Origin: Agrobacterium sp. AGB01
GTDB taxonomy: Bacteria; Pseudomonadota; Alphaproteobacteria; Rhizobiales; Rhizobiaceae
Assembly (NCBI RefSeq): GCF_014851585.1
Contig: NZ_JACVAB010000001.1
Span: forward strand, 1,389,669 to 1,453,668
Reading direction: 5' to 3'
Length of the DNA: 64,000 bases
Part shown: positions 1-64,000 of the stretch, piece by piece
Position numbering within the stretch: position 1 is the first letter of the stretch
How the letters are laid out: the number at the start of each line of letters is the position of its first letter
Notes under the pieces: generated by a model
Seen by the model: only the letters and a program-made list of their open reading frames with translations
Databases searched by the model: none
Told to the model about the DNA's origin: nothing
Program-made: the position numbers and the translations under genes

Positions 1-1
1 C

Positions 2-970
2 CAGATGAGCCAGTTTGAGGCGACACTTGCGGTCACCGACTGGAAGCGCACTGAAAACGGCTGGCACTGCCACAGCGGCCCGATGTCGAAAATCCCCGAG
101 GGCGAGGAAGCGGATTACCGCGCCTGCCTGTTGGGCTTCCGCGACTACGTCAACAAGAACGGTTTCAAGAGCGTCGTGCTTGGGCTGTCCGGTGGTATCG
201 ATTCCGCCATTTGCGCCGCGATTGCGGTCGATGCGCTGGGTGAAGAGCGTGTTCGCTGCATCATGCTGCCATACCGCTACACCTCAGATGAATCGCTGAA
301 AGACGCTGCCGATTGCGCCAAGGCGCTGGGCTGCCGTTACGACATCGTGCCAATTGTCGAGCCGGTGGAAGGTTTCCTGTCGTCGCTTGCCGACCTGTTT
401 GAGGGCACCGAAGAGGGCATTACCGAAGAAAACCTGCAAAGCCGTACCCGTGGCACCATCCTGATGGCGGTGTCTAACAAGTTTGGCTCCATGGTGGTGA
501 CAACTGGCAACAAGTCCGAGATGTCGGTGGGGTATGCAACACTCTACGGCGACATGAATGGTGGCTTCAACCCGATCAAGGACCTCTACAAGATGCAGGT
601 CTACGCCATTTCGAAATGGCGTAACGAACACGTGCCGCCAACCGCGCTTGGTCCGTCCGGTGAGGTGATACCGGCTAACATCCTGTCCAAGGCGCCATCG
701 GCCGAACTGCGTCCAAACCAGACAGACCAGGATTCGCTGCCACCATATCCAGTGCTCGACGATATTCTGGAATGCCTGGTGGAGCAGGAAATGTCGGTGG
801 ATGACATTGTGGCGCGCGGCCATGACGTCACGACCGTACACCGCATCGAGCATCTGCTTTATCTTGCGGAATACAAGCGCCGGCAGTCTGCACCGGGTGT
901 GAAAATTACCAAGAAGAACTTCGGGCGTGATCGGCGTTATCCGATCACCAACCGGTTCCGAGACCGGTAG
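2..970 (+). CDS. nadE: NAD+ synthase, C-terminal synthetase domain (5' end cut by window edge)
   Basis: The last step of NAD biosynthesis is amidation of deamido-NAD with ATP. The visible 321+ residues are the synthetase domain, which carries the PP-loop SGGIDS (about residue 61 of the visible part). The signatures TTGNKSE and SVGYATLYGDMNGGFNP follow, and the C-terminus is lysine/arginine rich (KITKKNFGRDRRYP). Glutamine-dependent NadE enzymes have about 550 residues, so an N-terminal nitrilase-like glutaminase domain probably lies to the left of the window. The frame is open back to base 2, so the ATG at base 5 is probably internal. A terminator hairpin follows directly. Identification is firm; only the true start is unseen. 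Confidence 0.93.
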   Translation, partial: QMSQFEATLAVTDWKRTENGWHCHSGPMSKIPEGEEADYRACLLGFRDYVNKNGFKSVVLGLSGGIDSAICAAIAVDALGEERVRCIMLPYRYTSDESLKDAADCAKALGCRYDIVPIVEPVEGFLSSLADLFEGTEEGITEENLQSRTRGTILMAVSNKFGSMVVTTGNKSEMSVGYATLYGDMNGGFNPIKDLYKMQVYAISKWRNEHVPPTALGPSGEVIPANILSKAPSAELRPNQTDQDSLPPYPVLDDILECLVEQEMSVDDIVARGHDVTTVHRIEHLLYLAEYKRRQSAPGVKITKKNFGRDRRYPITNRFRDR

Positions 971-979
971 AGATAATAG

Positions 980-1006
980 CGGCGCGGATCAAACCGCGCC
1001 GTTTTT
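980..1006 (+). terminator. Intrinsic terminator of nadE
   Basis: CGGCGCGG, loop atcaaa, CCGCGCCG, followed by TTTTTG. It begins 10 bases after the nadE stop codon. Confidence 0.85.
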
Positions 1007-1040
1007 GTATTGTGGGTTGCCGTGCATGGCCGCAACACTA

Positions 1041-1141
1041 CTCTCGTCGTCATTCTCGGGCTTGGCCCTGATATCTGTCGGCGTTGCATATTTGGCGCCG
1101 GTTTAGATCCTCGCCACCGGGGCGAGGATGACGTTTGAGTG
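1041..1141 (+). repeat. Palindromic intergenic repeat family A, copy 1
   Basis: This 101-base unit aligns without gaps to the unit at 1348-1448. It starts ctctcgtcgtcattctcggg, has a central gttgcatatttggc, and ends with a small palindrome (atcctcgccaccggggcgaggat) before gacgtttgagtg. Both ends can fold. A further full-length relative lies at 63594-63693 and fragments at 1479-1504 and 23872-23912. No coding content is credible here. Confidence 0.8.
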
Positions 1142-1151
1142 AGGCGCGTCC

Positions 1152-1277
1152 CACCATCTCCCTTACTCCTATACCTGTTACAGGAGTCCAGTTGACGTGC
1201 GTCCGCACGGCGTAAAAACTCTATTCAGCCCAAAGACTTGGGCTGGCCTGGATTCCCGTGACGAGCACAGGAATGAG
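1152..1277 (+). repeat. Palindromic intergenic repeat family B, copy 1
   Basis: The element has two arms that are inverted repeats of each other (ctcctatacctgttacaggag on the left, gattcccgtgacgagcacag on the right) around a core of about 57 bases. The core contains a near-perfect palindrome, cagcccaaagacttgggctg. The second copy at 63746-63880 has matching arms, but its core reads in the opposite orientation. Confidence 0.75.
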
Positions 1278-1347
1278 GATCGGTTGGTGTTGCTCTCTAC
1301 ACCAAGAGTTTCTTCTATTCGTGAACGTTGCCGGTGCCGCAACCAAA

Positions 1348-1448
1348 CTCTCGTCGTCATTCTCGGGCTTGACCCGAGAATCTATCCACGTTGCATATTT
1401 GGCACCGGCTTAGATCCTCGACACAAGGACGAGGATGACGTTTGAGTG
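1348..1448 (+). repeat. Palindromic intergenic repeat family A, copy 2
   Basis: It aligns base for base along 101 positions with 1041-1141. The left palindrome is better preserved here (ttctcgggcttgacccgagaa). The right palindrome tcctcgacacaaggacgagga is followed by tgacgtttgagtg, as in copy 1. Confidence 0.8.
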
Positions 1449-1478
1449 GGTGGATGAGCTTGAAACACACTCATCTCT

Positions 1479-1504
1479 GTCCTCGGGACAAGCCCAGGAT
1501 GACG
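1479..1504 (-). repeat. Half copy of repeat family A
   Basis: Read on the minus strand this is cgtcatcctgggcttgtccc followed by gaggac, the left palindrome of family A. No right half follows before the VOC gene. Together with the three entries above it accounts for most of the 565-base gene-free stretch 971-1535; I see no ORF of substance there. Confidence 0.6.
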
Positions 1505-1535
1505 GCAGAAATAGAGGAATGCACCATTCCCGTAC

Positions 1536-1913
1536 CTATATCACCTGACCGACATCGATGCGGTTGCCATCCGGGTCTTCAAACACGAAGGCGCGCAGGC
1601 CGTAATCCTTGTCTTGCAGACCTTTGATGATGCGCAGGCCATGTTGTTTGCACAGCGTATGCAGGGCATCGACGTCACTCACCATCATGTGGGCCACGTT
1701 GAAGGGGGCTGCCTCGTGTGACGGCTGCAGGGTCAGATGCAGCTCAGCATTGCCCTGTTTCAGGATCATGAAACCAACGGGATTGCCGTTTTCAAATGAC
1801 TTAGTGAAACCGAGTACACCGACATAGAAGTCATGGGCCTTTTGAATGTCCTTGACGGGAAGCATGGCGGCAATCCGGCCAAAACGGATGCCTTGATCGG
1901 CGATGGAATTCAT
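1536..1913 (-). CDS. VOC/glyoxalase family protein
   Basis: A 125-residue protein of the vicinal-oxygen-chelate fold. It has the beta-alpha-beta-beta-beta pattern, starting MLPVKDIQKAHDFYVGVLGF and ending FEDPDGNRIDVGQV, the usual C-terminal VOC motif. The family includes glyoxalase I, fosfomycin/bleomycin resistance proteins and dioxygenases, and the substrate cannot be read from sequence. I chose the ATG at 1913 because the longer upstream reading frame shows no domain and the VOC fold starts right after it. It is divergent from the TolB-like gene, with 181 bases between the two starts. Confidence 0.8.
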   Translation of the reverse strand: MNSIADQGIRFGRIAAMLPVKDIQKAHDFYVGVLGFTKSFENGNPVGFMILKQGNAELHLTLQPSHEAAPFNVAHMMVSDVDALHTLCKQHGLRIIKGLQDKDYGLRAFVFEDPDGNRIDVGQVI

Positions 1914-2094
1914 CGCGGAACCTCGAACCTGGGAGAAACGGGGCAGGGTAAACGGACGGTGCCGAAACGCTGCTGTTCTCCTTTTTTGAATTTGCAGGAC
2001 GGTGCCTGCGGCAATAGGATCATTATGTGAAGGTGTCGGGCGATGCAAATGAAATGTCGGCCACTCCTGTCGATGAGCAACCCCGGGAGGATGC

Positions 2095-2925
2095 GTGCGC
2101 AGTTCCATCGAAATCTACAACATCCGTACCCGTCAGATGCGTGTGGTCTGGCAGACCGAGGCGCTGTTTGAAGCGCCCAACTGGTCGCCGGATGGCCAGT
2201 ACCTTCTGCTCAATGCCGATGGGCTGATCTATCGCCTGTCGCTTTCGGGTGATCCGACACCGGTCAAGGTGGACACAGGGTTTGCGACCCTGTGCAACAA
2301 CGATCACGGCATTTCGCCTGACGGTTCGCTTTATGCCATTTCCGACAAGGTGGAGTTTGGCAAGAGCGCAATCTACCTGCTGCCGTCTTCCGGCGGCACG
2401 CCAAGGCTGATGACGCACAATTTGCCATCCTATTGGCATGGCTGGTCGCCGGATGGAAAATCATTCGCCTACTGCGGCATTCGCGATCAGGTTTTTGATA
2501 TATATTCCATGGACATAGAAAGCGAAGTTGAATCACGTCTTACGCATGGTGAGGGCCGTAATGACGGGCCGGATTATTCCGCCGATGGCCAGTGGATCTA
2601 TTTCAATTCCAGCCGCACCGGACTGATGCAGATATGGCGTGTGAAGACTGATGGCTCATCCGTCGAGCGCGTCACCGACAGCAATTTTGGAGACTGGTTT
2701 CCACATCCGTCGCCATCAGGCGACAAGGTGGTGTTCGTGTCCTACGACGCCGATGTCTTTGATCATCCCCGTGATCTGAATGTGCGGGTGCGGTTGATGG
2801 ATGCCGATGGCGGCAATGTCGAGACGCTGTTTGAACTGTTTGGCGGGCAGGGCACCATGAACTCGCCCAACTGGTCGCCTGATGGCGATGAGTTTGCCTA
2901 TGTCAGGTATTTCCCGGCGACCTAA
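2095..2925 (+). CDS. TolB-like beta-propeller protein (PD40 repeats)
   Basis: A 276-residue protein built from repeated WD40-like PD40 units: PNWSPDGQYLL, GISPDGSLYAI, HGWSPDGKSFAY, PDYSADGQWIYF, PHPSPSGDKVVF and PNWSPDGDEFAY. These six repeats suit a six-bladed propeller like that of TolB. There is no signal peptide and no N-terminal TolB domain, so it is probably a cytoplasmic relative and not the Tol-Pal component. The GTG start at 2095 follows gggagg by four bases and is the first start after an in-frame stop at 2074-2076. The ligand or partner is unknown. Confidence 0.82.
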   Translation: MRSSIEIYNIRTRQMRVVWQTEALFEAPNWSPDGQYLLLNADGLIYRLSLSGDPTPVKVDTGFATLCNNDHGISPDGSLYAISDKVEFGKSAIYLLPSSGGTPRLMTHNLPSYWHGWSPDGKSFAYCGIRDQVFDIYSMDIESEVESRLTHGEGRNDGPDYSADGQWIYFNSSRTGLMQIWRVKTDGSSVERVTDSNFGDWFPHPSPSGDKVVFVSYDADVFDHPRDLNVRVRLMDADGGNVETLFELFGGQGTMNSPNWSPDGDEFAYVRYFPAT

Positions 2926-2974
2926 CGCCACATGCTCCCGTGCTTGCATTTGCGCGATGTAGCGGACATAAGCA

Positions 2975-3917
<943 letters not shown>

Positions 3918-3951
3918 ATCTATTGGCGCGTGTGAGGAAAAGCGTCGTGCA

Positions 3952-5088
3952 TCACTGCTGCTGCGGTTGTGCACCTTGTAGAGCCGGATTGTGCAGATCG
4001 ATCCGGCTGGTTTCCTCGGGCAGAAACTGTGGTCCGACGACCCGGACTTTACTATCTTTGGGATCATAGTCGCGCTCGACAGGCGCTGCGGCAACCGGCT
4101 GTTCTGTCTGCTTCTTTTCGCCATTCGGCGTCTTGATATCGGTAACGCCGGAATAGGGTTCTGCGGGTTTTGACTGGTTGGCCTCTTCCTGCTTTTTCAT
4201 CTGGTCGAAATATGACGCCATGTTGCAGCCGCAGGACGGCGAGCGGGTGTCTGCTGACGTGTTGCGATAGGCAAAGGCGGTCGGCAGGTCCTTGTATGGT
4301 TTGCCGGTCTCGGCAGAAACCATGTCCGCACTCTCCTGACCTTGCAGGGAGTGGTAATAAAGCTCCGTCTCAGAACCCGGGCACATTTGTTCACAGGTCG
4401 CGGCCTGACGGCGAAAATCAAGCGGTGAGGCATTGGACGAAATCGGGAAAAATGCGCCGTCACAGGTCCGTACGCACAGGGTTCTAAGGCCGCCCTGCAT
4501 TGGCGGTGTGAACACCGGCTGGCGGTTCGGGTCCACCTCGATCATGCCGGGTGGGGCAAATTCCTGGGTCTGGTCATTCGGGCTAGCGGCGGCAGACTGC
4601 GGGCGCTCGTCAAAGCAGCCATTGGCATCAAGTGCGGCCATGATACGATCACGGTCAACGCCTCGATTGCGCTGCTGTGCCATCATCTGGTCGCGGCTGA
4701 CAAGCAGGTCGTCACGCTCCGCCTCGGCGTCATAAAGTGCATCTTCGATCTGGTCGCACAGCTGGGCATTTTCACCGCCGTAAACGACGATGCTGCCGCT
4801 CGAGCAGCCATAGGCTCTCAGATCATTGCGGATTTTGCGGATGATGATGTTCTGGCGGGTCAAGGCGCTGGCAAAATGGCGCACTTCGGCAGTGTTGCCA
4901 ATAATCTGCGCCGGTGCGCGCAATTCCTGACGCAGGTCATCACACACCGAGGCAGCAAAGGACACGGCAGGAAAGCTACCGATCAATACCGGTAAAAACA
5001 GCATTGTAAAATTGCGCAGTTTCAAAGCTGTCACCTGTATGTTCCGCTTCCGATGTGGTTGCGTTTTCGGCTTCGCGTCTGCGGCCAT
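3952..5088 (-). CDS. Exported DUF2865 domain protein
   Basis: A protein of up to 378 residues with a hydrophobic segment (about 28-46, ending FAAS) that reads as a signal peptide. Its middle part matches DUF2865: TLCVRTCDGAFFPIS, CEQMCPGSETELYY, then MVSAETGKPYKDLPTAFAYR and SCGCN. It has many cysteines (VCDD, YGCSS, LCDQ and the motifs above), which suggests a disulfide-bonded periplasmic fold. The C-terminal 90 residues are Q/P rich. Starts at GTG 5034 or the ATG at codon 29 are also possible. The function of DUF2865 is unknown. It is convergent with bluB and separated from it by 34 bases. Confidence 0.8.
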   Translation of the reverse strand: MAADAKPKTQPHRKRNIQVTALKLRNFTMLFLPVLIGSFPAVSFAASVCDDLRQELRAPAQIIGNTAEVRHFASALTRQNIIIRKIRNDLRAYGCSSGSIVVYGGENAQLCDQIEDALYDAEAERDDLLVSRDQMMAQQRNRGVDRDRIMAALDANGCFDERPQSAAASPNDQTQEFAPPGMIEVDPNRQPVFTPPMQGGLRTLCVRTCDGAFFPISSNASPLDFRRQAATCEQMCPGSETELYYHSLQGQESADMVSAETGKPYKDLPTAFAYRNTSADTRSPSCGCNMASYFDQMKKQEEANQSKPAEPYSGVTDIKTPNGEKKQTEQPVAAAPVERDYDPKDSKVRVVGPQFLPEETSRIDLHNPALQGAQPQQQ

Positions 5089-5182
5089 CCAAACAAAAAG
5101 GATGGAAAAAGATATGCCGCAAGCGCCTCATTCATCAGATTGTTATCATATAAATGAGGCAGTTGCGGCAATCGGCAATTCA

Positions 5183-5202
5183 AAACTGCGTTAACGCAGC
5201 TT
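5183..5202 (-). terminator. Intrinsic terminator of the malic enzyme gene
   Basis: On the minus strand the sequence is AAAGCTGCG, loop ttaa, CGCAG, TTTT, starting 10 bases past the stop codon of maeB. The same bases form a perfect 14-base palindrome (5186-5199). Confidence 0.65.
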
Positions 5203-5212
5203 TAGGGCACCA

Positions 5213-7522
5213 TTACGGATGCGAGGCTTCCACGACAGCCAGGGCTGCCATGTTGACCACGCCGCGCGATGTCACGGTTGGCGACAGAATATGTGCGGGC
5301 AGGGCGGTGCCGAGCAGGATCGGGCCAACATGCAGCGCATCTGTCATGGTGCGAACCAGACCGAGCGAAATATTCGCCGCGTCAAGGTTCGGGAACACCA
5401 GCAGGTTTGCTTCGCCAGACAGCGTGCTGTCAGGCATGGCGCGCTTGCGCAGGCTTTCGGTCAGGGCAGAACCACCCTGCATTTCGCCATCGACTTCCAG
5501 ATCCGGTGCGGTGTCACGCACGATCTGCAAGGCGTCACGCATCTTGCGGGCGCTTTCCGAATCACGCGAACCAAAGTTCGAGTGGCTGATCAGCGCGGCC
5601 TTTGGCGTGATGCCGAAGCGGCGGATTTCCTGAGCGGCCAAAATGGTGCTTTCCGCAACTTCTTCTGCGGTTGGATTGTAGGTCACAAACGTATCGGTGA
5701 AGAAGGTTGCGCCACGTTGCGAGATGATCAGGCTGAGGCCGGAGAATGCACGCACATCCTTTTTCTTGCCAATGATCTGGTTGACGTCACGCAGGTGACG
5801 GTCAAAACGGCCTTCAAGACCGCAGATCAGCGCGTCTGCTTCACCGCGCTTGACAGACAGCGCACCGATGACGGTGGTGTTGGTACGAACGATGGTGCGG
5901 GCAGCTTCCGGGTTGATACCCATGCGGCCAACCAGCGCGAAGTAATCATCGACATATTCGCGGTAACGTGGATCGTCTTCCGGGTTGACCACGGCAAAGT
6001 CCGCATGAGGACGAATGCGCAGACCGAAACGCTTGAGGCGGGATTCGATGATCTGCGGACGGCCGATCAGGATCGGTACGCCGGTGCCTTCTTCCAGCAG
6101 AACCTGGGCGGCACGCAGCACACGCTCGTCTTCACCTTCCGAGAAGATGATGCGCTTCTTCTCAGCCGATTTTGCAGCGGCAAAGATTGGCTTCATCACG
6201 AAACCGGAGCGCCAGACGAAACGGTTCAGCTGGTCGAGATAGGCGTCGAAATCGGTGATTGGACGCGATGCAACGCCGCTTGCTGCCGCCGCACGGGCAA
6301 CGGCCGGTGCAATGCGCAGGATTAGGCGCGGGTCGAATGGCGATGGAATGAGGTAGGTCGGTCCAAACAACGGTGTGTCACCGGAATAGGCTTTCGCAGC
6401 CACTTCCGAGATTTCTTCCCGCGCCAGTTCGGCAATTGCCTTGACGGCCGCCATCTTCATTTCTTCGTTGATGGTGGTTGCACCACAATCAAGGGCGCCG
6501 CGGAAGATGTACGGGAAGCAGAGGACGTTGTTCACCTGGTTCGGGAAGTCCGAACGGCCGGTGCAGATCATCGCATCAGGACGGGCCGCACGCGCGACTT
6601 CCGGCATGATTTCCGGGTTCGGGTTGGCAAGCGCCAGAATAAGCGGCTTTTCAGCCATCTGTACCAGCAGCTCAGGCTTCAGAACGCCAGCCGCCGACAG
6701 GCCGAGGAAGACATCTGCGCCATCGATGGATTCGGCCAGAACGCGCTTGTCGCTCTTCTGGGCGTAGATTTCTTTCCACTCGTCCATCAGGGTATTGCGG
6801 CCGTCATAAACGAGGCCTTCAATGTCGTGAACCCAGATGTTTTCTTTCTTGGCGCCCAGCGATACCAGCAGGTTAAGGCAGGCAAGGGCTGCCGCACCGG
6901 CGCCCGACGTGACGATCTTGACATTGCCAAGCGACTTGCCGGCCAGTTCCAGACCGTTCATCACGGCGGCAGCCACGATGATGGCGGTGCCATGCTGGTC
7001 GTCATGGAATACTGGAATGTTCATCTTTTCGCGCAGCTGGCGCTCGACTTCGAAACATTCAGGCGCCTTGATGTCTTCAAGGTTGATGCCGCCAAAGGTC
7101 GGCTCCAGCGCCGAGATGGTCGAGACCATGTCGTTGATGCCGGGCGCGTCGATTTCGATGTCGAATACGTCGATGCCGGCGAATTTCTTGAACAGGACGG
7201 CTTTTCCTTCCATCACTGGCTTGGAGGCCAGCGGACCGATATTGCCGAGGCCAAGAACAGCCGTGCCGTTGGAAATAACAGCCACCAGATTGGCGCGTGC
7301 CGTATATTCGGCGGCCGTTTCGGGGTTTTCGTGAATGGCAAGGCAAGGTGCTGCAACACCCGGCGAATAGGCCAGCGCCAGGTCGCGCTGGTTGCCGAGC
7401 GGCTTGGTCGGTTGAATTTCGAGTTTGCCGGGGCGCGGATAGCGGTGGAAAAAGAGCGCCTGTTCGTCCAGGTCAGCACTTGCTGGTTTTGGTTGAGTTT
7501 TGTTTTTATCCTGCGAATTCAT
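5213..7522 (-). CDS. maeB: NADP-dependent malic enzyme with phosphotransacetylase-like C-terminus
   Basis: The protein oxidatively decarboxylates malate to pyruvate in the cytosol, feeding acetyl-CoA formation or making NADPH. Its 769 residues comprise three parts. The N-terminal malic domain carries [13 protein letters not shown] near residue 24 and SPGVAAPC at 53-60. The NAD(P)-binding domain carries DDQHGTA at 174-180 and [10 protein letters not shown] at 207-216. From about residue 430 there is a PTA/PTB-like domain, typical of the long rhizobial DME/TME enzymes and without proven transacetylase activity. The start at 7522 (MNSQDKNKT) fits that family better than the ATG 60 bases upstream, which has no ribosome-binding site. 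NADP versus NAD use is not decided by sequence alone. Confidence 0.93.
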
Positions 7523-7721
7523 TCCTGCACCGCTTTTTTCAAATGTTTTCGTTGGGCTTCTGAATACATCAATCAGCCCCATGGTACAGCCGTTATTTGA
7601 TTGATTCGTGTCAAAATGAGTGTGGGTGAAGAGGGTTTTGCGGCAGAAAATAGTCCTTTGTCATGATGCTGAAACACGACTCTGGTTCTGGAGTATGTAG
7701 TTTGATTGCCAAGACAGGGGG

Positions 7722-8552
7722 ATGAATTCCGTGGCCCGGCAAATGGAAACCAGACATTTCAGAACCTTATTTATCTCGGACGTGCACCTTGGCTCCAAGG
7801 CTGCCAAAACCGACTACCTCCTAGATTTCTTGCGTCATCATGATGCTGACACGATTATTCTGGTGGGAGACATCATTGACGGCTGGCGTTTGCGCCGCAA
7901 CTGGTACTGGCCGCAAGGCTGCAATGATGTTGTACAGAAACTGCTGCGCAAGGCGCGCAAGGGTGCCCGGATCATCTATATTCCCGGCAACCATGATGAG
8001 TTCCTCAGAGAGTTTCCCGGTTCGCACTTCGGCGGTATCGAAGTCGCCGAACGCATGGTGCATGAAGCGGCAGACGGCAAGAAATACCTGATCATCCACG
8101 GCGATGAGTTTGACGTGGTCGTGCGCAATGCCCGTCTGCTCGCTTACCTCGGTGACTGGGCCTACGACGCAGCAATTGCCATCAATGTGATACTGGCGGC
8201 CGTTCGTCGCCGTATCGGCCTGCCATACTGGTCGTTCTCGGCCTGGGCAAAGCTGCAGGTCAAACATGCCGTCAACTTCATTGGCGAGTTCCAGCGCGTT
8301 GTGGTGGACGAAGCCAAGCGTAACGATGTGGACGGCGTTATCTGCGGTCATATCCACCACGCCGTGATCAGCGAGATGGACGGTATCCGTTACATCAATA
8401 CTGGTGACTGGGTGGAAAGCTGCACGGCAATTGCCGAAAATGAAGATGGCAGCTTTGAACTGATCACCTGGATGCAGGCTGAAGAAAACCCTGAAAACAT
8501 CGAGCAGGAAGAACAGATCGCTCTGCCACCGTTCCCGATGCGCGCTGCCTGA
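7722..8552 (+). CDS. LpxH-like UDP-2,3-diacylglucosamine diphosphatase family metallophosphoesterase
   Basis: A 276-residue calcineurin-like phosphoesterase with the five metal motifs in order: DVHLG (20-24), GDIIDGW (49-55), GNHDE (89-93), GDEFD (127-131) and GHIHHA (209-214). It resembles LpxH, which cleaves UDP-2,3-diacylglucosamine to lipid X, but is about 35 residues longer and carries an amphipathic stretch near residues 145-190 that may bind membrane. LpxI, the unrelated enzyme for the same step, is encoded at 55787-56653, so this protein may act on another lipid or nucleotide diphosphate. GTG 7731 and ATG 7743 are alternative starts; the gggggag-like site at 7716 fits 7731 slightly better in spacing. 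Confidence 0.8.
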   Translation: MNSVARQMETRHFRTLFISDVHLGSKAAKTDYLLDFLRHHDADTIILVGDIIDGWRLRRNWYWPQGCNDVVQKLLRKARKGARIIYIPGNHDEFLREFPGSHFGGIEVAERMVHEAADGKKYLIIHGDEFDVVVRNARLLAYLGDWAYDAAIAINVILAAVRRRIGLPYWSFSAWAKLQVKHAVNFIGEFQRVVVDEAKRNDVDGVICGHIHHAVISEMDGIRYINTGDWVESCTAIAENEDGSFELITWMQAEENPENIEQEEQIALPPFPMRAA

Positions 8553-8647
8553 TGTGACAGAGTGACAAGCGCCTCTCTGGGCGCGCATTTCATCTCAGGC
8601 TGTCACCCGAAAACAGCGGTTGCCTCCAGTGTTTGGCGGCAACCCAG

Positions 8648-9028
8648 CTACTTTTTCGGCGTTACTTTGCGTCCACGTGCCACTTTTTCCGGGACGCTTT
8701 TTCCATATTCATTCCACCAGGCCGTCAACGCTTCCATTGTCGGACCGAGGCCTCTGGCTTTCGCAGTTATCTCGTACTCCACGCGAGGCGGGACCTCGGC
8801 GTAGACCGTGCGGGAAACCAAACCGTCCAATTCAAGCTCCCGCAATTGGGCGGTCAACATATGCTGGGTGATGCCAGGAATGGCTTTGCGCAGCTCGTTG
8901 AAGCGATAAATGCGCTGGTTGAGAAGCCACATGATTTCGAGTTTCCATTTACCCGAAAGCAACGCGAATGCACGCCGCATTTCTTCGTGCATATTTGTGC
9001 CGTCCGGCTCATTAGTCTGGTTTTCCAT
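8648..9028 (-). CDS. HxlR-family transcriptional regulator
   Basis: A 126-residue winged-helix protein of the HxlR/MarR-like class. It shows the typical opening FALLSGKWKLEIMWLL, the recognition segment RFNELRKAIPGITQHMLTAQLRELELDGLV and the wing RTVYAEVPPRVEYEIT. HxlR proteins often respond to aldehydes, quinones or hypochlorite and control a neighbouring reductase gene. Here it is divergent from a DoxX-like gene and a short-chain dehydrogenase, its likely targets. GTG at 9037, three codons upstream, is an alternative start. Confidence 0.88.
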   Translation of the reverse strand: MENQTNEPDGTNMHEEMRRAFALLSGKWKLEIMWLLNQRIYRFNELRKAIPGITQHMLTAQLRELELDGLVSRTVYAEVPPRVEYEITAKARGLGPTMEALTAWWNEYGKSVPEKVARGRKVTPKK

Positions 9029-9036
9029 ACTTACCA

Positions 9037-9067
9037 CGCGAAATTCATCCTACTCGCGAATATTCAT
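9037..9067. promoter_or_regulatory. Possible HxlR operator: two direct repeats
   Basis: cgcgaaattcatc (9037-9049) is repeated as cgcgaatattcatc (9055-9068) with an 18-base period. The pair lies just upstream of the HxlR gene and in the 150-base region shared with doxX. Position and repetition suggest an operator; there is no direct proof. Confidence 0.4.
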
Positions 9068-9179
9068 CTAATACCACATTTTCGATGCGAACACCGGATA
9101 ATCAGCAGTCCTAATCCGGAACACTGAAAATCTTGAATGGAGCAATCTGCCGAAGTCATTCGGCGGCAAGGGATATCTC

Positions 9180-9569
9180 ATGTCTGAAATCTATATTTAC
9201 TGGGCCGTAACGATCCTGCTGGTCGCGCTCTATCTTGCCTCTGCCATAACCTATGTCGCAAAGACCGAATGGGTCCGGCAGACAATTGCCGGGTTCGGTT
9301 ACCCAACCTATCTCGTCCATATTTTGACGGTCGTGAAGGTCGCCGCTGTCGTGGCCATCCTGTCCCGCTTCAACGTTGGCTTGAGCGATCTGGCCTATGC
9401 CGGGATGCTGTTTCACCTTCTTCTGTCCGGGCTGGCCCATATCGGGGTTCGAAAGCCCGCAAGTGCTCTGCCTGCCATCATAGGGCTGGCGCTGCTTGCC
9501 GCATCCTTCACCACCCAGAACGCCGGGCGCGATGTTCCATCACCTTATGCCATGGCGCAGGCGCGCTAA
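9180..9569 (+). CDS. DoxX-like family membrane protein
   Basis: A 129-residue integral membrane protein with four predicted helices (about residues 5-25, 42-62, 66-86 and 95-112). It has the DoxX-like layout, including FGYPTYLVHILTVVKVAAVVAIL. DoxX-like proteins are small quinone-associated or redox-linked membrane proteins whose biochemistry is poorly known. The ATG at 9180 is preceded by aaggga at good spacing. It is the first gene of a two-gene unit with the SDR gene 25 bases downstream, and is probably controlled by the divergent HxlR protein. Confidence 0.8.
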   Translation: MSEIYIYWAVTILLVALYLASAITYVAKTEWVRQTIAGFGYPTYLVHILTVVKVAAVVAILSRFNVGLSDLAYAGMLFHLLLSGLAHIGVRKPASALPAIIGLALLAASFTTQNAGRDVPSPYAMAQAR

Positions 9570-9594
9570 TCCCCCACTTGGAAAGGAAATCAAA

Positions 9595-10338
9595 ATGGGA
9601 AAACTGACTGGAGAAATTGCCATCGTTGCAGGCGCTGGCAGAGGAATAGGTCGAGCGACGGCAGAGCTATTCGCCGCTGAGGGCGCAAAAGTGGCTGTGC
9701 TGTCGCTTACGCCTGCAAATGTAAATGCGGTGGTCGACAGCATTCAAGCCAAGGGTGGCACGGCGCTCGGCGTGACGTGCGACTTGAGTGACGGCAACCA
9801 GATTACCGAAGCCGTCGCCAAAGTCGTGCAGACATTTGGCGGCATCGACATTCTCGTGAATGTGGCCTTCGACCCATCTGCGGTTCACTCGCCGATTCTC
9901 GATTTGCCAGTCGACCAGTTGCAACGCAATTTCGATATGGGACCGATAGCGTATCTGCGGACCATGCAGGCCTGTCACCCACATCTGAAACGATCGGGTG
10001 AGGGATGTGTGATAAATTTCGCATCGCTGGCTGGTGTTTTGGGCATGTCGCCTTACGGACCGTATAACATGGCCAAAGAGGCCGTTCGTGCACTCACCAG
10101 GTCTGCGGCGCGCGAGTGGGGACCGGACAATATTACGGTCAACAACCTTCTTCCTGTCGCCGACACCTGGGGTGCTGCACAGAATGCTCCAGCGCCAACC
10201 AATGCACTTGGTCGTCACGGCTCGCCGGAAAACGACATCGCGCCCGTTGCGTTGTTCCTTGCCAGCAGCGATTCGAGATTTATTACCGGTTCAAGTCTGA
10301 CGCCGGATGGCGGGCAAATCATCGATAGCGCAAGATAA
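9595..10338 (+). CDS. Short-chain dehydrogenase/reductase
   Basis: A 247-residue classical SDR. Its cofactor motif is GAGRGIG (13-19). The catalytic Ser144 lies in NFASLAG, and Tyr157 and Lys161 in the YNMAK arrangement. The C-terminus GSSLTPDGGQ is usual for the fold. The structural motif NNAG is replaced by NVAF (89-92), which is unusual, although the catalytic triad is intact. The substrate is unknown. The ATG at 9595 follows aaagga. The pairing with a DoxX-like protein and an HxlR regulator suggests a redox or carbonyl stress response, which is inference. Confidence 0.88.
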   Translation: MGKLTGEIAIVAGAGRGIGRATAELFAAEGAKVAVLSLTPANVNAVVDSIQAKGGTALGVTCDLSDGNQITEAVAKVVQTFGGIDILVNVAFDPSAVHSPILDLPVDQLQRNFDMGPIAYLRTMQACHPHLKRSGEGCVINFASLAGVLGMSPYGPYNMAKEAVRALTRSAAREWGPDNITVNNLLPVADTWGAAQNAPAPTNALGRHGSPENDIAPVALFLASSDSRFITGSSLTPDGGQIIDSAR

Positions 10339-10348
10339 AACATCTACG

Positions 10349-10379
10349 TTGGCGTGCTGTATCGACAGCACGCCAATTT
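10349..10379. terminator. Bidirectional terminator between the SDR and epimerase genes
   Basis: A perfect 12-base stem, TTGGCGTGCTGT / ACAGCACGCCAA, with loop atcg. It lies exactly between the convergent stops at 10338 and 10383. Confidence 0.75.
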
Positions 10380-10382
10380 CTA

Positions 10383-11366
10383 TCAGCCCCACAGCGACCG
10401 TTCTGGCGGATGCACCAGCGAACCGTCATAGGTCAGTGCCGGTTCGCGATCTCTGGCCAGCAACAATGGACCGTCGAGATCGGCATATTCGGTACCCTGT
10501 GCCAACAGCACAGCAGGCGCCATGGCCAGTGACGTTCCAACCATGCAGCCGACCATGATGGTGTAACCCAACCGGATGGCTGCCTGCTTCATCACAAGCG
10601 CTTCCGTCAAGCCGCCGGTCTTGTCCAGCTTGATGTTGATGGCGTCATAGCGGTTGCGCAGGGTTTCGAGATCGGCGGTTGAGTGAACGCTTTCATCGGC
10701 GCAGATCTGCACCTGCCGGTGGATGCGTGCCAGGATTTCGTCCTTGCCAGCGGGCAGGGGTTGTTCGATCAGCGACACATTGAGCGCGGCTGCAACGGCA
10801 AGATGGTGCTCGATATTGTCGTCGGTCCAGCCTTCATTGGCATCGACAATGATCCGACTGTCTGGGGCGGCCTTTCGCACGGCCCGCATGCGGCTTTCGT
10901 CGTCATCGGTGCCAAGCTTGATCTTGAGCAGTGGGCGGTGTGCATTGGCAGCCGAGTTGCGCGCCATGGTCTCGGCATCACCAAGCGAAATCGTATAGGC
11001 GGTGACCAGTGGCACGGCCGGTTCATGCAGGATCTGTGAGGCAACACTCAGACCAGAGCGTTTTGCCTCATAGTCCCAGAGCGCGCAATCGACGGCGTTA
11101 CGGGCGGCACCCGGCTTCATCACATGTTGCAGCTCCAGCCGATCCAGCCCTTGAGAGACGGCGTCTGCCATCTTCTCGATATCGGCAATCACGCCCTCTA
11201 TGCTTTCGCCGTAGCGCTTATAGGGCACACATTCGCCAACGCCGGAAAAGGCGCCGTCGCCAATGGTGCATGTCACGACGTCCGCTTCGGTTTTGCTACC
11301 GCGTGAAATCGTGAAGCTGCCGGCTATTGGAAAGGATTCTGCTATCACCTGAAGTTGCGCGGACAT
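10383..11366 (-). CDS. Dipeptide epimerase (enolase superfamily)
   Basis: A 327-residue enolase-superfamily member resembling L-Ala-D/L-Glu epimerases, which help recycle murein peptides. Visible residues are the KIK pair (K148, K150), the metal ligands D175 (in DANEGW), E201 (IEQPL) and D224 (ADES), and the opposing lysine K246 in INIKLDKTGG. This K-x-K / D-E-D / K set fits a 1,1-proton-transfer epimerase. The exact dipeptide specificity cannot be assigned. It is divergent from the Mla operon with 141 bases between. Confidence 0.85.
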   Translation of the reverse strand: MSAQLQVIAESFPIAGSFTISRGSKTEADVVTCTIGDGAFSGVGECVPYKRYGESIEGVIADIEKMADAVSQGLDRLELQHVMKPGAARNAVDCALWDYEAKRSGLSVASQILHEPAVPLVTAYTISLGDAETMARNSAANAHRPLLKIKLGTDDDESRMRAVRKAAPDSRIIVDANEGWTDDNIEHHLAVAAALNVSLIEQPLPAGKDEILARIHRQVQICADESVHSTADLETLRNRYDAINIKLDKTGGLTEALVMKQAAIRLGYTIMVGCMVGTSLAMAPAVLLAQGTEYADLDGPLLLARDREPALTYDGSLVHPPERSLWG

Positions 11367-11507
11367 AAGTTACACTTCGATATTGTGCGGAAATCGTGCG
11401 TAAAATCAAAAAACTCGCGAAATCCGGCCTGTTGCGATGGCTTGTCATCTTGTGAAAAGATATGAATCGATAGATTCGATGGCAAAGCTGCACGCGTATA
11501 GGAAAAG

Positions 11508-12671
11508 ATGCAAGCTCGCGATAACAACACGGACGCCCATCAGGCGAGCATTGCTTCGGATGAAAGTTCCGCAGGCGGGCCTGTGCGTTTTTCGCTGAGC
11601 GGCGATTGGCGCAACGACACGATCACTGGCGTTCTCAAAGAAATTTCCCGGCCCGGCCAAAACAAACAGTCCGGCAGTGTCGAGATCGACCTGTCTGGTA
11701 TTGGCCGTGTCGATACTGCAGGCGCCTGGATCATTCAGAAGTTTCGCAATGAACTGAACGCCAACGGCGCCGAGGTCAGCTTTACCGGTGGCAACACCCG
11801 CGTTGAGGAGCTGGTCGAAGCCTTGCCGAGCGAGGCGGGTCCGCCACCCGATGCCGCGCCGCGCAAACGTCTTGTTCAACGCGTTTTTGAGCCTGTTGGC
11901 CGCAATGTTGTACAGGCGGGCGGCGATTTTCTGGCTGGCATGTATATTCTCGGCTCGGCCGTGCGTGGTGCGCAGATGAAGCTCGGGCGGGGGACTGGTG
12001 TGTCTCCAGCCGCCATCATCAACCAGATTGACCATATGGGCGTGCGCGCCGTGCCAATCATCGTACTGATGTCGTTTCTGATTGGTGCGATCATTGCGCA
12101 GCAGGGCGCGTTCCAGCTTCGTTATTTTGGCGCGGAAGTGTTCGTGGTCGATCTCGTCGGCATTCTGCAGCTGCGCGAAATCGGTGTACTGTTGACCGCC
12201 ATCATGATTGCCGGCCGCTCCGGTAGTGCGATCACCGCCGAAATCGGCTCGATGAAAATGCGTGAAGAAATCGACGCGCTGAAGGTCATCGGTCTCAACC
12301 CGGTTGGCGTGCTGGTTTTCCCGCGCCTTGTTGCGCTGACGATTGCCCTGCCGCTTTTGACCATTCTTGCCAACTTTGCCGCGCTGTTTGGCGCAGCCGT
12401 CGTGGCATTGATCTATTCCGGCATCACGTTTGAAGTTTTCCTGTCGCGTCTGCACGCGGCTGTTGAAATGTCGACCATCGCGTCTGGCATGATCAAGGCG
12501 CCGTTCATGGCGCTGATCATCGGTATTGTCGCCGCAGTCGAAGGCATGAAGGTGGGGGGCAGCGCGGAATCGCTTGGCCAGCACGTCACGTCTTCGGTTG
12601 TTAAATCCATCTTCGTCGTCATCCTCGTAGACGGGCTTTTTGCCATCTTCTACGCGGCGATCGATTTTTAA
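11508..12671 (+). CDS. mlaE: MlaE-family lipid ABC permease with N-terminal STAS domain
   Basis: The inner-membrane permease of an Mla-type phospholipid transporter, 387 residues. Residues about 25-112 form a STAS-like domain (FSLSGDWRNDTITG, VEIDLSGIGRVDTAGAW). This is followed by the MlaE permease with about five to six membrane spans, ELREIGVLLTAIM-type motifs and the conserved GSMKMREEIDALKVIG loop. In E. coli the STAS protein MlaB is a separate subunit; here it is part of the permease. First gene of an operon with mlaF, mlaD and a lipoprotein gene. Confidence 0.92.
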   Translation: MQARDNNTDAHQASIASDESSAGGPVRFSLSGDWRNDTITGVLKEISRPGQNKQSGSVEIDLSGIGRVDTAGAWIIQKFRNELNANGAEVSFTGGNTRVEELVEALPSEAGPPPDAAPRKRLVQRVFEPVGRNVVQAGGDFLAGMYILGSAVRGAQMKLGRGTGVSPAAIINQIDHMGVRAVPIIVLMSFLIGAIIAQQGAFQLRYFGAEVFVVDLVGILQLREIGVLLTAIMIAGRSGSAITAEIGSMKMREEIDALKVIGLNPVGVLVFPRLVALTIALPLLTILANFAALFGAAVVALIYSGITFEVFLSRLHAAVEMSTIASGMIKAPFMALIIGIVAAVEGMKVGGSAESLGQHVTSSVVKSIFVVILVDGLFAIFYAAIDF

Positions 12672-12681
12672 GGAGATGGCC

Positions 12682-13530
12682 GTGGCAGACAACACCGACG
12701 TCAAGAAAATCGACATCCAGAAAAACGACAGCAAAAAACAGGACCGGGAAGTCGTTCTCTCCGTGGAGGGACTGACGGTTGGTTTTGGCGATAAGCTGAT
12801 CCTCGATAATCTCGACCTCGATGTCTACAGAGGCGAAATTCTCGGTTTCGTCGGGGCATCCGGTGCCGGCAAGTCGGTGCTGATGCGCACCGTGCTGCGG
12901 CTTTTGCCGCGCCGTTCCGGCAGCATCAAGATTTTGGGCACCGATTACGACACGGCTAATGAAGAAGAGCGCATGGCGCTCGACACACGACTTGGAGTGC
13001 TGTTCCAGCAGGGCGCGCTGTTTTCCGGCCTGACGGTCAAGGAAAACATCCAGCTGCCGATGCGCGAATATCTCGATCTGCCAAAGTCGCTGATGGATGA
13101 GCTCGCACGCCTGAAGATCGATATGGTCGGTCTGAAGCCAGATGCCGCTGATAAATATCCGTCTGAATTGTCCGGAGGCATGATCAAACGTGCGGCTCTT
13201 GCTCGGGCACTGGCGCTTGATCCTGATCTGGTGTTTCTGGACGAACCGACCTCGGGTCTTGATCCGATCGGTGCTGCAGAATTCGATAACCTTATTGCAA
13301 AACTGCGTGATACGTTGGGTTTGACCGTTTACATGGTGACCCACGACCTCGACAGTCTGTTTTCCGTCTGTGACCGCATTGCCGTTCTCGGCAACAAGAA
13401 GGTCTTGGTTGAAGGTACACTTGAGGATATGTTCGCCTGCGACGATCCTTGGGTTCAATCATACTTCAAGGGCAAGAGAGCCAGAGCGGTTGTGTCTCCG
13501 AATAACGTGCATGAAAATTCGATGGAGTAA
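12682..13530 (+). CDS. mlaF: MlaF-type ABC transporter ATPase
   Basis: The ATPase subunit of the Mla lipid transporter, 282 residues. It has the Walker A GASGAGKS (58-65), signature LSGGM (163-167) and Walker B LVFLDEP (183-189), and the MlaF-like LGVLFQQGALFSGLTV Q-loop region. I chose the GTG at 12682 because aaggag (12670-12675) sits six bases before it; the ATG at 12676 would touch the ribosome-binding site. The ten-base gap to mlaE and eight-base gap to mlaD indicate one operon. Confidence 0.92.
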   Translation: MADNTDVKKIDIQKNDSKKQDREVVLSVEGLTVGFGDKLILDNLDLDVYRGEILGFVGASGAGKSVLMRTVLRLLPRRSGSIKILGTDYDTANEEERMALDTRLGVLFQQGALFSGLTVKENIQLPMREYLDLPKSLMDELARLKIDMVGLKPDAADKYPSELSGGMIKRAALARALALDPDLVFLDEPTSGLDPIGAAEFDNLIAKLRDTLGLTVYMVTHDLDSLFSVCDRIAVLGNKKVLVEGTLEDMFACDDPWVQSYFKGKRARAVVSPNNVHENSME

Positions 13531-13538
13531 CAAAAGCT

Positions 13539-14909
13539 ATGGAAACCAAGGCAAATTACACCATCGTCGGTATTTTCACGCTGATCGTTGTCGCGGCAGC
13601 CTTCGGCTTTGTCTACTGGATGGCCGAGTTTGGACGCGGCGGCCCGATGGCGCAGCTTATCGTGCGCATTCCCGGCTCCGCCAACGGTCTGTCGGTCGGC
13701 TCTCCTGTGCGCTTTAACGGTATTCCCGTCGGTACGGTGCGTGGTCTGTCGATCGATTCCGACGACCCGCAATATTCCATCGCTTTCACTGAAATTCAGG
13801 CACAGGCACCGGTGTTCACCAGCACCCGCGCTGTTCTGGAAATTCAGGGCCTGACGGGCGCTGCCTATATCGAACTGTCCGGCGGTCGCAAAACCGACGA
13901 ACGTATCTTGCAAAAAGCGTTTGAAACCGGACTTCCGGCCGAGCTGACTGCCGATCTGTCAAGCGTGACCAACCTTCTGGCAACTGCCGACAAGATATTG
14001 ACACGCGCCGACAATGCGATCGGCGAATTGCAGGGGTTCGTACAGGACGCGAGGGGTCCGTTGACCCAGACGGTGCGCAATGCCGAGAAATTTTCCACTG
14101 CGCTGGCTGATAACTCCGATGGTATCGACAAATTCCTGGAAAGCATGAGCTCGCTGTCGGTCACCGTAAAGTCGGTGTCGGGACGTCTGGAAAGCACGCT
14201 TGCCGCCGTGGAAGATCTGGTGCGCGCCGTTGATGCCAAGAAGGTCGATACAATTCTCGCCAATGCCGAAAAGGTCAGCGGCGATGTCGCCAGAGCTTCA
14301 GGCAACGTCGATGATCTCATGGCGAGTGTGAAACGTACCGCCGAAAGCTTTGAAAAAACCGGAGATGACGCGCAGGTCGTGTTGAAACGGGCAGACACGC
14401 TACTGGCTGCGGTGGATCCGGCCAAGGTTGGCACCGCGGTTGATGATATTTCTGTGGCGACCAAGGATGCACGCAGCGCGATTGCCTCCTTCAAGGGTGT
14501 GGCTGACGATGTGGACAAGCGCCGTGACCAGATTGATCGGACCATTGCCGATTTCCAGGAAATGGCCGGCAAGCTGAATGCTGCCTCCAACCGCGTTGAC
14601 GGAATTCTTATAAAAGTCGACAACTTGCTTGGAACCGATGACGCCAATTCGCTGTTTGTGAAGGCGCGTGAAACTCTGGCATCGTTCAAAGCCGTGGCGG
14701 ATAACCTGAATGCGCGTGTTGGTCCTATCGCCGATAATCTGGCACGGTTTTCCGGCGCAGGGCTGCGGGACGTCCAAGCGCTCATTGGAGACACCCGTCG
14801 GACGGTCGATCAGTTGAATAATACGATTATGAACTTCGACCGTAATCCGCAAAGGTTGATTTTTGGCGGTGAAACCGTCAAGCAGTATGATGGAAGAACA
14901 CGGCGTTGA
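13539..14909 (+). CDS. mlaD: MlaD-family (MCE) substrate-binding protein
   Basis: A 456-residue protein with an N-terminal membrane anchor (residues 9-30), the MCE domain at about 38-120 (IPGSANGLSVGSPVRFNGIPVGTV), and a long, mainly helical C-terminal part with repeated Asp/Ala/Lys heptad-like segments. MCE proteins form hexameric rings in the periplasm that pass phospholipids between the membranes. The length is more than double that of E. coli MlaD (about 180 residues), as in other alphaproteobacterial operons, so the helical tail could form a longer tunnel or needle. Confidence 0.9.
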   Translation: METKANYTIVGIFTLIVVAAAFGFVYWMAEFGRGGPMAQLIVRIPGSANGLSVGSPVRFNGIPVGTVRGLSIDSDDPQYSIAFTEIQAQAPVFTSTRAVLEIQGLTGAAYIELSGGRKTDERILQKAFETGLPAELTADLSSVTNLLATADKILTRADNAIGELQGFVQDARGPLTQTVRNAEKFSTALADNSDGIDKFLESMSSLSVTVKSVSGRLESTLAAVEDLVRAVDAKKVDTILANAEKVSGDVARASGNVDDLMASVKRTAESFEKTGDDAQVVLKRADTLLAAVDPAKVGTAVDDISVATKDARSAIASFKGVADDVDKRRDQIDRTIADFQEMAGKLNAASNRVDGILIKVDNLLGTDDANSLFVKARETLASFKAVADNLNARVGPIADNLARFSGAGLRDVQALIGDTRRTVDQLNNTIMNFDRNPQRLIFGGETVKQYDGRTRR

Positions 14910-14948
14910 TAATGATTCCGTACAAGGTGGCAAAGGGGTAATGTGAAT

Positions 14949-15557
14949 ATGGCTGTTGCAATACGCCCTGCGACTATCCGTGCGGTACTGGCATTTCCCT
15001 TTGTTCTTATGTCGTTGAGTGCTTGCGGCACTGCCGCCAAGAACGATACATTCGATCTTTCCGCGTCATCTTTGGCATCGACCGAAGGCCGTTCGCTAAA
15101 GAACCGCCAGATTCTGGTGCCGGAACCAACCGCGCTGAAAACGCTCGACAGCGAGAATATCGTTGTTCGCCTGTCCTCATCTGAGGTTCAGTATCTGGCA
15201 AGCTCGCAGTGGAGCGATCGCCTGCCGAAGCTGGTGCAGTCCAAGCTGGTGGAAGCCTTTGAAAACACCGGCAAGCTGGGTGGCGTTGGCCGTCCGGGGC
15301 AGGGCCTGGCCATCGACTATCAGGTCGTGACCGATATCCGTTCGTTTGAAATCGATACCAAGGGCGGCAATGTCGCGGTGGTGGAAATTTCGGTCAAGAT
15401 CCTCAATGACCGTAACGGCACCATCAAGGCGCAGGAGTCGTTCAGAGCTCAAACGCGGTCGTCCGGCACGACAAATGCTGCCTTCGTGAAATCACTGGAT
15501 GGCGCATTTGCCGCCGTATCGCGCCAGATTGTTGACTGGACGCTGAAGTCTCTCTGA
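14949..15557 (+). CDS. ABC transport auxiliary lipoprotein (PqiC/DUF330-like)
   Basis: A 202-residue predicted lipoprotein. The signal peptide is followed by the lipobox LSAC near residue 27, then a domain with VVRLSSSEVQYLASSQWSDR and VVTDIRSFEI, which matches the ABC-type transport auxiliary family found beside MCE systems. It probably sits on the inner face of the outer membrane as a partner of MlaD. GTG at 14943 is an alternative start with the same aaagggg site. Last gene of the Mla operon. Confidence 0.82.
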   Translation: MAVAIRPATIRAVLAFPFVLMSLSACGTAAKNDTFDLSASSLASTEGRSLKNRQILVPEPTALKTLDSENIVVRLSSSEVQYLASSQWSDRLPKLVQSKLVEAFENTGKLGGVGRPGQGLAIDYQVVTDIRSFEIDTKGGNVAVVEISVKILNDRNGTIKAQESFRAQTRSSGTTNAAFVKSLDGAFAAVSRQIVDWTLKSL

Positions 15558-15583
15558 TAAAACGATCAGACTCTGTCTCTCGT

Positions 15584-15955
15584 TTAAGAGCGGCAGAGCT
15601 TGAGAATGAAGTTTTCAGCTTCCATGACAGAGCTTGTCACCTGCGCAAACAGATTGCTGTCAGCAGGATTGCTTTCCAGATCTCTCGCCGCTGCCGATAC
15701 ACGAAATGCACCGACCGCATCCGCAGAACCTTTCAGGCGATGGGCCAGTGCGACGATCTTGGCATGATCGGCGTCAGCCAGTTCATGCAGGATGACACGC
15801 GTGTTGCGGGCAAAAAGCTGGAGGATTTCGATTTCGAGATCTTTGTCACCCATGGTCTGTTTTGCCAGGTGGGCGAGGTCGACGGGTTTGGAATTGGCTG
15901 CAAAACTGGATGAAAAATTATCCGGCATACTAAATGCCATACTTGCCGCTGCCAT
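15584..15955 (-). CDS. Orphan Hpt (histidine phosphotransfer) domain protein
   Basis: A 123-residue single-domain Hpt protein with the phosphorylatable histidine in IVALAHRLKGSADAVGA. It is a four-helix phosphorelay intermediate that moves phosphate between response regulator receivers. No kinase or receiver gene is adjacent; the nearest in the window is cckA at 32827. The ATG at 15955 has gggaa seven bases upstream. Its divergent neighbour is the giant polar-growth gene gpr. Its upstream and downstream partners cannot be deduced from sequence. Confidence 0.85.
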   Translation of the reverse strand: MAAASMAFSMPDNFSSSFAANSKPVDLAHLAKQTMGDKDLEIEILQLFARNTRVILHELADADHAKIVALAHRLKGSADAVGAFRVSAAARDLESNPADSNLFAQVTSSVMEAENFILKLCRS

Positions 15956-16423
15956 GATGGATTTCCCATTTTGTTATATTCTGTGCCGGATTTACGCACA
16001 TGACAGTGTGGTATCTTCCTAAAATGCGGCACAAAGCGGGCTGATTTTTTTAGATATGGTTAATTTATGTTAAATCGATATGAAACAAGAGCTTGCTGAT
16101 TAAGATGTGATTTAAAAACTGTTAACAAGGGCGCTCATTCCCAGGTGAGGGCAAATGCGTTAATTGTTTCAAGGGCGTAAATGTGCCACTACGATACTGC
16201 TATGGTGCGTGCGCTCAGGCCGGAACTTTATGAAATGACACAATGATGTTATTTTCGTTCCGTGAATGAGGGGTGCGCCATAGGGGGTGCATAGTAATGA
16301 GCGGGACATGTTCTACCGTGTAAGGGTAGGGTTTCCTGTAGGCATGATGCCTCGGACGGTCTTAGGCGGCTGACTGATCGAGGTTATATCTGGCCGGGCG
16401 TATTAGTAACGAGGCGTAACCGC
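15956..16423. promoter_or_regulatory. 468-base divergent regulatory region between hpt and gpr
   Basis: This is an AT-rich region without a convincing ORF. Five TTAA tetramers cluster at 16060, 16070, 16100, 16112 and 16122. Their spacings (6, 8 and 6 bases) are near, but not equal to, the TTAA-N7-TTAA pattern of CtrA. gagg at 16409 precedes the gpr ATG. No -35/-10 pair is clear enough to name. Confidence 0.4.
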
Positions 16424-19400
16424 ATGGCGAATAACAAGTTCAGTGACTCGATCGACGAGACTGCTTTTCAGGCGCTGGAGGATGCCCTCCAGAGTGGCAA
16501 ATCTGAAGCAGATGCACAGCCTCGGAGACGATCGACGCCAAAGTCCTCGGAGGCTAAAGTGCCCGACACGTCCAGAAAGCCGGTAGCAGACCCTGCGCCG
16601 CGTACTGCCGCTGAACAGAACAGAGCATCGGGGCTTGAGGCCGCCAATGACGGTTCCAAGCGCAATCCGGTTGCTCTTTTGAAGTCGCTGGAAAGCACAT
16701 CCATTACATCTGCCATCCGCAACGCCACAATCGTCTCGATTGTCTGGGCGCTGTGCGGCCTGGCACTCGGTCAGGCCATCTACGGCAATCTGATCTGGGA
16801 AGCCGGCTCATTGGCAGAACTGTTTGCCATTCCGGGCATCATGGCCGTGTTTGTCGGCATTGTTGTTCCTGTCATTCTTTTCTACGCCTTTGCCATCATG
16901 ATGGCGCGTGCCCGCGACCTGCGTAACGCGGCCCGTTCGATGGCAGAAGTTGCTCTTCGTCTGGCAGAGCCGGAAACCGTTGCCGCTGACCGCATCATGT
17001 CGGTAGGGCAGGCGGTTCGCCGCGAAGTCTCCGCCATGAATGAGGGCATCGAGCGCACCATTGCCCGTGCGACAGAGCTGGAAACGCTCGTTCATTCCGA
17101 AGTGAATGCACTTGAGCGCAGCTATGCCGACAATGAACTGCGTGTTCGCAGCCTGGTCAGCGAGTTGTCTTCCGAGCGTGACGCCATCGTCAACCACGCC
17201 GAGCGCATCCGTGCATCGATCATCGGTGCGCAGGACGAGATCAAGGAAGAACTGTCGCTGGCTGGCGAAGAGCTGTCCATCCGTCTGGCAACAACTGGCG
17301 AAGCCTTTGCGTCGATGATCGACACCCGTTCGGCTGCTCTGCTTGAGAAGTCGCGTGTGACGACCGAAGCCATGGGCAGCCTGATTGCTGCCAAGACCGA
17401 CAATCTGCTCAAGGCGCTGCACACATCCGGCACCAGCCTTGCCAATGAATTCGACATGCGCCTGCACAACCTCACCTCGACCATGTCGGACCGCGGCGGT
17501 GTGTTGCTGGAGCAGTTTGCGACGCAGGCTTCGACACTGGATGCCGGCGCTGAAAAGCTCAATTCCGCAATTGAAGAGCGCACACGCCTTCTCAACGAAG
17601 TGCTGACATCGCGCACCAAGGAATTGTCCGATAATCTCAACCGTGGCGAAGAGGCGATTGCCGGTTCGCTGGACACCGTTCTCAACAAGTTGGGTGAGAC
17701 CCTTGACGAGCGCGGTCTGTCGTTCCGCAAGAGCTTGCAGTCCACGGCTGACGACGCAATCATGGATCTCGATCTGCGTTCGGGTCTGTTTGAAGAGCGC
17801 CTTCAGGCAACGGTTGGTCAGGTCAACTCGGCCTTTGACGAGCGCGTTGCAGAATTTGCCAGCGCGTTTGATCGTCGCGCCGGTTCGCTCGACAGCAAGC
17901 TTATGGAAAGCCTTGCCCGTATCAACGAGGCTGTTGCCGGCGGTTCCGATGCCATCGACGGTATCTTGAGCTCCAGCATTGATCGTCTCGGCTCTGCCCT
18001 GACGGACCAGTCCTTCGCTCTGGCGACGGCACTCGGCACCGGTCAGGAAATGCTCGAAAACGCTCTTGATGAGCGTAGCCGCGAACTCACCAATGCCGTT
18101 GCATCGCGCACCCAGGAAATCACCACGGCGCTTGGCGATACGCATGAACGTATCGACAGCATCATGGCAGAGCGCAGCGGTGCATTGTTCAATGCCCTGT
18201 CTGCCAGCCAGAACCGTTTTGACGAAACGCTTGCGCACCGCTCCGAAGCCATCACCAATTCGTTGTCTGGCGCTCCAGAGCGCATGGCTGAAATTCTCGA
18301 TGCCAAGGCCGCAGAAATTACCAATGCTGTTGCCGATATCGAACAGCGTCTTGCTGCTGCTCTCGAAGGTCGCTCCACAGCCATTGCCGAGACACTGGAA
18401 GAGAAGGCCAACTACATCACCAGCGCAGTTGCCGGTGTTGAAGAGCGCCTGTCCAACACGCTGGATGATGCTTCCATGGCGATTTCGCTGTCGCTGGAAA
18501 GCCGCACCTCGTTCCTCGCGGATACCGTGTCTGATGCCCAGCAGCGCATTGCCTCGACACTGGATGGTGCTTCGTCTTCGATGACCAACGCTCTGGAAAG
18601 CCGCACGGCCTACCTGACCGAAGCGGTTGCCGACGCCGAACAGCGCCTGTCGAACAAGCTGGACGACGCATCCATGTCGATGCAGCTGTCGCTGGAAAAC
18701 CGCACATCCTTCCTAGCCGACGCCGTCTCCGATGCCGAGCAGCGCCTTGCCTCGACACTGGATGGCGCCTCGACTTCGATTACCAGCGCGTTGGAAAGCC
18801 GCACGGCTCACCTTACGGATGCAGTCACGGATGTTGAACAGCGTCTGGCCAGCACGCTTGAGGGTGCATCGTCTTCGATCACCAACACGCTGGAAAGCCG
18901 CGCGGCTTACCTGACCGACGCCGTTTCGGATGTCGAACAGCGTCTGGCCAACAAGCTTGATGACGCCTCCATGTCGATAGCCATGTCGCTGGAAACCCGC
19001 ACATCGATCTTTGCAGAGACGGTATCTGACGCTGAACAGCGCATTGCCAGCACGCTGGATGGCGCGTCGTCGTCGATTTCCACGGCGCTGGATAACAAGA
19101 CGACCTACCTCGAAAACGCGGTTGCCGGTGTCGAACACCGCCTGACGTCGTCGCTCGAGCAGACGTCTTCGGCAATCCTCGGTTCTCTGGAAGAGCGCGC
19201 CGCTGTCATCTCCGGTTCGGTCATCAACGTCGAGCAGCGTCTTGCCGACACGCTCGAGGGATCTTCGGCCAATATTTCCGGCATGCTGTCCGGCAAGGTC
19301 AACGAGATCAGCAATGTTGTCACCGGCATCGAACATCGCCTGGTCAACACGCTCGACGACAAGTCGGCTGTTATTGCTGAAACACTCGGCCGTAACGCTG

Positions 19401-22400
19401 CCCATATCGAAAACACCGTCGGTTCTGCGGCCCACCTCATCGACAGCAAGGTCAGCGATGCTGCCTACCTGATCGAAAACAGCGTGACGGGTGCAGCCAA
19501 CCGTATCGAAAACGCCATCGACGGCGGCACCGACAAGTTTGCCGGCACGCTGGAAACTGGTGTCTCGCGTCTCGAGCACAGCCTCACCGCGTCGCACGAG
19601 CAGATCAAGAACACCTTCGAGAAGCGTCACGCCGATATCGAGCAGACTTTGACATCTGCCGGCGACAAGCTGAACGAGATGTTGTCCGATCAGGCCGTAT
19701 CCATCGGCACCAGCGTTGCGTCGAGCACCGGCATGCTGGAAATGTCTCTGGAAGGTCAGCAGGAAGCCCTGCAGCGCGTTATCGCCTCTAGCAGCGCCGA
19801 TCTTGAAGCAAGACTGCGCAACGGCATTGGTGAAATCGCTGGCAAGATCAGCGATGCGGCAGGGGACATCAGCACTGCTGCAGACAGCCTGTCTTCGCGC
19901 ATCGACCAGTCGGTCAGCGGCGTTGCTGGCCAGCTCGGTGAAACCGAAGCCCGTCTTGGCCAGTCGCTTGACGGCTTCCAGCACCGCATCAAGACAGACC
20001 TGCACAATGTCAGCGCAACGATTGATGAGGCCAATGCCCGCATCTCCGAGACGCTCGGCACACGGTCGCAGGAATTCGTCAGCGCCGGCAGCGAAGTTGC
20101 CGATCGCATTTCGTCGACCATCGACGAGCGCCTTGGCACCATGGACCGCGCGCTGAACATCGGTCTTGAAAACGTCAACCGCACCATCGGAGAAAAAGCC
20201 ACAGGCCTTGCCATGACACTGCGTGAAGCCGTGACTTCGGCCACCCAGAGCATGGACGGTGAAGCACTGCGGTCTGCTGAACTTTTGGCCAGAACCGGCA
20301 GCGAGTTTGCCTCGAACCTGCGTGACACGGTTTCCACCACCACCCGGAACATGGATGGCGAAGCCCAGCGCTCGGCAGAACTGCTGGCCAGAACCGGTAG
20401 CGAGTTTGCCTCGACCCTGCGTGACACGGTCTCGACCGCCACCCAGGACATCGGTGGCGAAGCCCAGCGCTCGGCAGAACTTCTGGCCAGAACCGGTAGC
20501 GAGTTTGCCTCGACCCTGCGTGACACGGTCTCTGCCGCCACGCAGAACATCGACGGCGAAGCGCAGCGCTCGGCAGAACTGCTGGCCAGAACCAGCAGCG
20601 ACTTTGCCCAGCAGGTGCAGGCTCGTAATGCTGAGTTCACACAGGCCATCGAAAACCGGTCTGGCGATATCATCAACCGTATTTCGGATGCGCAGAACCG
20701 CTTGTCCTCGCAGGCTGCTGCCGTTGCCCAGACCTTCTCCGAAGCTGGCAATGTCATCGTCAACAAGGTTGCCGAAGCAGAAACCGTGGTCCGTTCGCAG
20801 GCCGACACCATTGCCCAGAGCCTGTCGCAGGTTGAGGCAGCACTTGGTGCCCGTGGCGACTCCATCCGCACGACGCTGGATGAGCGCACCCGCGAACTGA
20901 ACTCGATGCTGGCCAGCCGTTCGGCAGAACTGTCGCGCCTGATCGAAGAAAAGGCCCGTCCGGTCGTCGACCAGTATGCCAATATCGGTCAGGAAGCTGC
21001 CCACCGCATCGCAACGGCTGCCCGTGAGGGTGTTGAAACCCTGTCGGCCACCAATGCAGAAATCGTCAACCGCGTTGAACAGACGGTTGGTGATCTCAAT
21101 GCTGCGGTCAGCAAGGCCTCGGTAGACTTCAACGCGGCCGACCAGTCGCTCGGTCAGACGGCAAACCGTTTTGCCGAAACCGCTTCGCAGGCTGCCGACA
21201 TGGTGTCCAGCTCCAGCCGTCTGCTGGAAGGAAAGATCGACCGTCTGTCGAACATTTCCGGCCAGACACTGTCGCAGGTTGCCGGTATCGTTGGCCGCTT
21301 CGAAGAGCACTCCAAGATGCTGTCGCAGGCATCCGATCTGCTTGGCGCGGCCCAGTCCAGCCTGGTTGGCACATTGGAAGAGCGTCAGGATACCCTGCGC
21401 AGTCTGGCCGTAAGTCTGGTTAAGCGCTCCGAAGACATTGAAGCCACAATGCGCAACGTTGTTTCTTCCGTTGAAGGAACAATGGGCCATGCGGAAGAAC
21501 GTGCAGCCAATGTTGCCGGTACGCTGAAAGAAAACCTGTCGTCTTCGTTCTCTGAAGTTGGCAAGGCTCTGGACGAGACCGAACAGCGTGCCCAGTCTGC
21601 CGCTGCCAATATGCGCAACGCTCTGCTCTCTGCCGGTCAGGAAGCAAACCGTTCCATCGAAACGACACTTGCGGACGCTCGCAAGTACTCGGACGAACTG
21701 GCCGACCGTGTTCGCAGCGGCGTCCAGTCCTCGCTGGCCGACGTCGACAGCATCCTTGGCAGCGCCACGGAGAAGTCCACGGCTGCCGCTGCAAACGTCC
21801 GCGAAACACTGCGTCTGGCAGTCGAGGAGGCGGTAACCCGCTTCTCCGGCGCAACCGACGAGATCCGTCGCTCCAGCCAGGACATTCGCAAGGAACTGGA
21901 TTCGACCCGTGCAGAACTGAAGCGTGGTGCTTTCGATCTGCCGGAAGAAGCCAAGGAAAGTGCGGCCGCCATGCGTCGCGCCGTAGCAGAACAGATCAAG
22001 GCGCTGCAGGACATTTCGCAGCTGGTCGGCCGCTCGGCCACCCAGATGGAAATCTCCCACGCACGCCCTGCAGCCCCGCAGCCGGCTCCACAGGCACCAC
22101 AGCAGGCCGCCCCACAGGTTGAGCGTCGTGTTGCAGAACCTGCACCACAGCCAGGTGTCGCGGCTCCTGTAGCGCGTGCACCACAGCCACAGACCCCGGC
22201 ACAGGTGCTGGGCACCTCTGCTGGTCTGCGTGGCAGCCTGCCACTGGAAACCGCAAAGCCGCAGGTCCAGACAACAACCATCTCTGACCAGGCCGTACAG
22301 CGTGGTGAGGGCAGTGGCTGGATCAGCGATCTGCTGCGTGGTGCATCACGTGACCCGAATGCGCAGCAGGCAACCGCTGCTGTCCGTCAGCCGGCAACCC

Positions 22401-22807
22401 GTCCGGCTGCTGAAACAGTACCAAGCCAGGCATCGCGCAACACAGACAACCGCAATCCGCGTCACATGGTGGAATCGCTCAATTCCCTGTCTGTCGATAT
22501 CGCCCGTGCTATTGACCACGATGCCTCGGTAGACCTGTGGCGCCGTTACCAGCGCGGTGAGCGCGACGTGTTCACCAGACGCCTCTACACGCTGAAGGGT
22601 CAGCAGACCTTTGATGAAATCAAGCGCAAGTATGAGCGTGAATCCGAGTTCAGAACTGCGGTTGACCGTTACATCGCTGACTTCGAAAAGCTGCTGGCCG
22701 ACGTTGCGAAGACAGACCGTGACCGCACTGTAACCCAGTCCTACCTCACGTCTGACACCGGCAAGGTCTACACGATGCTGGCCCACGCCGCCGGTCGTTT
22801 CAATTGA
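16424..22807 (+). CDS. gpr: Giant coiled-coil polar growth protein, GPR (Growth Pole Ring) homologue
   Basis: A 2,127-residue protein. Residues 1-95 are polar and disordered. Two membrane spans lie at about 102-122 and 134-160, followed by some 1,850 residues of helical, apolipoprotein-like sequence. A Pro/Gln linker (about 1885-1925) and a conserved C-terminal domain with DLWRRYQRGERDVFTRRLYT complete it. Residues 635-997 form 11 tandem 33-residue repeats and 1279-1377 three near-identical ones. Length, topology and repeats match Agrobacterium GPR, which forms a ring at the growing pole and is needed for rod shape in budding Rhizobiales. It was probably anchored in the inner membrane with the coiled coil in the cytoplasm. 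The gene is monocistronic with its own terminator. Confidence 0.88.
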   Translation: MANNKFSDSIDETAFQALEDALQSGKSEADAQPRRRSTPKSSEAKVPDTSRKPVADPAPRTAAEQNRASGLEAANDGSKRNPVALLKSLESTSITSAIRNATIVSIVWALCGLALGQAIYGNLIWEAGSLAELFAIPGIMAVFVGIVVPVILFYAFAIMMARARDLRNAARSMAEVALRLAEPETVAADRIMSVGQAVRREVSAMNEGIERTIARATELETLVHSEVNALERSYADNELRVRSLVSELSSERDAIVNHAERIRASIIGAQDEIKEELSLAGEELSIRLATTGEAFASMIDTRSAALLEKSRVTTEAMGSLIAAKTDNLLKALHTSGTSLANEFDMRLHNLTSTMSDRGGVLLEQFATQASTLDAGAEKLNSAIEERTRLLNEVLTSRTKELSDNLNRGEEAIAGSLDTVLNKLGETLDERGLSFRKSLQSTADDAIMDLDLRSGLFEERLQATVGQVNSAFDERVAEFASAFDRRAGSLDSKLMESLARINEAVAGGSDAIDGILSSSIDRLGSALTDQSFALATALGTGQEMLENALDERSRELTNAVASRTQEITTALGDTHERIDSIMAERSGALFNALSASQNRFDETLAHRSEAITNSLSGAPERMAEILDAKAAEITNAVADIEQRLAAALEGRSTAIAETLEEKANYITSAVAGVEERLSNTLDDASMAISLSLESRTSFLADTVSDAQQRIASTLDGASSSMTNALESRTAYLTEAVADAEQRLSNKLDDASMSMQLSLENRTSFLADAVSDAEQRLASTLDGASTSITSALESRTAHLTDAVTDVEQRLASTLEGASSSITNTLESRAAYLTDAVSDVEQRLANKLDDASMSIAMSLETRTSIFAETVSDAEQRIASTLDGASSSISTALDNKTTYLENAVAGVEHRLTSSLEQTSSAILGSLEERAAVISGSVINVEQRLADTLEGSSANISGMLSGKVNEISNVVTGIEHRLVNTLDDKSAVIAETLGRNAAHIENTVGSAAHLIDSKVSDAAYLIENSVTGAANRIENAIDGGTDKFAGTLETGVSRLEHSLTASHEQIKNTFEKRHADIEQTLTSAGDKLNEMLSDQAVSIGTSVASSTGMLEMSLEGQQEALQRVIASSSADLEARLRNGIGEIAGKISDAAGDISTAADSLSSRIDQSVSGVAGQLGETEARLGQSLDGFQHRIKTDLHNVSATIDEANARISETLGTRSQEFVSAGSEVADRISSTIDERLGTMDRALNIGLENVNRTIGEKATGLAMTLREAVTSATQSMDGEALRSAELLARTGSEFASNLRDTVSTTTRNMDGEAQRSAELLARTGSEFASTLRDTVSTATQDIGGEAQRSAELLARTGSEFASTLRDTVSAATQNIDGEAQRSAELLARTSSDFAQQVQARNAEFTQAIENRSGDIINRISDAQNRLSSQAAAVAQTFSEAGNVIVNKVAEAETVVRSQADTIAQSLSQVEAALGARGDSIRTTLDERTRELNSMLASRSAELSRLIEEKARPVVDQYANIGQEAAHRIATAAREGVETLSATNAEIVNRVEQTVGDLNAAVSKASVDFNAADQSLGQTANRFAETASQAADMVSSSSRLLEGKIDRLSNISGQTLSQVAGIVGRFEEHSKMLSQASDLLGAAQSSLVGTLEERQDTLRSLAVSLVKRSEDIEATMRNVVSSVEGTMGHAEERAANVAGTLKENLSSSFSEVGKALDETEQRAQSAAANMRNALLSAGQEANRSIETTLADARKYSDELADRVRSGVQSSLADVDSILGSATEKSTAAAANVRETLRLAVEEAVTRFSGATDEIRRSSQDIRKELDSTRAELKRGAFDLPEEAKESAAAMRRAVAEQIKALQDISQLVGRSATQMEISHARPAAPQPAPQAPQQAAPQVERRVAEPAPQPGVAAPVARAPQPQTPAQVLGTSAGLRGSLPLETAKPQVQTTTISDQAVQRGEGSGWISDLLRGASRDPNAQQATAAVRQPATRPAAETVPSQASRNTDNRNPRHMVESLNSLSVDIARAIDHDASVDLWRRYQRGERDVFTRRLYTLKGQQTFDEIKRKYERESEFRTAVDRYIADFEKLLADVAKTDRDRTVTQSYLTSDTGKVYTMLAHAAGRFN
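18326..19414 (+). repeat. Eleven 99-base tandem units within gpr
   Basis: Each unit encodes 33 residues of the form AV-D-EQRLA-TLD-AS-SI, then -LE-RT-YL-D. The units are diverged in DNA but nearly invariant in length. 33 residues are three 11-residue helical turns (11/3 periodicity), the repeat length of apolipoprotein-like helices. Confidence 0.85.
20258..20554 (+). repeat. Three highly similar 99-base tandem repeats within gpr
   Basis: Units 20258-20356, 20357-20455 and 20456-20554 encode GEAQRSAELLARTGSEFAS followed by TLRDTVSTATQ-like sequence; units 2 and 3 differ by only a few bases. A partial fourth unit follows to about 20610. Such recent duplication makes copy number prone to change. 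Confidence 0.9.
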
Positions 22808-22840
22808 TCTGAAAAGTATGTAAGCACTTACGTACATTGA

Positions 22841-22870
22841 AAACCGCCCCAATCGGGGCGGTTTTTGTTT
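22841..22870 (+). terminator. Intrinsic terminator of gpr
   Basis: AAACCGCCCC, loop aatc, GGGGCGGTTT, continuing as TTTGTTT. It lies 33 bases after the gpr stop codon. Confidence 0.9.
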
Positions 22871-22998
22871 GTGCAGGGGGTAAAATCCTTAAGCCTTGGG
22901 CGTTCCAACGCAAAGGAATGCCCCATCGATGTTGCCATTTGGGTCTTGGCTTTCTATGTGTGGAACAAACGATAACCCGCAATTTCTGGATTTCTGAC

Positions 22999-23319
22999 AT
23001 GACAAAACTGACAATCGTTGCTTTCGACGGCGCGGCCATTGACCTTGATGTTGCAGACGGCTCCACCGTTATGGAAAACGCCGTGCGCAATTCTGTTCCT
23101 GGCATTGACGCCGAATGTGGCGGTGCCTGCGCCTGTGCTACCTGTCATGTCTATGTCGATGATGAGTGGGCCGAACGTGTTGGCCCGCCAGAAGCGATGG
23201 AAGAGGATATGCTGGACTTTGCATTCGACGTGCGTCCAACCTCGCGTCTGTCCTGTCAGATCAAGATGAGCGCCGAGCTGGATGGCCTCATCGTACACGT
23301 GCCTGAGCGCCAGGGCTGA
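22999..23319 (+). CDS. 2Fe-2S ferredoxin, adrenodoxin type
   Basis: A 106-residue electron carrier with the cluster cysteines in the pattern C-x5-C-x2-C (CGGACACATC, about 40-49) and a fourth cysteine in RLSCQI. This is typical of the bacterial ISC/adrenodoxin branch. The acidic segment [15 protein letters not shown] is the usual reductase or P450 docking face. There is no isc cluster nearby, so its partner is not evident. I placed the start at ATG 22999; the longer frame upstream runs through the gpr terminator and shows no homology. Confidence 0.9.
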
Positions 23320-23397
23320 TATTGCCAGCTGCCGGCACCCGTTACAGGCACCATCTGCCAACAAACGCGCCGGTCATTTTCCGAATTCGGTTTCGGC

Positions 23398-23614
23398 CAA
23401 AAAAAGCCTCGCTCTCCGCATGAAGAGCGAGGCCAGGCGGGCATGCCGCCACGAGGCGAGGGAGGATGACACCTGTGGTTCTGTGGACACGCCAGGGAAC
23501 TCGAACGCTGCTAACAACTTGGAAATTTGCCGAACGGATGGGTATCGCATAACCACATGTTGGCGCGACCCTAATCCATTGAAATCTGAAGTCTTTCCCA
23601 CTCCGTATTTAAGT
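23398..23614 (-). ncRNA. Candidate small RNA with its own promoter and terminator, family not recognised
   Basis: On the minus strand a promoter-like pair, TTGGCG (23649-23644) and TAATTA (23626-23621) with 17-base spacing, precedes about 215 bases that end in a strong terminator. The interior folds. A 42-base hairpin (23577-23536) has stacked arms GGAT/ATCC, GGGT/ACCC, CGC/GCG and CCA/TGG, and a second GC-rich region lies before the terminator. The only ORF across it (23661 to 23374) runs through the terminator stem and resembles nothing, so an RNA product is more likely. I checked by eye for signature motifs of RNase P RNA, SRP RNA and tmRNA and found none; 6S RNA would fit the size, but I cannot confirm it. 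Confidence 0.55.
23399..23433 (-). terminator. Strong terminator of the candidate small RNA
   Basis: On the minus strand: GCCTCGCTCT, eight-base loop, AGAGCGAGGC, then TTTTTTT. The stem is ten perfect base pairs. No minus-strand protein gene ends here, which is the main reason to propose an RNA gene. Confidence 0.85.
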
Positions 23615-23871
23615 TTTTTATAATTAAAAACACTGATTCGCCACGCCAAGAAATCAATCATAAAAGCGTGGGATCAACCTTAGGTGAGCAGGGTTGGCCG
23701 GGCGGCCTTGACGGCCATCGCCGGGCCAAATCACGAGAAAACATCACGTAACGGAAGTTTGTTGCCGAACGCACATTGATGCAGCCGCGCGGTGCCAGCG
23801 GTTAGTTGGGCTGTCAAAGCGCCAAGGGAGGCGTCATAAGCAATGTTTTGGCATGGCAGGGCCAAACCTCG

Positions 23872-23912
23872 CCAGCGTCATCCTCGCCCTTGTGGCGAGG
23901 ATCTAAGCCATC
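23872..23912 (-). repeat. Half copy of repeat family A
   Basis: On the minus strand it reads ggcttagatcctcgccacaa followed by gggcgaggatgacgctgg, the right half of family A. It lies in the 712-base gap 23320-24031, which otherwise holds the candidate RNA and a GC-rich hairpin (GGCCGGGCG...CGCCGGGCC, 23696-23727) of unknown role. Confidence 0.6.
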
Positions 23913-24031
23913 AGCCAAATCCGCAGCGCCGCAAGCGAAATGCCTGAGCGGCACCAACCGCAGCCTCGAATCAAACCATCCGTCTGCAACATGTGCGGAA
24001 AAACGGCCCAACCGCTCGAGGAAAACAGCGA

Positions 24032-24652
24032 TCAGTTGTCACGCGCCTTGAGACGGTGGCTGAGCAGGCGCATCATGCGTGCATCGAAGTTCTTGCTTTC
24101 GATGCGATCAAAACGCTGCTGGTCTCTGTCATGTTCGGCCATGACCTTCTGCGTTGTGTCGGCCACTTGGGCTTGCAGTGCTTCACAGGTCTTTTGCGGA
24201 CGAAGACCTTTCAATCTTTTTTCCAGCATCCGGCCATAGCTGCGCGAAATCTCGGCGTGGCGTTCTTCATGCCGTTTGATATCGGCCGACAGGGTGTCCC
24301 AGATCAGCGCCAGATCGGCGCTGGTGCGTGCGCGGTTTTTCCAGCGCGGCAGCAATATCTTGGTGTGCAGGGTGACCTTCACTTCGCCAATATTGCAGCG
24401 GCCGTCCTTTTCCACATAGGTCAGCTCACCGCCGAACTTGATTTCGGTGGCACCGGGATGTCTGGCACCTGTGGATTGGGTCAGTGGGCCGCGATTGGAC
24501 AATTCACGGTCGAGATCTGCCGCAGTTTTGCCCCCGATCTGGAAGTAGGAGATCGATTTCTGAAACTGGGTTTCCGCCTGTGTCGAATGCGTGAATGCAA
24601 ACAGAAAAGCCGATGCGGCAACTGCACGCATGAGACCGGGTATAAAATTCAT
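24032..24652 (-). CDS. Exported DUF922 putative Zn-dependent protease
   Basis: A 206-residue protein with a signal peptide (RAVAASAFLFAFTHSTQA). Its DUF922 domain has TYVEKDGRCNIGEVKVTL and IKRHEERHAEISRSYGRML. The HEERH sequence is of the HExxH zinc-metallopeptidase type. The conserved cysteine pair (GRCNIG, KTCEAL) suits a periplasmic location. The ATG at 24652 was chosen because the signal peptide then has a normal length; no proteolytic substrate is known for the family. Divergent from folP. Confidence 0.8.
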   Translation of the reverse strand: MNFIPGLMRAVAASAFLFAFTHSTQAETQFQKSISYFQIGGKTAADLDRELSNRGPLTQSTGARHPGATEIKFGGELTYVEKDGRCNIGEVKVTLHTKILLPRWKNRARTSADLALIWDTLSADIKRHEERHAEISRSYGRMLEKRLKGLRPQKTCEALQAQVADTTQKVMAEHDRDQQRFDRIESKNFDARMMRLLSHRLKARDN

Positions 24653-24753
24653 GTGCCAGACTGCCGGTTGAACTCGTGAAACGATTGCTGCATAGGCGGA
24701 GGTGATACAATACAAATTGGCGTGACTCTTTGTAATATCGAAAGGTCCTGACT

Positions 24754-25623
24754 GTGGTGATAACAGCCAACAACAAGGTGTGGCAAGCCGCTCATGGCCG
24801 AAGCCTGAAACTGGATAGGCGTGGCCGTATTATGGCCATCGTCAATGCTACGCCGGATTCCTTCTCCGATGGTGGCCAATTCAACACAGTGGATGCCGCC
24901 TTCAGTCATGCCATGATTTGCCTGTCGCAAGGCGCCGACATCATCGATATCGGTGGCGAATCCACCCGTCCGGATGCCAGTGTCGTTGGCGCTGCAGAAG
25001 AGCAGGACAGGGTGTTGCCACTGATTGAAAAGCTGGCACAAGAAACCGATGCACTGCTGTCCATCGATACCTACCGGGCTGAAACGGCTCGCCTTGCCGT
25101 TGCGGCCGGTGCCCATATCATCAATGATGTCTGGGGGTTGCAGAAGGATCCTGATATGGCCTCAGTGGTCGCGGAGACCGGCGCCGGTGTCTGCATCATG
25201 CACACAGGACGTGAGCGCCAGAAGCTGGCTGACGTGATTGATGACCAGATTCATTTTCTGAAACAATCGCTACAATCCGCTGAAAAGGCAGGCATAAACC
25301 GCGATGCCATCGTGCTGGACCCCGGTTTTGGTTTTGCCAAGAACACCGAGGAGAATATGGCGCTGATGGCAAGGTTTGGTGAGTTGCAGGCGCTTGGCCT
25401 GCCGATTCTGGCCGGCACATCGCGCAAACGTTTTATTGGCGCTGTCACCGGGCGGGAGGTCGCCAGCGACCGCGACGCCGGTACCGCCGCCACCACCGCC
25501 TTGCTGCGCATGGCAGGTGCGGTGGTGTTTCGCGTTCACAATGTTGCCGTCAACCGTGACGCGCTGGCGATGGCAGATGCAATGCTTGCTGCGCGCAAGG
25601 TCCAATCAGGAGAAGAAGAATGA
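24754..25623 (+). CDS. folP: Dihydropteroate synthase
   Basis: Joins 6-hydroxymethyl-dihydropterin diphosphate to p-aminobenzoate in folate synthesis and is the target of sulfonamides. The 289-residue TIM barrel shows MAIVNATPDSFSDGG (27-41), IDIGGESTRP, SIDTYRAE, IINDVWG, LDPGFGFAKN, AGTSRKRFIG and, near the C-terminus, VFRVHNV. The start is GTG. It overlaps folB by four bases, so folP-folB-folK is a translationally coupled operon. Confidence 0.95.
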   Translation: MVITANNKVWQAAHGRSLKLDRRGRIMAIVNATPDSFSDGGQFNTVDAAFSHAMICLSQGADIIDIGGESTRPDASVVGAAEEQDRVLPLIEKLAQETDALLSIDTYRAETARLAVAAGAHIINDVWGLQKDPDMASVVAETGAGVCIMHTGRERQKLADVIDDQIHFLKQSLQSAEKAGINRDAIVLDPGFGFAKNTEENMALMARFGELQALGLPILAGTSRKRFIGAVTGREVASDRDAGTAATTALLRMAGAVVFRVHNVAVNRDALAMADAMLAARKVQSGEEE

Positions 25624-25985
25624 GCCGCTACACAATCCTTTTGAAAAATTGCTCCTTCTTTGCGCGCCATGGTGTGCTTGATCAGGAAGAGGCGCTGGGT
25701 CAGCGGTTCTTCGTCGATGCGGAAATGGAGGTCGAGGCTGGCGATGCGCTGGAGACCGACAATATCGACAACACCGTCGATTATGGCGTGGCCTTTGCCG
25801 TCATCGAAAAGATCGTCATTGGCAAGCGCCGTTATCTCATCGAGGCGCTGGCCAATGATATCGCGTCTGCGCTACGCCAGCGTTACCCGCAGATCGTGCG
25901 CGTCAACATCACGGTGCGCAAACCGTCAGCGCCGGTTCCCGGCATTCTCGACTATGCGCAGGTCAGTGTAGAACAACATGCCTGA
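25620..25985 (+). CDS. folB: Dihydroneopterin aldolase
   Basis: Converts 7,8-dihydroneopterin to 6-hydroxymethyl-dihydropterin and glycolaldehyde. The 121-residue protein has the family features NCSFFARHGVLDQEEALGQR (substrate-binding His and catalytic Glu region), DNTVDYGVAF and YLIEALANDIA, and ends with VRKPSAPVPGILDYAQV. It lies between folP and folK, overlapping both (4 and 8 bases). Confidence 0.95.
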   Translation: MSRYTILLKNCSFFARHGVLDQEEALGQRFFVDAEMEVEAGDALETDNIDNTVDYGVAFAVIEKIVIGKRRYLIEALANDIASALRQRYPQIVRVNITVRKPSAPVPGILDYAQVSVEQHA

Positions 25986-26493
25986 CATGGAATGGACCAT
26001 TGCAGCCCTTGGGCTAGGCGGCAATCTCGGTGACCCGCAAGCCAGTATGGCACAGGCGCTGAAACTGATTGACGAGGACGCCGATTGTGGCGTGCTGGCC
26101 GTGTCGAAACTTTATCGCACACCGCCATGGGGCAAAACCGATCAGGCCGATTTTTACAATTGTTGTGCGCTAGTCAAAACACGCTTGCAGCCGCTGGCGC
26201 TTCTTGATCGTTGCCTTGAGATAGAGCGCGGCATGAAACGTGTGCGTATTGAGCGCTGGGGCCCGCGCACCATCGATATCGATGTGTTGGCCTATGGTGA
26301 TGTGACACTGCAATCGGAGCGGATTGAAATTCCGCATCCACGCATGACCGAGCGCGCCTTCGTTATGGTGCCGCTTGCCGATATTGCCGCTGATATGGTG
26401 ATAAAGGGCAGGGCCGTGTCGCAGTGGCTGTCCGGTCTCAGTGCTGAGGGCATTGTCGAGGCAAATAAAAACCCGCTCTGGTGGCGGGTTTAA
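25978..26493 (+). CDS. folK: 6-hydroxymethyl-dihydropterin pyrophosphokinase
   Basis: Transfers pyrophosphate from ATP to 6-hydroxymethyl-dihydropterin to form the substrate of FolP. The 171-residue protein has GLGGNLGDPQ, SKLYRTPPWG, DFYNCCALVKT, GMKRVRIERWGPRTIDIDVLAYGD and IPHPRMTERAFVMVPLADI, all HPPK signatures. The alternative start at ATG 25984 would trim two codons. The last codons overlap a terminator stem. Confidence 0.95.
   Translation: MPDMEWTIAALGLGGNLGDPQASMAQALKLIDEDADCGVLAVSKLYRTPPWGKTDQADFYNCCALVKTRLQPLALLDRCLEIERGMKRVRIERWGPRTIDIDVLAYGDVTLQSERIEIPHPRMTERAFVMVPLADIAADMVIKGRAVSQWLSGLSAEGIVEANKNPLWWRV
26467..26491. terminator. Terminator overlapping the folK stop, likely bidirectional
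   Basis: AAACCCGC and GCGGGTTT pair around tctggtg at the very end of folK. On the minus strand the stem is followed by TTTTATTTG, so it also serves the convergent exported-protein gene. Confidence 0.7.
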
Positions 26494-26517
26494 AGGGGGC
26501 GTCAGAATTGGTTCGGC

Positions 26518-27072
26518 TTATTTCTTGATAGAGCCGACAGCAATCTGGTCAATGTCGCGTGCCAGTGTCAGGCCGATAACCGGAACCATCTGGTCTGCTA
26601 CCTTCACCGAAATGGTGATGTTCATGGAATTGCCGTTCTGTACGCGGGCAACCATGGCCCCGTTCAGCTTTGAGCGGTTGATGCCAACCACAACCTTGTC
26701 GCCGGAAACCTGACCGGACACGATGTCCAGACCCTTGCCTTCAGCGCCGTCAAGGAACTTGCCGGTGTAACCATTGCCGCTGCGGGTAATGGTGGCCGAC
26801 ATAGGCTGCTTGAACACGCCAACGCGGCAGGTGCCACCCAGCTTGATGCCGGTTTCCTTGCCGTCAGCAGGTTCGCCCACCAGATCACAGGTAAACTTGG
26901 TGCCCTTGTATTTGCCGGCAACAATCTCGCCCGGCCCCTTCCAGGAGCCGGCGACCGACGAGAAGAAAACGTCATCAGCAGAGGCTGCATTGGCAGCGCT
27001 CGGCGTCATTGAAAATGCAAGCGGCACAACAGCGGCAAATCCGCACACGACCGAAAAGAAGCGCGAATACAT
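26518..27072 (-). CDS. Exported protein of unknown function
   Basis: A 184-residue protein with a clear signal peptide (FFSVVCGFAAVVPLAFSMTP to SAANAAS). The mature part begins VFFSSVAGSWKGPGEIVAGK and is beta-rich, with two cysteines (KFTCDLVG, GGTCRVG) that probably form a disulfide. The opening resembles small lipocalin- or heme-binding-like periplasmic proteins in style (SWKGPGE), but I recognise no family. It is transcribed alone, between folK (convergent) and ycjF. Confidence 0.7.
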   Translation of the reverse strand: MYSRFFSVVCGFAAVVPLAFSMTPSAANAASADDVFFSSVAGSWKGPGEIVAGKYKGTKFTCDLVGEPADGKETGIKLGGTCRVGVFKQPMSATITRSGNGYTGKFLDGAEGKGLDIVSGQVSGDKVVVGINRSKLNGAMVARVQNGNSMNITISVKVADQMVPVIGLTLARDIDQIAVGSIKK

Positions 27073-27175
27073 GATACTTTCCTTGGCGAAAATGCCTCGA
27101 TTTGATGGGGCTAATGTATTGCGGGAATGGTTAATGTTTGGTTTATTTCGAGTGAGGAATTGACAGGTTGGTAAG

Positions 27176-27203
27176 TTTTGAAGCGCCTTTTCGCGGCTTC
27201 AAC
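27176..27203 (-). terminator. Hairpin downstream of ycjF
   Basis: On the minus strand: TTGAAGC, then cgcgaaaaggc, then GCTTCAA and AA. It is a plausible factor-independent terminator of ycjX-ycjF, but the T-tract is weak. Confidence 0.4.
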
Positions 27204-27239
27204 CCTGTGTAAGCAGGGGTGGAATTTACACCTTTTGCC

Positions 27240-28301
27240 TCAGGCCTGACCCTTCAGGTCAGGCCGCAAATCCGAGATGAAATCGCTGATGCCGGGCCGT
27301 TTCAAGGCGCGGAATGGCAGCGGGCGGCACAGATCCATGGCGGCAATACCGATGCGCGCCGTCATCAGCCCGTTGATCATCCCTTCACCGAGGCGGGCCG
27401 AGAGTTTGGAGGCCAGTCCATGGCCCAGAACCTGTTGTGCCAGCCCGTCGCCGACCGCAATTGAACCGGTGACAGCCAGATGTGCAATGACATCCCGCAG
27501 CAGGCGCATCATGCCAATTGATCCCGGGCGCCCGCCATAAAGTTCGGCCATGGAACGGACAAGCCGCACCACTTCAAACAACACATAGGCCAGGTCGACA
27601 ATGGCGCGTGGGCTGACGGCGGTAACGATCGACACGCGTTTGGAGGCGTTGAGAATAAGCGCACGCGCCTGCCGATCGATGGGTGTCAGCAATTCGCGCT
27701 CGGCAAAATCCAGCAGATGCGGACCGTCGATAATATCGTCCTGCGTTGCCTTCAATGCCGCGCGGCCTTTGGCAGTTTCGGCGCGGTGCGACAGGATGTT
27801 TTCGAGCTTGGCAACAACGGCTTTCGCAGCGGTTGCCTTTCGCTCCAGCGCGGCCTGTTCAGCCTCGACCTTGAGCGATTGCACGGCGTTAAGCCGCCAT
27901 ATGCCAGCCACCTCGCGGGCCACGATCACCAGCAGCGCCAGAACGGCTATCGCCACGGCGGTTATGGCAGTGTAGCCCAGCCAGTCGGCGCGGGTGAACA
28001 GATCACGGATCAACTGGTCGGCCCACAGACCAAGCGCCAGCGACAACAGGAAACCGAATGCGCCAACTGCCAGCTTGCCGAAAGAAAACCGGTGTGGGCG
28101 CGGTTCGGCAACCGGCGGCGCAAGGCCCGCATCCACGCCACCCAGAAACGGATCATCCTCGTCAGGCGTTATGGCAACTTCGCCGGCAAAGGCCTGCGGC
28201 AGACGGCGCACTGGTGGCGGCTGTTGTTTTTCTGTGTCGAGAGAAAATGCCTCGGGGCGTCTTTTGCCTGGTGTCGGGCCATCATTGTTGGAATTGGTCA
28301 T
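27240..28301 (-). CDS. ycjF: YcjF-family membrane protein (TIGR01620/DUF697)
   Basis: A 353-residue protein. The first 75 residues are Pro/Asp-rich and probably disordered. Two membrane helices follow (about 75-95 and 108-130), and then the helical TIGR01620/DUF697 domain with RVSIVTAVSPRAIVDLAYVLFEVVRLVRSMAELYGGRPG. YcjF is always paired with the P-loop protein YcjX and is linked to envelope or phage-shock-type stress in enterobacteria; its molecular role is not settled. Its start overlaps the end of ycjX by four bases. Confidence 0.88.
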   Translation of the reverse strand: MTNSNNDGPTPGKRRPEAFSLDTEKQQPPPVRRLPQAFAGEVAITPDEDDPFLGGVDAGLAPPVAEPRPHRFSFGKLAVGAFGFLLSLALGLWADQLIRDLFTRADWLGYTAITAVAIAVLALLVIVAREVAGIWRLNAVQSLKVEAEQAALERKATAAKAVVAKLENILSHRAETAKGRAALKATQDDIIDGPHLLDFAERELLTPIDRQARALILNASKRVSIVTAVSPRAIVDLAYVLFEVVRLVRSMAELYGGRPGSIGMMRLLRDVIAHLAVTGSIAVGDGLAQQVLGHGLASKLSARLGEGMINGLMTARIGIAAMDLCRPLPFRALKRPGISDFISDLRPDLKGQA

Positions 28302-29767
28302 GCGAGCCTGTCTCCGAAAAGGAACTGCATGGCACGGTCAAGCCGGATATGGGGAACCGAGAGCTTGATGCCACCGCCAGTTTCTTCGATTTGCGGCGGC
28401 CGGAACCGCACAAAATTGATGTCGGGCATGCCGTCGCTATTATCAGCGGCAAATAGCGGTTCGGGATTTTCCGGCAGGTCGCCGGGAAAGATTGCCGTGG
28501 CGCGGTTGCCGTCGAATATTTCGCCATTGATGCTTTCACCTGATATCGGCGTGCCGACGATCACCGGCAGGGTGTGGCCATCCTGCTTGACCGTTGCCTC
28601 ACGCGTTGCGCGCACCGACGCCAGCGCCATTACGTCAATGCCGGCACCGCTCATGCCAATGCGGGTAATGGCGCGGTCCACCAGTCGGCGCGTCAGGCTT
28701 TCCAGCCGGTCATGGCTTTCATGGTGCAGATGGTCGGCCTTGGTGGCAGCCACCAGAACCTTGTCGATGCGCCGCCCCAGAAGCGACGACAGCAGCGTAT
28801 TAGTGCCGGGACGGAAGCAGGCCAGCACGTCGCCCAGCGCCCGCTCCAGGTCGTGCAACGCCTCCTGACCGCGATTGACGGCCTGCAGCGCATCGATCAG
28901 CACGATCTGGCGGTCAAGGCGGGCGAAGTGTTCACGGAAGAACGGTTTCACCACGATATTTTTATAGGCGTCGTAGCGCCGCTCCATCATGGCGCGCAGT
29001 GAGCCCTTGGGGGCTTTTTCATCTGTCAGGCCCGGCAGCGGCGCAAAAGTCAGGGCAGGTGATCCCTCAAGATCACCCGGCATCAGGAAACGGCCCGGCG
29101 GCAGGGTGGACAGCGACCGCTCATCGGATTTGCAGGCGCGCAGATAGCCGCTGAAATGTTCTGCCAGTTTCTTGGCTGTCATTTCATCGGCCGGTGCATT
29201 GACGTCGAGAGTGGCGGCATACTCCAGCCAGTCACGGGCCAGCTCTGCCCGCACGCCGGTTCCGGCCAATTCGACAGTCTCATTGCTGAAAGTGTTGTAG
29301 TCGCGCTCCAAAAGCGGCAGGTCCAGCAGCCATTCGCCGGGATAGTCGATGATGTCGATCGACAGCTGGCCGGGCGACAACCAGCGACCCCAGCCGCTGG
29401 CGCTCTGGTACTCGATGGTAATGCGCAGCTCGGAAATGGCGCGGGTCGAATCAGGCCAGCTTCGGTCGCGCACCAGCGCCTGAATGTGGTCTTCATACTG
29501 AAAGCGCGGAATGGCGTCGTCAGGCTGTGGTTCCAGCCGGATGGAGGACACACGGCCCGATCGCACCGGTTCAAACAACGGCAGGCGGCCGCCATTCAGC
29601 AGATTATGCACCAGCGAGGAGATAAAAACCGTCTTGCCGGCACGCGAAAGACCGGTCACGCCGAGCCGCAATGTGGGATGCGTCAAGGAACTTGCCCGGT
29701 CATAAAGATTGTCAAATGCGATCAGCGCGCCGTCTGTTATCGATGAAAGCGATGGGGGCAAGAGCAA
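28298..29767 (-). CDS. ycjX: YcjX-family P-loop GTPase-like protein (DUF463)
   Basis: A 489-residue P-loop protein with the Walker A GLSRAGKT (39-46), a DYPGEWLLDLPLL stretch that resembles a switch/Walker B region, and the DUF463-specific CFRPGTNTLLSSLLGRRIDKVL and VLVAATKADHLHHESH, the latter in place of an NKXD-like specificity motif. It is the partner of YcjF in a two-gene unit, probably a membrane-associated nucleotide-driven stress system. The ATG at 29767 opens the gene directly. Confidence 0.9.
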   Translation of the reverse strand: MLLPPSLSSITDGALIAFDNLYDRASSLTHPTLRLGVTGLSRAGKTVFISSLVHNLLNGGRLPLFEPVRSGRVSSIRLEPQPDDAIPRFQYEDHIQALVRDRSWPDSTRAISELRITIEYQSASGWGRWLSPGQLSIDIIDYPGEWLLDLPLLERDYNTFSNETVELAGTGVRAELARDWLEYAATLDVNAPADEMTAKKLAEHFSGYLRACKSDERSLSTLPPGRFLMPGDLEGSPALTFAPLPGLTDEKAPKGSLRAMMERRYDAYKNIVVKPFFREHFARLDRQIVLIDALQAVNRGQEALHDLERALGDVLACFRPGTNTLLSSLLGRRIDKVLVAATKADHLHHESHDRLESLTRRLVDRAITRIGMSGAGIDVMALASVRATREATVKQDGHTLPVIVGTPISGESINGEIFDGNRATAIFPGDLPENPEPLFAADNSDGMPDINFVRFRPPQIEETGGGIKLSVPHIRLDRAMQFLFGDRLA

Positions 29768-29872
29768 TTATCCCATTAAAATTAGAAATTTCTCCACGAA
29801 TATAAGAAGGATTGGTGCTTAAAAAAGTGGCTGGAAAACAGAAATATACCGGGCCGACGGCGGCCGCGGCTT

Positions 29873-30397
29873 TTATGGCGCAATAAAATCTACAACTTTC
29901 CACTTCAGCGGCGATGCCTCGTCGCTGGCATCACAACTGAGCACAGCAAGGCCGGCGGTGGGGAAACCTGACGGTAAATGGCTGTGGAAATCATCTTCGC
30001 CAACCAGTGATTCCAAGAGGTCGGCAATAGTTGGATTATGGCCAATCAACATCACCGATTGACTTTCGCTTTGTGAGGAAATCAGGTCGAGATACGTTTG
30101 TTCGCTGGCATTATACATTTCATCGATGAAGGTAATCTCCGGCTCACCTGGCAGCGAACGGCGGATCGCATCGCTTGTCTGGCGGCAGCGTACAGCCGTT
30201 GAACACAGGATGACCTGCGGGCGATAACCCTTGTCAGCTGCCTTGTCCGCAACGATTTCCGCTTCCGCATAACCTCTGTCATCAAGCGTTCTGTCGAAAT
30301 CTCCCTGACCCGGATTTGCCATGCCAGAATGGGCGTGACGAAGCAGATAGACACGGTTGAGGGAAGTAGAGTGCAGCGCCATCTGTTGAGATTCCAT
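29873..30397 (-). CDS. sixA: SixA-type phosphohistidine phosphatase
   Basis: A 174-residue histidine phosphatase superfamily member with the catalytic LLRHAHSG motif near the N-terminus, the second half-site STAVRCRQTSDAI, and the second histidine in LIGHNPTIADLL. E. coli SixA dephosphorylates phosphohistidines on Hpt domains and on PtsN-pathway protein NPr; which is the target here is unknown. The window contains an Hpt gene and CckA, so a role in phosphorelay is conceivable. Starts at 30382 or 30472 are alternatives. Confidence 0.85.
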   Translation of the reverse strand: MESQQMALHSTSLNRVYLLRHAHSGMANPGQGDFDRTLDDRGYAEAEIVADKAADKGYRPQVILCSTAVRCRQTSDAIRRSLPGEPEITFIDEMYNASEQTYLDLISSQSESQSVMLIGHNPTIADLLESLVGEDDFHSHLPSGFPTAGLAVLSCDASDEASPLKWKVVDFIAP

Positions 30398-30642
30398 TCT
30401 GTAAAATTCCGGTTTTTGAAGAATAGACTGCTTTGCCTCAAGTGTCCTCAAGGAATACGCGAATGCAATCAATGTTTTGATGCTGGCTATTCACGGATTG
30501 TAAAAGGGATTAAAAAATGGACATTTAGCTGATTTTTGTGACAACTTTAAAAATGCCTTAAAACCTCTCAGAAGGCTTGAATCTCCATAGGTCCTTGGAG
30601 TATACACCGCCGCATAAGAGATGTTCTTCGAGGAGAATCGCG

Positions 30643-31062
30643 TTGAGTGAGAAGATCGATCTTAGTGACTATGTGCTCTCTGAGAATGATGAGTTCATGA
30701 ATGCCAATCAGCGCGCGTACTTTCGTGCGAAACTGATTGGTTGGAAAAATGACATCCTTCGCGAAGCAAAAGAGACCCTTGGTCATCTCGCGGAAGAAAG
30801 TGCAAACCATCCTGACATTGCTGATCGCGCCTCTTCGGAAACAGACCGCGCCATCGAACTGAGAGCAAGAGACAGGCAGCGCAAGCTTATTTCCAAAATC
30901 GATGCTGCCTTGCAGCGTATTGACGAGGGAACCTACGGTTACTGTGAAGAAACCGGTGAGCCTATTGGCTTGAAACGGCTTGATGCCCGCCCAATCGCAA
31001 CGCTTTCCATCGAAGCTCAGGAACGCCATGAACGTCGCGAGAAAGTTTATCGCGACGAGTGA
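30643..31062 (+). CDS. dksA: RNA polymerase-binding factor DksA (single-cysteine type)
   Basis: A 139-residue DksA that acts with ppGpp in the RNA polymerase secondary channel. The coiled-coil tip motif D-x-x-D-x-A is present (DIADRA, 58-63). The C-terminal zinc finger is degenerate: only one cysteine (C101, in YGYCEETGEP) of the four of E. coli DksA remains, as in other alphaproteobacterial DksA proteins. The TTG start at 30643 has aggag seven bases upstream, a strong reason to prefer it to the ATG at 30577. A terminator follows. Confidence 0.93.
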   Translation: MSEKIDLSDYVLSENDEFMNANQRAYFRAKLIGWKNDILREAKETLGHLAEESANHPDIADRASSETDRAIELRARDRQRKLISKIDAALQRIDEGTYGYCEETGEPIGLKRLDARPIATLSIEAQERHERREKVYRDE

Positions 31063-31100
31063 TCTCAAACGGTGAAAGCCGGATGAGTTTCAACTGACCA

Positions 31101-31130
31101 AAAAAAAGGCGCGTTTTACGCGCCTTTTTT
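31101..31130. terminator. Bidirectional terminator between dksA and the FliO-like gene
   Basis: AAAAAAAGGCGCG, loop ttttac, CGCGCC TTTTTT. A-tract and T-tract on both sides serve the convergent genes. Confidence 0.85.
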
Positions 31131-31162
31131 CATGTCTGCTGGTGGCCGATTGTGGCCCGTTA

Positions 31163-32503
31163 TTACCGATCGCGTGTCACGGACATTTCGCCGAAGATGC
31201 GCGCCATTTCCTTCTGGATTTCGTTTTCGGTCGAGGCGCCGGAAATGGGCGGGGCAGAGGGGTCACGACGCGGCTGCTGCTGTGTGCTGGCAACCTGCGC
31301 AAAACCTTGCTCGGCAGGAGCGCTCTTGGCGATTTCCGCTTCCAGGAACTTTTCAAAGTCGCTGCTCAGAGCCTCGTTCGACAGAGTTGGCTCAGGGGCG
31401 GGTGCGACCGGCTTGATTGGCGGTTCAACGGTTTCGCGGTTTGGCAGAACCCGATTGCGCGCCGATTCCAGGATGTCGCCGGCATTGATCTCATCCAGCG
31501 TATAGGGCGACGTCTGAAGGATCGGTGGAGGCTCGACTGCTGTTGTCACAGCTGCTGGTTTGATGGGGGGCACAACATCGGGTGGCGTTGCAACGGCGGC
31601 AGCCACGGGGGCTGCGGCAACCACCACTGGCGGTCTGTCGATGACCGACGGTGCAATAGGGCCAGCAACCGGTGGAGCAGCCGGAGATGGCGCAGCTTGG
31701 GTGGCAGGCTGAGTAATTGGCGACTGGACTGCAGATACGGGCGGCGCGCTGGCAGGCGCAACAACGGGTGGCTCCTGGCGGAATGGGCGTGGCGCCTCGG
31801 ACGCAGGTTCAACCGATGGTGCCGGTCTTGCGACGGATGGTTCCCTGGTCACGGATGGCGTTGCTACTGTCGGAGCAACAGCAGGGGCGGCTGGCGTGAT
31901 GATCGGCGGCACTACAGGTGGTGGTGTGATGACAGGCGCAGGCGCTGAAGCCGGTGCAGAGGAAACGACCGGTGGCGGCGTGATCACGGGTGCCGGAGCC
32001 GGAGTAGGCGCAGGCGGCACGACCGGTGCGGACACAGGGGCAGGGGTCACGATTGGCGCGGCCTTGACCGGCTGCTCATGGGTCACTTCACGGGTCTGCG
32101 AAATCGTGCGCGGGGTCTCGCGCTTTTCAACCTGCTCCTGCCGCTCATCATCATAAGGTGAGCTGGACAGCAGGTTGTCACGCTGATCGACCGGCGTCAG
32201 AACCGGAATGGCGCCAATGCCGCTTTCAATGACGATATCGGTCGGGCCGCCAATCATCACAAGATGTTCGACATTGTCCCGGCGCACCAGAACCAGCCTG
32301 CGGCGCGCATCGACAGCTGCCGCATCCAGCACCTGCAAGCGCGGCTGGCGATTTCTGCCGCCACGAATGAAGGGGGAAGAGCCGCCGCGCCGCTTTATCA
32401 GCCACAGGACGATAGCAAGACCGATTAATGCAACGCCAACACCGACGACAGCAATAATGAGATTGTTTCCGTACGAGCCGAGGGCCTCGTTCACCATATC
32501 CAT
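31163..32503 (-). CDS. FliO-like protein with long Pro/Ala-rich tail
   Basis: A 446-residue protein. An N-terminal membrane helix (about 14-36) and a basic patch are followed by a FliO-type domain (RLQVLDAAAVDARRRLVLVR then RDNVEHLVMIGGPTDIVIES, about 54-97). Some 230 residues of Pro/Ala/Val-rich low-complexity sequence follow, then a short conserved end (SSDFEKFLEAEIAK, NEIQKEMARIFGEM). FliO helps assemble the flagellar export gate, but no flagellar gene is nearby and the tail is not a FliO feature, so it may be an envelope protein that shares only the domain. Confidence 0.75.
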   Translation of the reverse strand: MDMVNEALGSYGNNLIIAVVGVGVALIGLAIVLWLIKRRGGSSPFIRGGRNRQPRLQVLDAAAVDARRRLVLVRRDNVEHLVMIGGPTDIVIESGIGAIPVLTPVDQRDNLLSSSPYDDERQEQVEKRETPRTISQTREVTHEQPVKAAPIVTPAPVSAPVVPPAPTPAPAPVITPPPVVSSAPASAPAPVITPPPVVPPIITPAAPAVAPTVATPSVTREPSVARPAPSVEPASEAPRPFRQEPPVVAPASAPPVSAVQSPITQPATQAAPSPAAPPVAGPIAPSVIDRPPVVVAAAPVAAAVATPPDVVPPIKPAAVTTAVEPPPILQTSPYTLDEINAGDILESARNRVLPNRETVEPPIKPVAPAPEPTLSNEALSSDFEKFLEAEIAKSAPAEQGFAQVASTQQQPRRDPSAPPISGASTENEIQKEMARIFGEMSVTRDR

Positions 32504-32826
32504 GATAGTTGCGTCTTTCTAAAATTCGAAAGCGGACAAATCCTTATAAACGGATGTTACATTATCCGCTAAGTTGCTCAAAAAGACGATTTTTTTAAGT
32601 CGCTGACAAGATTTTATCGCTGTTGTCCCGGATTATATCTCACCTGCGGAGCAAATCATTCCGTATACACGCACTAATCTGTGGTGATTTCCTTCAATTT
32701 CTTGATGGTTTGATGGTGGTTATGTCGCAGCATAGCTTTTGGCTGGCTGGTTAACTTGCTACAAGGGCAAGAGGTGGGCGATTCCGTGTGTTTCACGGAA
32801 ATGAGCTGCAAGAATACGAGGTTGAG
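32504..32826. promoter_or_regulatory. Divergent promoter region of the FliO-like gene and cckA
   Basis: A 323-base AT-rich gap without a convincing ORF. TTAA occurs at 32595 and 32752, but no paired CtrA-like site was seen. gagg at 32818 is the ribosome-binding site of cckA. Confidence 0.35.
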
Positions 32827-35433
32827 ATGACACGGGTGGGCCAGGCCAGCGAAAATGACGACCTGCCATTGATGGACAGGCAAGCCCGTTCAGGAACGGT
32901 TGTACGAATACTTTTCCTTGCGGTCATTCTGGTGGCCGCTGCAGTGGCTTTCGTCTATTTCAAAGATTCTCTCGAAAACGAGATCGTGCTCGGCATTCTT
33001 GGCGTGCTCGCCATGGTCGGCATATTTTTTCTGGTGTCGTCGATCATCGGTTTTATCGAGGTCATGCCGCAGTCGCGCTCCGACGTGTTGGCGAGACGCT
33101 TTCTGGCAAGCCATCCCGATGGGATTATCGTCACCGACCCCAAGGGCCGCATCGTTTATGCCAACAGCGCCTATTGCCAGATGACCGGCGCGGTCAAGGC
33201 CATGGATATCCAGAGCCTTGAGACGCTGCTGTCGCGCAATCGCGAATCGACCGAAGCACTGTACCGGCTGATCAACAAACTGCGCGAAGGTCAGAGCGGC
33301 CACGAAGAATTCCGGCTGCTGAAATCGATCGGTGATGGCACGACGTCATCCGGCCCGCATTGGTACCGCCTGAAAGCCCGTCTGTTGATCGAAGCCAGTG
33401 GCGATGCGTTGCACGTGTTCCAGATCATTGACATCACCGCCGAGCGTGAAGATCAGGAGAGATTTTTCCGCGAGCTGCAAAATGCCATCGATTATCTCGA
33501 CCATGCACCATCAGGTTTCTTCTCGGCCGGTAAAAAGGGTGAGATTATCTATTTGAACGCCACGCTGGCCGAATGGCTGGGTATCGACCTTGCCCAGTTT
33601 GCGCCGGGTTCAGTGACCGTGTCCGATATTGTGGCGGGCGAGGGCATGGCTTTGCTGCAATCGGTCAAGCCGTCGGCTGGCCAGTCACGCACCGAAACGG
33701 TTGATCTGGACATGCGCAAGGCCAATGGCCAGAGCGTGCCGGTTCGCCTCGTGCACAAGGTTGCCGCCGCCCGCGATGGTTCTATCGGCGAAAGCCGCAC
33801 CATCGTGCTGATGCGCACCAATGTCGAAAGCGATGATCGTTCGGCCTCAGCCATGCGCTTCACCCGCTTTTTCAACAATACGCCAATGGCTATTGCCTCG
33901 CTGGACGGGCAGGGCCGCATTCTGCGCACCAATGCGCCGTTCCTCAAACTATTCTCGTCGGTGGTCAGTCGTGATGATGTTGACCGCGGCATTCCGTTTG
34001 AAAAGGTCATCCACGACAATGAAAAGGGTCATCTGGCGCATGCGCTGGAAGCAGCCCGTGACCGCCAGGGCGATATTGCACCCTTTGATTCCCGCCATCC
34101 GGGCGAAGAAGGCCGCCATTTCCGCTATTACGTGAATGCGGTTATCGACCAGAATGAGGAGGCGCCTGAAGAGGTCGCCATCGTTTATGCCATCGAGGTG
34201 ACAGAGCAAAAAGCGCTCGAAACCCAGATGGCACAGACCCAGAAGATGAACGCAGTCGGCACGCTGGCCGGTGGCATTGCGCACGACTTCAACAATGTGC
34301 TGACCGCCATCCTGCTGTCGTCTGACCATCTTTTGTTGCAGGCGCGTCCAGCCGACGCCTCCTTTGCCGACCTGATGGAAATCAAGCGCAACGCCAACCG
34401 TGCAGCCGTGCTGGTGCGCCAGTTGCTGGCTTTCTCGCGCAAGCAGACCATGCGTCCAGCCGTGTTGAACATGACCGATGTCGTCGGTGACCTGCGCATG
34501 TTGGTCGACCGGCTGATTTCCGGCACCAATGTCAAGCTGGAGGTCGACTACGGCCGTGACCTGTGGTCGGTCAAAACTGACCTGTCGCAGTTCGAACAGG
34601 TGCTGATCAACCTGTGCGTCAATGCGCGTGATGCCATGCCAAGCGGCGGTACCATTCGCATCAAGACGCGCAATGTCAGCACTGAAGATGCTGCCGCGCT
34701 GAACCGGCCAGACATTCCAATCGAAGAACTGGTGATGATTGAAGTGTCCGATACCGGCACCGGTATTGCGCCTGAAATCATGGACAAGATTTTCGAGCCG
34801 TTCTTCACCACCAAGGATGTTGGCAAGGGTACCGGTCTTGGCCTGTCGATGGTTTATGGCATCGTCAAACAATCCGGTGGTTACATCTACCCCGAATCGG
34901 AAGTGGGCAAGGGCACGGCATTCCGCATCTTCCTGCCACGCCACATCGTCGAGGTTGTTGCCGTTGATCCTGACGTCGCCGCTGCCGCTGGCGATAAAAA
35001 GCTACTCGGCGCAGCACCAGCCGCAGCTGCCAAGAATGACGATGTCGACCTGACCGGCAAGTCTGCCGTCGTTCTTCTGGTGGAAGACGAAGAGGCAGTT
35101 CGCCGTGGTGGAAAGCGTATGCTGGAAACCCGTGGTTACACGGTGCACGAGGCCGGTTCCGGCATCGAGGCGCTGGATGTGATGGAAGAGCTGGAAGGCA
35201 AGGTTGATATCGTAGTTTCCGACGTTGTCATGCCGGAAATGGATGGCCCGTCGCTGCTGCGCGAACTGCGCAAGAACTATCCAGACATGAAGTTCATCTT
35301 TGTGTCCGGTTACGCAGAAGACGCCTTTGCCAAGAACCTGCCTGAGGATGCCAAGTTCGGCTTCCTTCCCAAACCGTTCTCCTTGAAACAGCTGGCCGTT
35401 GCGGTTCGTGAAATGCTTGATAATGAAGGGTGA
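32827..35433 (+). CDS. cckA: Cell-cycle hybrid histidine kinase CckA
   Basis: Head of the CckA-ChpT-CtrA phosphorelay that sets cell-cycle progression in alphaproteobacteria. The 868-residue protein has two membrane spans near the N-terminus and PAS domains (first at about 90-210). The HisKA box [11 protein letters not shown] carries His486, and the ATPase core has [15 protein letters not shown] and GTGLGLS. The C-terminal receiver carries Asp799 in [13 protein letters not shown] chose ATG 32827 because gagg sits five bases upstream; GTG 32788 would add 13 residues. A LuxR-type gene follows by 69 bases. Confidence 0.94.
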
Positions 35434-35502
35434 TCTCTCCCTTCTCTCTCTTGGCGTCCGGACAAGACCGGGCGCATTCACGGCGACAGGCCGCGTGATA
35501 TC

Positions 35503-36222
35503 TTGACGATAGGCAGCACTGACTGGGCAGATATCGTACTGAGAACCAATCGGGTATCGTCAGTTGAACAGGCCGCGAAGGTGCTTTCCGACGTACAGTG
35601 GCTGTTTGGTTTCCGCGCCTATTATGTGTTCGACCGACCGAAGGCGAGCAGCTTGGGCTTTGAAGAACCGCACCAGTTTTCCAATTTGACGGATCTGTTT
35701 CTGTCACGGTTGAAGGCAAGCGTGCCTGACTTCGAAGACAAGATCTTCATTGATTCCCTGTCGCGGCTCATGCCTGTGCCGTGGTTTATTGAGGAATACA
35801 GCAAGCGCGCCATGTTGAGCGATGCGGCGGTTAAGCTGTTTACGGAATCACGGCTGACCATGGGCGTGAATTTTCCAGGCTTTGGGCTGTGGGACAAGAT
35901 TCGCATCGTCGGTTTTGCTGGCTCTCGAAAAAGGCCGGAACGTGACGAGCTTGATCAACTTAATTTGTTGATGATCCAGATGCATGAACGCCTGTCTTTG
36001 GTGTTCAAGCCGCAGGACAACACTGAAACCACGATGACATCTCTGGAAAAGCAGGTGCTTCATGCCGTTTCGGAAGGAAATCGTGTGGCGCATGTGGCCG
36101 GAAATCTTGGTCTTTCCACACGCACAGTTCAATATCTGATGAATTCCATTTGCCGAAAGCTGGATGCTTCTTCGGTAGAACATGCTGTTGCCAGTGCCTT
36201 GCGGCAGGGGCTTATCTACTGA
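35503..36222 (+). CDS. LuxR-family transcriptional regulator, orphan
   Basis: A 239-residue regulator. The N-terminal region (about 1-165) has the size and pattern of an autoinducer-binding domain (PWFIEEYSKRAMLSDAAVKL, MGVNFPGFGLWDKIRIVGFA). The C-terminal HTH is LuxR type (SLEKQVLHAVSEGNRVAHVA, LGLSTRTVQYLMNSICRKL). No luxI-like synthase is in the window. The key ligand-binding tryptophan/aspartate pattern of LuxR is not clear, so the ligand may not be a homoserine lactone. The start is uncertain: TTG 35503 is the first candidate, and the frame is continuous with the cckA stop codon. Confidence 0.78.
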   Translation: MTIGSTDWADIVLRTNRVSSVEQAAKVLSDVQWLFGFRAYYVFDRPKASSLGFEEPHQFSNLTDLFLSRLKASVPDFEDKIFIDSLSRLMPVPWFIEEYSKRAMLSDAAVKLFTESRLTMGVNFPGFGLWDKIRIVGFAGSRKRPERDELDQLNLLMIQMHERLSLVFKPQDNTETTMTSLEKQVLHAVSEGNRVAHVAGNLGLSTRTVQYLMNSICRKLDASSVEHAVASALRQGLIY

Positions 36223-36399
36223 AATACTGAACTTTATGCCCTTTGCGATGGTGTTCGTAAAACTGCAAGTAAATTCATTTGATTTTACGGTTGCGTCAAA
36301 GGGGCTTAAAATCGCAATCTGAACACTTAAATAAGTGGGGAAGGGATTTGATTTCCGATATGATCTCCCCACCGGAATTGATTTGGAGAATGATGAAAC

Positions 36400-36756
36400 A
36401 TGATCGCTAAGACGATCTACATGCAGGGTGAAGGTGACAATGATGGTGAAGGCGGTACCAACCGCGGAACATCGGTTATCACCCGCACTAAGCCCAAAAC
36501 CAAAAAACCAAATCTCTACCGGGTTTTGCTTTTGAACGACGACTATACGCCAATGGAATTCGTTATCCATATTCTGGAGCGCTTTTTCCAGAAAGACCGC
36601 GAAGCGGCAACGCGTATCATGTTGCACGTCCATCAGCATGGGGTCGGTGAATGTGGTGTCTTTACATATGAAGTCGCCGAGACGAAAGTAAGTCAGGTCA
36701 TGGATTTCGCCCGACAGCATCAGCATCCGCTGCAATGCGTCATGGAAAAGAAATGA
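36400..36756 (+). CDS. clpS: ATP-dependent Clp protease adaptor ClpS
   Basis: An N-end-rule adaptor that delivers substrates with destabilising N-terminal residues to ClpAP. The 118-residue protein has a flexible 35-residue lead, then [20 protein letters not shown], the [16 protein letters not shown] helix and [17 protein letters not shown]. The [10 protein letters not shown] and HQHG residues form the N-degron pocket. clpA follows with a ten-base gap. The 177-base leader contains a GTGGGGA/TCCCCAC hairpin (36335-36372) just before the start region. Confidence 0.93.
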
Positions 36757-36766
36757 GGATCGCAAC

Positions 36767-39268
36767 GTGCCAACTTTTTCCCCAAGTCTTGAGAAGGCGC
36801 TGCATCAGGCATTGACCTTTGCCAACGAGCGTCATCATGAATATGCAACTCTTGAACACCTGCTTCTGGCACTGATCGACGATGCAGATGCAGCAGCCGT
36901 TATGGGTGCGTGCAACGTCAATCTGGACGTTCTGCGCAAGACCGTCGGCGATTATATCGATAATGAACTGTCCAACCTCGTCACAGGTTATGATGAGGAT
37001 TCCAAACCGACATCCGGTTTCCAGCGCGTCATCCAGCGTGCGGTCATTCACGTCCAGTCGTCTGGCCGGGAAGAGGTAACAGGCGCCAACGTGCTCGTTG
37101 CGATCTTTGCCGAGCGTGAAAGCCACGCCGCTTACTTCCTGCAGGAGCAGGAGATGACCCGTTACGACGCGGTCAACTACATCTCGCATGGTATCGGCAA
37201 ACGTCCGGGTACGTCCCAGACCAGAACACCGCGTGGTTCCGAAGACGGCGAACCGGAAAACAAGGCTCCGCGCAGTGACGAGGATGCCGGCCCGAAAAAG
37301 CAGCAGGACGCCCTGAAGGCTTACTGCGTCAACCTCAATGAAAAGGCCAAGGTCGGCAAGATCGATCCGCTGATCGGCCGCCACGAAGAGGTCAACAGGA
37401 CCATTCAGATCCTGTGCCGTCGCTCGAAGAACAACCCGCTTTATGTGGGTGATCCTGGTGTCGGTAAAACGGCGATTGCCGAAGGTCTGGCCAAGCGTAT
37501 CGTGGAAGGCAAGGTGCCGGAAGCACTGCGCAACGACACGATCTTCTCGCTCGACATGGGCACGCTTCTGGCGGGCACACGTTACCGCGGTGACTTTGAG
37601 GAACGTTTGAAGCAGGTCGTCAAGGAACTCGAAGAGTTTCCTGGTGCGGTGCTGTTCATCGACGAAATCCACACGGTTATCGGTGCTGGTGCGACCTCCG
37701 GCGGCGCAATGGATGCTTCAAACCTGTTGAAGCCAGCCTTGTCCTCCGGTTCTATCCGCTGCATCGGTTCGACGACCTACAAGGAATATCGCCAGTTCTT
37801 CGAAAAGGACCGGGCATTGGTTCGTCGCTTCCAGAAGATCGACGTCAATGAGCCATCGATCGATGATGCCATCGAGATCATGAAGGGCCTCAAGCCATAT
37901 TTCGAAGATTACCATCATCTTCGTTATACCAATGAAGCCATCAAGGCGGCGGTTGAGCTGTCGGCACGTTACATTTCCGATCGCAAGCTGCCGGATAAGG
38001 CAATTGACGTGATCGATGAAACCGGTGCCGCACAGATGTTGCTGCCAGCGTCGCGTCGTCGCAAGCTGATCACCGAAAAGGAGATCGAGGTTACGATTGC
38101 CACCATGGCCCGTATTCCGGCGAAAACCGTTTCCAAGGACGACGAGATGGTTCTCGCCAACCTTGAAAAGGAACTGCTGTCGGTCGTTTACGGTCAGGAT
38201 ACGGCGATTGAAGCTCTGTCCACAGCCATCAAGCTGGCCCGTGCAGGCTTGCGCGAACCCAACAAGCCGATCGGTTCCTATGTCTTCTCCGGCCCGACGG
38301 GCGTGGGCAAGACCGAGGTTGCCAAGCAGCTTGCTGCTTCGCTCGGTGTGGAGATGCTGCGCTTCGACATGTCGGAATATATGGAACGTCACACCGTTTC
38401 GCGGTTGCTTGGCGCACCTCCCGGCTATGTCGGTTTCGACCAGGGCGGTCTGTTGACCGATGGCGTCGATCAGCATCCGCATTGCGTCGTGCTGCTGGAC
38501 GAAATCGAAAAGGCCCATCCGGATATCTACAACATCCTGTTGCAGGTTATGGACCACGGCTCGCTGACCGACCACAACGGCAAGAAGATCGACTTCCGCA
38601 ACGTCATTCTGATCATGACGACCAATGCGGGTGCATCGGAAATGGCCAAGTCGGCAATCGGTTTCGGTTCGTCCAAGCGTTCGGGTGAGGATGAAGAGGC
38701 ATTGAACCGCCTGTTCACACCGGAATTCCGCAACCGTCTGGATGCGATCATTCCGTTCTCGCCGCTGCCAACCACCGTTATCCACCGCGTGGTTCAGAAG
38801 TTCGTTATGCAGCTGGAAAGCCAGCTTTCCGAGCGTAACGTTACTTTCGACCTGCACGAAGATGCGATTGCCTGGCTTGCAGAGCGTGGTTACGACGAAA
38901 AGATGGGCGCACGTCCGCTCAGCCGCGTCATTCAGGAACATATCAAGAAGCCTCTGGCCAATGAGATCCTGTTCGGCAAGCTGAAAAAGGGCGGTGTCGT
39001 TACCGTGACCGTCGGCAAGAAGGAAGATGGCAAGGAAGGTCTTGTTCTGGAATCACATCCAGAAACTGCACCGGTCAAGCCAAAGCCGGAAGCCGAGTTG
39101 AAAGCTGCCAAGGCAGCCAAGACAAAGGTCAAGGCTGCCAGCAAAACGGCCAAGGCTGAGCAAGCGGAAGCCGAGGTTCTGGTCGTGGACGAGCCGGAAA
39201 AGGCAAAGTCTGAAACCAAGGCACCACGCAAGGCCAATACGGTGCCGAAGGTGCCAAAGAAGAAATAA
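36767..39268 (+). CDS. clpA: ATP-dependent Clp protease ATPase subunit ClpA
   Basis: The AAA+ unfoldase that feeds ClpP. The 833-residue protein has the N-domain (MPTFSPSLEKALHQALTFAN), first AAA with GDPGVGKTA (about 228) and second AAA with GPTGVGKTE (about 509), and the ClpP-binding region before the D2 end. The last 70 residues are rich in Lys, Ala and Glu (KAAKAAKTKVKAASKTAKAE), a tail not found in E. coli ClpA but common in alphaproteobacteria. Start is GTG. Operon with clpS. Confidence 0.95.
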   Translation: MPTFSPSLEKALHQALTFANERHHEYATLEHLLLALIDDADAAAVMGACNVNLDVLRKTVGDYIDNELSNLVTGYDEDSKPTSGFQRVIQRAVIHVQSSGREEVTGANVLVAIFAERESHAAYFLQEQEMTRYDAVNYISHGIGKRPGTSQTRTPRGSEDGEPENKAPRSDEDAGPKKQQDALKAYCVNLNEKAKVGKIDPLIGRHEEVNRTIQILCRRSKNNPLYVGDPGVGKTAIAEGLAKRIVEGKVPEALRNDTIFSLDMGTLLAGTRYRGDFEERLKQVVKELEEFPGAVLFIDEIHTVIGAGATSGGAMDASNLLKPALSSGSIRCIGSTTYKEYRQFFEKDRALVRRFQKIDVNEPSIDDAIEIMKGLKPYFEDYHHLRYTNEAIKAAVELSARYISDRKLPDKAIDVIDETGAAQMLLPASRRRKLITEKEIEVTIATMARIPAKTVSKDDEMVLANLEKELLSVVYGQDTAIEALSTAIKLARAGLREPNKPIGSYVFSGPTGVGKTEVAKQLAASLGVEMLRFDMSEYMERHTVSRLLGAPPGYVGFDQGGLLTDGVDQHPHCVVLLDEIEKAHPDIYNILLQVMDHGSLTDHNGKKIDFRNVILIMTTNAGASEMAKSAIGFGSSKRSGEDEEALNRLFTPEFRNRLDAIIPFSPLPTTVIHRVVQKFVMQLESQLSERNVTFDLHEDAIAWLAERGYDEKMGARPLSRVIQEHIKKPLANEILFGKLKKGGVVTVTVGKKEDGKEGLVLESHPETAPVKPKPEAELKAAKAAKTKVKAASKTAKAEQAEAEVLVVDEPEKAKSETKAPRKANTVPKVPKKK

Positions 39269-39289
39269 GCGACAGCTTGTTATCAACGA

Positions 39290-39317
39290 AGTGCCGGGTA
39301 AAACCCGGCACTTTTTA
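39290..39317 (+). terminator. Terminator of clpS-clpA
   Basis: AGTGCCGGGT, loop aaa, ACCCGGCACT, TTTT. A ten-base-pair perfect stem, 21 bases after the clpA stop. Confidence 0.9.
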
Positions 39318-39402
39318 TATGTGCCCGGCACTGTTCACAAAACATTCGGGCCACCATTTTTTGACCTGCGCGCAGCAGGTTGTGATCCATGAAAGCGTGA
39401 CA

Positions 39403-40158
39403 ATGTCTGCGGAAGTAAATCAGGGTACGCATGCCCTGTGGTTTGCCAAGGGAATGAAGGGGATATTCTCGTTGCCCGCCATGATCCTCATGGCGTCCTT
39501 CATTGGCTTTAGCGCCTTTGCCCTGGAATCCGGTTTTACCCGTGAGCAGGCTGTGTTCATGACCTTCACCGTCTGGGCACTGCCAGCCAAGATGATCCTG
39601 ATCGGTTCGATGCTCGGCGGTGCCAATCTGGCGGCATGTTTCCTGGCGGTGACATTGTCTTCCGTGCGCATGATGCCGATGGTCGCTTCCATCGTGCCGG
39701 ACCTGAAAACCTCACGCACACCCACCTGGCTTTTGCTGTTTCTGTCGCATTTCGTGGCAATTACCGCCTGGGTGTTCACCACCCAGAACATCAATTCCGT
39801 GCCGCGTCCGTTTCGTGTGTCATGGTTTGCCGGTTTTGCCATCACGCTGACACTGGTCAATACGCTGATCGTGGCGGTGTCCTTCGGCATCGTTGCGTCC
39901 TTTCCGCCGCTGGTGGCGGGCGTGCTGTTTTTCATGACGCCGGTCTACTTCGTGGCCTCCATCTGGGCGTCGGCCACCCATTCGGTGGTCAAGGTCGCCT
40001 TTATCATCGGCCTGATCGCCGGCCCGCTCTTTGCGATGATCGAACCGGAATTCGACATCATCTACGCCGGACTGGGCGGCGGTACGCTGGCCTATTTCAT
40101 TGACCGCCGGTGGTTTCGCCGCAAGATCCAGTCGCAACCCGGGGAGATCGAACCATGA
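39403..40158 (+). CDS. azlC: AzlC-family branched-chain amino acid exporter, large subunit
   Basis: A 251-residue integral membrane protein with six to seven spans (for example MILMASFIGFSAFALESGFT and LNAACFLAVTLSSVRMMPM-like segments). The AzlC family exports branched-chain amino acids with the small partner AzlD. The ATG at 39403 was chosen; the longer frame starts inside the clpA terminator. It overlaps azlD by four bases. Confidence 0.85.
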   Translation: MSAEVNQGTHALWFAKGMKGIFSLPAMILMASFIGFSAFALESGFTREQAVFMTFTVWALPAKMILIGSMLGGANLAACFLAVTLSSVRMMPMVASIVPDLKTSRTPTWLLLFLSHFVAITAWVFTTQNINSVPRPFRVSWFAGFAITLTLVNTLIVAVSFGIVASFPPLVAGVLFFMTPVYFVASIWASATHSVVKVAFIIGLIAGPLFAMIEPEFDIIYAGLGGGTLAYFIDRRWFRRKIQSQPGEIEP

Positions 40159-40499
40159 TCGCCCTGGAAGGCTGGTGGCCTTATCTGCTGATTGCCGTTG
40201 CCGGGTGGCTTGCCACCGATATCTGGCGCTGGCTTGGCGTGATTGCCGGCAACAGGCTGAAAGAGGGCTCTGAGGCGCTGTACTGGGTGAGGGCGGTTGC
40301 CACCGCTCTTGTCATGGCCGTGACGGCCAAGCTGATCGTGTTTCCAACCGGCACGCTGGAGCAAACGCCGATGTGGCTGCGCATTGGTGCTGCAAGCCTC
40401 GGTTTTGCAGCGTTCCTGCTTTTGGGGCAGCGCGTGCTGGTGGGGGTGGCAGTGTCGATCCTGCTGCTGACTGCAGGGCTGTTGTTCATCGGTTTCTGA
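40155..40499 (+). CDS. azlD: AzlD-family amino acid exporter, small subunit
   Basis: A 114-residue protein with four helices, starting MIALEGWWPYLLIAVAGWLAT and containing WVRAVATALVMAVTAKLIVFP. This is the AzlD pattern, always paired with AzlC. Translation is coupled to azlC (ATGA overlap). The substrate is inferred from the family only. Confidence 0.85.
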   Translation: MIALEGWWPYLLIAVAGWLATDIWRWLGVIAGNRLKEGSEALYWVRAVATALVMAVTAKLIVFPTGTLEQTPMWLRIGAASLGFAAFLLLGQRVLVGVAVSILLLTAGLLFIGF

Positions 40500-40517
40500 A
40501 TTTGATACCGCGCATGA

Positions 40518-40551
40518 AAAAGGCAGCTTACCCCGGGGGAAGCTGCCTTTT
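40518..40551. terminator. Bidirectional terminator between azlD and the HIT gene
   Basis: AAAAGGCAGCTT, loop accccggggg, AAGCTGCCTTTT. A 12-base perfect stem with a T-tract on both strands, between convergent genes. Confidence 0.88.
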
Positions 40552-40589
40552 CGTTTTTCTGTCAGGTGCATTGATATGCGCCGAGATGA

Positions 40590-41012
40590 TTACAGTGCGT
40601 CGCGCACCTTCTGTGCATTGGCAGCCAATACAGCGCCATCCTCCATCGTGCCGGAATGTGGCTTCAACGGCTCGCCTTCCTTGCGTGGCACGACGTGGAA
40701 ATGCAGATGGAACACGGTCTGACCGGCCGCCGGCTCATTGAACTGCGCGACGTAAACGCCATCCGCATCAAAGGCCTCCTTTGCGGCATTGGCGAGCTTT
40801 TGCACGACAGGCAAGGTCTTTGCCAGAACGGCCGGGTCAGCATCGAACAAATTGCGCGAACCGGTCTTTGGTATCACCAGCAGGTGACCCGGTGCCTGTG
40901 GCATCACATCCATGAAGGCCAGCGTGTCGTCATCCTCGTAAACCTTGTGGCAGGGAATTTCGCCACGCAGGATTTTTGCAAAGATGTTGTTGTCGTCATA
41001 ACCGGTGGTCAT
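40590..41012 (-). CDS. HIT-family nucleotide hydrolase
   Basis: A 140-residue histidine triad protein with the catalytic triad in QTVFHLHFHVVP and the HIT fold opening NIFAKILRGEIPCHKVYEDD. HIT proteins cleave nucleoside phosphoramidates or AMP-linked compounds. Last gene of a four-gene minus-strand cluster (ridA, GDPD, FemAB-like, HIT), 53 bases after the FemAB-like gene. Confidence 0.9.
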   Translation of the reverse strand: MTTGYDDNNIFAKILRGEIPCHKVYEDDDTLAFMDVMPQAPGHLLVIPKTGSRNLFDADPAVLAKTLPVVQKLANAAKEAFDADGVYVAQFNEPAAGQTVFHLHFHVVPRKEGEPLKPHSGTMEDGAVLAANAQKVRDAL

Positions 41013-41065
41013 TGGAAGCTCTCCTCATGAAATAAAGGGCAATAGACGGCCTAGAGATTAAAGGT

Positions 41066-42250
41066 TCACTCCTGCCGTTCGCCTTTGCGGAATGGGCTGT
41101 GGTCGTCAAGATAGTCGCTGATCTGCTCCACTTCCTCGCGCTCTCGTTCGAGATAGGCGGAAATGGCGTTGCGCAGACCGGCATGGGCAATGAAATGCGC
41201 CGAGTGGGTGGTAACTGGCGTATAACCGCGCGCCAGCTTGTGTTCGCCCTGTGCACCGGCCTCAACCCGCTGCAGGCCGCGTGACAGCGCAAAATCGATG
41301 GCCTGATGGTAACAGACCTCAAAGTGCAGATAGGGGTGGTCTTCAATGCAGCCCCAATGACGGCCATACAGCGCATCGGAGCCGATGAAGTTGATGGCGC
41401 CAGCCACATAACGCCCGTCGCGTTTGGCCATGACAAGCAGGATGTCATCCGCCATGCGTTCACCAATCAGCGAGTAGAAGCTGCGGGTCAAATAGGGGCG
41501 TCCCCATTTGCGGCTGCCCGTATCCATGTAGAAGGTAAAGAACTGGTCCCAGATTTCCTCGGTCAGGTCGCTGCCGGTCAGCCAGTCGATGCTGATGCCG
41601 TTATCCAGTGCCGCCTTGCGTTCCTTCTTCAGGTCCTTGCGCTTGCGCGACGATAGCGCATCCAGAAAATCCGCATGGTCGCGGAACCCAGTATTGATGA
41701 AATGGAACTGCTGGTCGGTGCGATGCAGAAAACCTGCATCCGTCAGAGCCTGTGTGTCACCATCCGGTGTGAAGGTGACATGGGCGGAGGAAACGCCAAT
41801 CTTTTCCGTGACCTGACGAAGACCCGAGGCCAGTACCGGCCGGAAGCGGGCAGCATCGACATCACCTGCCGTCAGCAGGCGCGGGCCGGTTGCCGGCGTG
41901 AACGGCACTGAACATTGCAGCTTGGGATAATAGTGGCCGCCAGCCCGCTCGAAAGCATCGGCCCAGCCATGGTCGAACACATATTCGCCCTTGCTGTGGT
42001 TCTTGAGATAAGCGGGGATGGCGCCAACGAGAACGCCGTCGCCGCGCTCCAGCAGCATATGGTGGCCAAGCCAGCCGGTTTCTGCGGTGGCTGATCCGGA
42101 CTGTTCCATGGCCGATAGAAAGGCATGGGAGACGAACGGATTATAAGGTTCCATCCGCATTGTTTTCGACGCGCCGGAAAGCCTGTTCCAGTCTTCCGGG
42201 TCGATATCGCCAAAGGATTGTTCAATGCGGATGGAGTATTCTTCGCTCAT
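41066..42250 (-). CDS. FemAB-like GNAT protein (DUF482, peptidogalycan family)
   Basis: A 394-residue protein of the DUF482 group. It shows FVSHAFLSAMEQSGSATAET, GHHMLLERGDGVLVGAIPAY, VFDHGWADAFERAGGHYYPK and YGRHWGCIEDHPYLHFEVCY. The fold is two GNAT-like halves as in Fem peptidyltransferases that add amino acids to peptidoglycan from aminoacyl-tRNA, but the activity of DUF482 is not established. Its start overlaps the end of the GDPD gene by four bases, so expression is coupled. Confidence 0.82.
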   Translation of the reverse strand: MSEEYSIRIEQSFGDIDPEDWNRLSGASKTMRMEPYNPFVSHAFLSAMEQSGSATAETGWLGHHMLLERGDGVLVGAIPAYLKNHSKGEYVFDHGWADAFERAGGHYYPKLQCSVPFTPATGPRLLTAGDVDAARFRPVLASGLRQVTEKIGVSSAHVTFTPDGDTQALTDAGFLHRTDQQFHFINTGFRDHADFLDALSSRKRKDLKKERKAALDNGISIDWLTGSDLTEEIWDQFFTFYMDTGSRKWGRPYLTRSFYSLIGERMADDILLVMAKRDGRYVAGAINFIGSDALYGRHWGCIEDHPYLHFEVCYHQAIDFALSRGLQRVEAGAQGEHKLARGYTPVTTHSAHFIAHAGLRNAISAYLEREREEVEQISDYLDDHSPFRKGERQE

Positions 42251-43002
42251 GCGTTTGCCGACTGGCTCTCTCGTGGGTCAGAACCGCGAGGGTCAAATCC
42301 CTCGAATGTCATCTGGTCTGCATATTTATAGGTAATCGCACGGGCATTTTCATCCCTTACCGTCCAGGTAATTACCGGAATGCTCAATTTGCGCTGCGCT
42401 TCGATGAAGCTGTTGGGCAAATGACCGTAGTGATAGGAAATGAAATCGATACCGATCTGCATCGCCTCGTCATGACGGAAAAACTCTTCCGGCTTGTCAC
42501 CTTCTGCTGTCAGGCCGATTGGCCATGGCGAACCGGCCCTTTTCAGGTCCTTCAGCAGGTGGTGGTCAAAGCTCATCAGCGCAACCGGGCCCTGATAACC
42601 CTCAAGGTCTTCCAGCACGGCTTCGGCAAAACCGTCATCCACGCCGTCACCTTCGCGGCCCTTCAGCTCGATGACCAGCGGCACCTTGCCGGCGCACAGC
42701 TTCAACAGCTGTTTCAGGGTTGGAATACGGTCCTTTGTCTGGCCGACCGACAGTAGCCCGAGCTCGGCGGAGGTCTTTTCGCGCACATCGCCCTTCATGC
42801 CGGTCAGGCGCTCCATGTCGTCATCATGGAAAACAACGGGAACACTGTCTGCTGCCAGTTGCACGTCGCACTCAATGGCAAAACCGGCCTCAATGGCACG
42901 GCTGAAGGCAGACAGCGTGTTTTCCCACACCTGATGGTTCATGTCATGATAGCCGCGATGGGCGACGGGCTGGGCTGTCAGAAAGGCAAGCTTTACGGTC
43001 AT
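42247..43002 (-). CDS. Glycerophosphodiester phosphodiesterase family protein
   Basis: A 251-residue TIM-barrel GDPD protein with the family signature at the N-terminus (VAHRGYHDMNHQVWENTLSA and AIEAGFAIECDVQLAADSV) and VVFHDDDMERLTG. These supply catalytic His and metal-binding Glu/Asp residues. It would release glycerol 3-phosphate from glycerophosphodiesters. Without a signal peptide it acts in the cytoplasm. Overlaps ridA and the FemAB-like gene by four bases each. Confidence 0.9.
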   Translation of the reverse strand: MTVKLAFLTAQPVAHRGYHDMNHQVWENTLSAFSRAIEAGFAIECDVQLAADSVPVVFHDDDMERLTGMKGDVREKTSAELGLLSVGQTKDRIPTLKQLLKLCAGKVPLVIELKGREGDGVDDGFAEAVLEDLEGYQGPVALMSFDHHLLKDLKRAGSPWPIGLTAEGDKPEEFFRHDEAMQIGIDFISYHYGHLPNSFIEAQRKLSIPVITWTVRDENARAITYKYADQMTFEGFDPRGSDPRESQSANA

Positions 43003-43469
43003 ACGTCTATTTCCACGATTGCGTCGATCTCGACGGCAGCATTGAAGGGCAGGGAGGCAACGCCAACGGCGGCGCGGGCATGTTTACCCGCTTCACCGAA
43101 AACATGGCCAATGAGGTTGGAAGCCCCGTTGATGACAAGGTGCTGTTCTACAAATTCCGGAACCGAGGCCACGAACCCGGTCAGCTTGACCACGCGGCGT
43201 ACTTTGGAAAGGTCTCCATCAAGGGCGGTTTTGACCTGTGCGATGATATTGACGGCGCACAGTTCTGCAGCGCGCTGGGCACCTGCCACGTCGACATCTC
43301 GGCCCACATGACCGGTCACCGCAATCTTGCCTGATTCCATGGGCAATTGCCCGGAGACATAAAGAAGATTGCCGCTGATGGTGAAAGGAACGTAGTTTGC
43401 CGCAGGTGCCGCAGCAACTGGCAGTGTATAACCAAGCTCTTTAAGGCGCCCTTCAATGACATCAGACAT
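42999..43469 (-). CDS. ridA: RidA-family enamine/imine deaminase
   Basis: A 156-residue protein of the larger RidA subfamily (YjgH/Rid-like). It has LLYVSGQLPMESGKIAVTGH, CAVNIIAQVKTALDGDLSKV and RAAVGVASLPFNAAVEIDAI, where the Arg of RAAVGV binds the carboxylate of the 2-aminoacrylate-type substrate. The ATG at 43469 starts the domain; the 21 extra codons upstream lack homology. First gene of the ridA-GDPD-FemAB-HIT unit. Confidence 0.9.
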   Translation of the reverse strand: MSDVIEGRLKELGYTLPVAAAPAANYVPFTISGNLLYVSGQLPMESGKIAVTGHVGRDVDVAGAQRAAELCAVNIIAQVKTALDGDLSKVRRVVKLTGFVASVPEFVEQHLVINGASNLIGHVFGEAGKHARAAVGVASLPFNAAVEIDAIVEIDV

Positions 43470-43587
43470 TTTTGACTCGCGGTTTTGTTGTAAAACGAAC
43501 AAGAATCCGGCATTCAGGATGGACGATCCCAAGCGACGGGCGCATGCTTTCTACAATATGGGCGATGAGTCCAACAGGAGATATTGA

Positions 43588-44433
43588 ATGTTAGTTCGCA
43601 ACATTGCGTTTGTTTTCGTCGCCAGCCTTTCAGGCTCCATTGCAGGCGCGGCGCAAGCAATACCTGGCACTGCTGCGACAGGCCTGATTGCCCACCGTGC
43701 GGTTTATGATCTCGAGCTGCGCGATTCCACCGATCGTTCCGGCATTGAAGACATGTCCGGCCGCATGGTCTACGAGTTTACCGGCTCTGCATGTCAGGGA
43801 TACAAAACCGATTTCCGTTTCGTCACCCAGATCAATACCGGCGATGCCGTGCGCATGACCGACCAGCAGACGACGACGTTTGAAGACGCGGCCGCAAAAA
43901 AGTTCACCTTCGACACCAAGTCGTTCACCGACGATAAGCTGGACAAGGAAGTCGGCGGCTCGGCAGCCGAATCGGACGCCGGCACGGTTGTCGATCTGGT
44001 GCGGCCCGACAGCCGCAAGGTCGATCTGGTGGCCAGCGACTTCCCGACCGAACACATGCTGCAGGTCATCGACAATGCCCGCGCCGGCAAGCGCATGTTC
44101 GAATCACGCATTTTCGACGGTTCCGACAATGGCGATGAAAGCCTGATCACCTCGACGCTGGTTGGTAAATCGCAGACACCTGTGTCGGATGACAAGGAAG
44201 CAGGCGAGGCGGGCCAGTTTTCCAAGGCGCCGTTCTGGCCTGTGACCATTGCTTATTTCAACGACAAAAGCGGCACGGACGCGCTCCCGATCTACCGTAT
44301 GTCGTTCAAGCTCTATGAAAACGGCATTACCCGTGATCTGGTTCTCGATTACGGTGACTTTGTTTTGACCGGCAAGCTGAAAAAGCTCGATATCCTCGAA
44401 ACGGCTTCCTGCGACAAGCAAACCCAGAAATGA
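43588..44433 (+). CDS. eipB: Cell envelope integrity protein EipB (DUF1849)
   Basis: A periplasmic beta-spiral protein of 281 residues that in Brucella maintains envelope integrity and resistance to envelope stress. The signal peptide is LVRNIAFVFVASLSGSIAGA. Characteristic segments are LIAHRAVYDLELRDSTDRSG, YEFTGSACQGYKTDFRF and VLDYGDFVLTGKL. The conserved cysteines C69 and C275 are at the positions that form the family's disulfide bond. Transcribed alone, divergent from ridA. Confidence 0.92.
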   Translation: MLVRNIAFVFVASLSGSIAGAAQAIPGTAATGLIAHRAVYDLELRDSTDRSGIEDMSGRMVYEFTGSACQGYKTDFRFVTQINTGDAVRMTDQQTTTFEDAAAKKFTFDTKSFTDDKLDKEVGGSAAESDAGTVVDLVRPDSRKVDLVASDFPTEHMLQVIDNARAGKRMFESRIFDGSDNGDESLITSTLVGKSQTPVSDDKEAGEAGQFSKAPFWPVTIAYFNDKSGTDALPIYRMSFKLYENGITRDLVLDYGDFVLTGKLKKLDILETASCDKQTQK

Positions 44434-44440
44434 CATAGGC

Positions 44441-44477
44441 GTGCCTGAAAAGCGTGTAACAAACGCAGTTCAGGCAC
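44441..44477 (+). terminator. Terminator-like hairpin after eipB
   Basis: GTGCCTGAA (44441-44449) pairs perfectly with TTCAGGCAC (44469-44477), with an inner GCGT/ACGC pair. No T-tract follows directly, so it may need Rho or act as a processing site. Confidence 0.4.
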
Positions 44478-44579
44478 CTGTTGTGTTGAAATTCTCTCTT
44501 ATTCGCTTGCTTTTTTCGTGAAGCAGCGGTATGCGCCACACCATTCCACACGCGAAGCTTGGGATGTTCCGGGAGAAAT

Positions 44580-44644
44580 CCGGTTCGTTCCGCCCGGTGG
44601 CACTCTTTAAAACAGTGCTGTTCGCTTCGCGGGGGTTAAACCGG
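44580..44644 (+). promoter_or_regulatory. Structured leader of rpsB
   Basis: CCGGTT (44580) pairs with AACCGG (44639), enclosing a hairpin GCACT/AGTGC (44600-44618). The ribosome-binding site aaggag follows at 44646. The arrangement suggests a leader on which S2 could repress its own translation, as for several ribosomal protein genes. Confidence 0.4.
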
Positions 44645-44660
44645 AAAAGGAGTTACAGGC

Positions 44661-45428
44661 ATGGCATTGCCAGATTTTTCTATGCGCCAGCTTTTGGAAG
44701 CGGGCATTCACTTCGGTCACCAGACACACCGCTGGAACCCGAAAATGAAGCCGTACATCTTCGGCGATCGTAACAACATTCACATCATCGACCTGGCCCA
44801 GACCGTTCCGATGCTGTCGCGCGCCCTTCAGGTCGTGTCCGACACCGTTGCTCGTGGCGGCCGCGTTCTGTTCGTTGGTACGAAGCGTCAGGCTTCCGAC
44901 ATCATCGCAGATAGCGCAAAGCGTTCGGCTCAGTACTACGTCAACTCGCGTTGGCTCGGTGGTATGATGACCAACTGGAAGACGATCTCCAACTCGATCC
45001 AGCGTCTTCGCAAGCTCGACGAGATCCTGAATTCGGAAGGCTCTGGCTACAACAAGAAAGAGCGTCTGAACCTTGAGCGCGAGCGCGAAAAGCTCGACAA
45101 GGCTCTCGGCGGTATCCGCGATATGGGCGGCACCCCAGACCTGATGTTCATCATCGACACCAACAAGGAAAAGATCGCAATCGAAGAAGCCAAGCGTCTT
45201 GGTATTCCGGTTGTTGCAATCATCGACTCGAACTGCGATCCGGATAGCATCGACTTCCCGATCCCAGGTAACGACGACGCTTCCCGCGCAATCGCGCTGT
45301 ACTGCGATCTGATCGCTCGCGCTGCCATCGACGGCATCGCACGCCAGCAGGGCGCTTCGGGCCGTGACCTCGGCGCTTCCGAGGAGCTGCCAGTTGAGCC
45401 AGCTCTCGAAGACGAAGCAGGCGCCTGA
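44661..45428 (+). CDS. rpsB: 30S ribosomal protein S2
   Basis: A 255-residue S2 protein. It has [70 protein letters not shown] and [20 protein letters not shown]. aaggag precedes the ATG by nine bases. First gene of rpsB-tsf, but two terminators lie between them. Confidence 0.97.
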
Positions 45429-45442
45429 TATTAAGGCCGTTG

Positions 45443-45463
45443 GGCGACCTTAGGGTCGCCTTT
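45443..45463 (+). terminator. Terminator 1 after rpsB
   Basis: GGCGACC, loop tta, GGGTCGCC, TTT. It begins 14 bases after the rpsB stop. Confidence 0.6.
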
Positions 45464-45479
45464 CACAATCAGGATGCGC

Positions 45480-45520
45480 AAGGCCGTTTCTGACCGTCAG
45501 GTCGACGGCCTTGTTTGTTT
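45480..45520 (+). terminator. Terminator 2 between rpsB and tsf
   Basis: AAGGCCGT (45480-45487) and ACGGCCTT (45505-45512) pair around a 17-base loop, followed by GTTTGTTT. Confidence 0.65.
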
Positions 45521-45536
45521 AAGCCCGCTCTGTCCT

Positions 45537-45567
45537 TTGAGTTTTCGGGGCAGGGCGAGCTGATAAA
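45537..45567 (+). promoter_or_regulatory. Possible separate promoter of tsf
   Basis: TTGAGT (45537-45542) and TGATAA (45561-45566) with 18-base spacing lie just after the second terminator. Weak by sequence alone, but a promoter is needed if the terminators work. Confidence 0.35.
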
Positions 45568-45683
45568 GTTTCGTGATGGGTTTTTCATCACGCTGTCATA
45601 ATACCGGGACATTCGTTCCAAAACTTGGCGTCGGTGCCGCGTGATTCCGCCGGTTGACCGACTGAAGCGACAAGAGGCACACA

Positions 45684-46610
45684 ATGACTGAAATCACAGC
45701 CGCAATGGTAAAGGAACTGCGCGAGAAGTCCGGCGCAGGCATGATGGATTGCAAAAAGGCTCTGGCCGAAACCAATGGCGACATGGAAGCCGCTATCGAT
45801 TGGCTGCGTGCCAAGGGTATCGCCAAGGCTGACAAGAAGTCTGGCCGTACCGCTGCTGAAGGTCTCGTTGGCATTGCAACGATCGGCCATAAGGCTGTTG
45901 TCGTTGAAGTTAACTCTGAAACCGACTTCGTTGCCCGTAACGATGCCTTCCAGGACATCGTTCGCGGTATTGCGCAGGTTGCTCTGACAACCGATGGCAC
46001 TGTTGAGGCAGTTGCTTCCGCCAACTACCCTGCAACTGGCAAGTCTGTTTCCGACTCGCTCAAGGACGCTATCGCGACCATTGGCGAAAACATGACCCTG
46101 CGTCGTTCGGCTGCTCTCGAAGTTGAGCACGGCGTTGTTGCAACCTACATCCACAACGCTGCTGGCGACGGCATCGGCAAGCTGGGCGTTCTGGTTGCTC
46201 TGAAGTCTGTTGGCGACAAGGAAGTTCTGAACTCTGTTGGCCGTCAGGTTGCCATGCACATTGCTGCAACCAACCCGCTTGCTATCCGTTCTGAAGAAGT
46301 TGACGCTGCTGTTGCAGAGCGCGAACGCAACGTATTCATCGAGCAGGCCCGTGAATCCGGCAAGCCAGAAGCCATCATCGAAAAGATGGTTGAAGGCCGC
46401 ATGCGCAAGTTCTTCGAAGAAGTTGCTCTTCTGTCGCAGGCTTTCGTTGTCAACCCGGACATCACCGTTGGCCAGGCTGTCAAGGACGCTGAAAAGCTCG
46501 CTGGCGCCGAAATCGAAGTGACCGGCATGGTTCGTCTTCTGCTCGGCGAAGGCGTCGAAAAGGAAGAAAGCGACTTCGCTGCTGAAGTTGCAGCGGCTGC
46601 AAAAGGCTGA
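45684..46610 (+). CDS. tsf: Elongation factor Ts
   Basis: Exchanges GDP for GTP on EF-Tu. The 308-residue protein opens with the UBA-like motif [20 protein letters not shown] and shows [17 protein letters not shown], the EF-Tu-contacting TDFV motif. agaggc precedes the ATG. High codon bias, as in the neighbouring rpsB. Confidence 0.97.
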
Positions 46611-46641
46611 TTGCCTCTTCACCAAACAGTGAAAAAGCTGA

Positions 46642-46670
46642 GGGCATCGCGTGACAACGCGGTGCCCTTC
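46642..46670 (+). terminator. Terminator-like hairpin after tsf
   Basis: GGGCATCGCG pairs with CGCGGTGCCC (one G-T pair) around tgacaa, followed by TTCG. The T-tract is short, so read-through to pyrH is likely. Confidence 0.5.
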
Positions 46671-46708
46671 GTGTATCGGCGTTTCGGATAGATTGCGAAG
46701 GATCAACA

Positions 46709-47431
46709 ATGTCTCCCAAACCGCTTTATAACCGTGTTCTTCTCAAAGCGTCTGGCGAAGCCCTGATGGGGGATCAGGGGTTCGGTATTGACGTGAATAT
46801 CGTCGACCGTATTGCTTCTGATATTGCCGAGGCCCGCGCTATGGGTGTCGAGGTTGGCGTCGTGGTCGGCGGCGGCAATATTTTCCGCGGCGTGGCCGTG
46901 GCTTCCAAGGGTGGTGACCGCGTCACCGGCGACCATATGGGAATGCTGGCAACCGTCATCAACGCGCTGGCGCTGGCGACATCGCTGCGCAAGCTCGATA
47001 TCGACACCGTTGTCTTGTCGGCTATTGCCATGCCTGAGATCTGTGAGAGCTTCTCGCAGCGTGCGACGCTCTACCATCTGTCGCTTGGCCGCGTTGTGAT
47101 CTTTGCAGGTGGCACAGGCAACCCGTTCTTCACCACCGACTCGGCTGCCGCACTGCGTGCAGCGGAAATGGGCGCACAGGCCATCTTCAAGGGCACGCAG
47201 GTGGACGGCATCTATTCTGCCGATCCGAAGAAGGTTCCGGACGCGACCCGCTTTGACGAACTGACGCATTCCGAGGTTCTTGCCAAGGGCTTGGCGGTGA
47301 TGGACGTTGCAGCCGTTGCACTGGCCCGTGAGAACCATATTCCGATCATCGTCTTCTCGATCCACGAGAAGGGCGGTTTTGCACAGATATTGACCGGCGG
47401 CGGCCGCAAGACCATCGTGCACGATAAATAA
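46709..47431 (+). CDS. pyrH: UMP kinase
   Basis: Phosphorylates UMP to UDP, and so feeds cell-wall and lipid A precursors. The 240-residue protein has NRVLLKASGEALMG, VVVGGGNIFRG, DHMGMLATVINALAL, FAGGTGNPFFTTDSAAALRA and GTQVDGIYSADPKK. Ribosome-binding site aagga precedes the ATG by seven bases. Followed by frr 65 bases later. Confidence 0.97.
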   Translation: MSPKPLYNRVLLKASGEALMGDQGFGIDVNIVDRIASDIAEARAMGVEVGVVVGGGNIFRGVAVASKGGDRVTGDHMGMLATVINALALATSLRKLDIDTVVLSAIAMPEICESFSQRATLYHLSLGRVVIFAGGTGNPFFTTDSAAALRAAEMGAQAIFKGTQVDGIYSADPKKVPDATRFDELTHSEVLAKGLAVMDVAAVALARENHIPIIVFSIHEKGGFAQILTGGGRKTIVHDK

Positions 47432-47496
47432 TCAGTGTGAGGTGATTCCGTATTCCGGAATTTTGCCTTTGCTGCCTGAAAAAGATGGAGTGAAAA

Positions 47497-48054
47497 ATGA
47501 GTGGTGTTGACCTTAATGACATCAAGCGTCGTATGGATGGCGCAATTAACGCATTCAAGAGCGATATCGCGTCCCTGCGTACGGGCCGTGCTTCGGCCAA
47601 CATTCTTGATCCGGTAACAGTTGATGCCTATGGTTCGCGTGTTCCGCTCAATCAGGTGGCCAACATTACCGTTCCAGAATCACGCATGCTTGGCGTGTCC
47701 ATCTGGGACAAAACCATGGTTGGTGCTGTTGACCGCGCCATCCGCGAATCCAACCTCGGCCTGAACCCGATCGTTGACGGTCAGAACCTGCGTATTCCTC
47801 TGCCTGAGCTGAACGAAGAGCGCCGTAAGTCGCTCGTCAAGGTCGCGCATGATTATGCGGAAAAGTCCAAGGTCGCTATTCGCCACGTTCGCCGTGACGG
47901 CATGGACGACCTGAAAAAAGCCGAAAAGGATGGCGACATCGGCCAGGACGAGAGCCGTTCGCTTTCTGAAAAGGTGCAGAAAATGACGGATGATACCATT
48001 ACGGATATCGACCGCTTGCTTTCTGAAAAGGAAAAGGAAATCATGCAGGTTTGA
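47497..48054 (+). CDS. frr: Ribosome recycling factor
   Basis: Splits post-termination ribosomes together with EF-G. The 185-residue protein has [57 protein letters not shown] and [20 protein letters not shown]. Length and motifs are standard. Confidence 0.97.
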
Positions 48055-48126
48055 TGGCGTATTTACAGCCTCCTTATACTGCAGTCTTAATGCTTTTCGT
48101 GTCCGTATTTGTTGACTTGGATCCCC

Positions 48127-48870
48127 ATGCCAAACGTTGATAGTTCTTCTATTCCCGAGCATGTTGCCATCATTATGGATGGTAATGGACGCTGGGCAAA
48201 GCAACGTGGCCTTCCTCGTGTCATGGGACACAAGCGAGGCGTTGAGGCTGTGCGCGAGGTTGTGCGTGCATCTGCTGATTATGGCATCAGGTATCTGACC
48301 CTGTTTGCCTTTTCCTCTGAAAACTGGCGCCGTCCGGAAGCCGAGATCAATGATCTCCTGGGCCTCCTGAAGGCGTTCATCCGCCGCGACCTGGCTGATC
48401 TGCATCGCTCGAACGTGCGCGTTCGGGTGATTGGTGAACGCACAAATCTCGGTTCGGACATCAAGTCTCTGTTGCTGGAGGCTGAGGAAACCACACGCAA
48501 TAACACCGCGCTGACGCTGGTGATCGCGTTTAATTACGGCTCGCGCGATGAGATTGCGCGTGCTGTCGCTGGCATGGCGCGGGATGTTGCTGCGGGACTT
48601 CTGTCTCCCGCCGACATTACACCCGACAGCATCTCTGCACGGCTGGATACGGCCGGTATTCCAGACCCAGACCTGATTATTCGCACCAGCGGCGAAGAGC
48701 GTCTGTCCAACTTCCTTTTGTGGCAGGCCGCTTATTCCGAACTGGTATTTGTGCCGGACTTCTGGCCAGACTTTGATCGCCAACACTTCATGGCAGCCCT
48801 AGAGCAGTACAGATTGCGTGACCGCCGCTTTGGCGGATTGACAGCGCAGGCTGCTGTGGCTGGTGCCTGA
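48127..48870 (+). CDS. uppS: Undecaprenyl diphosphate synthase (isoprenyl transferase)
   Basis: Makes the C55 lipid carrier for peptidoglycan and polysaccharide. The 247-residue protein has [18 protein letters not shown] (catalytic Asp), [41 protein letters not shown] and [20 protein letters not shown] chose ATG 48127 over the in-frame 48109 as it sits just before the domain. It overlaps cdsA by one base (TGATG). Confidence 0.95.
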
Positions 48871-49703
48871 TGAGCCGTGAACTCAAGCTGCGGATCGTTT
48901 CCGCATTGGTCATGGCTGCGGTCATTCTGTTCGCAACATGGAACGGCGGAATGATCTTCCGTTTCGTGGCGGCGGCTATTGCCCTGTTGATCTATTACGA
49001 GTGGACCAAGATCACCAAGCTCGGTGAGACCAATCCTGCCGGTTATTCCTGGGGCTGGTTTGCCATTGCCGTCATTGCCGGCAATACACTGTTTGGTGAA
49101 CCGTCTCTCGACCTGCCATTGTTGTGTGGTTTCACCCTGACGGCGACGATTTTCCCCATTCTGCGCGGCAAGAACTGGTGGCTGGTCGGCGGCATTGTCT
49201 ACGCCGGCCTCAGCGGCATTTCGCTGGCAGCCATCCGTGGCGATGATTTCCCCGGCCTCGTGTCGATGCTGTTCATCTTCGCGGTTGTCTGGGGAACCGA
49301 CATCCTGGCCTACTTCGTGGGCAGGGCGATTGGCGGTCCAAAGCTTGCGCCATCCATCTCGCCCGGCAAGACCTGGTCAGGCGCGATTGGTGGTACGGTT
49401 TCTGCCGTTATTGCCGGTGGTATCGTGGCCTTTGCCTATAAGGGCGAGCTGAGTTTCAGCGTGATTTTGCTGGCCGTGGTCTTGTCTGCCTTCAGTCAGA
49501 TCGGTGATCTGTTCGAATCATTTATCAAGCGCCGTTTCGGCGTGAAGGATTCCAGCCATTTGATCCCGGGTCATGGCGGGGTTATGGACCGGGTTGACGG
49601 ACTTGTTTTCGCCTGCTTTACCGTATTTGTAATCGCGGTTGTCCATGCCGCCTACACCGGTTACGCACCCGGTTCTACTGGTGGGCTTCTGCTGGGCTTT
49701 TGA
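48870..49703 (+). CDS. cdsA: Phosphatidate cytidylyltransferase (CDP-diglyceride synthase)
   Basis: Makes CDP-diacylglycerol, the precursor of all bacterial phospholipids. The 277-residue membrane protein has about eight spans and the C-terminal CdsA signature region QIGDLFESFIKRRFGVKDSS, then LIPGHGGVMDRVDGLVFAC. It is coupled to uppS and followed by rseP. Confidence 0.95.
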   Translation: MSRELKLRIVSALVMAAVILFATWNGGMIFRFVAAAIALLIYYEWTKITKLGETNPAGYSWGWFAIAVIAGNTLFGEPSLDLPLLCGFTLTATIFPILRGKNWWLVGGIVYAGLSGISLAAIRGDDFPGLVSMLFIFAVVWGTDILAYFVGRAIGGPKLAPSISPGKTWSGAIGGTVSAVIAGGIVAFAYKGELSFSVILLAVVLSAFSQIGDLFESFIKRRFGVKDSSHLIPGHGGVMDRVDGLVFACFTVFVIAVVHAAYTGYAPGSTGGLLLGF

Positions 49704-49741
49704 TTCGCAGATATTTCGCAATCGTGTGAAGAACGGAAGTT

Positions 49742-50878
49742 ATGATGAGTGTGCTGATGTCGGTGCTGGGTTTCCTCGGGGGCTATATTGTTCCGTTCAT
49801 CCTCGTGCTCACGGTTCTGGTTTTCGTGCATGAGATGGGCCACTACCTCGTCGGTCGCTGGTCTGGTGTGCGCGTAACCGCCTTTGCCGTCGGTTTCGGC
49901 CCAGAACTTCTCGGCTACACTGACAAGCACGGCACGCGTTGGAAACTCTGCGCAATTCCGCTTGGCGGCTATGTAAAATTCTTCGGCGATGAAGACGCAG
50001 CCAGCAAACCGGACAGCGATGGCCTGTCCAAAATGTCGCTAGAAGAGCGCGGCCAGACGCTGGCCGGCGCAAAACTGTGGAAAAGAGCGGCGACTGTTGC
50101 CGCCGGTCCCATCGCCAACTTCATTCTCGCCATCGCGATCTTTGCCGTCATGTTCGGGATTTACGGTCGCACGGTTGCTGATCCTGTCGTGGCTGAAGTG
50201 CGCGAAAACAGTGCCGCGGCCGTCGCCGGTGTCTTGCCAGGTGACCGCCTTATCGCGCTTGATGGCAACCGCGTTGCAACCTTCGAGGACGTGCGTCGCT
50301 ACATCAGCATTCGTCCTGGTTCGCAGGTCGATGTGACGATCGAGCGTGGTGGCCAGCAGCAGGTTTTGAAGATGGTGCCGGAGCGCACCGACACGACCGA
50401 CCAGTTCGGCAACAAGATCGAATTGGGCATCATTGGCATCGTAACCAACCAGGATAGCGGCAATTTCCGCCATATTACCTACACGCCAATCGAAGCGCTG
50501 GGTGAGGGCGTGCGCGAGACCGGACAGATCGTCACCGGTACATTCCGCTATATCGGTAATCTCGTCATGGGTCGCATGAAACCCGATCAATTGGGCGGTC
50601 CTGTGCGGGTCGCACAAGCTTCGGGCCAGATGGCAACTCTAGGTGTTTCTGCAGTTATCCAGTTGGCGGCGGTCCTGTCGGTTTCGATAGGCTTGCTTAA
50701 CCTTATGCCTGTTCCGGTTCTGGACGGCGGCCACTTAGTATTCTATGCGGTCGAAGCAGTGCGGGGGCGGCCATTGGGTGCTGGCGCACAGGAAGTTGCT
50801 TTTAGGATAGGGCTTGCCATGATTTTCAGCCTTATGGTATTTGCGACATGGAATGATATCAGCAGCTTGCTCGGGTAA
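49742..50878 (+). CDS. rseP: Site-2 intramembrane metalloprotease RseP
   Basis: Cleaves membrane-bound anti-sigma factors and remnant signal peptides. The 378-residue protein has the zinc motif HEMGH (30-34), a central PDZ domain (GVLPGDRLIALDGNRVATFE) and the C-terminal NLMPVPVLDGGH with the third zinc ligand. There is one PDZ domain where E. coli RseP has two. The ATG at 49745 is an alternative start. Confidence 0.93.
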   Translation: MMSVLMSVLGFLGGYIVPFILVLTVLVFVHEMGHYLVGRWSGVRVTAFAVGFGPELLGYTDKHGTRWKLCAIPLGGYVKFFGDEDAASKPDSDGLSKMSLEERGQTLAGAKLWKRAATVAAGPIANFILAIAIFAVMFGIYGRTVADPVVAEVRENSAAAVAGVLPGDRLIALDGNRVATFEDVRRYISIRPGSQVDVTIERGGQQQVLKMVPERTDTTDQFGNKIELGIIGIVTNQDSGNFRHITYTPIEALGEGVRETGQIVTGTFRYIGNLVMGRMKPDQLGGPVRVAQASGQMATLGVSAVIQLAAVLSVSIGLLNLMPVPVLDGGHLVFYAVEAVRGRPLGAGAQEVAFRIGLAMIFSLMVFATWNDISSLLG

Positions 50879-51072
50879 GGTGCGTATTTAAGTAGTTTTG
50901 TTAGTCGATTGTTTACTATGTTTTCACGCCGTCGTGGCGATTTGGTCACGCGAAGCGACGAAGTAAACAGAAATTAACGTTGGCGCTTGCTTGTAGAGGA
51001 AAAGCAGGTAAAACGACGCAGATGGCCGGAGTCGGGTTCTGCCCGCTGAGGGACAACGGGAAAAGGTAAGAA

Positions 51073-53400
51073 GTGAAAATGAAGGCTGGTTCAAGATTTT
51101 TGAACGCGGTATCGGCGGTTGCGCTGTCTGCTGGTGTTGCTTCGGTTGTGGGCGTGGGAGTGCTTGCTTCTTCGGGTGTTGCTAACGCTGCTGTTATTAA
51201 CAGAGTGGATGTGCGTGGCGCTGAACGGGCAGGGGCTGATGCCGTTCGTTCCAACATCACGATCCAACCCGGCAAGAACTTTTCCAACGCTGATATCGAT
51301 GAATCCGTAAAGCGTCTTTACGCAACGGGTTACTTCTCTGGCGTCAGCATGAGCGTTTCCGGCAGCACACTGGTTGTGACTGTCAGCGAAAACCAGCTGG
51401 TCAACCAGGTTGTTTTCAACGGTAACCGCAAGATCAAGGATGACAAGCTGTCTGGCGTCGTGCAGACCCAGCCGCTCGGCCCTTACGATCCTTCGCTGGT
51501 AACCGCTGATATCGAGCGTATCAAGCAGGCTTATTCTGCAATCGGTCGTAGCGACGTTGAAGTCACGACGCAGACGGTAACGGTTGGCGAAGGCCGCGTT
51601 AACCTCGCATTCGTGATCAACGAAGGTGAGCGCACCAAGATTGCACGCATCGATTTCGTTGGTAACAAGGCTTACAGCGACGGCCGCCTCGCAGCCGTTC
51701 TGTCGACCAAGAAGTCCAACATGCTGTCGTTCCTGACCCGTAAGGACGTTTACAGCGAAGACAAGTTGCGCACCGACGAAGAAACACTGCGTCAGTTCTA
51801 CTACGACCGTGGTTATGCTGACTTCCGCGTTGTTTCGTCTGAAGCCGTTCTGGACGAGCAGTCCAACGAATACACAATCACCGTTACGGTTGAAGAAGGC
51901 CCACGTTACGACTTCGGTCCTGTTGCGGTCGAATCGACAGTTGACGGCGTTGACTCCGGCGAACTGCAGGGTCTGCTGGAAAGCCGCGAAGGCAATCATT
52001 ACAGCGCCACCAATGTTCAGAAGAGCATGGAATCCATTTCCAAGCGTGTTGCTGCAGCCGGTTATCCGTTTGCACGCGTTACGCCACGTGGTGACCGTAA
52101 CTTCGGCACCAACACGATTGGCGTGACCTACATCGTTGATCAGGGCGAGCGCGCTTACGTTGAGCGTATCGAAATCCGTGGCAACACCCGTACACGTGAC
52201 TACGTTATCCGTCGCGAATTCGACATCAGCGAAGGCGATGCGTTCAACCAGCAGGTTGTAACTGCTGCCAAGCGTCGTCTTGAAGCTCTTGGTTACTTCG
52301 CCAACGTCAACATTTCCACAGCTCCGGGTAGCGCTGCTGACCGCGTCGTGATCGTTGTTGATGTTGAAGATCAGCCAACAGGTTCGTTCGGTATCGGTGC
52401 AGGTTACTCCGAATCGGATGGCGTTCTGCTCGAAGCCTCGGTTGAAGAAAAGAACTTCCTCGGTCGCGGCCAGTTCATTCGTCTGGCAGTCGGCGCTGGT
52501 GAAGACAACGCTCGTACCTACAACCTTTCGTTCACCGAGCCTTATTTCCTCGGTTACCGTCTGGCAGCTGGTTTCGACGTGTTCCGCAGCCAGAGCTCGA
52601 GCGAAGACTACTACGATTACCAAGAGCAGGGCTTCACGCTTCGCGTAACAGCTCCAATCACCGAAGAGTTGGCAACAACCTTCCGCTACACCTACAAGGA
52701 CTTCAAGTACACGGGTGATGGCGATTGGCAGTCTGGTACCAACCTGGCACAGCCATACAAGGACCTGATCACTGGCGAGAAGTGGACCCAGTCCGTTATC
52801 TCCAACACGATCAACTACAACACGTTGGACGACCGCCAGACGCCACGCTCCGGCTGGCAGGCACTGTTGACCAACGAGTTTGCGGGTATCGGCGGTGACT
52901 CCGAGTACTACAAGATCTACGGTAAGGCGCGTTATTACCACACGCTTTCGGACGAGTTCGACATCATCGGCTCTCTGACCGCAGCTGCTGGTTACGTTGT
53001 TCCAACTGGCGACAATTTGTACGTCTTCGACCAGTTCAAGATCGGTGGACGCCAGATCCGCGGCTTCGAAAACGACGGTATCGGTCCACGTATCGATGGC
53101 GACTCGATTGGCGGCACGACCTACTTCACCGTTTCGGCTGAAGCAACGTTCCCAATGCCGGGTATTCCTGAAGACGTCGGTCTGCGCGGCGCGGTTTATG
53201 CCGACGCTGGTACGCTGTACGGCAACAAGACTGGCTACGCTTCCGAAGGTGAAAGCAGCTCGCTGCGTGCATCTGCCGGTATTGGTGTGATCTGGGCATC
53301 GCCTTTTGGACCACTGCGTGTTGACTACGCAGTACCGTTCATGAAGGAAGACTATGACCAGGAACAGCGTTTCCGGTTTGGAATCTCGAACAACTTCTGA
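51073..53400 (+). CDS. bamA: Outer membrane protein assembly factor BamA
   Basis: The central pore of the BAM complex that inserts outer-membrane beta-barrels. The 775-residue protein has a signal peptide ending VANAA near residue 39, five POTRA domains (about 42-420; for example [18 protein letters not shown] and [20 protein letters not shown]), and a 16-stranded barrel ending with the terminal Phe motif FRFGISNNF. The conserved loop 6 motif is [15 protein letters not shown], a VRGF/RGF variant. GTG 51073 is used; ATG 51079 is possible. 194 bases separate it from rseP. Confidence 0.96.
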
Positions 53401-53450
53401 TATCGGCAGTCCAGAACTGCGAGTTTGAACTGTTCTGGAGTTCCCTGTTG

Positions 53451-54515
53451 ATGGACTATAATGAATTTTTTCCGCCCCATGATGGGATTAAGCTGGCCAA
53501 ACTGGCTGAAATGCTTGGGGCGGAACTCTCGGAACCGAACGAGGGTGAACGTATCGTTCGTTCGGTAGCTCCGGTTTATCGTGCTGCGCCTGATCAGGTC
53601 TGTTACATCCTGTCGCGTAAGAACCGGGCCGAGCTTGAAACATCCAATGCTGCAGCCATCATTTGTGATGTCGCGCTGAAAAGCCTCATTCCCGCACATA
53701 TTCCTGCTCTTTTGACCAAGGTGCCCCACACGGCCTTTGCCAATGCCGGTGCAATTCTGCATCCCATTGCCATGCAGCCGTCGCCGGTTGTCGACGTTGT
53801 CGGCGATATTTCGCCTGCCGCGCATGTCGATCCGACTGCACGATTGGAAGAGGGCGTAATTGTCGAGCCGATGGCCGTTATCGGCGCGCGCGCCAATATT
53901 GGTGCCGGTACCCGAATCGGTGCAGGGGCCATCATCGGCTCTGATGTCAAAATCGGCCGCAATTGCACGATTGCAGCTGGCGCCAGCGTTCTGGCCGCCC
54001 TGATTGGCAACAATGTCATTTTGCACAATGGTGCGCGTATCGGCCAGGACGGCTTCGGTTACGCACCAGGCCCGCGCGGCATGTTGAAGATCGTGCAGGT
54101 TGGCCGCGTTATCATTCAGGATCATGTTGAGGTGGGCGCCAACACCACCATCGACCGTGGCACCATGGATGACACGGTGATTGGTGAAGGCACTAAGATC
54201 GACAATCAGGTCCAGATTGGCCACAACGTGCGTATCGGCCGCCATTGCGGCATCGTCAGCAAGGTTGGCATTGCCGGCAGCACCCGTATCGGTGACGGCG
54301 TGATGATCGGTGGTGCCGCTGGCATCAATGGTCATATTTCTATTGGAGACGGCGTGCAGATTGCTGCGATGAGCGGTGTGATGGCTGATGTCCCGGCCGG
54401 TGCTCGTTACGGCGGCGCACCCGCACGTCCTATGAAACAATATCTGCGTGATATGGCCGAGCTTTTGGCCCGGGCGGATGAAAGAGATAAAAAAACAGGA
54501 GAAAAAAATGGCTGA
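53451..54515 (+). CDS. lpxD: UDP-3-O-(3-hydroxyacyl)glucosamine N-acyltransferase
   Basis: Third step of lipid A synthesis. The 354-residue protein has an N-terminal uridine-binding domain and a left-handed beta-helix of hexad repeats (for example [20 protein letters not shown]). The catalytic His lies in a [14 protein letters not shown] segment. TTG 53448 is an alternative start. Overlaps fabZ by eight bases. Confidence 0.95.
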
Positions 54516-54975
54516 TGGCGAGGGGATTACGCTTGGATCCGCGGATATCAAGGAAATCATGCGGCTTTTGCCGCACCGTTATCCGTTTTTGCTGATTGAC
54601 CGTATTGTGCAGATTGATGGCGACAACTCCGCCATCGGCATCAAGAACGTGACGGTCAACGAGCCACATTTTACCGGTCACTTCCCTGACCAGCCGATCA
54701 TGCCAGGCGTTCTGCTGGTGGAAGCCATGGCGCAGACCGCAGGTGCGATCTGCTCGCGCAAGCAGGGCGGCGGCGGCAACCTGGTCTATTTCATGACCAT
54801 CGACAATGCCCGTTTCCGCAAGCCGGTTGTGCCGGGTGACCGCGTGGAGTTCCACGTCGTCAAGCAGAAGCAGCGCGGCAATGTCTGGAAGTTCCATTGC
54901 GATGCCAAGGTTGATGGCGTTCTGGTTGCTGAAGCCGACATCGGCGCGATGATGGTGCCAGAGGGCCAGCAATGA
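54508..54975 (+). CDS. fabZ: 3-hydroxyacyl-ACP dehydratase FabZ
   Basis: Hot-dog-fold dehydratase of fatty acid elongation. The 155-residue protein has [15 protein letters not shown] and the catalytic region [20 protein letters not shown] with His and Glu. acaggag lies seven to eight bases before the ATG. Its position between lpxD and lpxA is the usual arrangement, linking fatty acid and lipid A flux. Confidence 0.96.
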
Positions 54976-55784
54976 GTGTTATTGCCGCTTCAGCCAAAAT
55001 TCATGCGATGTCATTCATCGAAGATGGAGCCGTCATCGGTGAAAATGTGTCCATCGGACCATTTTGCCATGTAGGCCCGAAAGTTGTGCTGGGTGATAAC
55101 GTGCAGCTGGTGAGCCATGTCGTGGTTCTCGGCAGAACCACGGTTGGCAAGGGTACCATCATTTGGCCGTCGGCGGTGATTGGTGGCGATTCGCAAAGTG
55201 CCCATCACAGCGCCGTTGATACGACGCTGGTGATTGGCGACAACTGCACGATCCGCGAAGGCGTGACCATGAACACCGGCACGGTGGAACATGGCGGCAC
55301 CACGATTGTTGGCGACAACAATCTGTTCCTGGCCTATTCGCACGTCGCGCATGATTGCCGTCTGGGCAACAACATCATCCTGTCCAACAATGTCATGCTG
55401 GCTGGCCACGTCACCGTTGGTGACCGCGCCATTCTGGGCGGCGGCAGCGCCGTGCATCAGTTCACCCGCATTGGCAGACAGGCGTTTATCGGCGGTCTCT
55501 CGGCGGTCAGCTATGATGTCATTCCCTATGGCATGCTGAACGGCAACCCCGGCGTGCTGAGCGGCCTCAACGTCGTTGGCATGACCCGCTCAGGTGTCGA
55601 GCGTTCCGAAGTGCACCGCGTTCGTCGCGCCTACAAGGCGATCTTCGAAGGCGAGGGCTCCGCGCGTGCCAATGCGGCCGCCATCCGTGATGAATATCTG
55701 GATTGCCCGCAGGTCATCGAAATTCTTGATTTTATCGGCGCGGATAGCGACCGGGCCCTGTCGTCGCCATTCAGAGGCAAATAA
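54972..55784 (+). CDS. lpxA: Acyl-ACP--UDP-N-acetylglucosamine O-acyltransferase
   Basis: First step of lipid A synthesis. The 270-residue left-handed beta-helix protein has [20 protein letters not shown] and the catalytic segment [20 protein letters not shown] (His in VAHDC). It ends with a helical domain. It overlaps fabZ by four bases (ATGA). Confidence 0.96.
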
Positions 55785-55786
55785 CC

Positions 55787-56653
55787 GTGGCAAGCGGTGA
55801 TCGGCTGGCCATTATCGCAGGAAGCGGTCTGTTGCCCCATTATGTGGCAAAGGCAGCCGTCGATGAAGGGGAAAGCCCCTTCATCGTGCGCCTGAAGAAT
55901 GAAGCCGATCTGAACTGGGATGGCTATGAGAGCGAGATTATCGGCGTCGGTGATCTCGCAGGCCTTGAGCGGATTTTCAAAAACAACGGCATCGGCCGTG
56001 TCGTGCTGTCGGGCGGCGTAAAACGTCGTCCGGAATGGCGTGAAATCCATCCCAACCTCAAATCTCTCTTGAAAATTCCGTCCGTCATCAAAACCCTTCT
56101 GGCGAAGGGTGATGACGCCGTGCTGCAAATGGTGATGAAACTCATCGAGGCGCAGGGCTGCCGCGTGCTGGGCGCCCATGAGATCGTGCCCGGCCTGCTG
56201 GCCGTGACTGGCCCAATGGGTGCGAGGGTGCCTGACAAGGCCGACCAGGACGATATTCGCAAAGCCATGCATGCCGCCAAGACCATTGGTCTGTTGGATG
56301 TGGGGCAGGGTGCTGTCTCCGTTGGTGGCCGTATCGTCGCGCTGGAAGGTGTTGAAGGCACGGATGCCATGCTGGAGCGTGTGGCGCACTTGCGTGCCAA
56401 TGGCCGTATCTCGCAGCGTCGCAAGGGCGTGCTGGTCAAGCTCTGCAAACCGCAGCAGGATGTACGCGCAGATCTGCCAACCATCGGACCCTCAACCATT
56501 GCCAATGCTGCCAAAGCCGGTCTTGCCGGTATTGCGGTAGAAGCGGGGCGCTCGTTGGTTCTCGACCGCGAAACCATGTTGAGAGATGCCGATCAGGCAG
56601 GCATATTTGTATGCGGCATCGATATGTCGCTGGGCGGAGACTTCAAGGAATGA
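55787..56653 (+). CDS. lpxI: UDP-2,3-diacylglucosamine diphosphatase LpxI
   Basis: The alphaproteobacterial replacement for LpxH, cleaving UDP-2,3-diacylglucosamine to lipid X. The 288-residue DUF1009 protein has LAIIAGSGLLPHYVAKAAVD, VVLSGGVKRRPEWREIHPN, GAHEIVPGLLAVTGPMG and AKAGLAGIAVEAGRSLVLDR. The start is GTG, two bases after lpxA. It overlaps lpxB by four bases. Confidence 0.95.
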   Translation: MASGDRLAIIAGSGLLPHYVAKAAVDEGESPFIVRLKNEADLNWDGYESEIIGVGDLAGLERIFKNNGIGRVVLSGGVKRRPEWREIHPNLKSLLKIPSVIKTLLAKGDDAVLQMVMKLIEAQGCRVLGAHEIVPGLLAVTGPMGARVPDKADQDDIRKAMHAAKTIGLLDVGQGAVSVGGRIVALEGVEGTDAMLERVAHLRANGRISQRRKGVLVKLCKPQQDVRADLPTIGPSTIANAAKAGLAGIAVEAGRSLVLDRETMLRDADQAGIFVCGIDMSLGGDFKE

Positions 56654-57834
56654 GCGATACACTCAAGGTTGGCGTCATTGCCGGTGAAGTCTCGGGCGAC
56701 CTGTTGGGCGCCGACCTGATCCGCGCCCTAAAATTACAATATCCCGGTACGATTGAACTGGTGGGTGTTGGCGGTGACGCACTTGAGGCGGAAGGCCTGA
56801 ACTCGCTGTTCGACTTTTCCGAACTGTCGATCATGGGTTTCACGCAGGTGCTGGCCAAGCTGCCCAAACTTCTGTCGCGCATCAAGCAGACGGCCAATGC
56901 GATTATCGCCGCAAAACCCGATGTCCTGCTGATCATCGACAGTCCCGATTTTACCCACCGCGTGGCAAAACGCGTGCGCGCCGCTTTGCCATCCCTGCCA
57001 GTGGTCAATTACGTCTGCCCAAGCGTCTGGGCTTGGAAGGAATACCGCGCGCAGGCGATGTTGGCCTATGTCGACCATGTGTTGGCGGTATTGCCGTTTG
57101 AGCCTGAGGTCATGCAGCGCCTCGGCGGCCCGACAACCACTTTTGTCGGCCATCGCCTGAGCGTTGAACCCAACCTGCTCGCCGTGCGCAATGAGCGCAA
57201 TCAGAGGCTGGAGGCAGGGGCGGACCAGACGAAAACCGTGCTTTTGTTACCCGGCTCACGATCGGCCGAGATTTCCAAGCTGATGCCGGCATACGCGCAG
57301 GCTGCGCAGTCCTATGTCGAGCGCAATGGCGATACGGAATTTGTACTGCCGACCGTCAAGAGGCGCGAAGCGCTGGTCCGGCAGTTTGCCGCCAGCTGGC
57401 CGCAAAACATCAAGCTGACCATCAGTGCCGAGAGCGATTTCAAATGGTCGTCCTTTGCCAAGGCAGATGCCGCCATTGCCGCATCCGGCACGGTCATTCT
57501 GGAACTGGCGCTGGCCGGTGTGCCAACCGTATCGGTCTACAAGACCGACTGGCTGTTTACGATGCTGAGCAAACGTATCAAAACCTGGACAGGCGCGCTT
57601 CCGAACCTGATCGCCGATTACGCAGTTGTGCCAGAATATATCAACGAGGTGGTGCGCCCCGGTTCCATGGTGCGCTGGCTGGAGCGTTTATCTTCCGACA
57701 CGACGCAGCGCCGCGCCATGCTGGAAGGTTACGCGCTGGTGCAGCAGCGCCTGCACACGGAACGTTCACCTGGTGAACGCGCCGCAGAAATCCTGCTGGA
57801 TGTCGTGAATGCCCGCAATCCGGCTCGGAATTAA
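56650..57834 (+). CDS. lpxB: Lipid-A-disaccharide synthase
   Basis: Glycosyltransferase (GT19) that joins lipid X and UDP-2,3-diacylglucosamine. The 394-residue protein has IAGEVSGDLLGADLI, IMGFTQVLAKLPKLLSRI, IDSPDFTHRVAKRVR, YVCPSVWAWKEYRA and LLPGSRSAEISKLMP, plus SGTVILELALAGVPTVSVYK. Last gene of the bam-lpx operon; no clear terminator was seen in the 195 bases before the next gene. Confidence 0.96.
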   Translation: MSDTLKVGVIAGEVSGDLLGADLIRALKLQYPGTIELVGVGGDALEAEGLNSLFDFSELSIMGFTQVLAKLPKLLSRIKQTANAIIAAKPDVLLIIDSPDFTHRVAKRVRAALPSLPVVNYVCPSVWAWKEYRAQAMLAYVDHVLAVLPFEPEVMQRLGGPTTTFVGHRLSVEPNLLAVRNERNQRLEAGADQTKTVLLLPGSRSAEISKLMPAYAQAAQSYVERNGDTEFVLPTVKRREALVRQFAASWPQNIKLTISAESDFKWSSFAKADAAIAASGTVILELALAGVPTVSVYKTDWLFTMLSKRIKTWTGALPNLIADYAVVPEYINEVVRPGSMVRWLERLSSDTTQRRAMLEGYALVQQRLHTERSPGERAAEILLDVVNARNPARN

Positions 57835-58029
57835 CCTCAAAACCCACTTTCCGCAAAATATCTCATAAACGAACGAAAGCGGCCGCCGGTAGCCTTGCGG
57901 TTGCTGGCAGTTGGGAGTACCGCAGAACGACATATCTGTGCCTGCTTCGGCCGCACATCTTCTCTGCGCATACAATTCTGCCCCAATTTTTCGCCTTCAT
58001 CACGTTCTGACACTGTCGAAAGTCTGCCA

Positions 58030-58917
58030 ATGAATACGGGTTTTCTTCTGGGATTGCTTGCTTACGCCAGCTTTTCGGGGGGAGACGCCCTGATCAAATC
58101 GCTGGGCGGCAAGGTCAGTGTGTTTGAGATCGGCTTTTTCAGCATTTTGTTTTCCGCCTCGATCATCTTCTTCACCAAGCCGAAGGACGAGCGCTGGCGT
58201 GAGTTCTGGCGTATCAGTCGCCCATGGGCAGTCCATGGCCGTGCGATTTCCGGCTTGCTGGCCGGTATTCTCGGCATTTATGCCTTCACCACCATTCCAC
58301 TTGCCGAAGCCTATGCTCTGATCTTCCTGTCGCCGCTGTTCGTTACCATTCTCTCGGCGCTGGTGCTGAAGGAGGATATCGGCATCTGGCGTTGGGCCGC
58401 CGTCTGCGCCGGCATTGTCGGGGTGATGATGGTGGTGCGTCCCGGTTTTCGCGAACTGCATCTGGGCCACGCCGCAGCGGTTGCCGTGGCCTTTCTGGCG
58501 GGCCTGACCATCGTGCTTCTGCGCTCTCTCGCGGGCAAGGAAAAACGCACCTCGATCATGGGTGTGCTGTTGATCTACGGCCTGTTGTTTAACGGCCTTG
58601 CCTCGGTCCCGACCTTCCAGATGCCGGAACTGAAATATTTCGGTGTGTTTGCGTTGATCGGCACCTTTACCGCCATCGGCCAGATTACCCTGCTGATCGC
58701 CACCAAGATTGCCCCAGCCAGCCAGATTGCGCCCTCGCATTATTCGCAAATCCTCTGGGCGGTGGCGATTGGATCGCTGTTTTTCGGCGAATATCCGGAC
58801 CGTCTGGCGGTCGCCGGTCTGGTGGTTATTGCCGGTGCTGGCCTGCTGACCATGTTCCGTGAAAAAATCCGCCTGGGCACCGTGCGCTGGAACCCGTTCT
58901 TCCGCAATCGGCTGTGA
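58030..58917 (+). CDS. DMT-family (EamA) transporter
   Basis: A 295-residue protein with ten predicted helices in two EamA repeats, as in drug/metabolite transporters. Segments include SGLLAGILGIYAFTTIPLAE and SQILWAVAIGSLFFGEYPDR. The substrate is unknown. I chose ATG 58030, as the longer frame upstream is not hydrophobic. Confidence 0.87.
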   Translation: MNTGFLLGLLAYASFSGGDALIKSLGGKVSVFEIGFFSILFSASIIFFTKPKDERWREFWRISRPWAVHGRAISGLLAGILGIYAFTTIPLAEAYALIFLSPLFVTILSALVLKEDIGIWRWAAVCAGIVGVMMVVRPGFRELHLGHAAAVAVAFLAGLTIVLLRSLAGKEKRTSIMGVLLIYGLLFNGLASVPTFQMPELKYFGVFALIGTFTAIGQITLLIATKIAPASQIAPSHYSQILWAVAIGSLFFGEYPDRLAVAGLVVIAGAGLLTMFREKIRLGTVRWNPFFRNRL

Positions 58918-59051
58918 ACCGGCGACAGTCTCAATCGTTATTCCTGAAAACGTTCTGATCGGTTACAGTGCGTCAACAAATGCGTGGCTTGTTGCCATTA
59001 AGCCTATGGCTTCATAACGATCCCATCAGATGACCGAATGAGGATCTTAAC

Positions 59052-60023
59052 ATGCTTGTCGACGGAAAATGGACTTCAGATTGGCACCCTGTTCAGGCGA
59101 CGGATGCCAACGGCGGTTTCGTGCGCCAGACATCCGGGTTCCGTCATTGGGTCACTGCGGATGGTTCAGCAGGCCCGACAGGTGAGGGTGGTTTCAAGGC
59201 AGAAGCCGGTCGTTACCATCTCTATGTCGCGCTGATCTGCCCCTGGGCATCACGCACGTTGATTGGCCGCAATCTCAAGAAACTGCAGGACGTGATTTCC
59301 GTTTCAGTCGTCGAGCCTTCCATCTCGGATGAAGGCTGGCGTTTTGGTGACTATCCCGGTGCAAACCGCGACGAGATCAACGGCAAGTCCTATATGCATC
59401 AGATCTATACCAGCGCAGATCCGCATTACACCGGCCGCGCCACCGTGCCTGTGTTGTGGGACAAACAGACAGCCACCATCGTCAACAATGAATCTGCGGA
59501 TATTCTGCGCATGCTGAATTCCGGTTTTGGGGATCTGGCCGACAATTCGGTTGATCTGTACCCGCCGCATTTGCGCGCCGAGATCGATGCGCTGAACGAG
59601 CGCATTTACCCCAACCTCAACAATGGTGTGTACCGCGCCGGTTTTGCCACCACACAAAGCGCTTATGACGAGGCCTTTGCCGATGTGTTCAAAACGCTGG
59701 GTGAGCTGGAAACCCGCCTTGAGCGTAAGGGTCCGTTCCTGTTCGGTGACACGGTCACCGAAACCGATATCCGCCTGTTCGTAACGCTGGTACGGTTTGA
59801 TGCGGCCTATTACGGTCTGTTCAAATGCAATCTGAAGCGCATTGCCGATTATCCGGCCCTCAGCGCTTTCCAGCGCAGCATCCTTGATGTGCCCGGCGTG
59901 CGCGAAACCGTCAGTATCGACCACATCAAGCGCGGCTATTATTCGATCAAGGCGCTCAACCCAACGCAGATTGTGCCTGTTGGCCCTGATCTGCCGGGTC
60001 TGGCACCGGTTTCGCTATCCTGA
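59052..60023 (+). CDS. Glutathionyl-hydroquinone reductase (xi-class GST)
   Basis: A 323-residue GST of the YqjG/ECM4 type, which reduces glutathionyl-hydroquinones. The catalytic cysteine is C63 in ICPWASRTLI. The thioredoxin-like domain ends with ATVPVLWDKQTATIVNNESADILRML-type sequence (TIVNNESADI is diagnostic). An all-helical domain follows with NNGVYRAGFATTQSAYDEAF. The ATG follows gagga. The esterase gene is 11 bases downstream, probably the same operon. Confidence 0.92.
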   Translation: MLVDGKWTSDWHPVQATDANGGFVRQTSGFRHWVTADGSAGPTGEGGFKAEAGRYHLYVALICPWASRTLIGRNLKKLQDVISVSVVEPSISDEGWRFGDYPGANRDEINGKSYMHQIYTSADPHYTGRATVPVLWDKQTATIVNNESADILRMLNSGFGDLADNSVDLYPPHLRAEIDALNERIYPNLNNGVYRAGFATTQSAYDEAFADVFKTLGELETRLERKGPFLFGDTVTETDIRLFVTLVRFDAAYYGLFKCNLKRIADYPALSAFQRSILDVPGVRETVSIDHIKRGYYSIKALNPTQIVPVGPDLPGLAPVSLS

Positions 60024-60034
60024 GGGAGGTTGTC

Positions 60035-60658
60035 ATGACATCCAATTCCACACGCAAACTGATCATTGGCCTGCACGGTGTTGGCAGCAATGGTGCTAAC
60101 CTCGCGCCGCTTGGCAGTTTTCTGCGCCAGTCTACACCGGACATGGATTTTGAAAGTCCGGACGCGCCATTCAGCTTTGGCAATGGCCCGGGTCGCCAGT
60201 GGTTCAGTATCGATGGCGTGACAGAAGCAAACCGACCACAGCGTGTCGTGGAGGCGCGTGCGGCCTTTGATCAGGTGCTGGGCGATATTATTGCCCGCCA
60301 CGCGCTGACGAGCAACCTCGACCGCGTGGCGCTGGTCGGGTTTTCGCAAGGGTCCATCATGGCGCTGGATGCGGTGGCTTCCGGCCGATGGCCTGTGGCG
60401 GCGGTCGTTGCATTTTCCGGCAGGCTTGCCTCACCGGAACCCTATGCTCCGTCGGAAACCACACGCCTGTCGCTCATTCACGGCACGGCCGATCACGTCA
60501 TGCCATTTGCAGAAAGTGAAAAGGCAAAGGCAGCGCTGGCCAAGGCGGGCGTCAGTGCCGAGTTGCACACGCTGCCCGGTGTTGGCCACACAATTTCGCA
60601 GGACGGAGCGGTGATCGCCGCCAACTTCCTTTTGACTGCCTTTGGCGCCAGGGCCTGA
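60035..60658 (+). CDS. Alpha/beta hydrolase, phospholipase/carboxylesterase family
   Basis: A 207-residue serine hydrolase. It has the oxyanion segment GLHGVGSNGANLAPL, nucleophile in GFSQGS, then the Asp and His of the triad in HGTADHVMPF and GVGHTISQDG. Typical of short esterases related to carboxylesterase/acyl-thioesterase families; the substrate is unknown. gggagg precedes the ATG. Convergent with the lysR gene. Confidence 0.9.
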   Translation: MTSNSTRKLIIGLHGVGSNGANLAPLGSFLRQSTPDMDFESPDAPFSFGNGPGRQWFSIDGVTEANRPQRVVEARAAFDQVLGDIIARHALTSNLDRVALVGFSQGSIMALDAVASGRWPVAAVVAFSGRLASPEPYAPSETTRLSLIHGTADHVMPFAESEKAKAALAKAGVSAELHTLPGVGHTISQDGAVIAANFLLTAFGARA

Positions 60659-60702
60659 ACCTTCCAGCAACATAGTGTCTACGGGGCGGCCTGTGGCGGC
60701 CC

Positions 60703-61599
60703 CTAGCGACTGACCTCACTCAGCAGCCATGTCTGGAAGGCGCGCGCCAGCATGTTGTCCTGCCGACCCTCGGGGGTGGCAATGTAATAGCTGTTGTCCG
60801 TGGTCAAAGGCAGGTCAAATAGCACCTGCAACCGGCCCGATGCCAGCTCGGCCTCAATCAGGTAACGCGGCAGCAGGGCAATGCCCATGCCGCTGGCTGC
60901 CGCTTCTATCACCATGGAGAACTGGTCAAAACGGTTGCCGCGAAAAGCATTTTCCGCAGTCACCTTGCTCATCTCGAACCATTCCGACCACAGTTTGGGC
61001 CGGGTTGTCAGGTGCAACAGCGGCATGGTCTGCAGGTCAGTAGGGTTGGCGATGTTCGCCTTCGCCAACAGGGAAGGGCTGGCCACAGGCAGGATCACCT
61101 CATTGCACAGAAAGGTGCAGGTGCCATGCGCCCAGACCGGCTGTCCATAATGAATGGCAAGGTCAAACCCTTCCTCGTCAAAATCAAATGGGTGCGAACG
61201 CGACGCAACGGTGATGACCGTATCGGGGTGGCTCTCGATGAACTTGTTGAGACGCGGCATCAGCCAGCGGCTGCCAAAGGTCGGCAGGGAGGCAATCGAC
61301 AGCGCAGAGCCGGATTCGCCTGACGCAACAGCGCGCACCATCAACTGTTCGGACTGCTGCAAAAGGCGCTGCACATCGGGCAAAAACTTGCGTCCGGCCT
61401 GTGACAGCACCACGCGCCGCCTGATGCGCTCAAACAACTGCATGCCGGTTTGCGCTTCCAGGTCACGGATCTGGCGGCTGATGGCACTCTGTGTCAGGTT
61501 CAGTTCTTCGGCGGCCCGTGTGAAGTTGCCATGCCGTGCCGCACACTCGAAAGCCTGTAAGGTCACGATGTCAGGTATCAGGCGGCGTCTGGGGTCCAT
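60703..61599 (-). CDS. LysR-family transcriptional regulator
   Basis: A 298-residue LTTR. The N-terminal HTH is DIVTLQAFECAARHGNFTRA, then AAEELNLTQSAISRQIRDLE. The effector-binding domain shows TFGSRWLMPRLNKFIESHPD and the GcvA-like DFDEEGFDLAIHYGQ. It is divergent from the ALDH7-type gene, which it probably controls. A perfect LTTR-type palindrome lies 27 bases upstream of its start. Confidence 0.93.
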   Translation of the reverse strand: MDPRRRLIPDIVTLQAFECAARHGNFTRAAEELNLTQSAISRQIRDLEAQTGMQLFERIRRRVVLSQAGRKFLPDVQRLLQQSEQLMVRAVASGESGSALSIASLPTFGSRWLMPRLNKFIESHPDTVITVASRSHPFDFDEEGFDLAIHYGQPVWAHGTCTFLCNEVILPVASPSLLAKANIANPTDLQTMPLLHLTTRPKLWSEWFEMSKVTAENAFRGNRFDQFSMVIEAAASGMGIALLPRYLIEAELASGRLQVLFDLPLTTDNSYYIATPEGRQDNMLARAFQTWLLSEVSR

Positions 61600-61625
61600 T
61601 ATTCCGATCTCGCATCAACATAATT

Positions 61626-61644
61626 GGTTTCGTCATTTGAAACC
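61626..61644. promoter_or_regulatory. LysR-type operator, site 1
   Basis: GGTTTC-N7-GAAACC is a perfect dyad with the T-N11-A spacing (T61629, A61641) of LysR regulators. It lies in the divergent lysR/ALDH gap (308 bases, 61600-61907), close to lysR. The rest of the gap contains site 2 and nothing else I could name. Confidence 0.65.
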
Positions 61645-61689
61645 GGTCAATCCTGGCGTATATGATTACGAGAAAGAATAAACTGGCAC

Positions 61690-61707
61690 TTTTCGTCAAG
61701 TGGGAAA
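61690..61707. promoter_or_regulatory. LysR-type operator, site 2 (imperfect)
   Basis: TTTTCGTCAAGTGGGAAA repeats the TTTCGTCA...GAAA features of site 1, 64 bases away centre to centre. It could be the second contact for an LTTR tetramer. Confidence 0.45.
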
Positions 61708-61907
61708 CGACAGCATGTCGTGTAAAATCCATGGGTTTTGCAATAACGAGATGCGTAAAACAAACAGCCAAGGCCCGTTGCAGATAACAGGCTTTGGCCT
61801 GTTCAGGCCCGCGACACGGTAAAGAAGACCGAAAATTGAAGTGCAGGGCAGAGTGTTTTCGCCAGTATGGATGAAGCGCCGCCACTGCGGGGAAAATGGA
61901 GCTTAAA

Positions 61908-63440
61908 ATGGACGCAGCAACCCAGAAAATCGATGTGGTAAAGGAAGCGGCAAACCTGCTGGAAAAGATGGGCGTTTCGTCCAGCCTTTACACTGGCGGT
62001 AACATGCCATCCTTCAGCCCGGTTACCGGCCAAAAAGTTGCAGACCTCAAGACCGTGTCCGTCGCTGAGGTGGCAAAGGTGGTTGAAAAGGCTGATGCTG
62101 CCTTCAAGACATGGCGTCTGGTGCCGGCACCACGCCGTGGCGAACTTATTCGCCTGCTGGGTGAGGAACTGCGCGCCTTCAAGACCGATCTTGGTCGACT
62201 GGTGTCATTGGAAGCCGGCAAGATCCCGTCCGAAGGTCTCGGTGAAGTCCAGGAAATGATCGACATCTGCGATTTCGCAGTGGGTCTGTCCCGCCAGCTT
62301 TATGGCCTGACCATTGCCACGGAACGTCCCGGCCACCGCATGATGGAAACCTGGCATCCCCTCGGTGTCGTTGGCGTTATCTCCGCCTTCAACTTCCCGG
62401 TCGCTGTCTGGTCGTGGAATGCGGCGTTGGCGCTGGTCTGCGGCAACTCTGTGGTGTGGAAGCCGTCTGAAAAGACGCCGCTGACGGCGCTTGCCGTTCA
62501 GGGCATTTTTGAGCGCGCCGTTGCCCGTTTTGGCGATGCGCCAGAGGGGCTGAGCCAGGTGCTGATTGGCGATCGTTTTGTCGGTGAAGCACTGGTTGAC
62601 CACCCGAAGGTGCCGCTTGTGTCTGCCACCGGTTCCACCCGCATGGGCCGCGAGGTTGGTCCGCGTCTTGCCAAGCGTTTCGCCCGTTCCATTCTGGAGC
62701 TCGGCGGCAACAATGCCGGTATCGTTTGCCCATCTGCCGATCTCGACATGGCACTGCGCGCCATCGCATTTGGCGCCATGGGCACAGCTGGCCAGCGCTG
62801 CACGACCCTGCGTCGTCTGTTTGTGCATGACAGCGTGTACGACCAACTCGTTCCACGCCTCAAGAAAGCCTACAGCTCGGTCTCCGTCGGCAACCCGCTG
62901 GAAACATCCTCGCTGGTTGGTCCGCTGATCGACAAGGCAGCCTTTGACGGCATGCAGAAGGCGCTGGGCGAAGCCAAGAACCACGGTGGTACGGTTCTGG
63001 GTGGTGAGCGTGTCGATACGGGCGCCGCTGACGGTTATTACGTCAAGCCCGCTCTGGTGGAAATGCCAAAGCAGGACGGTCCTGTGCTGGAAGAAACCTT
63101 CGCACCTATTCTCTACGTGATGAAGTACAGCGATTTCGACGCTGTGATCGATGATCACAATGCCGTTTCCGCTGGCCTGTCGTCGTCGATCTTCACCCGT
63201 GACCTGCAGGAATCGGAACGCTTCCTGTCGGCCGATGGTTCGGATTGCGGTATTGCCAACGTCAATATCGGCACGTCAGGCGCGGAAATCGGTGGCGCCT
63301 TTGGTGGCGAAAAGGAAACCGGCGGCGGCCGTGAGTCCGGCTCGGATGCGTGGAAGGCCTATATGCGCCGCGCAACCAACACCATCAACTACTCAAAGGC
63401 CTTGCCACTGGCGCAGGGCGTTTCGTTCGATATCGAATAA
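61908..63440 (+). CDS. amaB: Aldehyde dehydrogenase, ALDH7 type (likely alpha-aminoadipic semialdehyde dehydrogenase)
   Basis: A 510-residue NAD-dependent dehydrogenase with catalytic Cys298 (GQRCTTLRRL) and general-base Glu264 (LELGGNNAGIV). The ALDH7 features are SAFNFPVAVWSWNAALALVC, SATGSTRMGREVGPRLAKRF and GIANVNIGTSGAEIGGAFGG with GGGRESGSDAWKAYMRR. Members oxidise piperideine-6-carboxylate/aminoadipic semialdehyde in lysine catabolism. The ATG at 61908 has ggag six bases upstream. Divergent lysR-type regulator. The symbol amaB is by family resemblance. Confidence 0.85.
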   Translation: MDAATQKIDVVKEAANLLEKMGVSSSLYTGGNMPSFSPVTGQKVADLKTVSVAEVAKVVEKADAAFKTWRLVPAPRRGELIRLLGEELRAFKTDLGRLVSLEAGKIPSEGLGEVQEMIDICDFAVGLSRQLYGLTIATERPGHRMMETWHPLGVVGVISAFNFPVAVWSWNAALALVCGNSVVWKPSEKTPLTALAVQGIFERAVARFGDAPEGLSQVLIGDRFVGEALVDHPKVPLVSATGSTRMGREVGPRLAKRFARSILELGGNNAGIVCPSADLDMALRAIAFGAMGTAGQRCTTLRRLFVHDSVYDQLVPRLKKAYSSVSVGNPLETSSLVGPLIDKAAFDGMQKALGEAKNHGGTVLGGERVDTGAADGYYVKPALVEMPKQDGPVLEETFAPILYVMKYSDFDAVIDDHNAVSAGLSSSIFTRDLQESERFLSADGSDCGIANVNIGTSGAEIGGAFGGEKETGGGRESGSDAWKAYMRRATNTINYSKALPLAQGVSFDIE

Positions 63441-63498
63441 CAGAGCGCAAAGGGCAGGGCGGCGACGTGCCGCTTGGCCGAGGTGACTGAAAATATAA

Positions 63499-63528
63499 AG
63501 GCCGAGGCGTGATGCTTCGGCCTTTTTG
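63499..63528 (+). terminator. Terminator of the ALDH gene
   Basis: AAGGCCGAGGC, loop gtgat, GCTTCGGCCTT (one G-T pair), then TTTGTTTT. Confidence 0.85.
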
Positions 63529-63593
63529 TTTTATGCTGGCTCGGTGGGTGCGCAAACGGTCGATTGGTGCGGATCGGTGTCCCCGCACTCTTG

Positions 63594-63693
63594 CGTCGTC
63601 CTCGGGCCTGTCCCGAGGATCCAATCACCTATCATTGAGCGAAACTGATGCGGTTGGCGTGGTTAGATCCTCGCCACAAGGGCGAGGATGACG
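63594..63693 (+). repeat. Palindromic intergenic repeat family A, copy 3
   Basis: It has the same layout as 1041-1141: left palindrome tcctcgggcctgtcccgagga, a middle of about 45 bases with ggttggcgtgg, and a right palindrome atcctcgccacaagggcgaggat with gacg. Total length matches to one base. The stretch 63441-63895 holds only a terminator and repeats. Confidence 0.75.
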
Positions 63694-63745
63694 CCAGGGA
63701 AATGTCAGCCGCTCCGACTATCACTGGCTTTTACGCGAAGACGGT

Positions 63746-63880
63746 CACCACAATCTCCCTCTTCCCTGTGCTTGTCACAGGGATCCAGTCCCAGCCCAAG
63801 TCTTTGGGCTGAAACAAGTTTTCCCCCGGCCGCGCAGACGCGCGTTTGCTAGATTCCCGTGACAAGCACACGGGAATGAG
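63746..63880 (+). repeat. Palindromic intergenic repeat family B, copy 2 (core reversed)
   Basis: Arms match copy 1 (1152-1277) in the same orientation: left atctccct before the palindrome cctgtgcttgtcacagg, right gattcccgtgac ending ggaatgag. The core (about 63789-63848) aligns with the copy 1 core only after reverse complementing, best seen in cagcccaagtctttgggctg. Confidence 0.75.
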
Positions 63881-64000
63881 CGACTGTCTTGTTCGTCAAG
63901 CGTCTTGCCATGGTTTTTGATCCCTGATGATGGCGTTGAGAATGGTCAGCAGTTTTCGCATCGTTGCGACAATCGCGACGATCTTGGGTTTGCCAGCATC
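63881..64000 (-). mobile_element. IS110-family insertion sequence, distal end (truncated by window)
   Basis: The window ends within an IS110-type element. Its transposase stop is only 15 bases from the right edge of repeat B copy 2, so one end of the element must lie at or near 63881, or within the repeat itself. IS110/IS1111 elements have little or no terminal inverted repeat and often target palindromic repeats, which fits here. The boundary is inferred. Confidence 0.6.
63896..64000 (-). CDS. IS110-family transposase, C-terminal 34 residues (partial)
   Basis: Read on the minus strand from the window edge, the frame gives DAGKPKIVAIVATMRKLLTI, then LNAIIRDQKPWQDA and a stop. The PK-(V/I)A-(V/I)A--RKLL-ILNAI-RD sequence is the usual C-terminus of the transposase of IS110/IS116/IS902 elements (transposase_20 domain). 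Most of the gene is to the right of the window, so it is not known whether it is intact. The DDE-like RuvC N-terminal domain is unseen. Confidence 0.85.
   Translation of the reverse strand, partial: DAGKPKIVAIVATMRKLLTILNAIIRDQKPWQDA

Follow-up and report, generated by a model that had tools for sequence, protein, structure and literature searches.

A divergent member of the Atu_C7 small RNA family between DUF922 and ferredoxin genes of Agrobacterium sp. AGB01

Introduction

C7 of Agrobacterium tumefaciens is, according to the accessible part of PMC4201532, a trans-encoded sRNA with a minus-strand gene between atu1350 and atu1351. The same text gives a 20-fold enrichment with Hfq in minimal medium and a Northern blot signal, which is lower without Hfq in that medium. 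No functional study of Atu_C7 was found in the literature searched. Judging from its name, the Rfam family Atu_C7 is presumably this RNA and, again from the family name, the neighbourhood of DUF922 and ferredoxin genes described below presumably corresponds to atu1350/atu1351 of strain C58. Two further groups of Rhizobiales RNAs are of interest here: SmelA075 and SmelA099, sRNA families with CCUCCUCCC anti-Shine-Dalgarno loops (in the accessible part of PMC3927594), and AbcR1 and AbcR2, which are, in the portions of text available, Hfq-dependent trans-acting sRNAs regulating ABC transporters. EcpR1 (SmelC291), compared by description, was discarded as the same RNA, with no link found in the accessible part of PMC4414408.

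The window analysed here is a stretch of 64,000 nucleotides from Agrobacterium sp. AGB01. An earlier note, made from its letters, had proposed an unannotated small RNA gene on the minus strand beside the ferredoxin gene.

Results

Identity of the locus

In a covariance-model search, Rfam family RF02501 (Atu_C7, "Rhizobiales sRNA Atu_C7") matches the minus strand of the window at 23401-23547 with 48.3 bits, 3.3 bits above the gathering score of 45 bits, and the alignment spans the full model length, positions 1-157. R1, a covariance model made for this study with 49 sequences, matches 23399-23508 with 83.2 bits, the window sequence being among its own members, and finds no second match in the window at E<=1. 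No Rfam family besides Atu_C7 matches the region at its own gathering score. The Rfam search suggested in the earlier note thus returned this family above its cut-off and nothing for 6S RNA, which is rejected with no match in 23330-23760 at E<=1. Hrs1, sX13 and Pseudomon-1 are likewise rejected; their matches are sub-threshold and overlap the terminator and C-rich stretches. Elsewhere in the window, on the plus strand, Rfam models match a Cobalamin riboswitch (RF00174, 2966-3150, 109.6 bits) and the rpsB sRNA family (RF01815, 44547-44656, 47.6 bits, cut-off 40), and an open reading frame of 2127 amino acids with a highly repetitive translation occupies 16424-22807.

The Rfam match, the gene order, covarying helices and a promoter box together strongly support a small RNA gene on the minus strand of this gap, as far as sequence comparison can. 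The proposal of an sRNA gene is upheld, with the correction that the RNA is already known as a kind: by its model match it is a member of RF02501, and a divergent one is now placed in a known family. The predicted transcript covers 23398..23614 of the minus strand; its end is given by a run of T's, and transcription in Agrobacterium sp. AGB01 would, from the position of the promoter, start near 23612-23614.

Conserved core and terminator

The predicted RNA consists of a leader, a conserved core (23431..23503) and an intrinsic terminator with a U tail (23398..23434). In the consensus, an outer helix P1 of eight pairs (GGCGUGUC with GGCAUGCC) encloses a hairpin P2 of five pairs, the loop of which is CCUCCC (UCCUCCCUC in the window), and the terminator follows. 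The enclosing helix, the inner hairpin with its CCUCCCUC loop and the terminator are all found in the window, from the model alignments and covariation. The conserved part of Atu_C7 amounts to about 105 nt, compared with 157 in the Rfam model, of which the first 50 or so positions are not conserved beyond the A. tumefaciens-like group.

The alignment used (A1) was made from 49 sequences out of a set of 63, L002-L064, in which L031 is represented by the window. It omits ten near-duplicates and four further loci: L059, L062 and L063, whose terminator hairpin is a different one, and L064, which has lost the loop. With these four in place, the counts for pairing and loop would probably be lower. 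In A1, 97.1% of cells are paired (89.9 in shuffles), 12 of the 21 pairs show double changes (8.5 in shuffles), there are 91 double-change cells (23.5 in shuffles) and the covariation score is 0.357 (0.212 in shuffles), the last three values being reached by 0/500 shuffles, a control that related sequences alone can exceed. When the partners are slid against each other, no more than 17 double-change cells remain and 31-53% of cells are paired; this second control keeps the relatedness, but is biased toward a structure derived from the same sequences. The number of further pair types (26, against 26.1 in shuffles; 339/500 reach 26) is not above the shuffles. Most of the covariation signal comes from P1, in which seven of the eight pairs have double changes. 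The check for covariation in relatives proposed in the earlier note has in this way yielded covarying helices.

In folding calculations, core and terminator together (23398-23508) beat 199/200 shuffles with a z-score of -3.0; the P1/P2 part alone is not above them (z 0.57). The sequence CCTCCY is present in the P2 region in 47/49 aligned rows and is unpaired in the consensus structure, giving the RNA a conserved, unpaired C-rich loop, the feature looked for in an anti-Shine-Dalgarno sRNA. In the Atu_C7 copy of L064 the loop is replaced, and this copy is perhaps degenerate or re-targeted; in genome G010 (L261) the loop sequence is altered.

The terminator hairpin (23434-23405) has 13 pairs, eight of them G-C, and a four-base loop, with T's after it. 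The terminator described in the earlier note is present here, as are the roughly 215 bases separating it from the promoter-like hexamers, and its stem is kept in the 49 aligned sequences. Four loci (L059, L062, L063 and L261 of G010) retain the core sequence with the terminator hairpin swapped for an unrelated one, with R1 scores of 42.6-63.8 bits for the first three and 43.8 bits for G010. Because these loci keep the core despite the unrelated terminator hairpin, it is the core that is maintained.

Leader

The leader (23504..23614, about 110 nt) is not conserved: upstream of the core, groups of relatives do not align with one another. It contains the 42-base hairpin (23536-23577) to which the earlier note drew attention. 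This hairpin has a folding energy of -13.8 kcal/mol and a z-score of -1.6, matched by 13/200 shuffles; the z-score of the whole leader fold is -0.1, and that of the full-length RNA -2.0, matched by 6/200 shuffles. In the minimum-energy fold of the full-length RNA the hairpin is absent, and the 5' arm of P1 is taken up by pairing with the leader. P1 accordingly is a minority conformation in the full-length window fold, with a probability of 0.08-0.14. A fold with the core enforced is 1.4 kcal/mol worse, leader and core energy differences being within the error of the folding method, and in it the 42-base hairpin forms beside the core. With 40, 20 or 0 leader bases the probability of P1 is 0.66-0.96; with 60 it is 0.01. 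The leader therefore competes with P1, and whether the loop is exposed hinges on the actual 5' end, or on processing.

As a conserved element the 42-base hairpin is rejected, with the leader unaligned between groups, the hairpin missing from the minimum-energy fold and a z-score only weakly better than shuffles. What stands of it is its formation in a fold that is 1.4 kcal/mol less stable than the best, and of the conservation anticipated for hairpins and terminator, the terminator stem is kept in the aligned sequences and this hairpin is not. Since its formation is compatible with that of the core, the hairpin could still have a role specific to the window; we speculate from the folding models that it might hold the leader away from the core in this species, and that the RNA may be processed. 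The distance from promoter box to core is 154 nt in the window, 73-107 nt in 36/37 other loci of the genus and 199 nt in L059, so the leader is longer here than in 36 of the 37 loci measured, and longer still in L059. On the plus strand, a sigma-70-like site (TTCCCA-18-TATAAT, 10/12) lies within the leader at 23595-23624.

Promoter region

The minus-strand hexamers TTGGCG (23649-23644) and TAATTA (23626-23621), 17 bases apart, are present as the earlier note had it, but as a sigma-70 pair they match the consensus poorly and are not listed by the promoter scan. Support for a promoter comes instead from a conserved box, TGATTTCTTGGCGTGG (23641..23656, minus strand), which overlaps the TTGGCG hexamer and has 12 columns kept in the genus. 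Across the genus the box has the form TGANTTCTNGNCGTGG, of which the window copy (23656-23641) is an exact instance. In an ungapped arrangement of the loci on the box, each of the 12 fixed positions of TGANTTCTNGNCNTGG is kept in 33-36 of 36 loci; this count takes the best box match in each of 36 of the 38 genus loci, L260 and L261 having been added later for the GANTC and distance counts. An A+T-rich presumed -10 region, TAATTATAA (23618..23626, minus strand), is in the same place as the presumed -10 of relatives, with different letters.

After the box there is a variable spacer, followed by GACTC at +28 in 32/36 genus loci; a GANTC at this position is present in 34/38 when L260 and L261 are included. 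In the window the site is displaced to +17, where it reads GAATC (23635..23639, minus strand), a GANTC site of CcrM type by inference. In most of the A. tumefaciens-like loci (L002-L021), a near-perfect palindrome around GACATGACGT-A/T-ACGTCATGTC is located just upstream of the box, in the gap that separates the C7 promoter from the DUF922 gene, and has the look of an operator.

Outside the genus, a relaxed box, TGANTTCTNGNNRTRG, occurs with at most two mismatches in 15/27 loci, compared with 2.2% of shuffles, and 12 loci are without it; the box-to-core distance in the 15 is 79-214 nt. GACTC or GAATC at +26 to +28 is found in 7/27 loci (L039, L040, L043, L044, L047, L051 and L056), three of which have boxes with three mismatches, within chance, and several of which are close relatives. 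Exact TTGANTTCTNGNCGTGG has a single match in its own genome, the Atu_C7 locus itself. A regulon of the box was sought there and none found: matches at up to two mismatches number 28, compared with 48 for the reversed-pattern control.

Gene order and distribution

Upstream of the sRNA gene and on the same strand lies the gene for a DUF922 protein (24032..24652, minus; Pfam PF06037, 147.7 bits), and convergent with it the gene for a 2Fe-2S ferredoxin (22999..23319, plus; Pfam PF00111, 44.8 bits). A same-strand DUF922 gene is upstream in 57/57 loci and a convergent ferredoxin gene is inside the fetched flank in 53/57, one of the loci in both counts being that of the window; both genes were also found in 6/6 further loci and then in 2/2 more. 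The order DUF922 - sRNA - ferredoxin, a mark of membership set here rather than by Rfam, is that of the window. Sequence comparison thus shows the family membership of the locus and the conservation of the P1/P2/terminator architecture, the loop, this gene order and the upstream box.

With RF02501 and R1 together, Atu_C7 is present in 38/38 genus genomes examined. RF02501 alone, at E<=0.001, finds it in 36/61 genomes, all of them in the genus (36/37 there), 30 being over the cut-off; R1 recovers G010, missed by RF02501, and the later-added G521, both of them syntenic. In the family, RF02501 gives 39/199 genomes and 20/109 genera at E<=0.001, 34 genomes over the cut-off, and R1 53/199 genomes and 33/109 genera. 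Neighbour genes, in 20 loci fetched, divide true from doubtful R1 matches at about 37 bits: at 37.1 bits or more, ferredoxin is present in 10/10 and DUF922 in 9/10 loci, and at 32.6 bits or less, none of ten family genomes has DUF922, ferredoxin or folP as a neighbour. With a limit of at least 37 bits, the range of Atu_C7 within Rhizobiaceae is widened to 43/199 genomes and 23/109 genera.

Across the order, R1 finds matches at E<=0.001 in 34/297 genomes, 27 of them from other families, with a best score of 41 bits. None of the 15 flanks checked (13 from other families and two from its own, L184 being at a contig end) contains DUF922, ferredoxin or folP, and members outside Rhizobiaceae are unsupported in the 13 of 27 other-family genomes checked. 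A pattern scan of named genomes, which is a lower bound with a pattern that excludes the A. tumefaciens-like form, returned at least 33 stretches. Ten of these have a DUF922 neighbour, nine of them ferredoxin as well, and come from Ciceribacter, Shinella, Neorhizobium, Rhizobium, one MAG with the label Arenimonas and a Rhizobiales isolate; the remaining 23 resemble chance matches.

Mechanism and candidate target

The loop UCCUCCCUC is complementary to GAGGGAGGA. Sites of the form GAGGGAGG-N4-10-ATG number 16 in its own genome, compared with one in the reversed control, and 117 in six relatives, compared with 16; this excess mostly reflects ordinary Shine-Dalgarno sequences. We consider it probable that the window carries an Atu_C7 family gene whose RNA would be bound by Hfq and would, through pairing of the exposed UCCUCCCUC loop with the Shine-Dalgarno regions of target mRNAs, stop their translation.

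One start region, GAGGGAGGAGACTC-ATG, complementary to the loop across nine bases, recurs as an identical string in 6/7 genomes. It belongs to a gene for an ABC-type extracellular solute-binding protein (G000:C11:394996-396228, L085/L229; Pfam SBP_bac_1), for which NCBIfam carbohydrate-binding models score far under their own cut-offs. The gene is found in 37/38 genus genomes, and 30 of the 37 orthologues were read: the exact GAGGGAGGAGACTC-ATG string is present in 29/30, G017 having a shorter one with GAGGGAGGAG retained, and variation is almost absent over the 26 or so bases ahead of the ATG and greater farther upstream. The mRNA is a candidate target by complementarity, picked after seeing the data, when the 16 matches in its own genome were read as open reading frames and only the recurring string was pursued. 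An anti-Shine-Dalgarno loop fits many mRNAs, and the conservation of the start region may have other causes.

Discussion

The statement of the earlier note that no minus-strand protein gene could need the terminator is wrong, since the DUF922 gene (24032-24652) is directly upstream on the same strand. The region might mainly be the 3' UTR of the DUF922 mRNA with its terminator, any sRNA arising by processing and having no promoter of its own. The constant position of the gene in all 57 loci agrees with this, as does the terminator scan, which lists no further minus-strand terminator in 22000-25000. The DUF922 gene and the core have, however, the box TGANTTCTNGNCGTGG between them across the genus, and outside it 15/27 loci have its relaxed form, against 2.2% of shuffles; in the window the Rfam match begins 484 nt beyond the DUF922 stop codon, and the accessible text of PMC4201532 describes C7 of A. 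tumefaciens as trans-encoded. We find a mere tail of the DUF922 mRNA quite unlikely, and a distinct RNA a better explanation than use of the terminator by DUF922 alone.

We consider it very improbable that the RNA works chiefly in cis, influencing the ferredoxin mRNA as a convergent or antisense transcript. In most loci ferredoxin is the convergent next gene, and the scan lists no plus-strand terminator directly after it, but there is no ferredoxin match within the flank in 4/57 loci, in L042, L051, L178 and L179 the gene is at a distance of several hundred bases or more, and the best conserved unpaired part of the RNA, a loop resembling an anti-Shine-Dalgarno sequence, suggests that it acts in trans. 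That the region encodes a small protein, instead of or besides the RNA, is hardly credible. An uninterrupted ATG reading frame of 95 amino acids (23374-23661) does run across it; this frame has no Pfam or NCBIfam match, tblastn finds it in one of 56 other loci (L029, 31 amino acids, over the RNA core) and in none of six further loci, and changes in the core preserve base pairs. The absence of a credible open reading frame asserted earlier holds, with the partial match in L029 the one found in a relative.

For the preferred reading, a separate sRNA acting in trans, the conserved promoter box, the GANTC in the promoters of relatives and the one genus-wide candidate target are new leads. The methylation of GANTC by CcrM in A. 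tumefaciens is treated in PMC11514494, in the accessible part of which no mention of C7 was found; a role of CcrM at the C7 promoter is what we infer from the site. It is conceivable, if rather unlikely, that Atu_C7 is coupled to the cell cycle, with the box bound by an activator and CcrM methylation of the GANTC site lying between box and -10, perhaps via GcrA, timing bursts of the RNA after passage of the replication fork, so that sugar uptake would be tied to the cell cycle by silencing of the ABC-type solute-binding protein genus-wide. If this were true, the species of the window, with its moved GANTC and a longer leader able to lock or free the core, would be a natural test case.

When the predicted RNA is compared with known systems, AbcR1 and AbcR2 resemble it, as far as their available descriptions go, in that the candidate target here is likewise an ABC-type solute-binding protein; it is a different RNA in a different place, and the region matches Atu_C7 alone at the gathering score. 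With SmelA075 and SmelA099, compared by description in the accessible part of PMC3927594, it shares a hairpin loop able to pair with Shine-Dalgarno sequences, but where these have three and four such hairpins, the window RNA has one, within an enclosing helix. The closest system is RF02501 and C7 of A. tumefaciens: although the window copy is divergent, scoring 48.3 bits against up to 197 in relatives, the core, the order of the helices and the type of terminator are common to both, and the match extends over the full length of the model.
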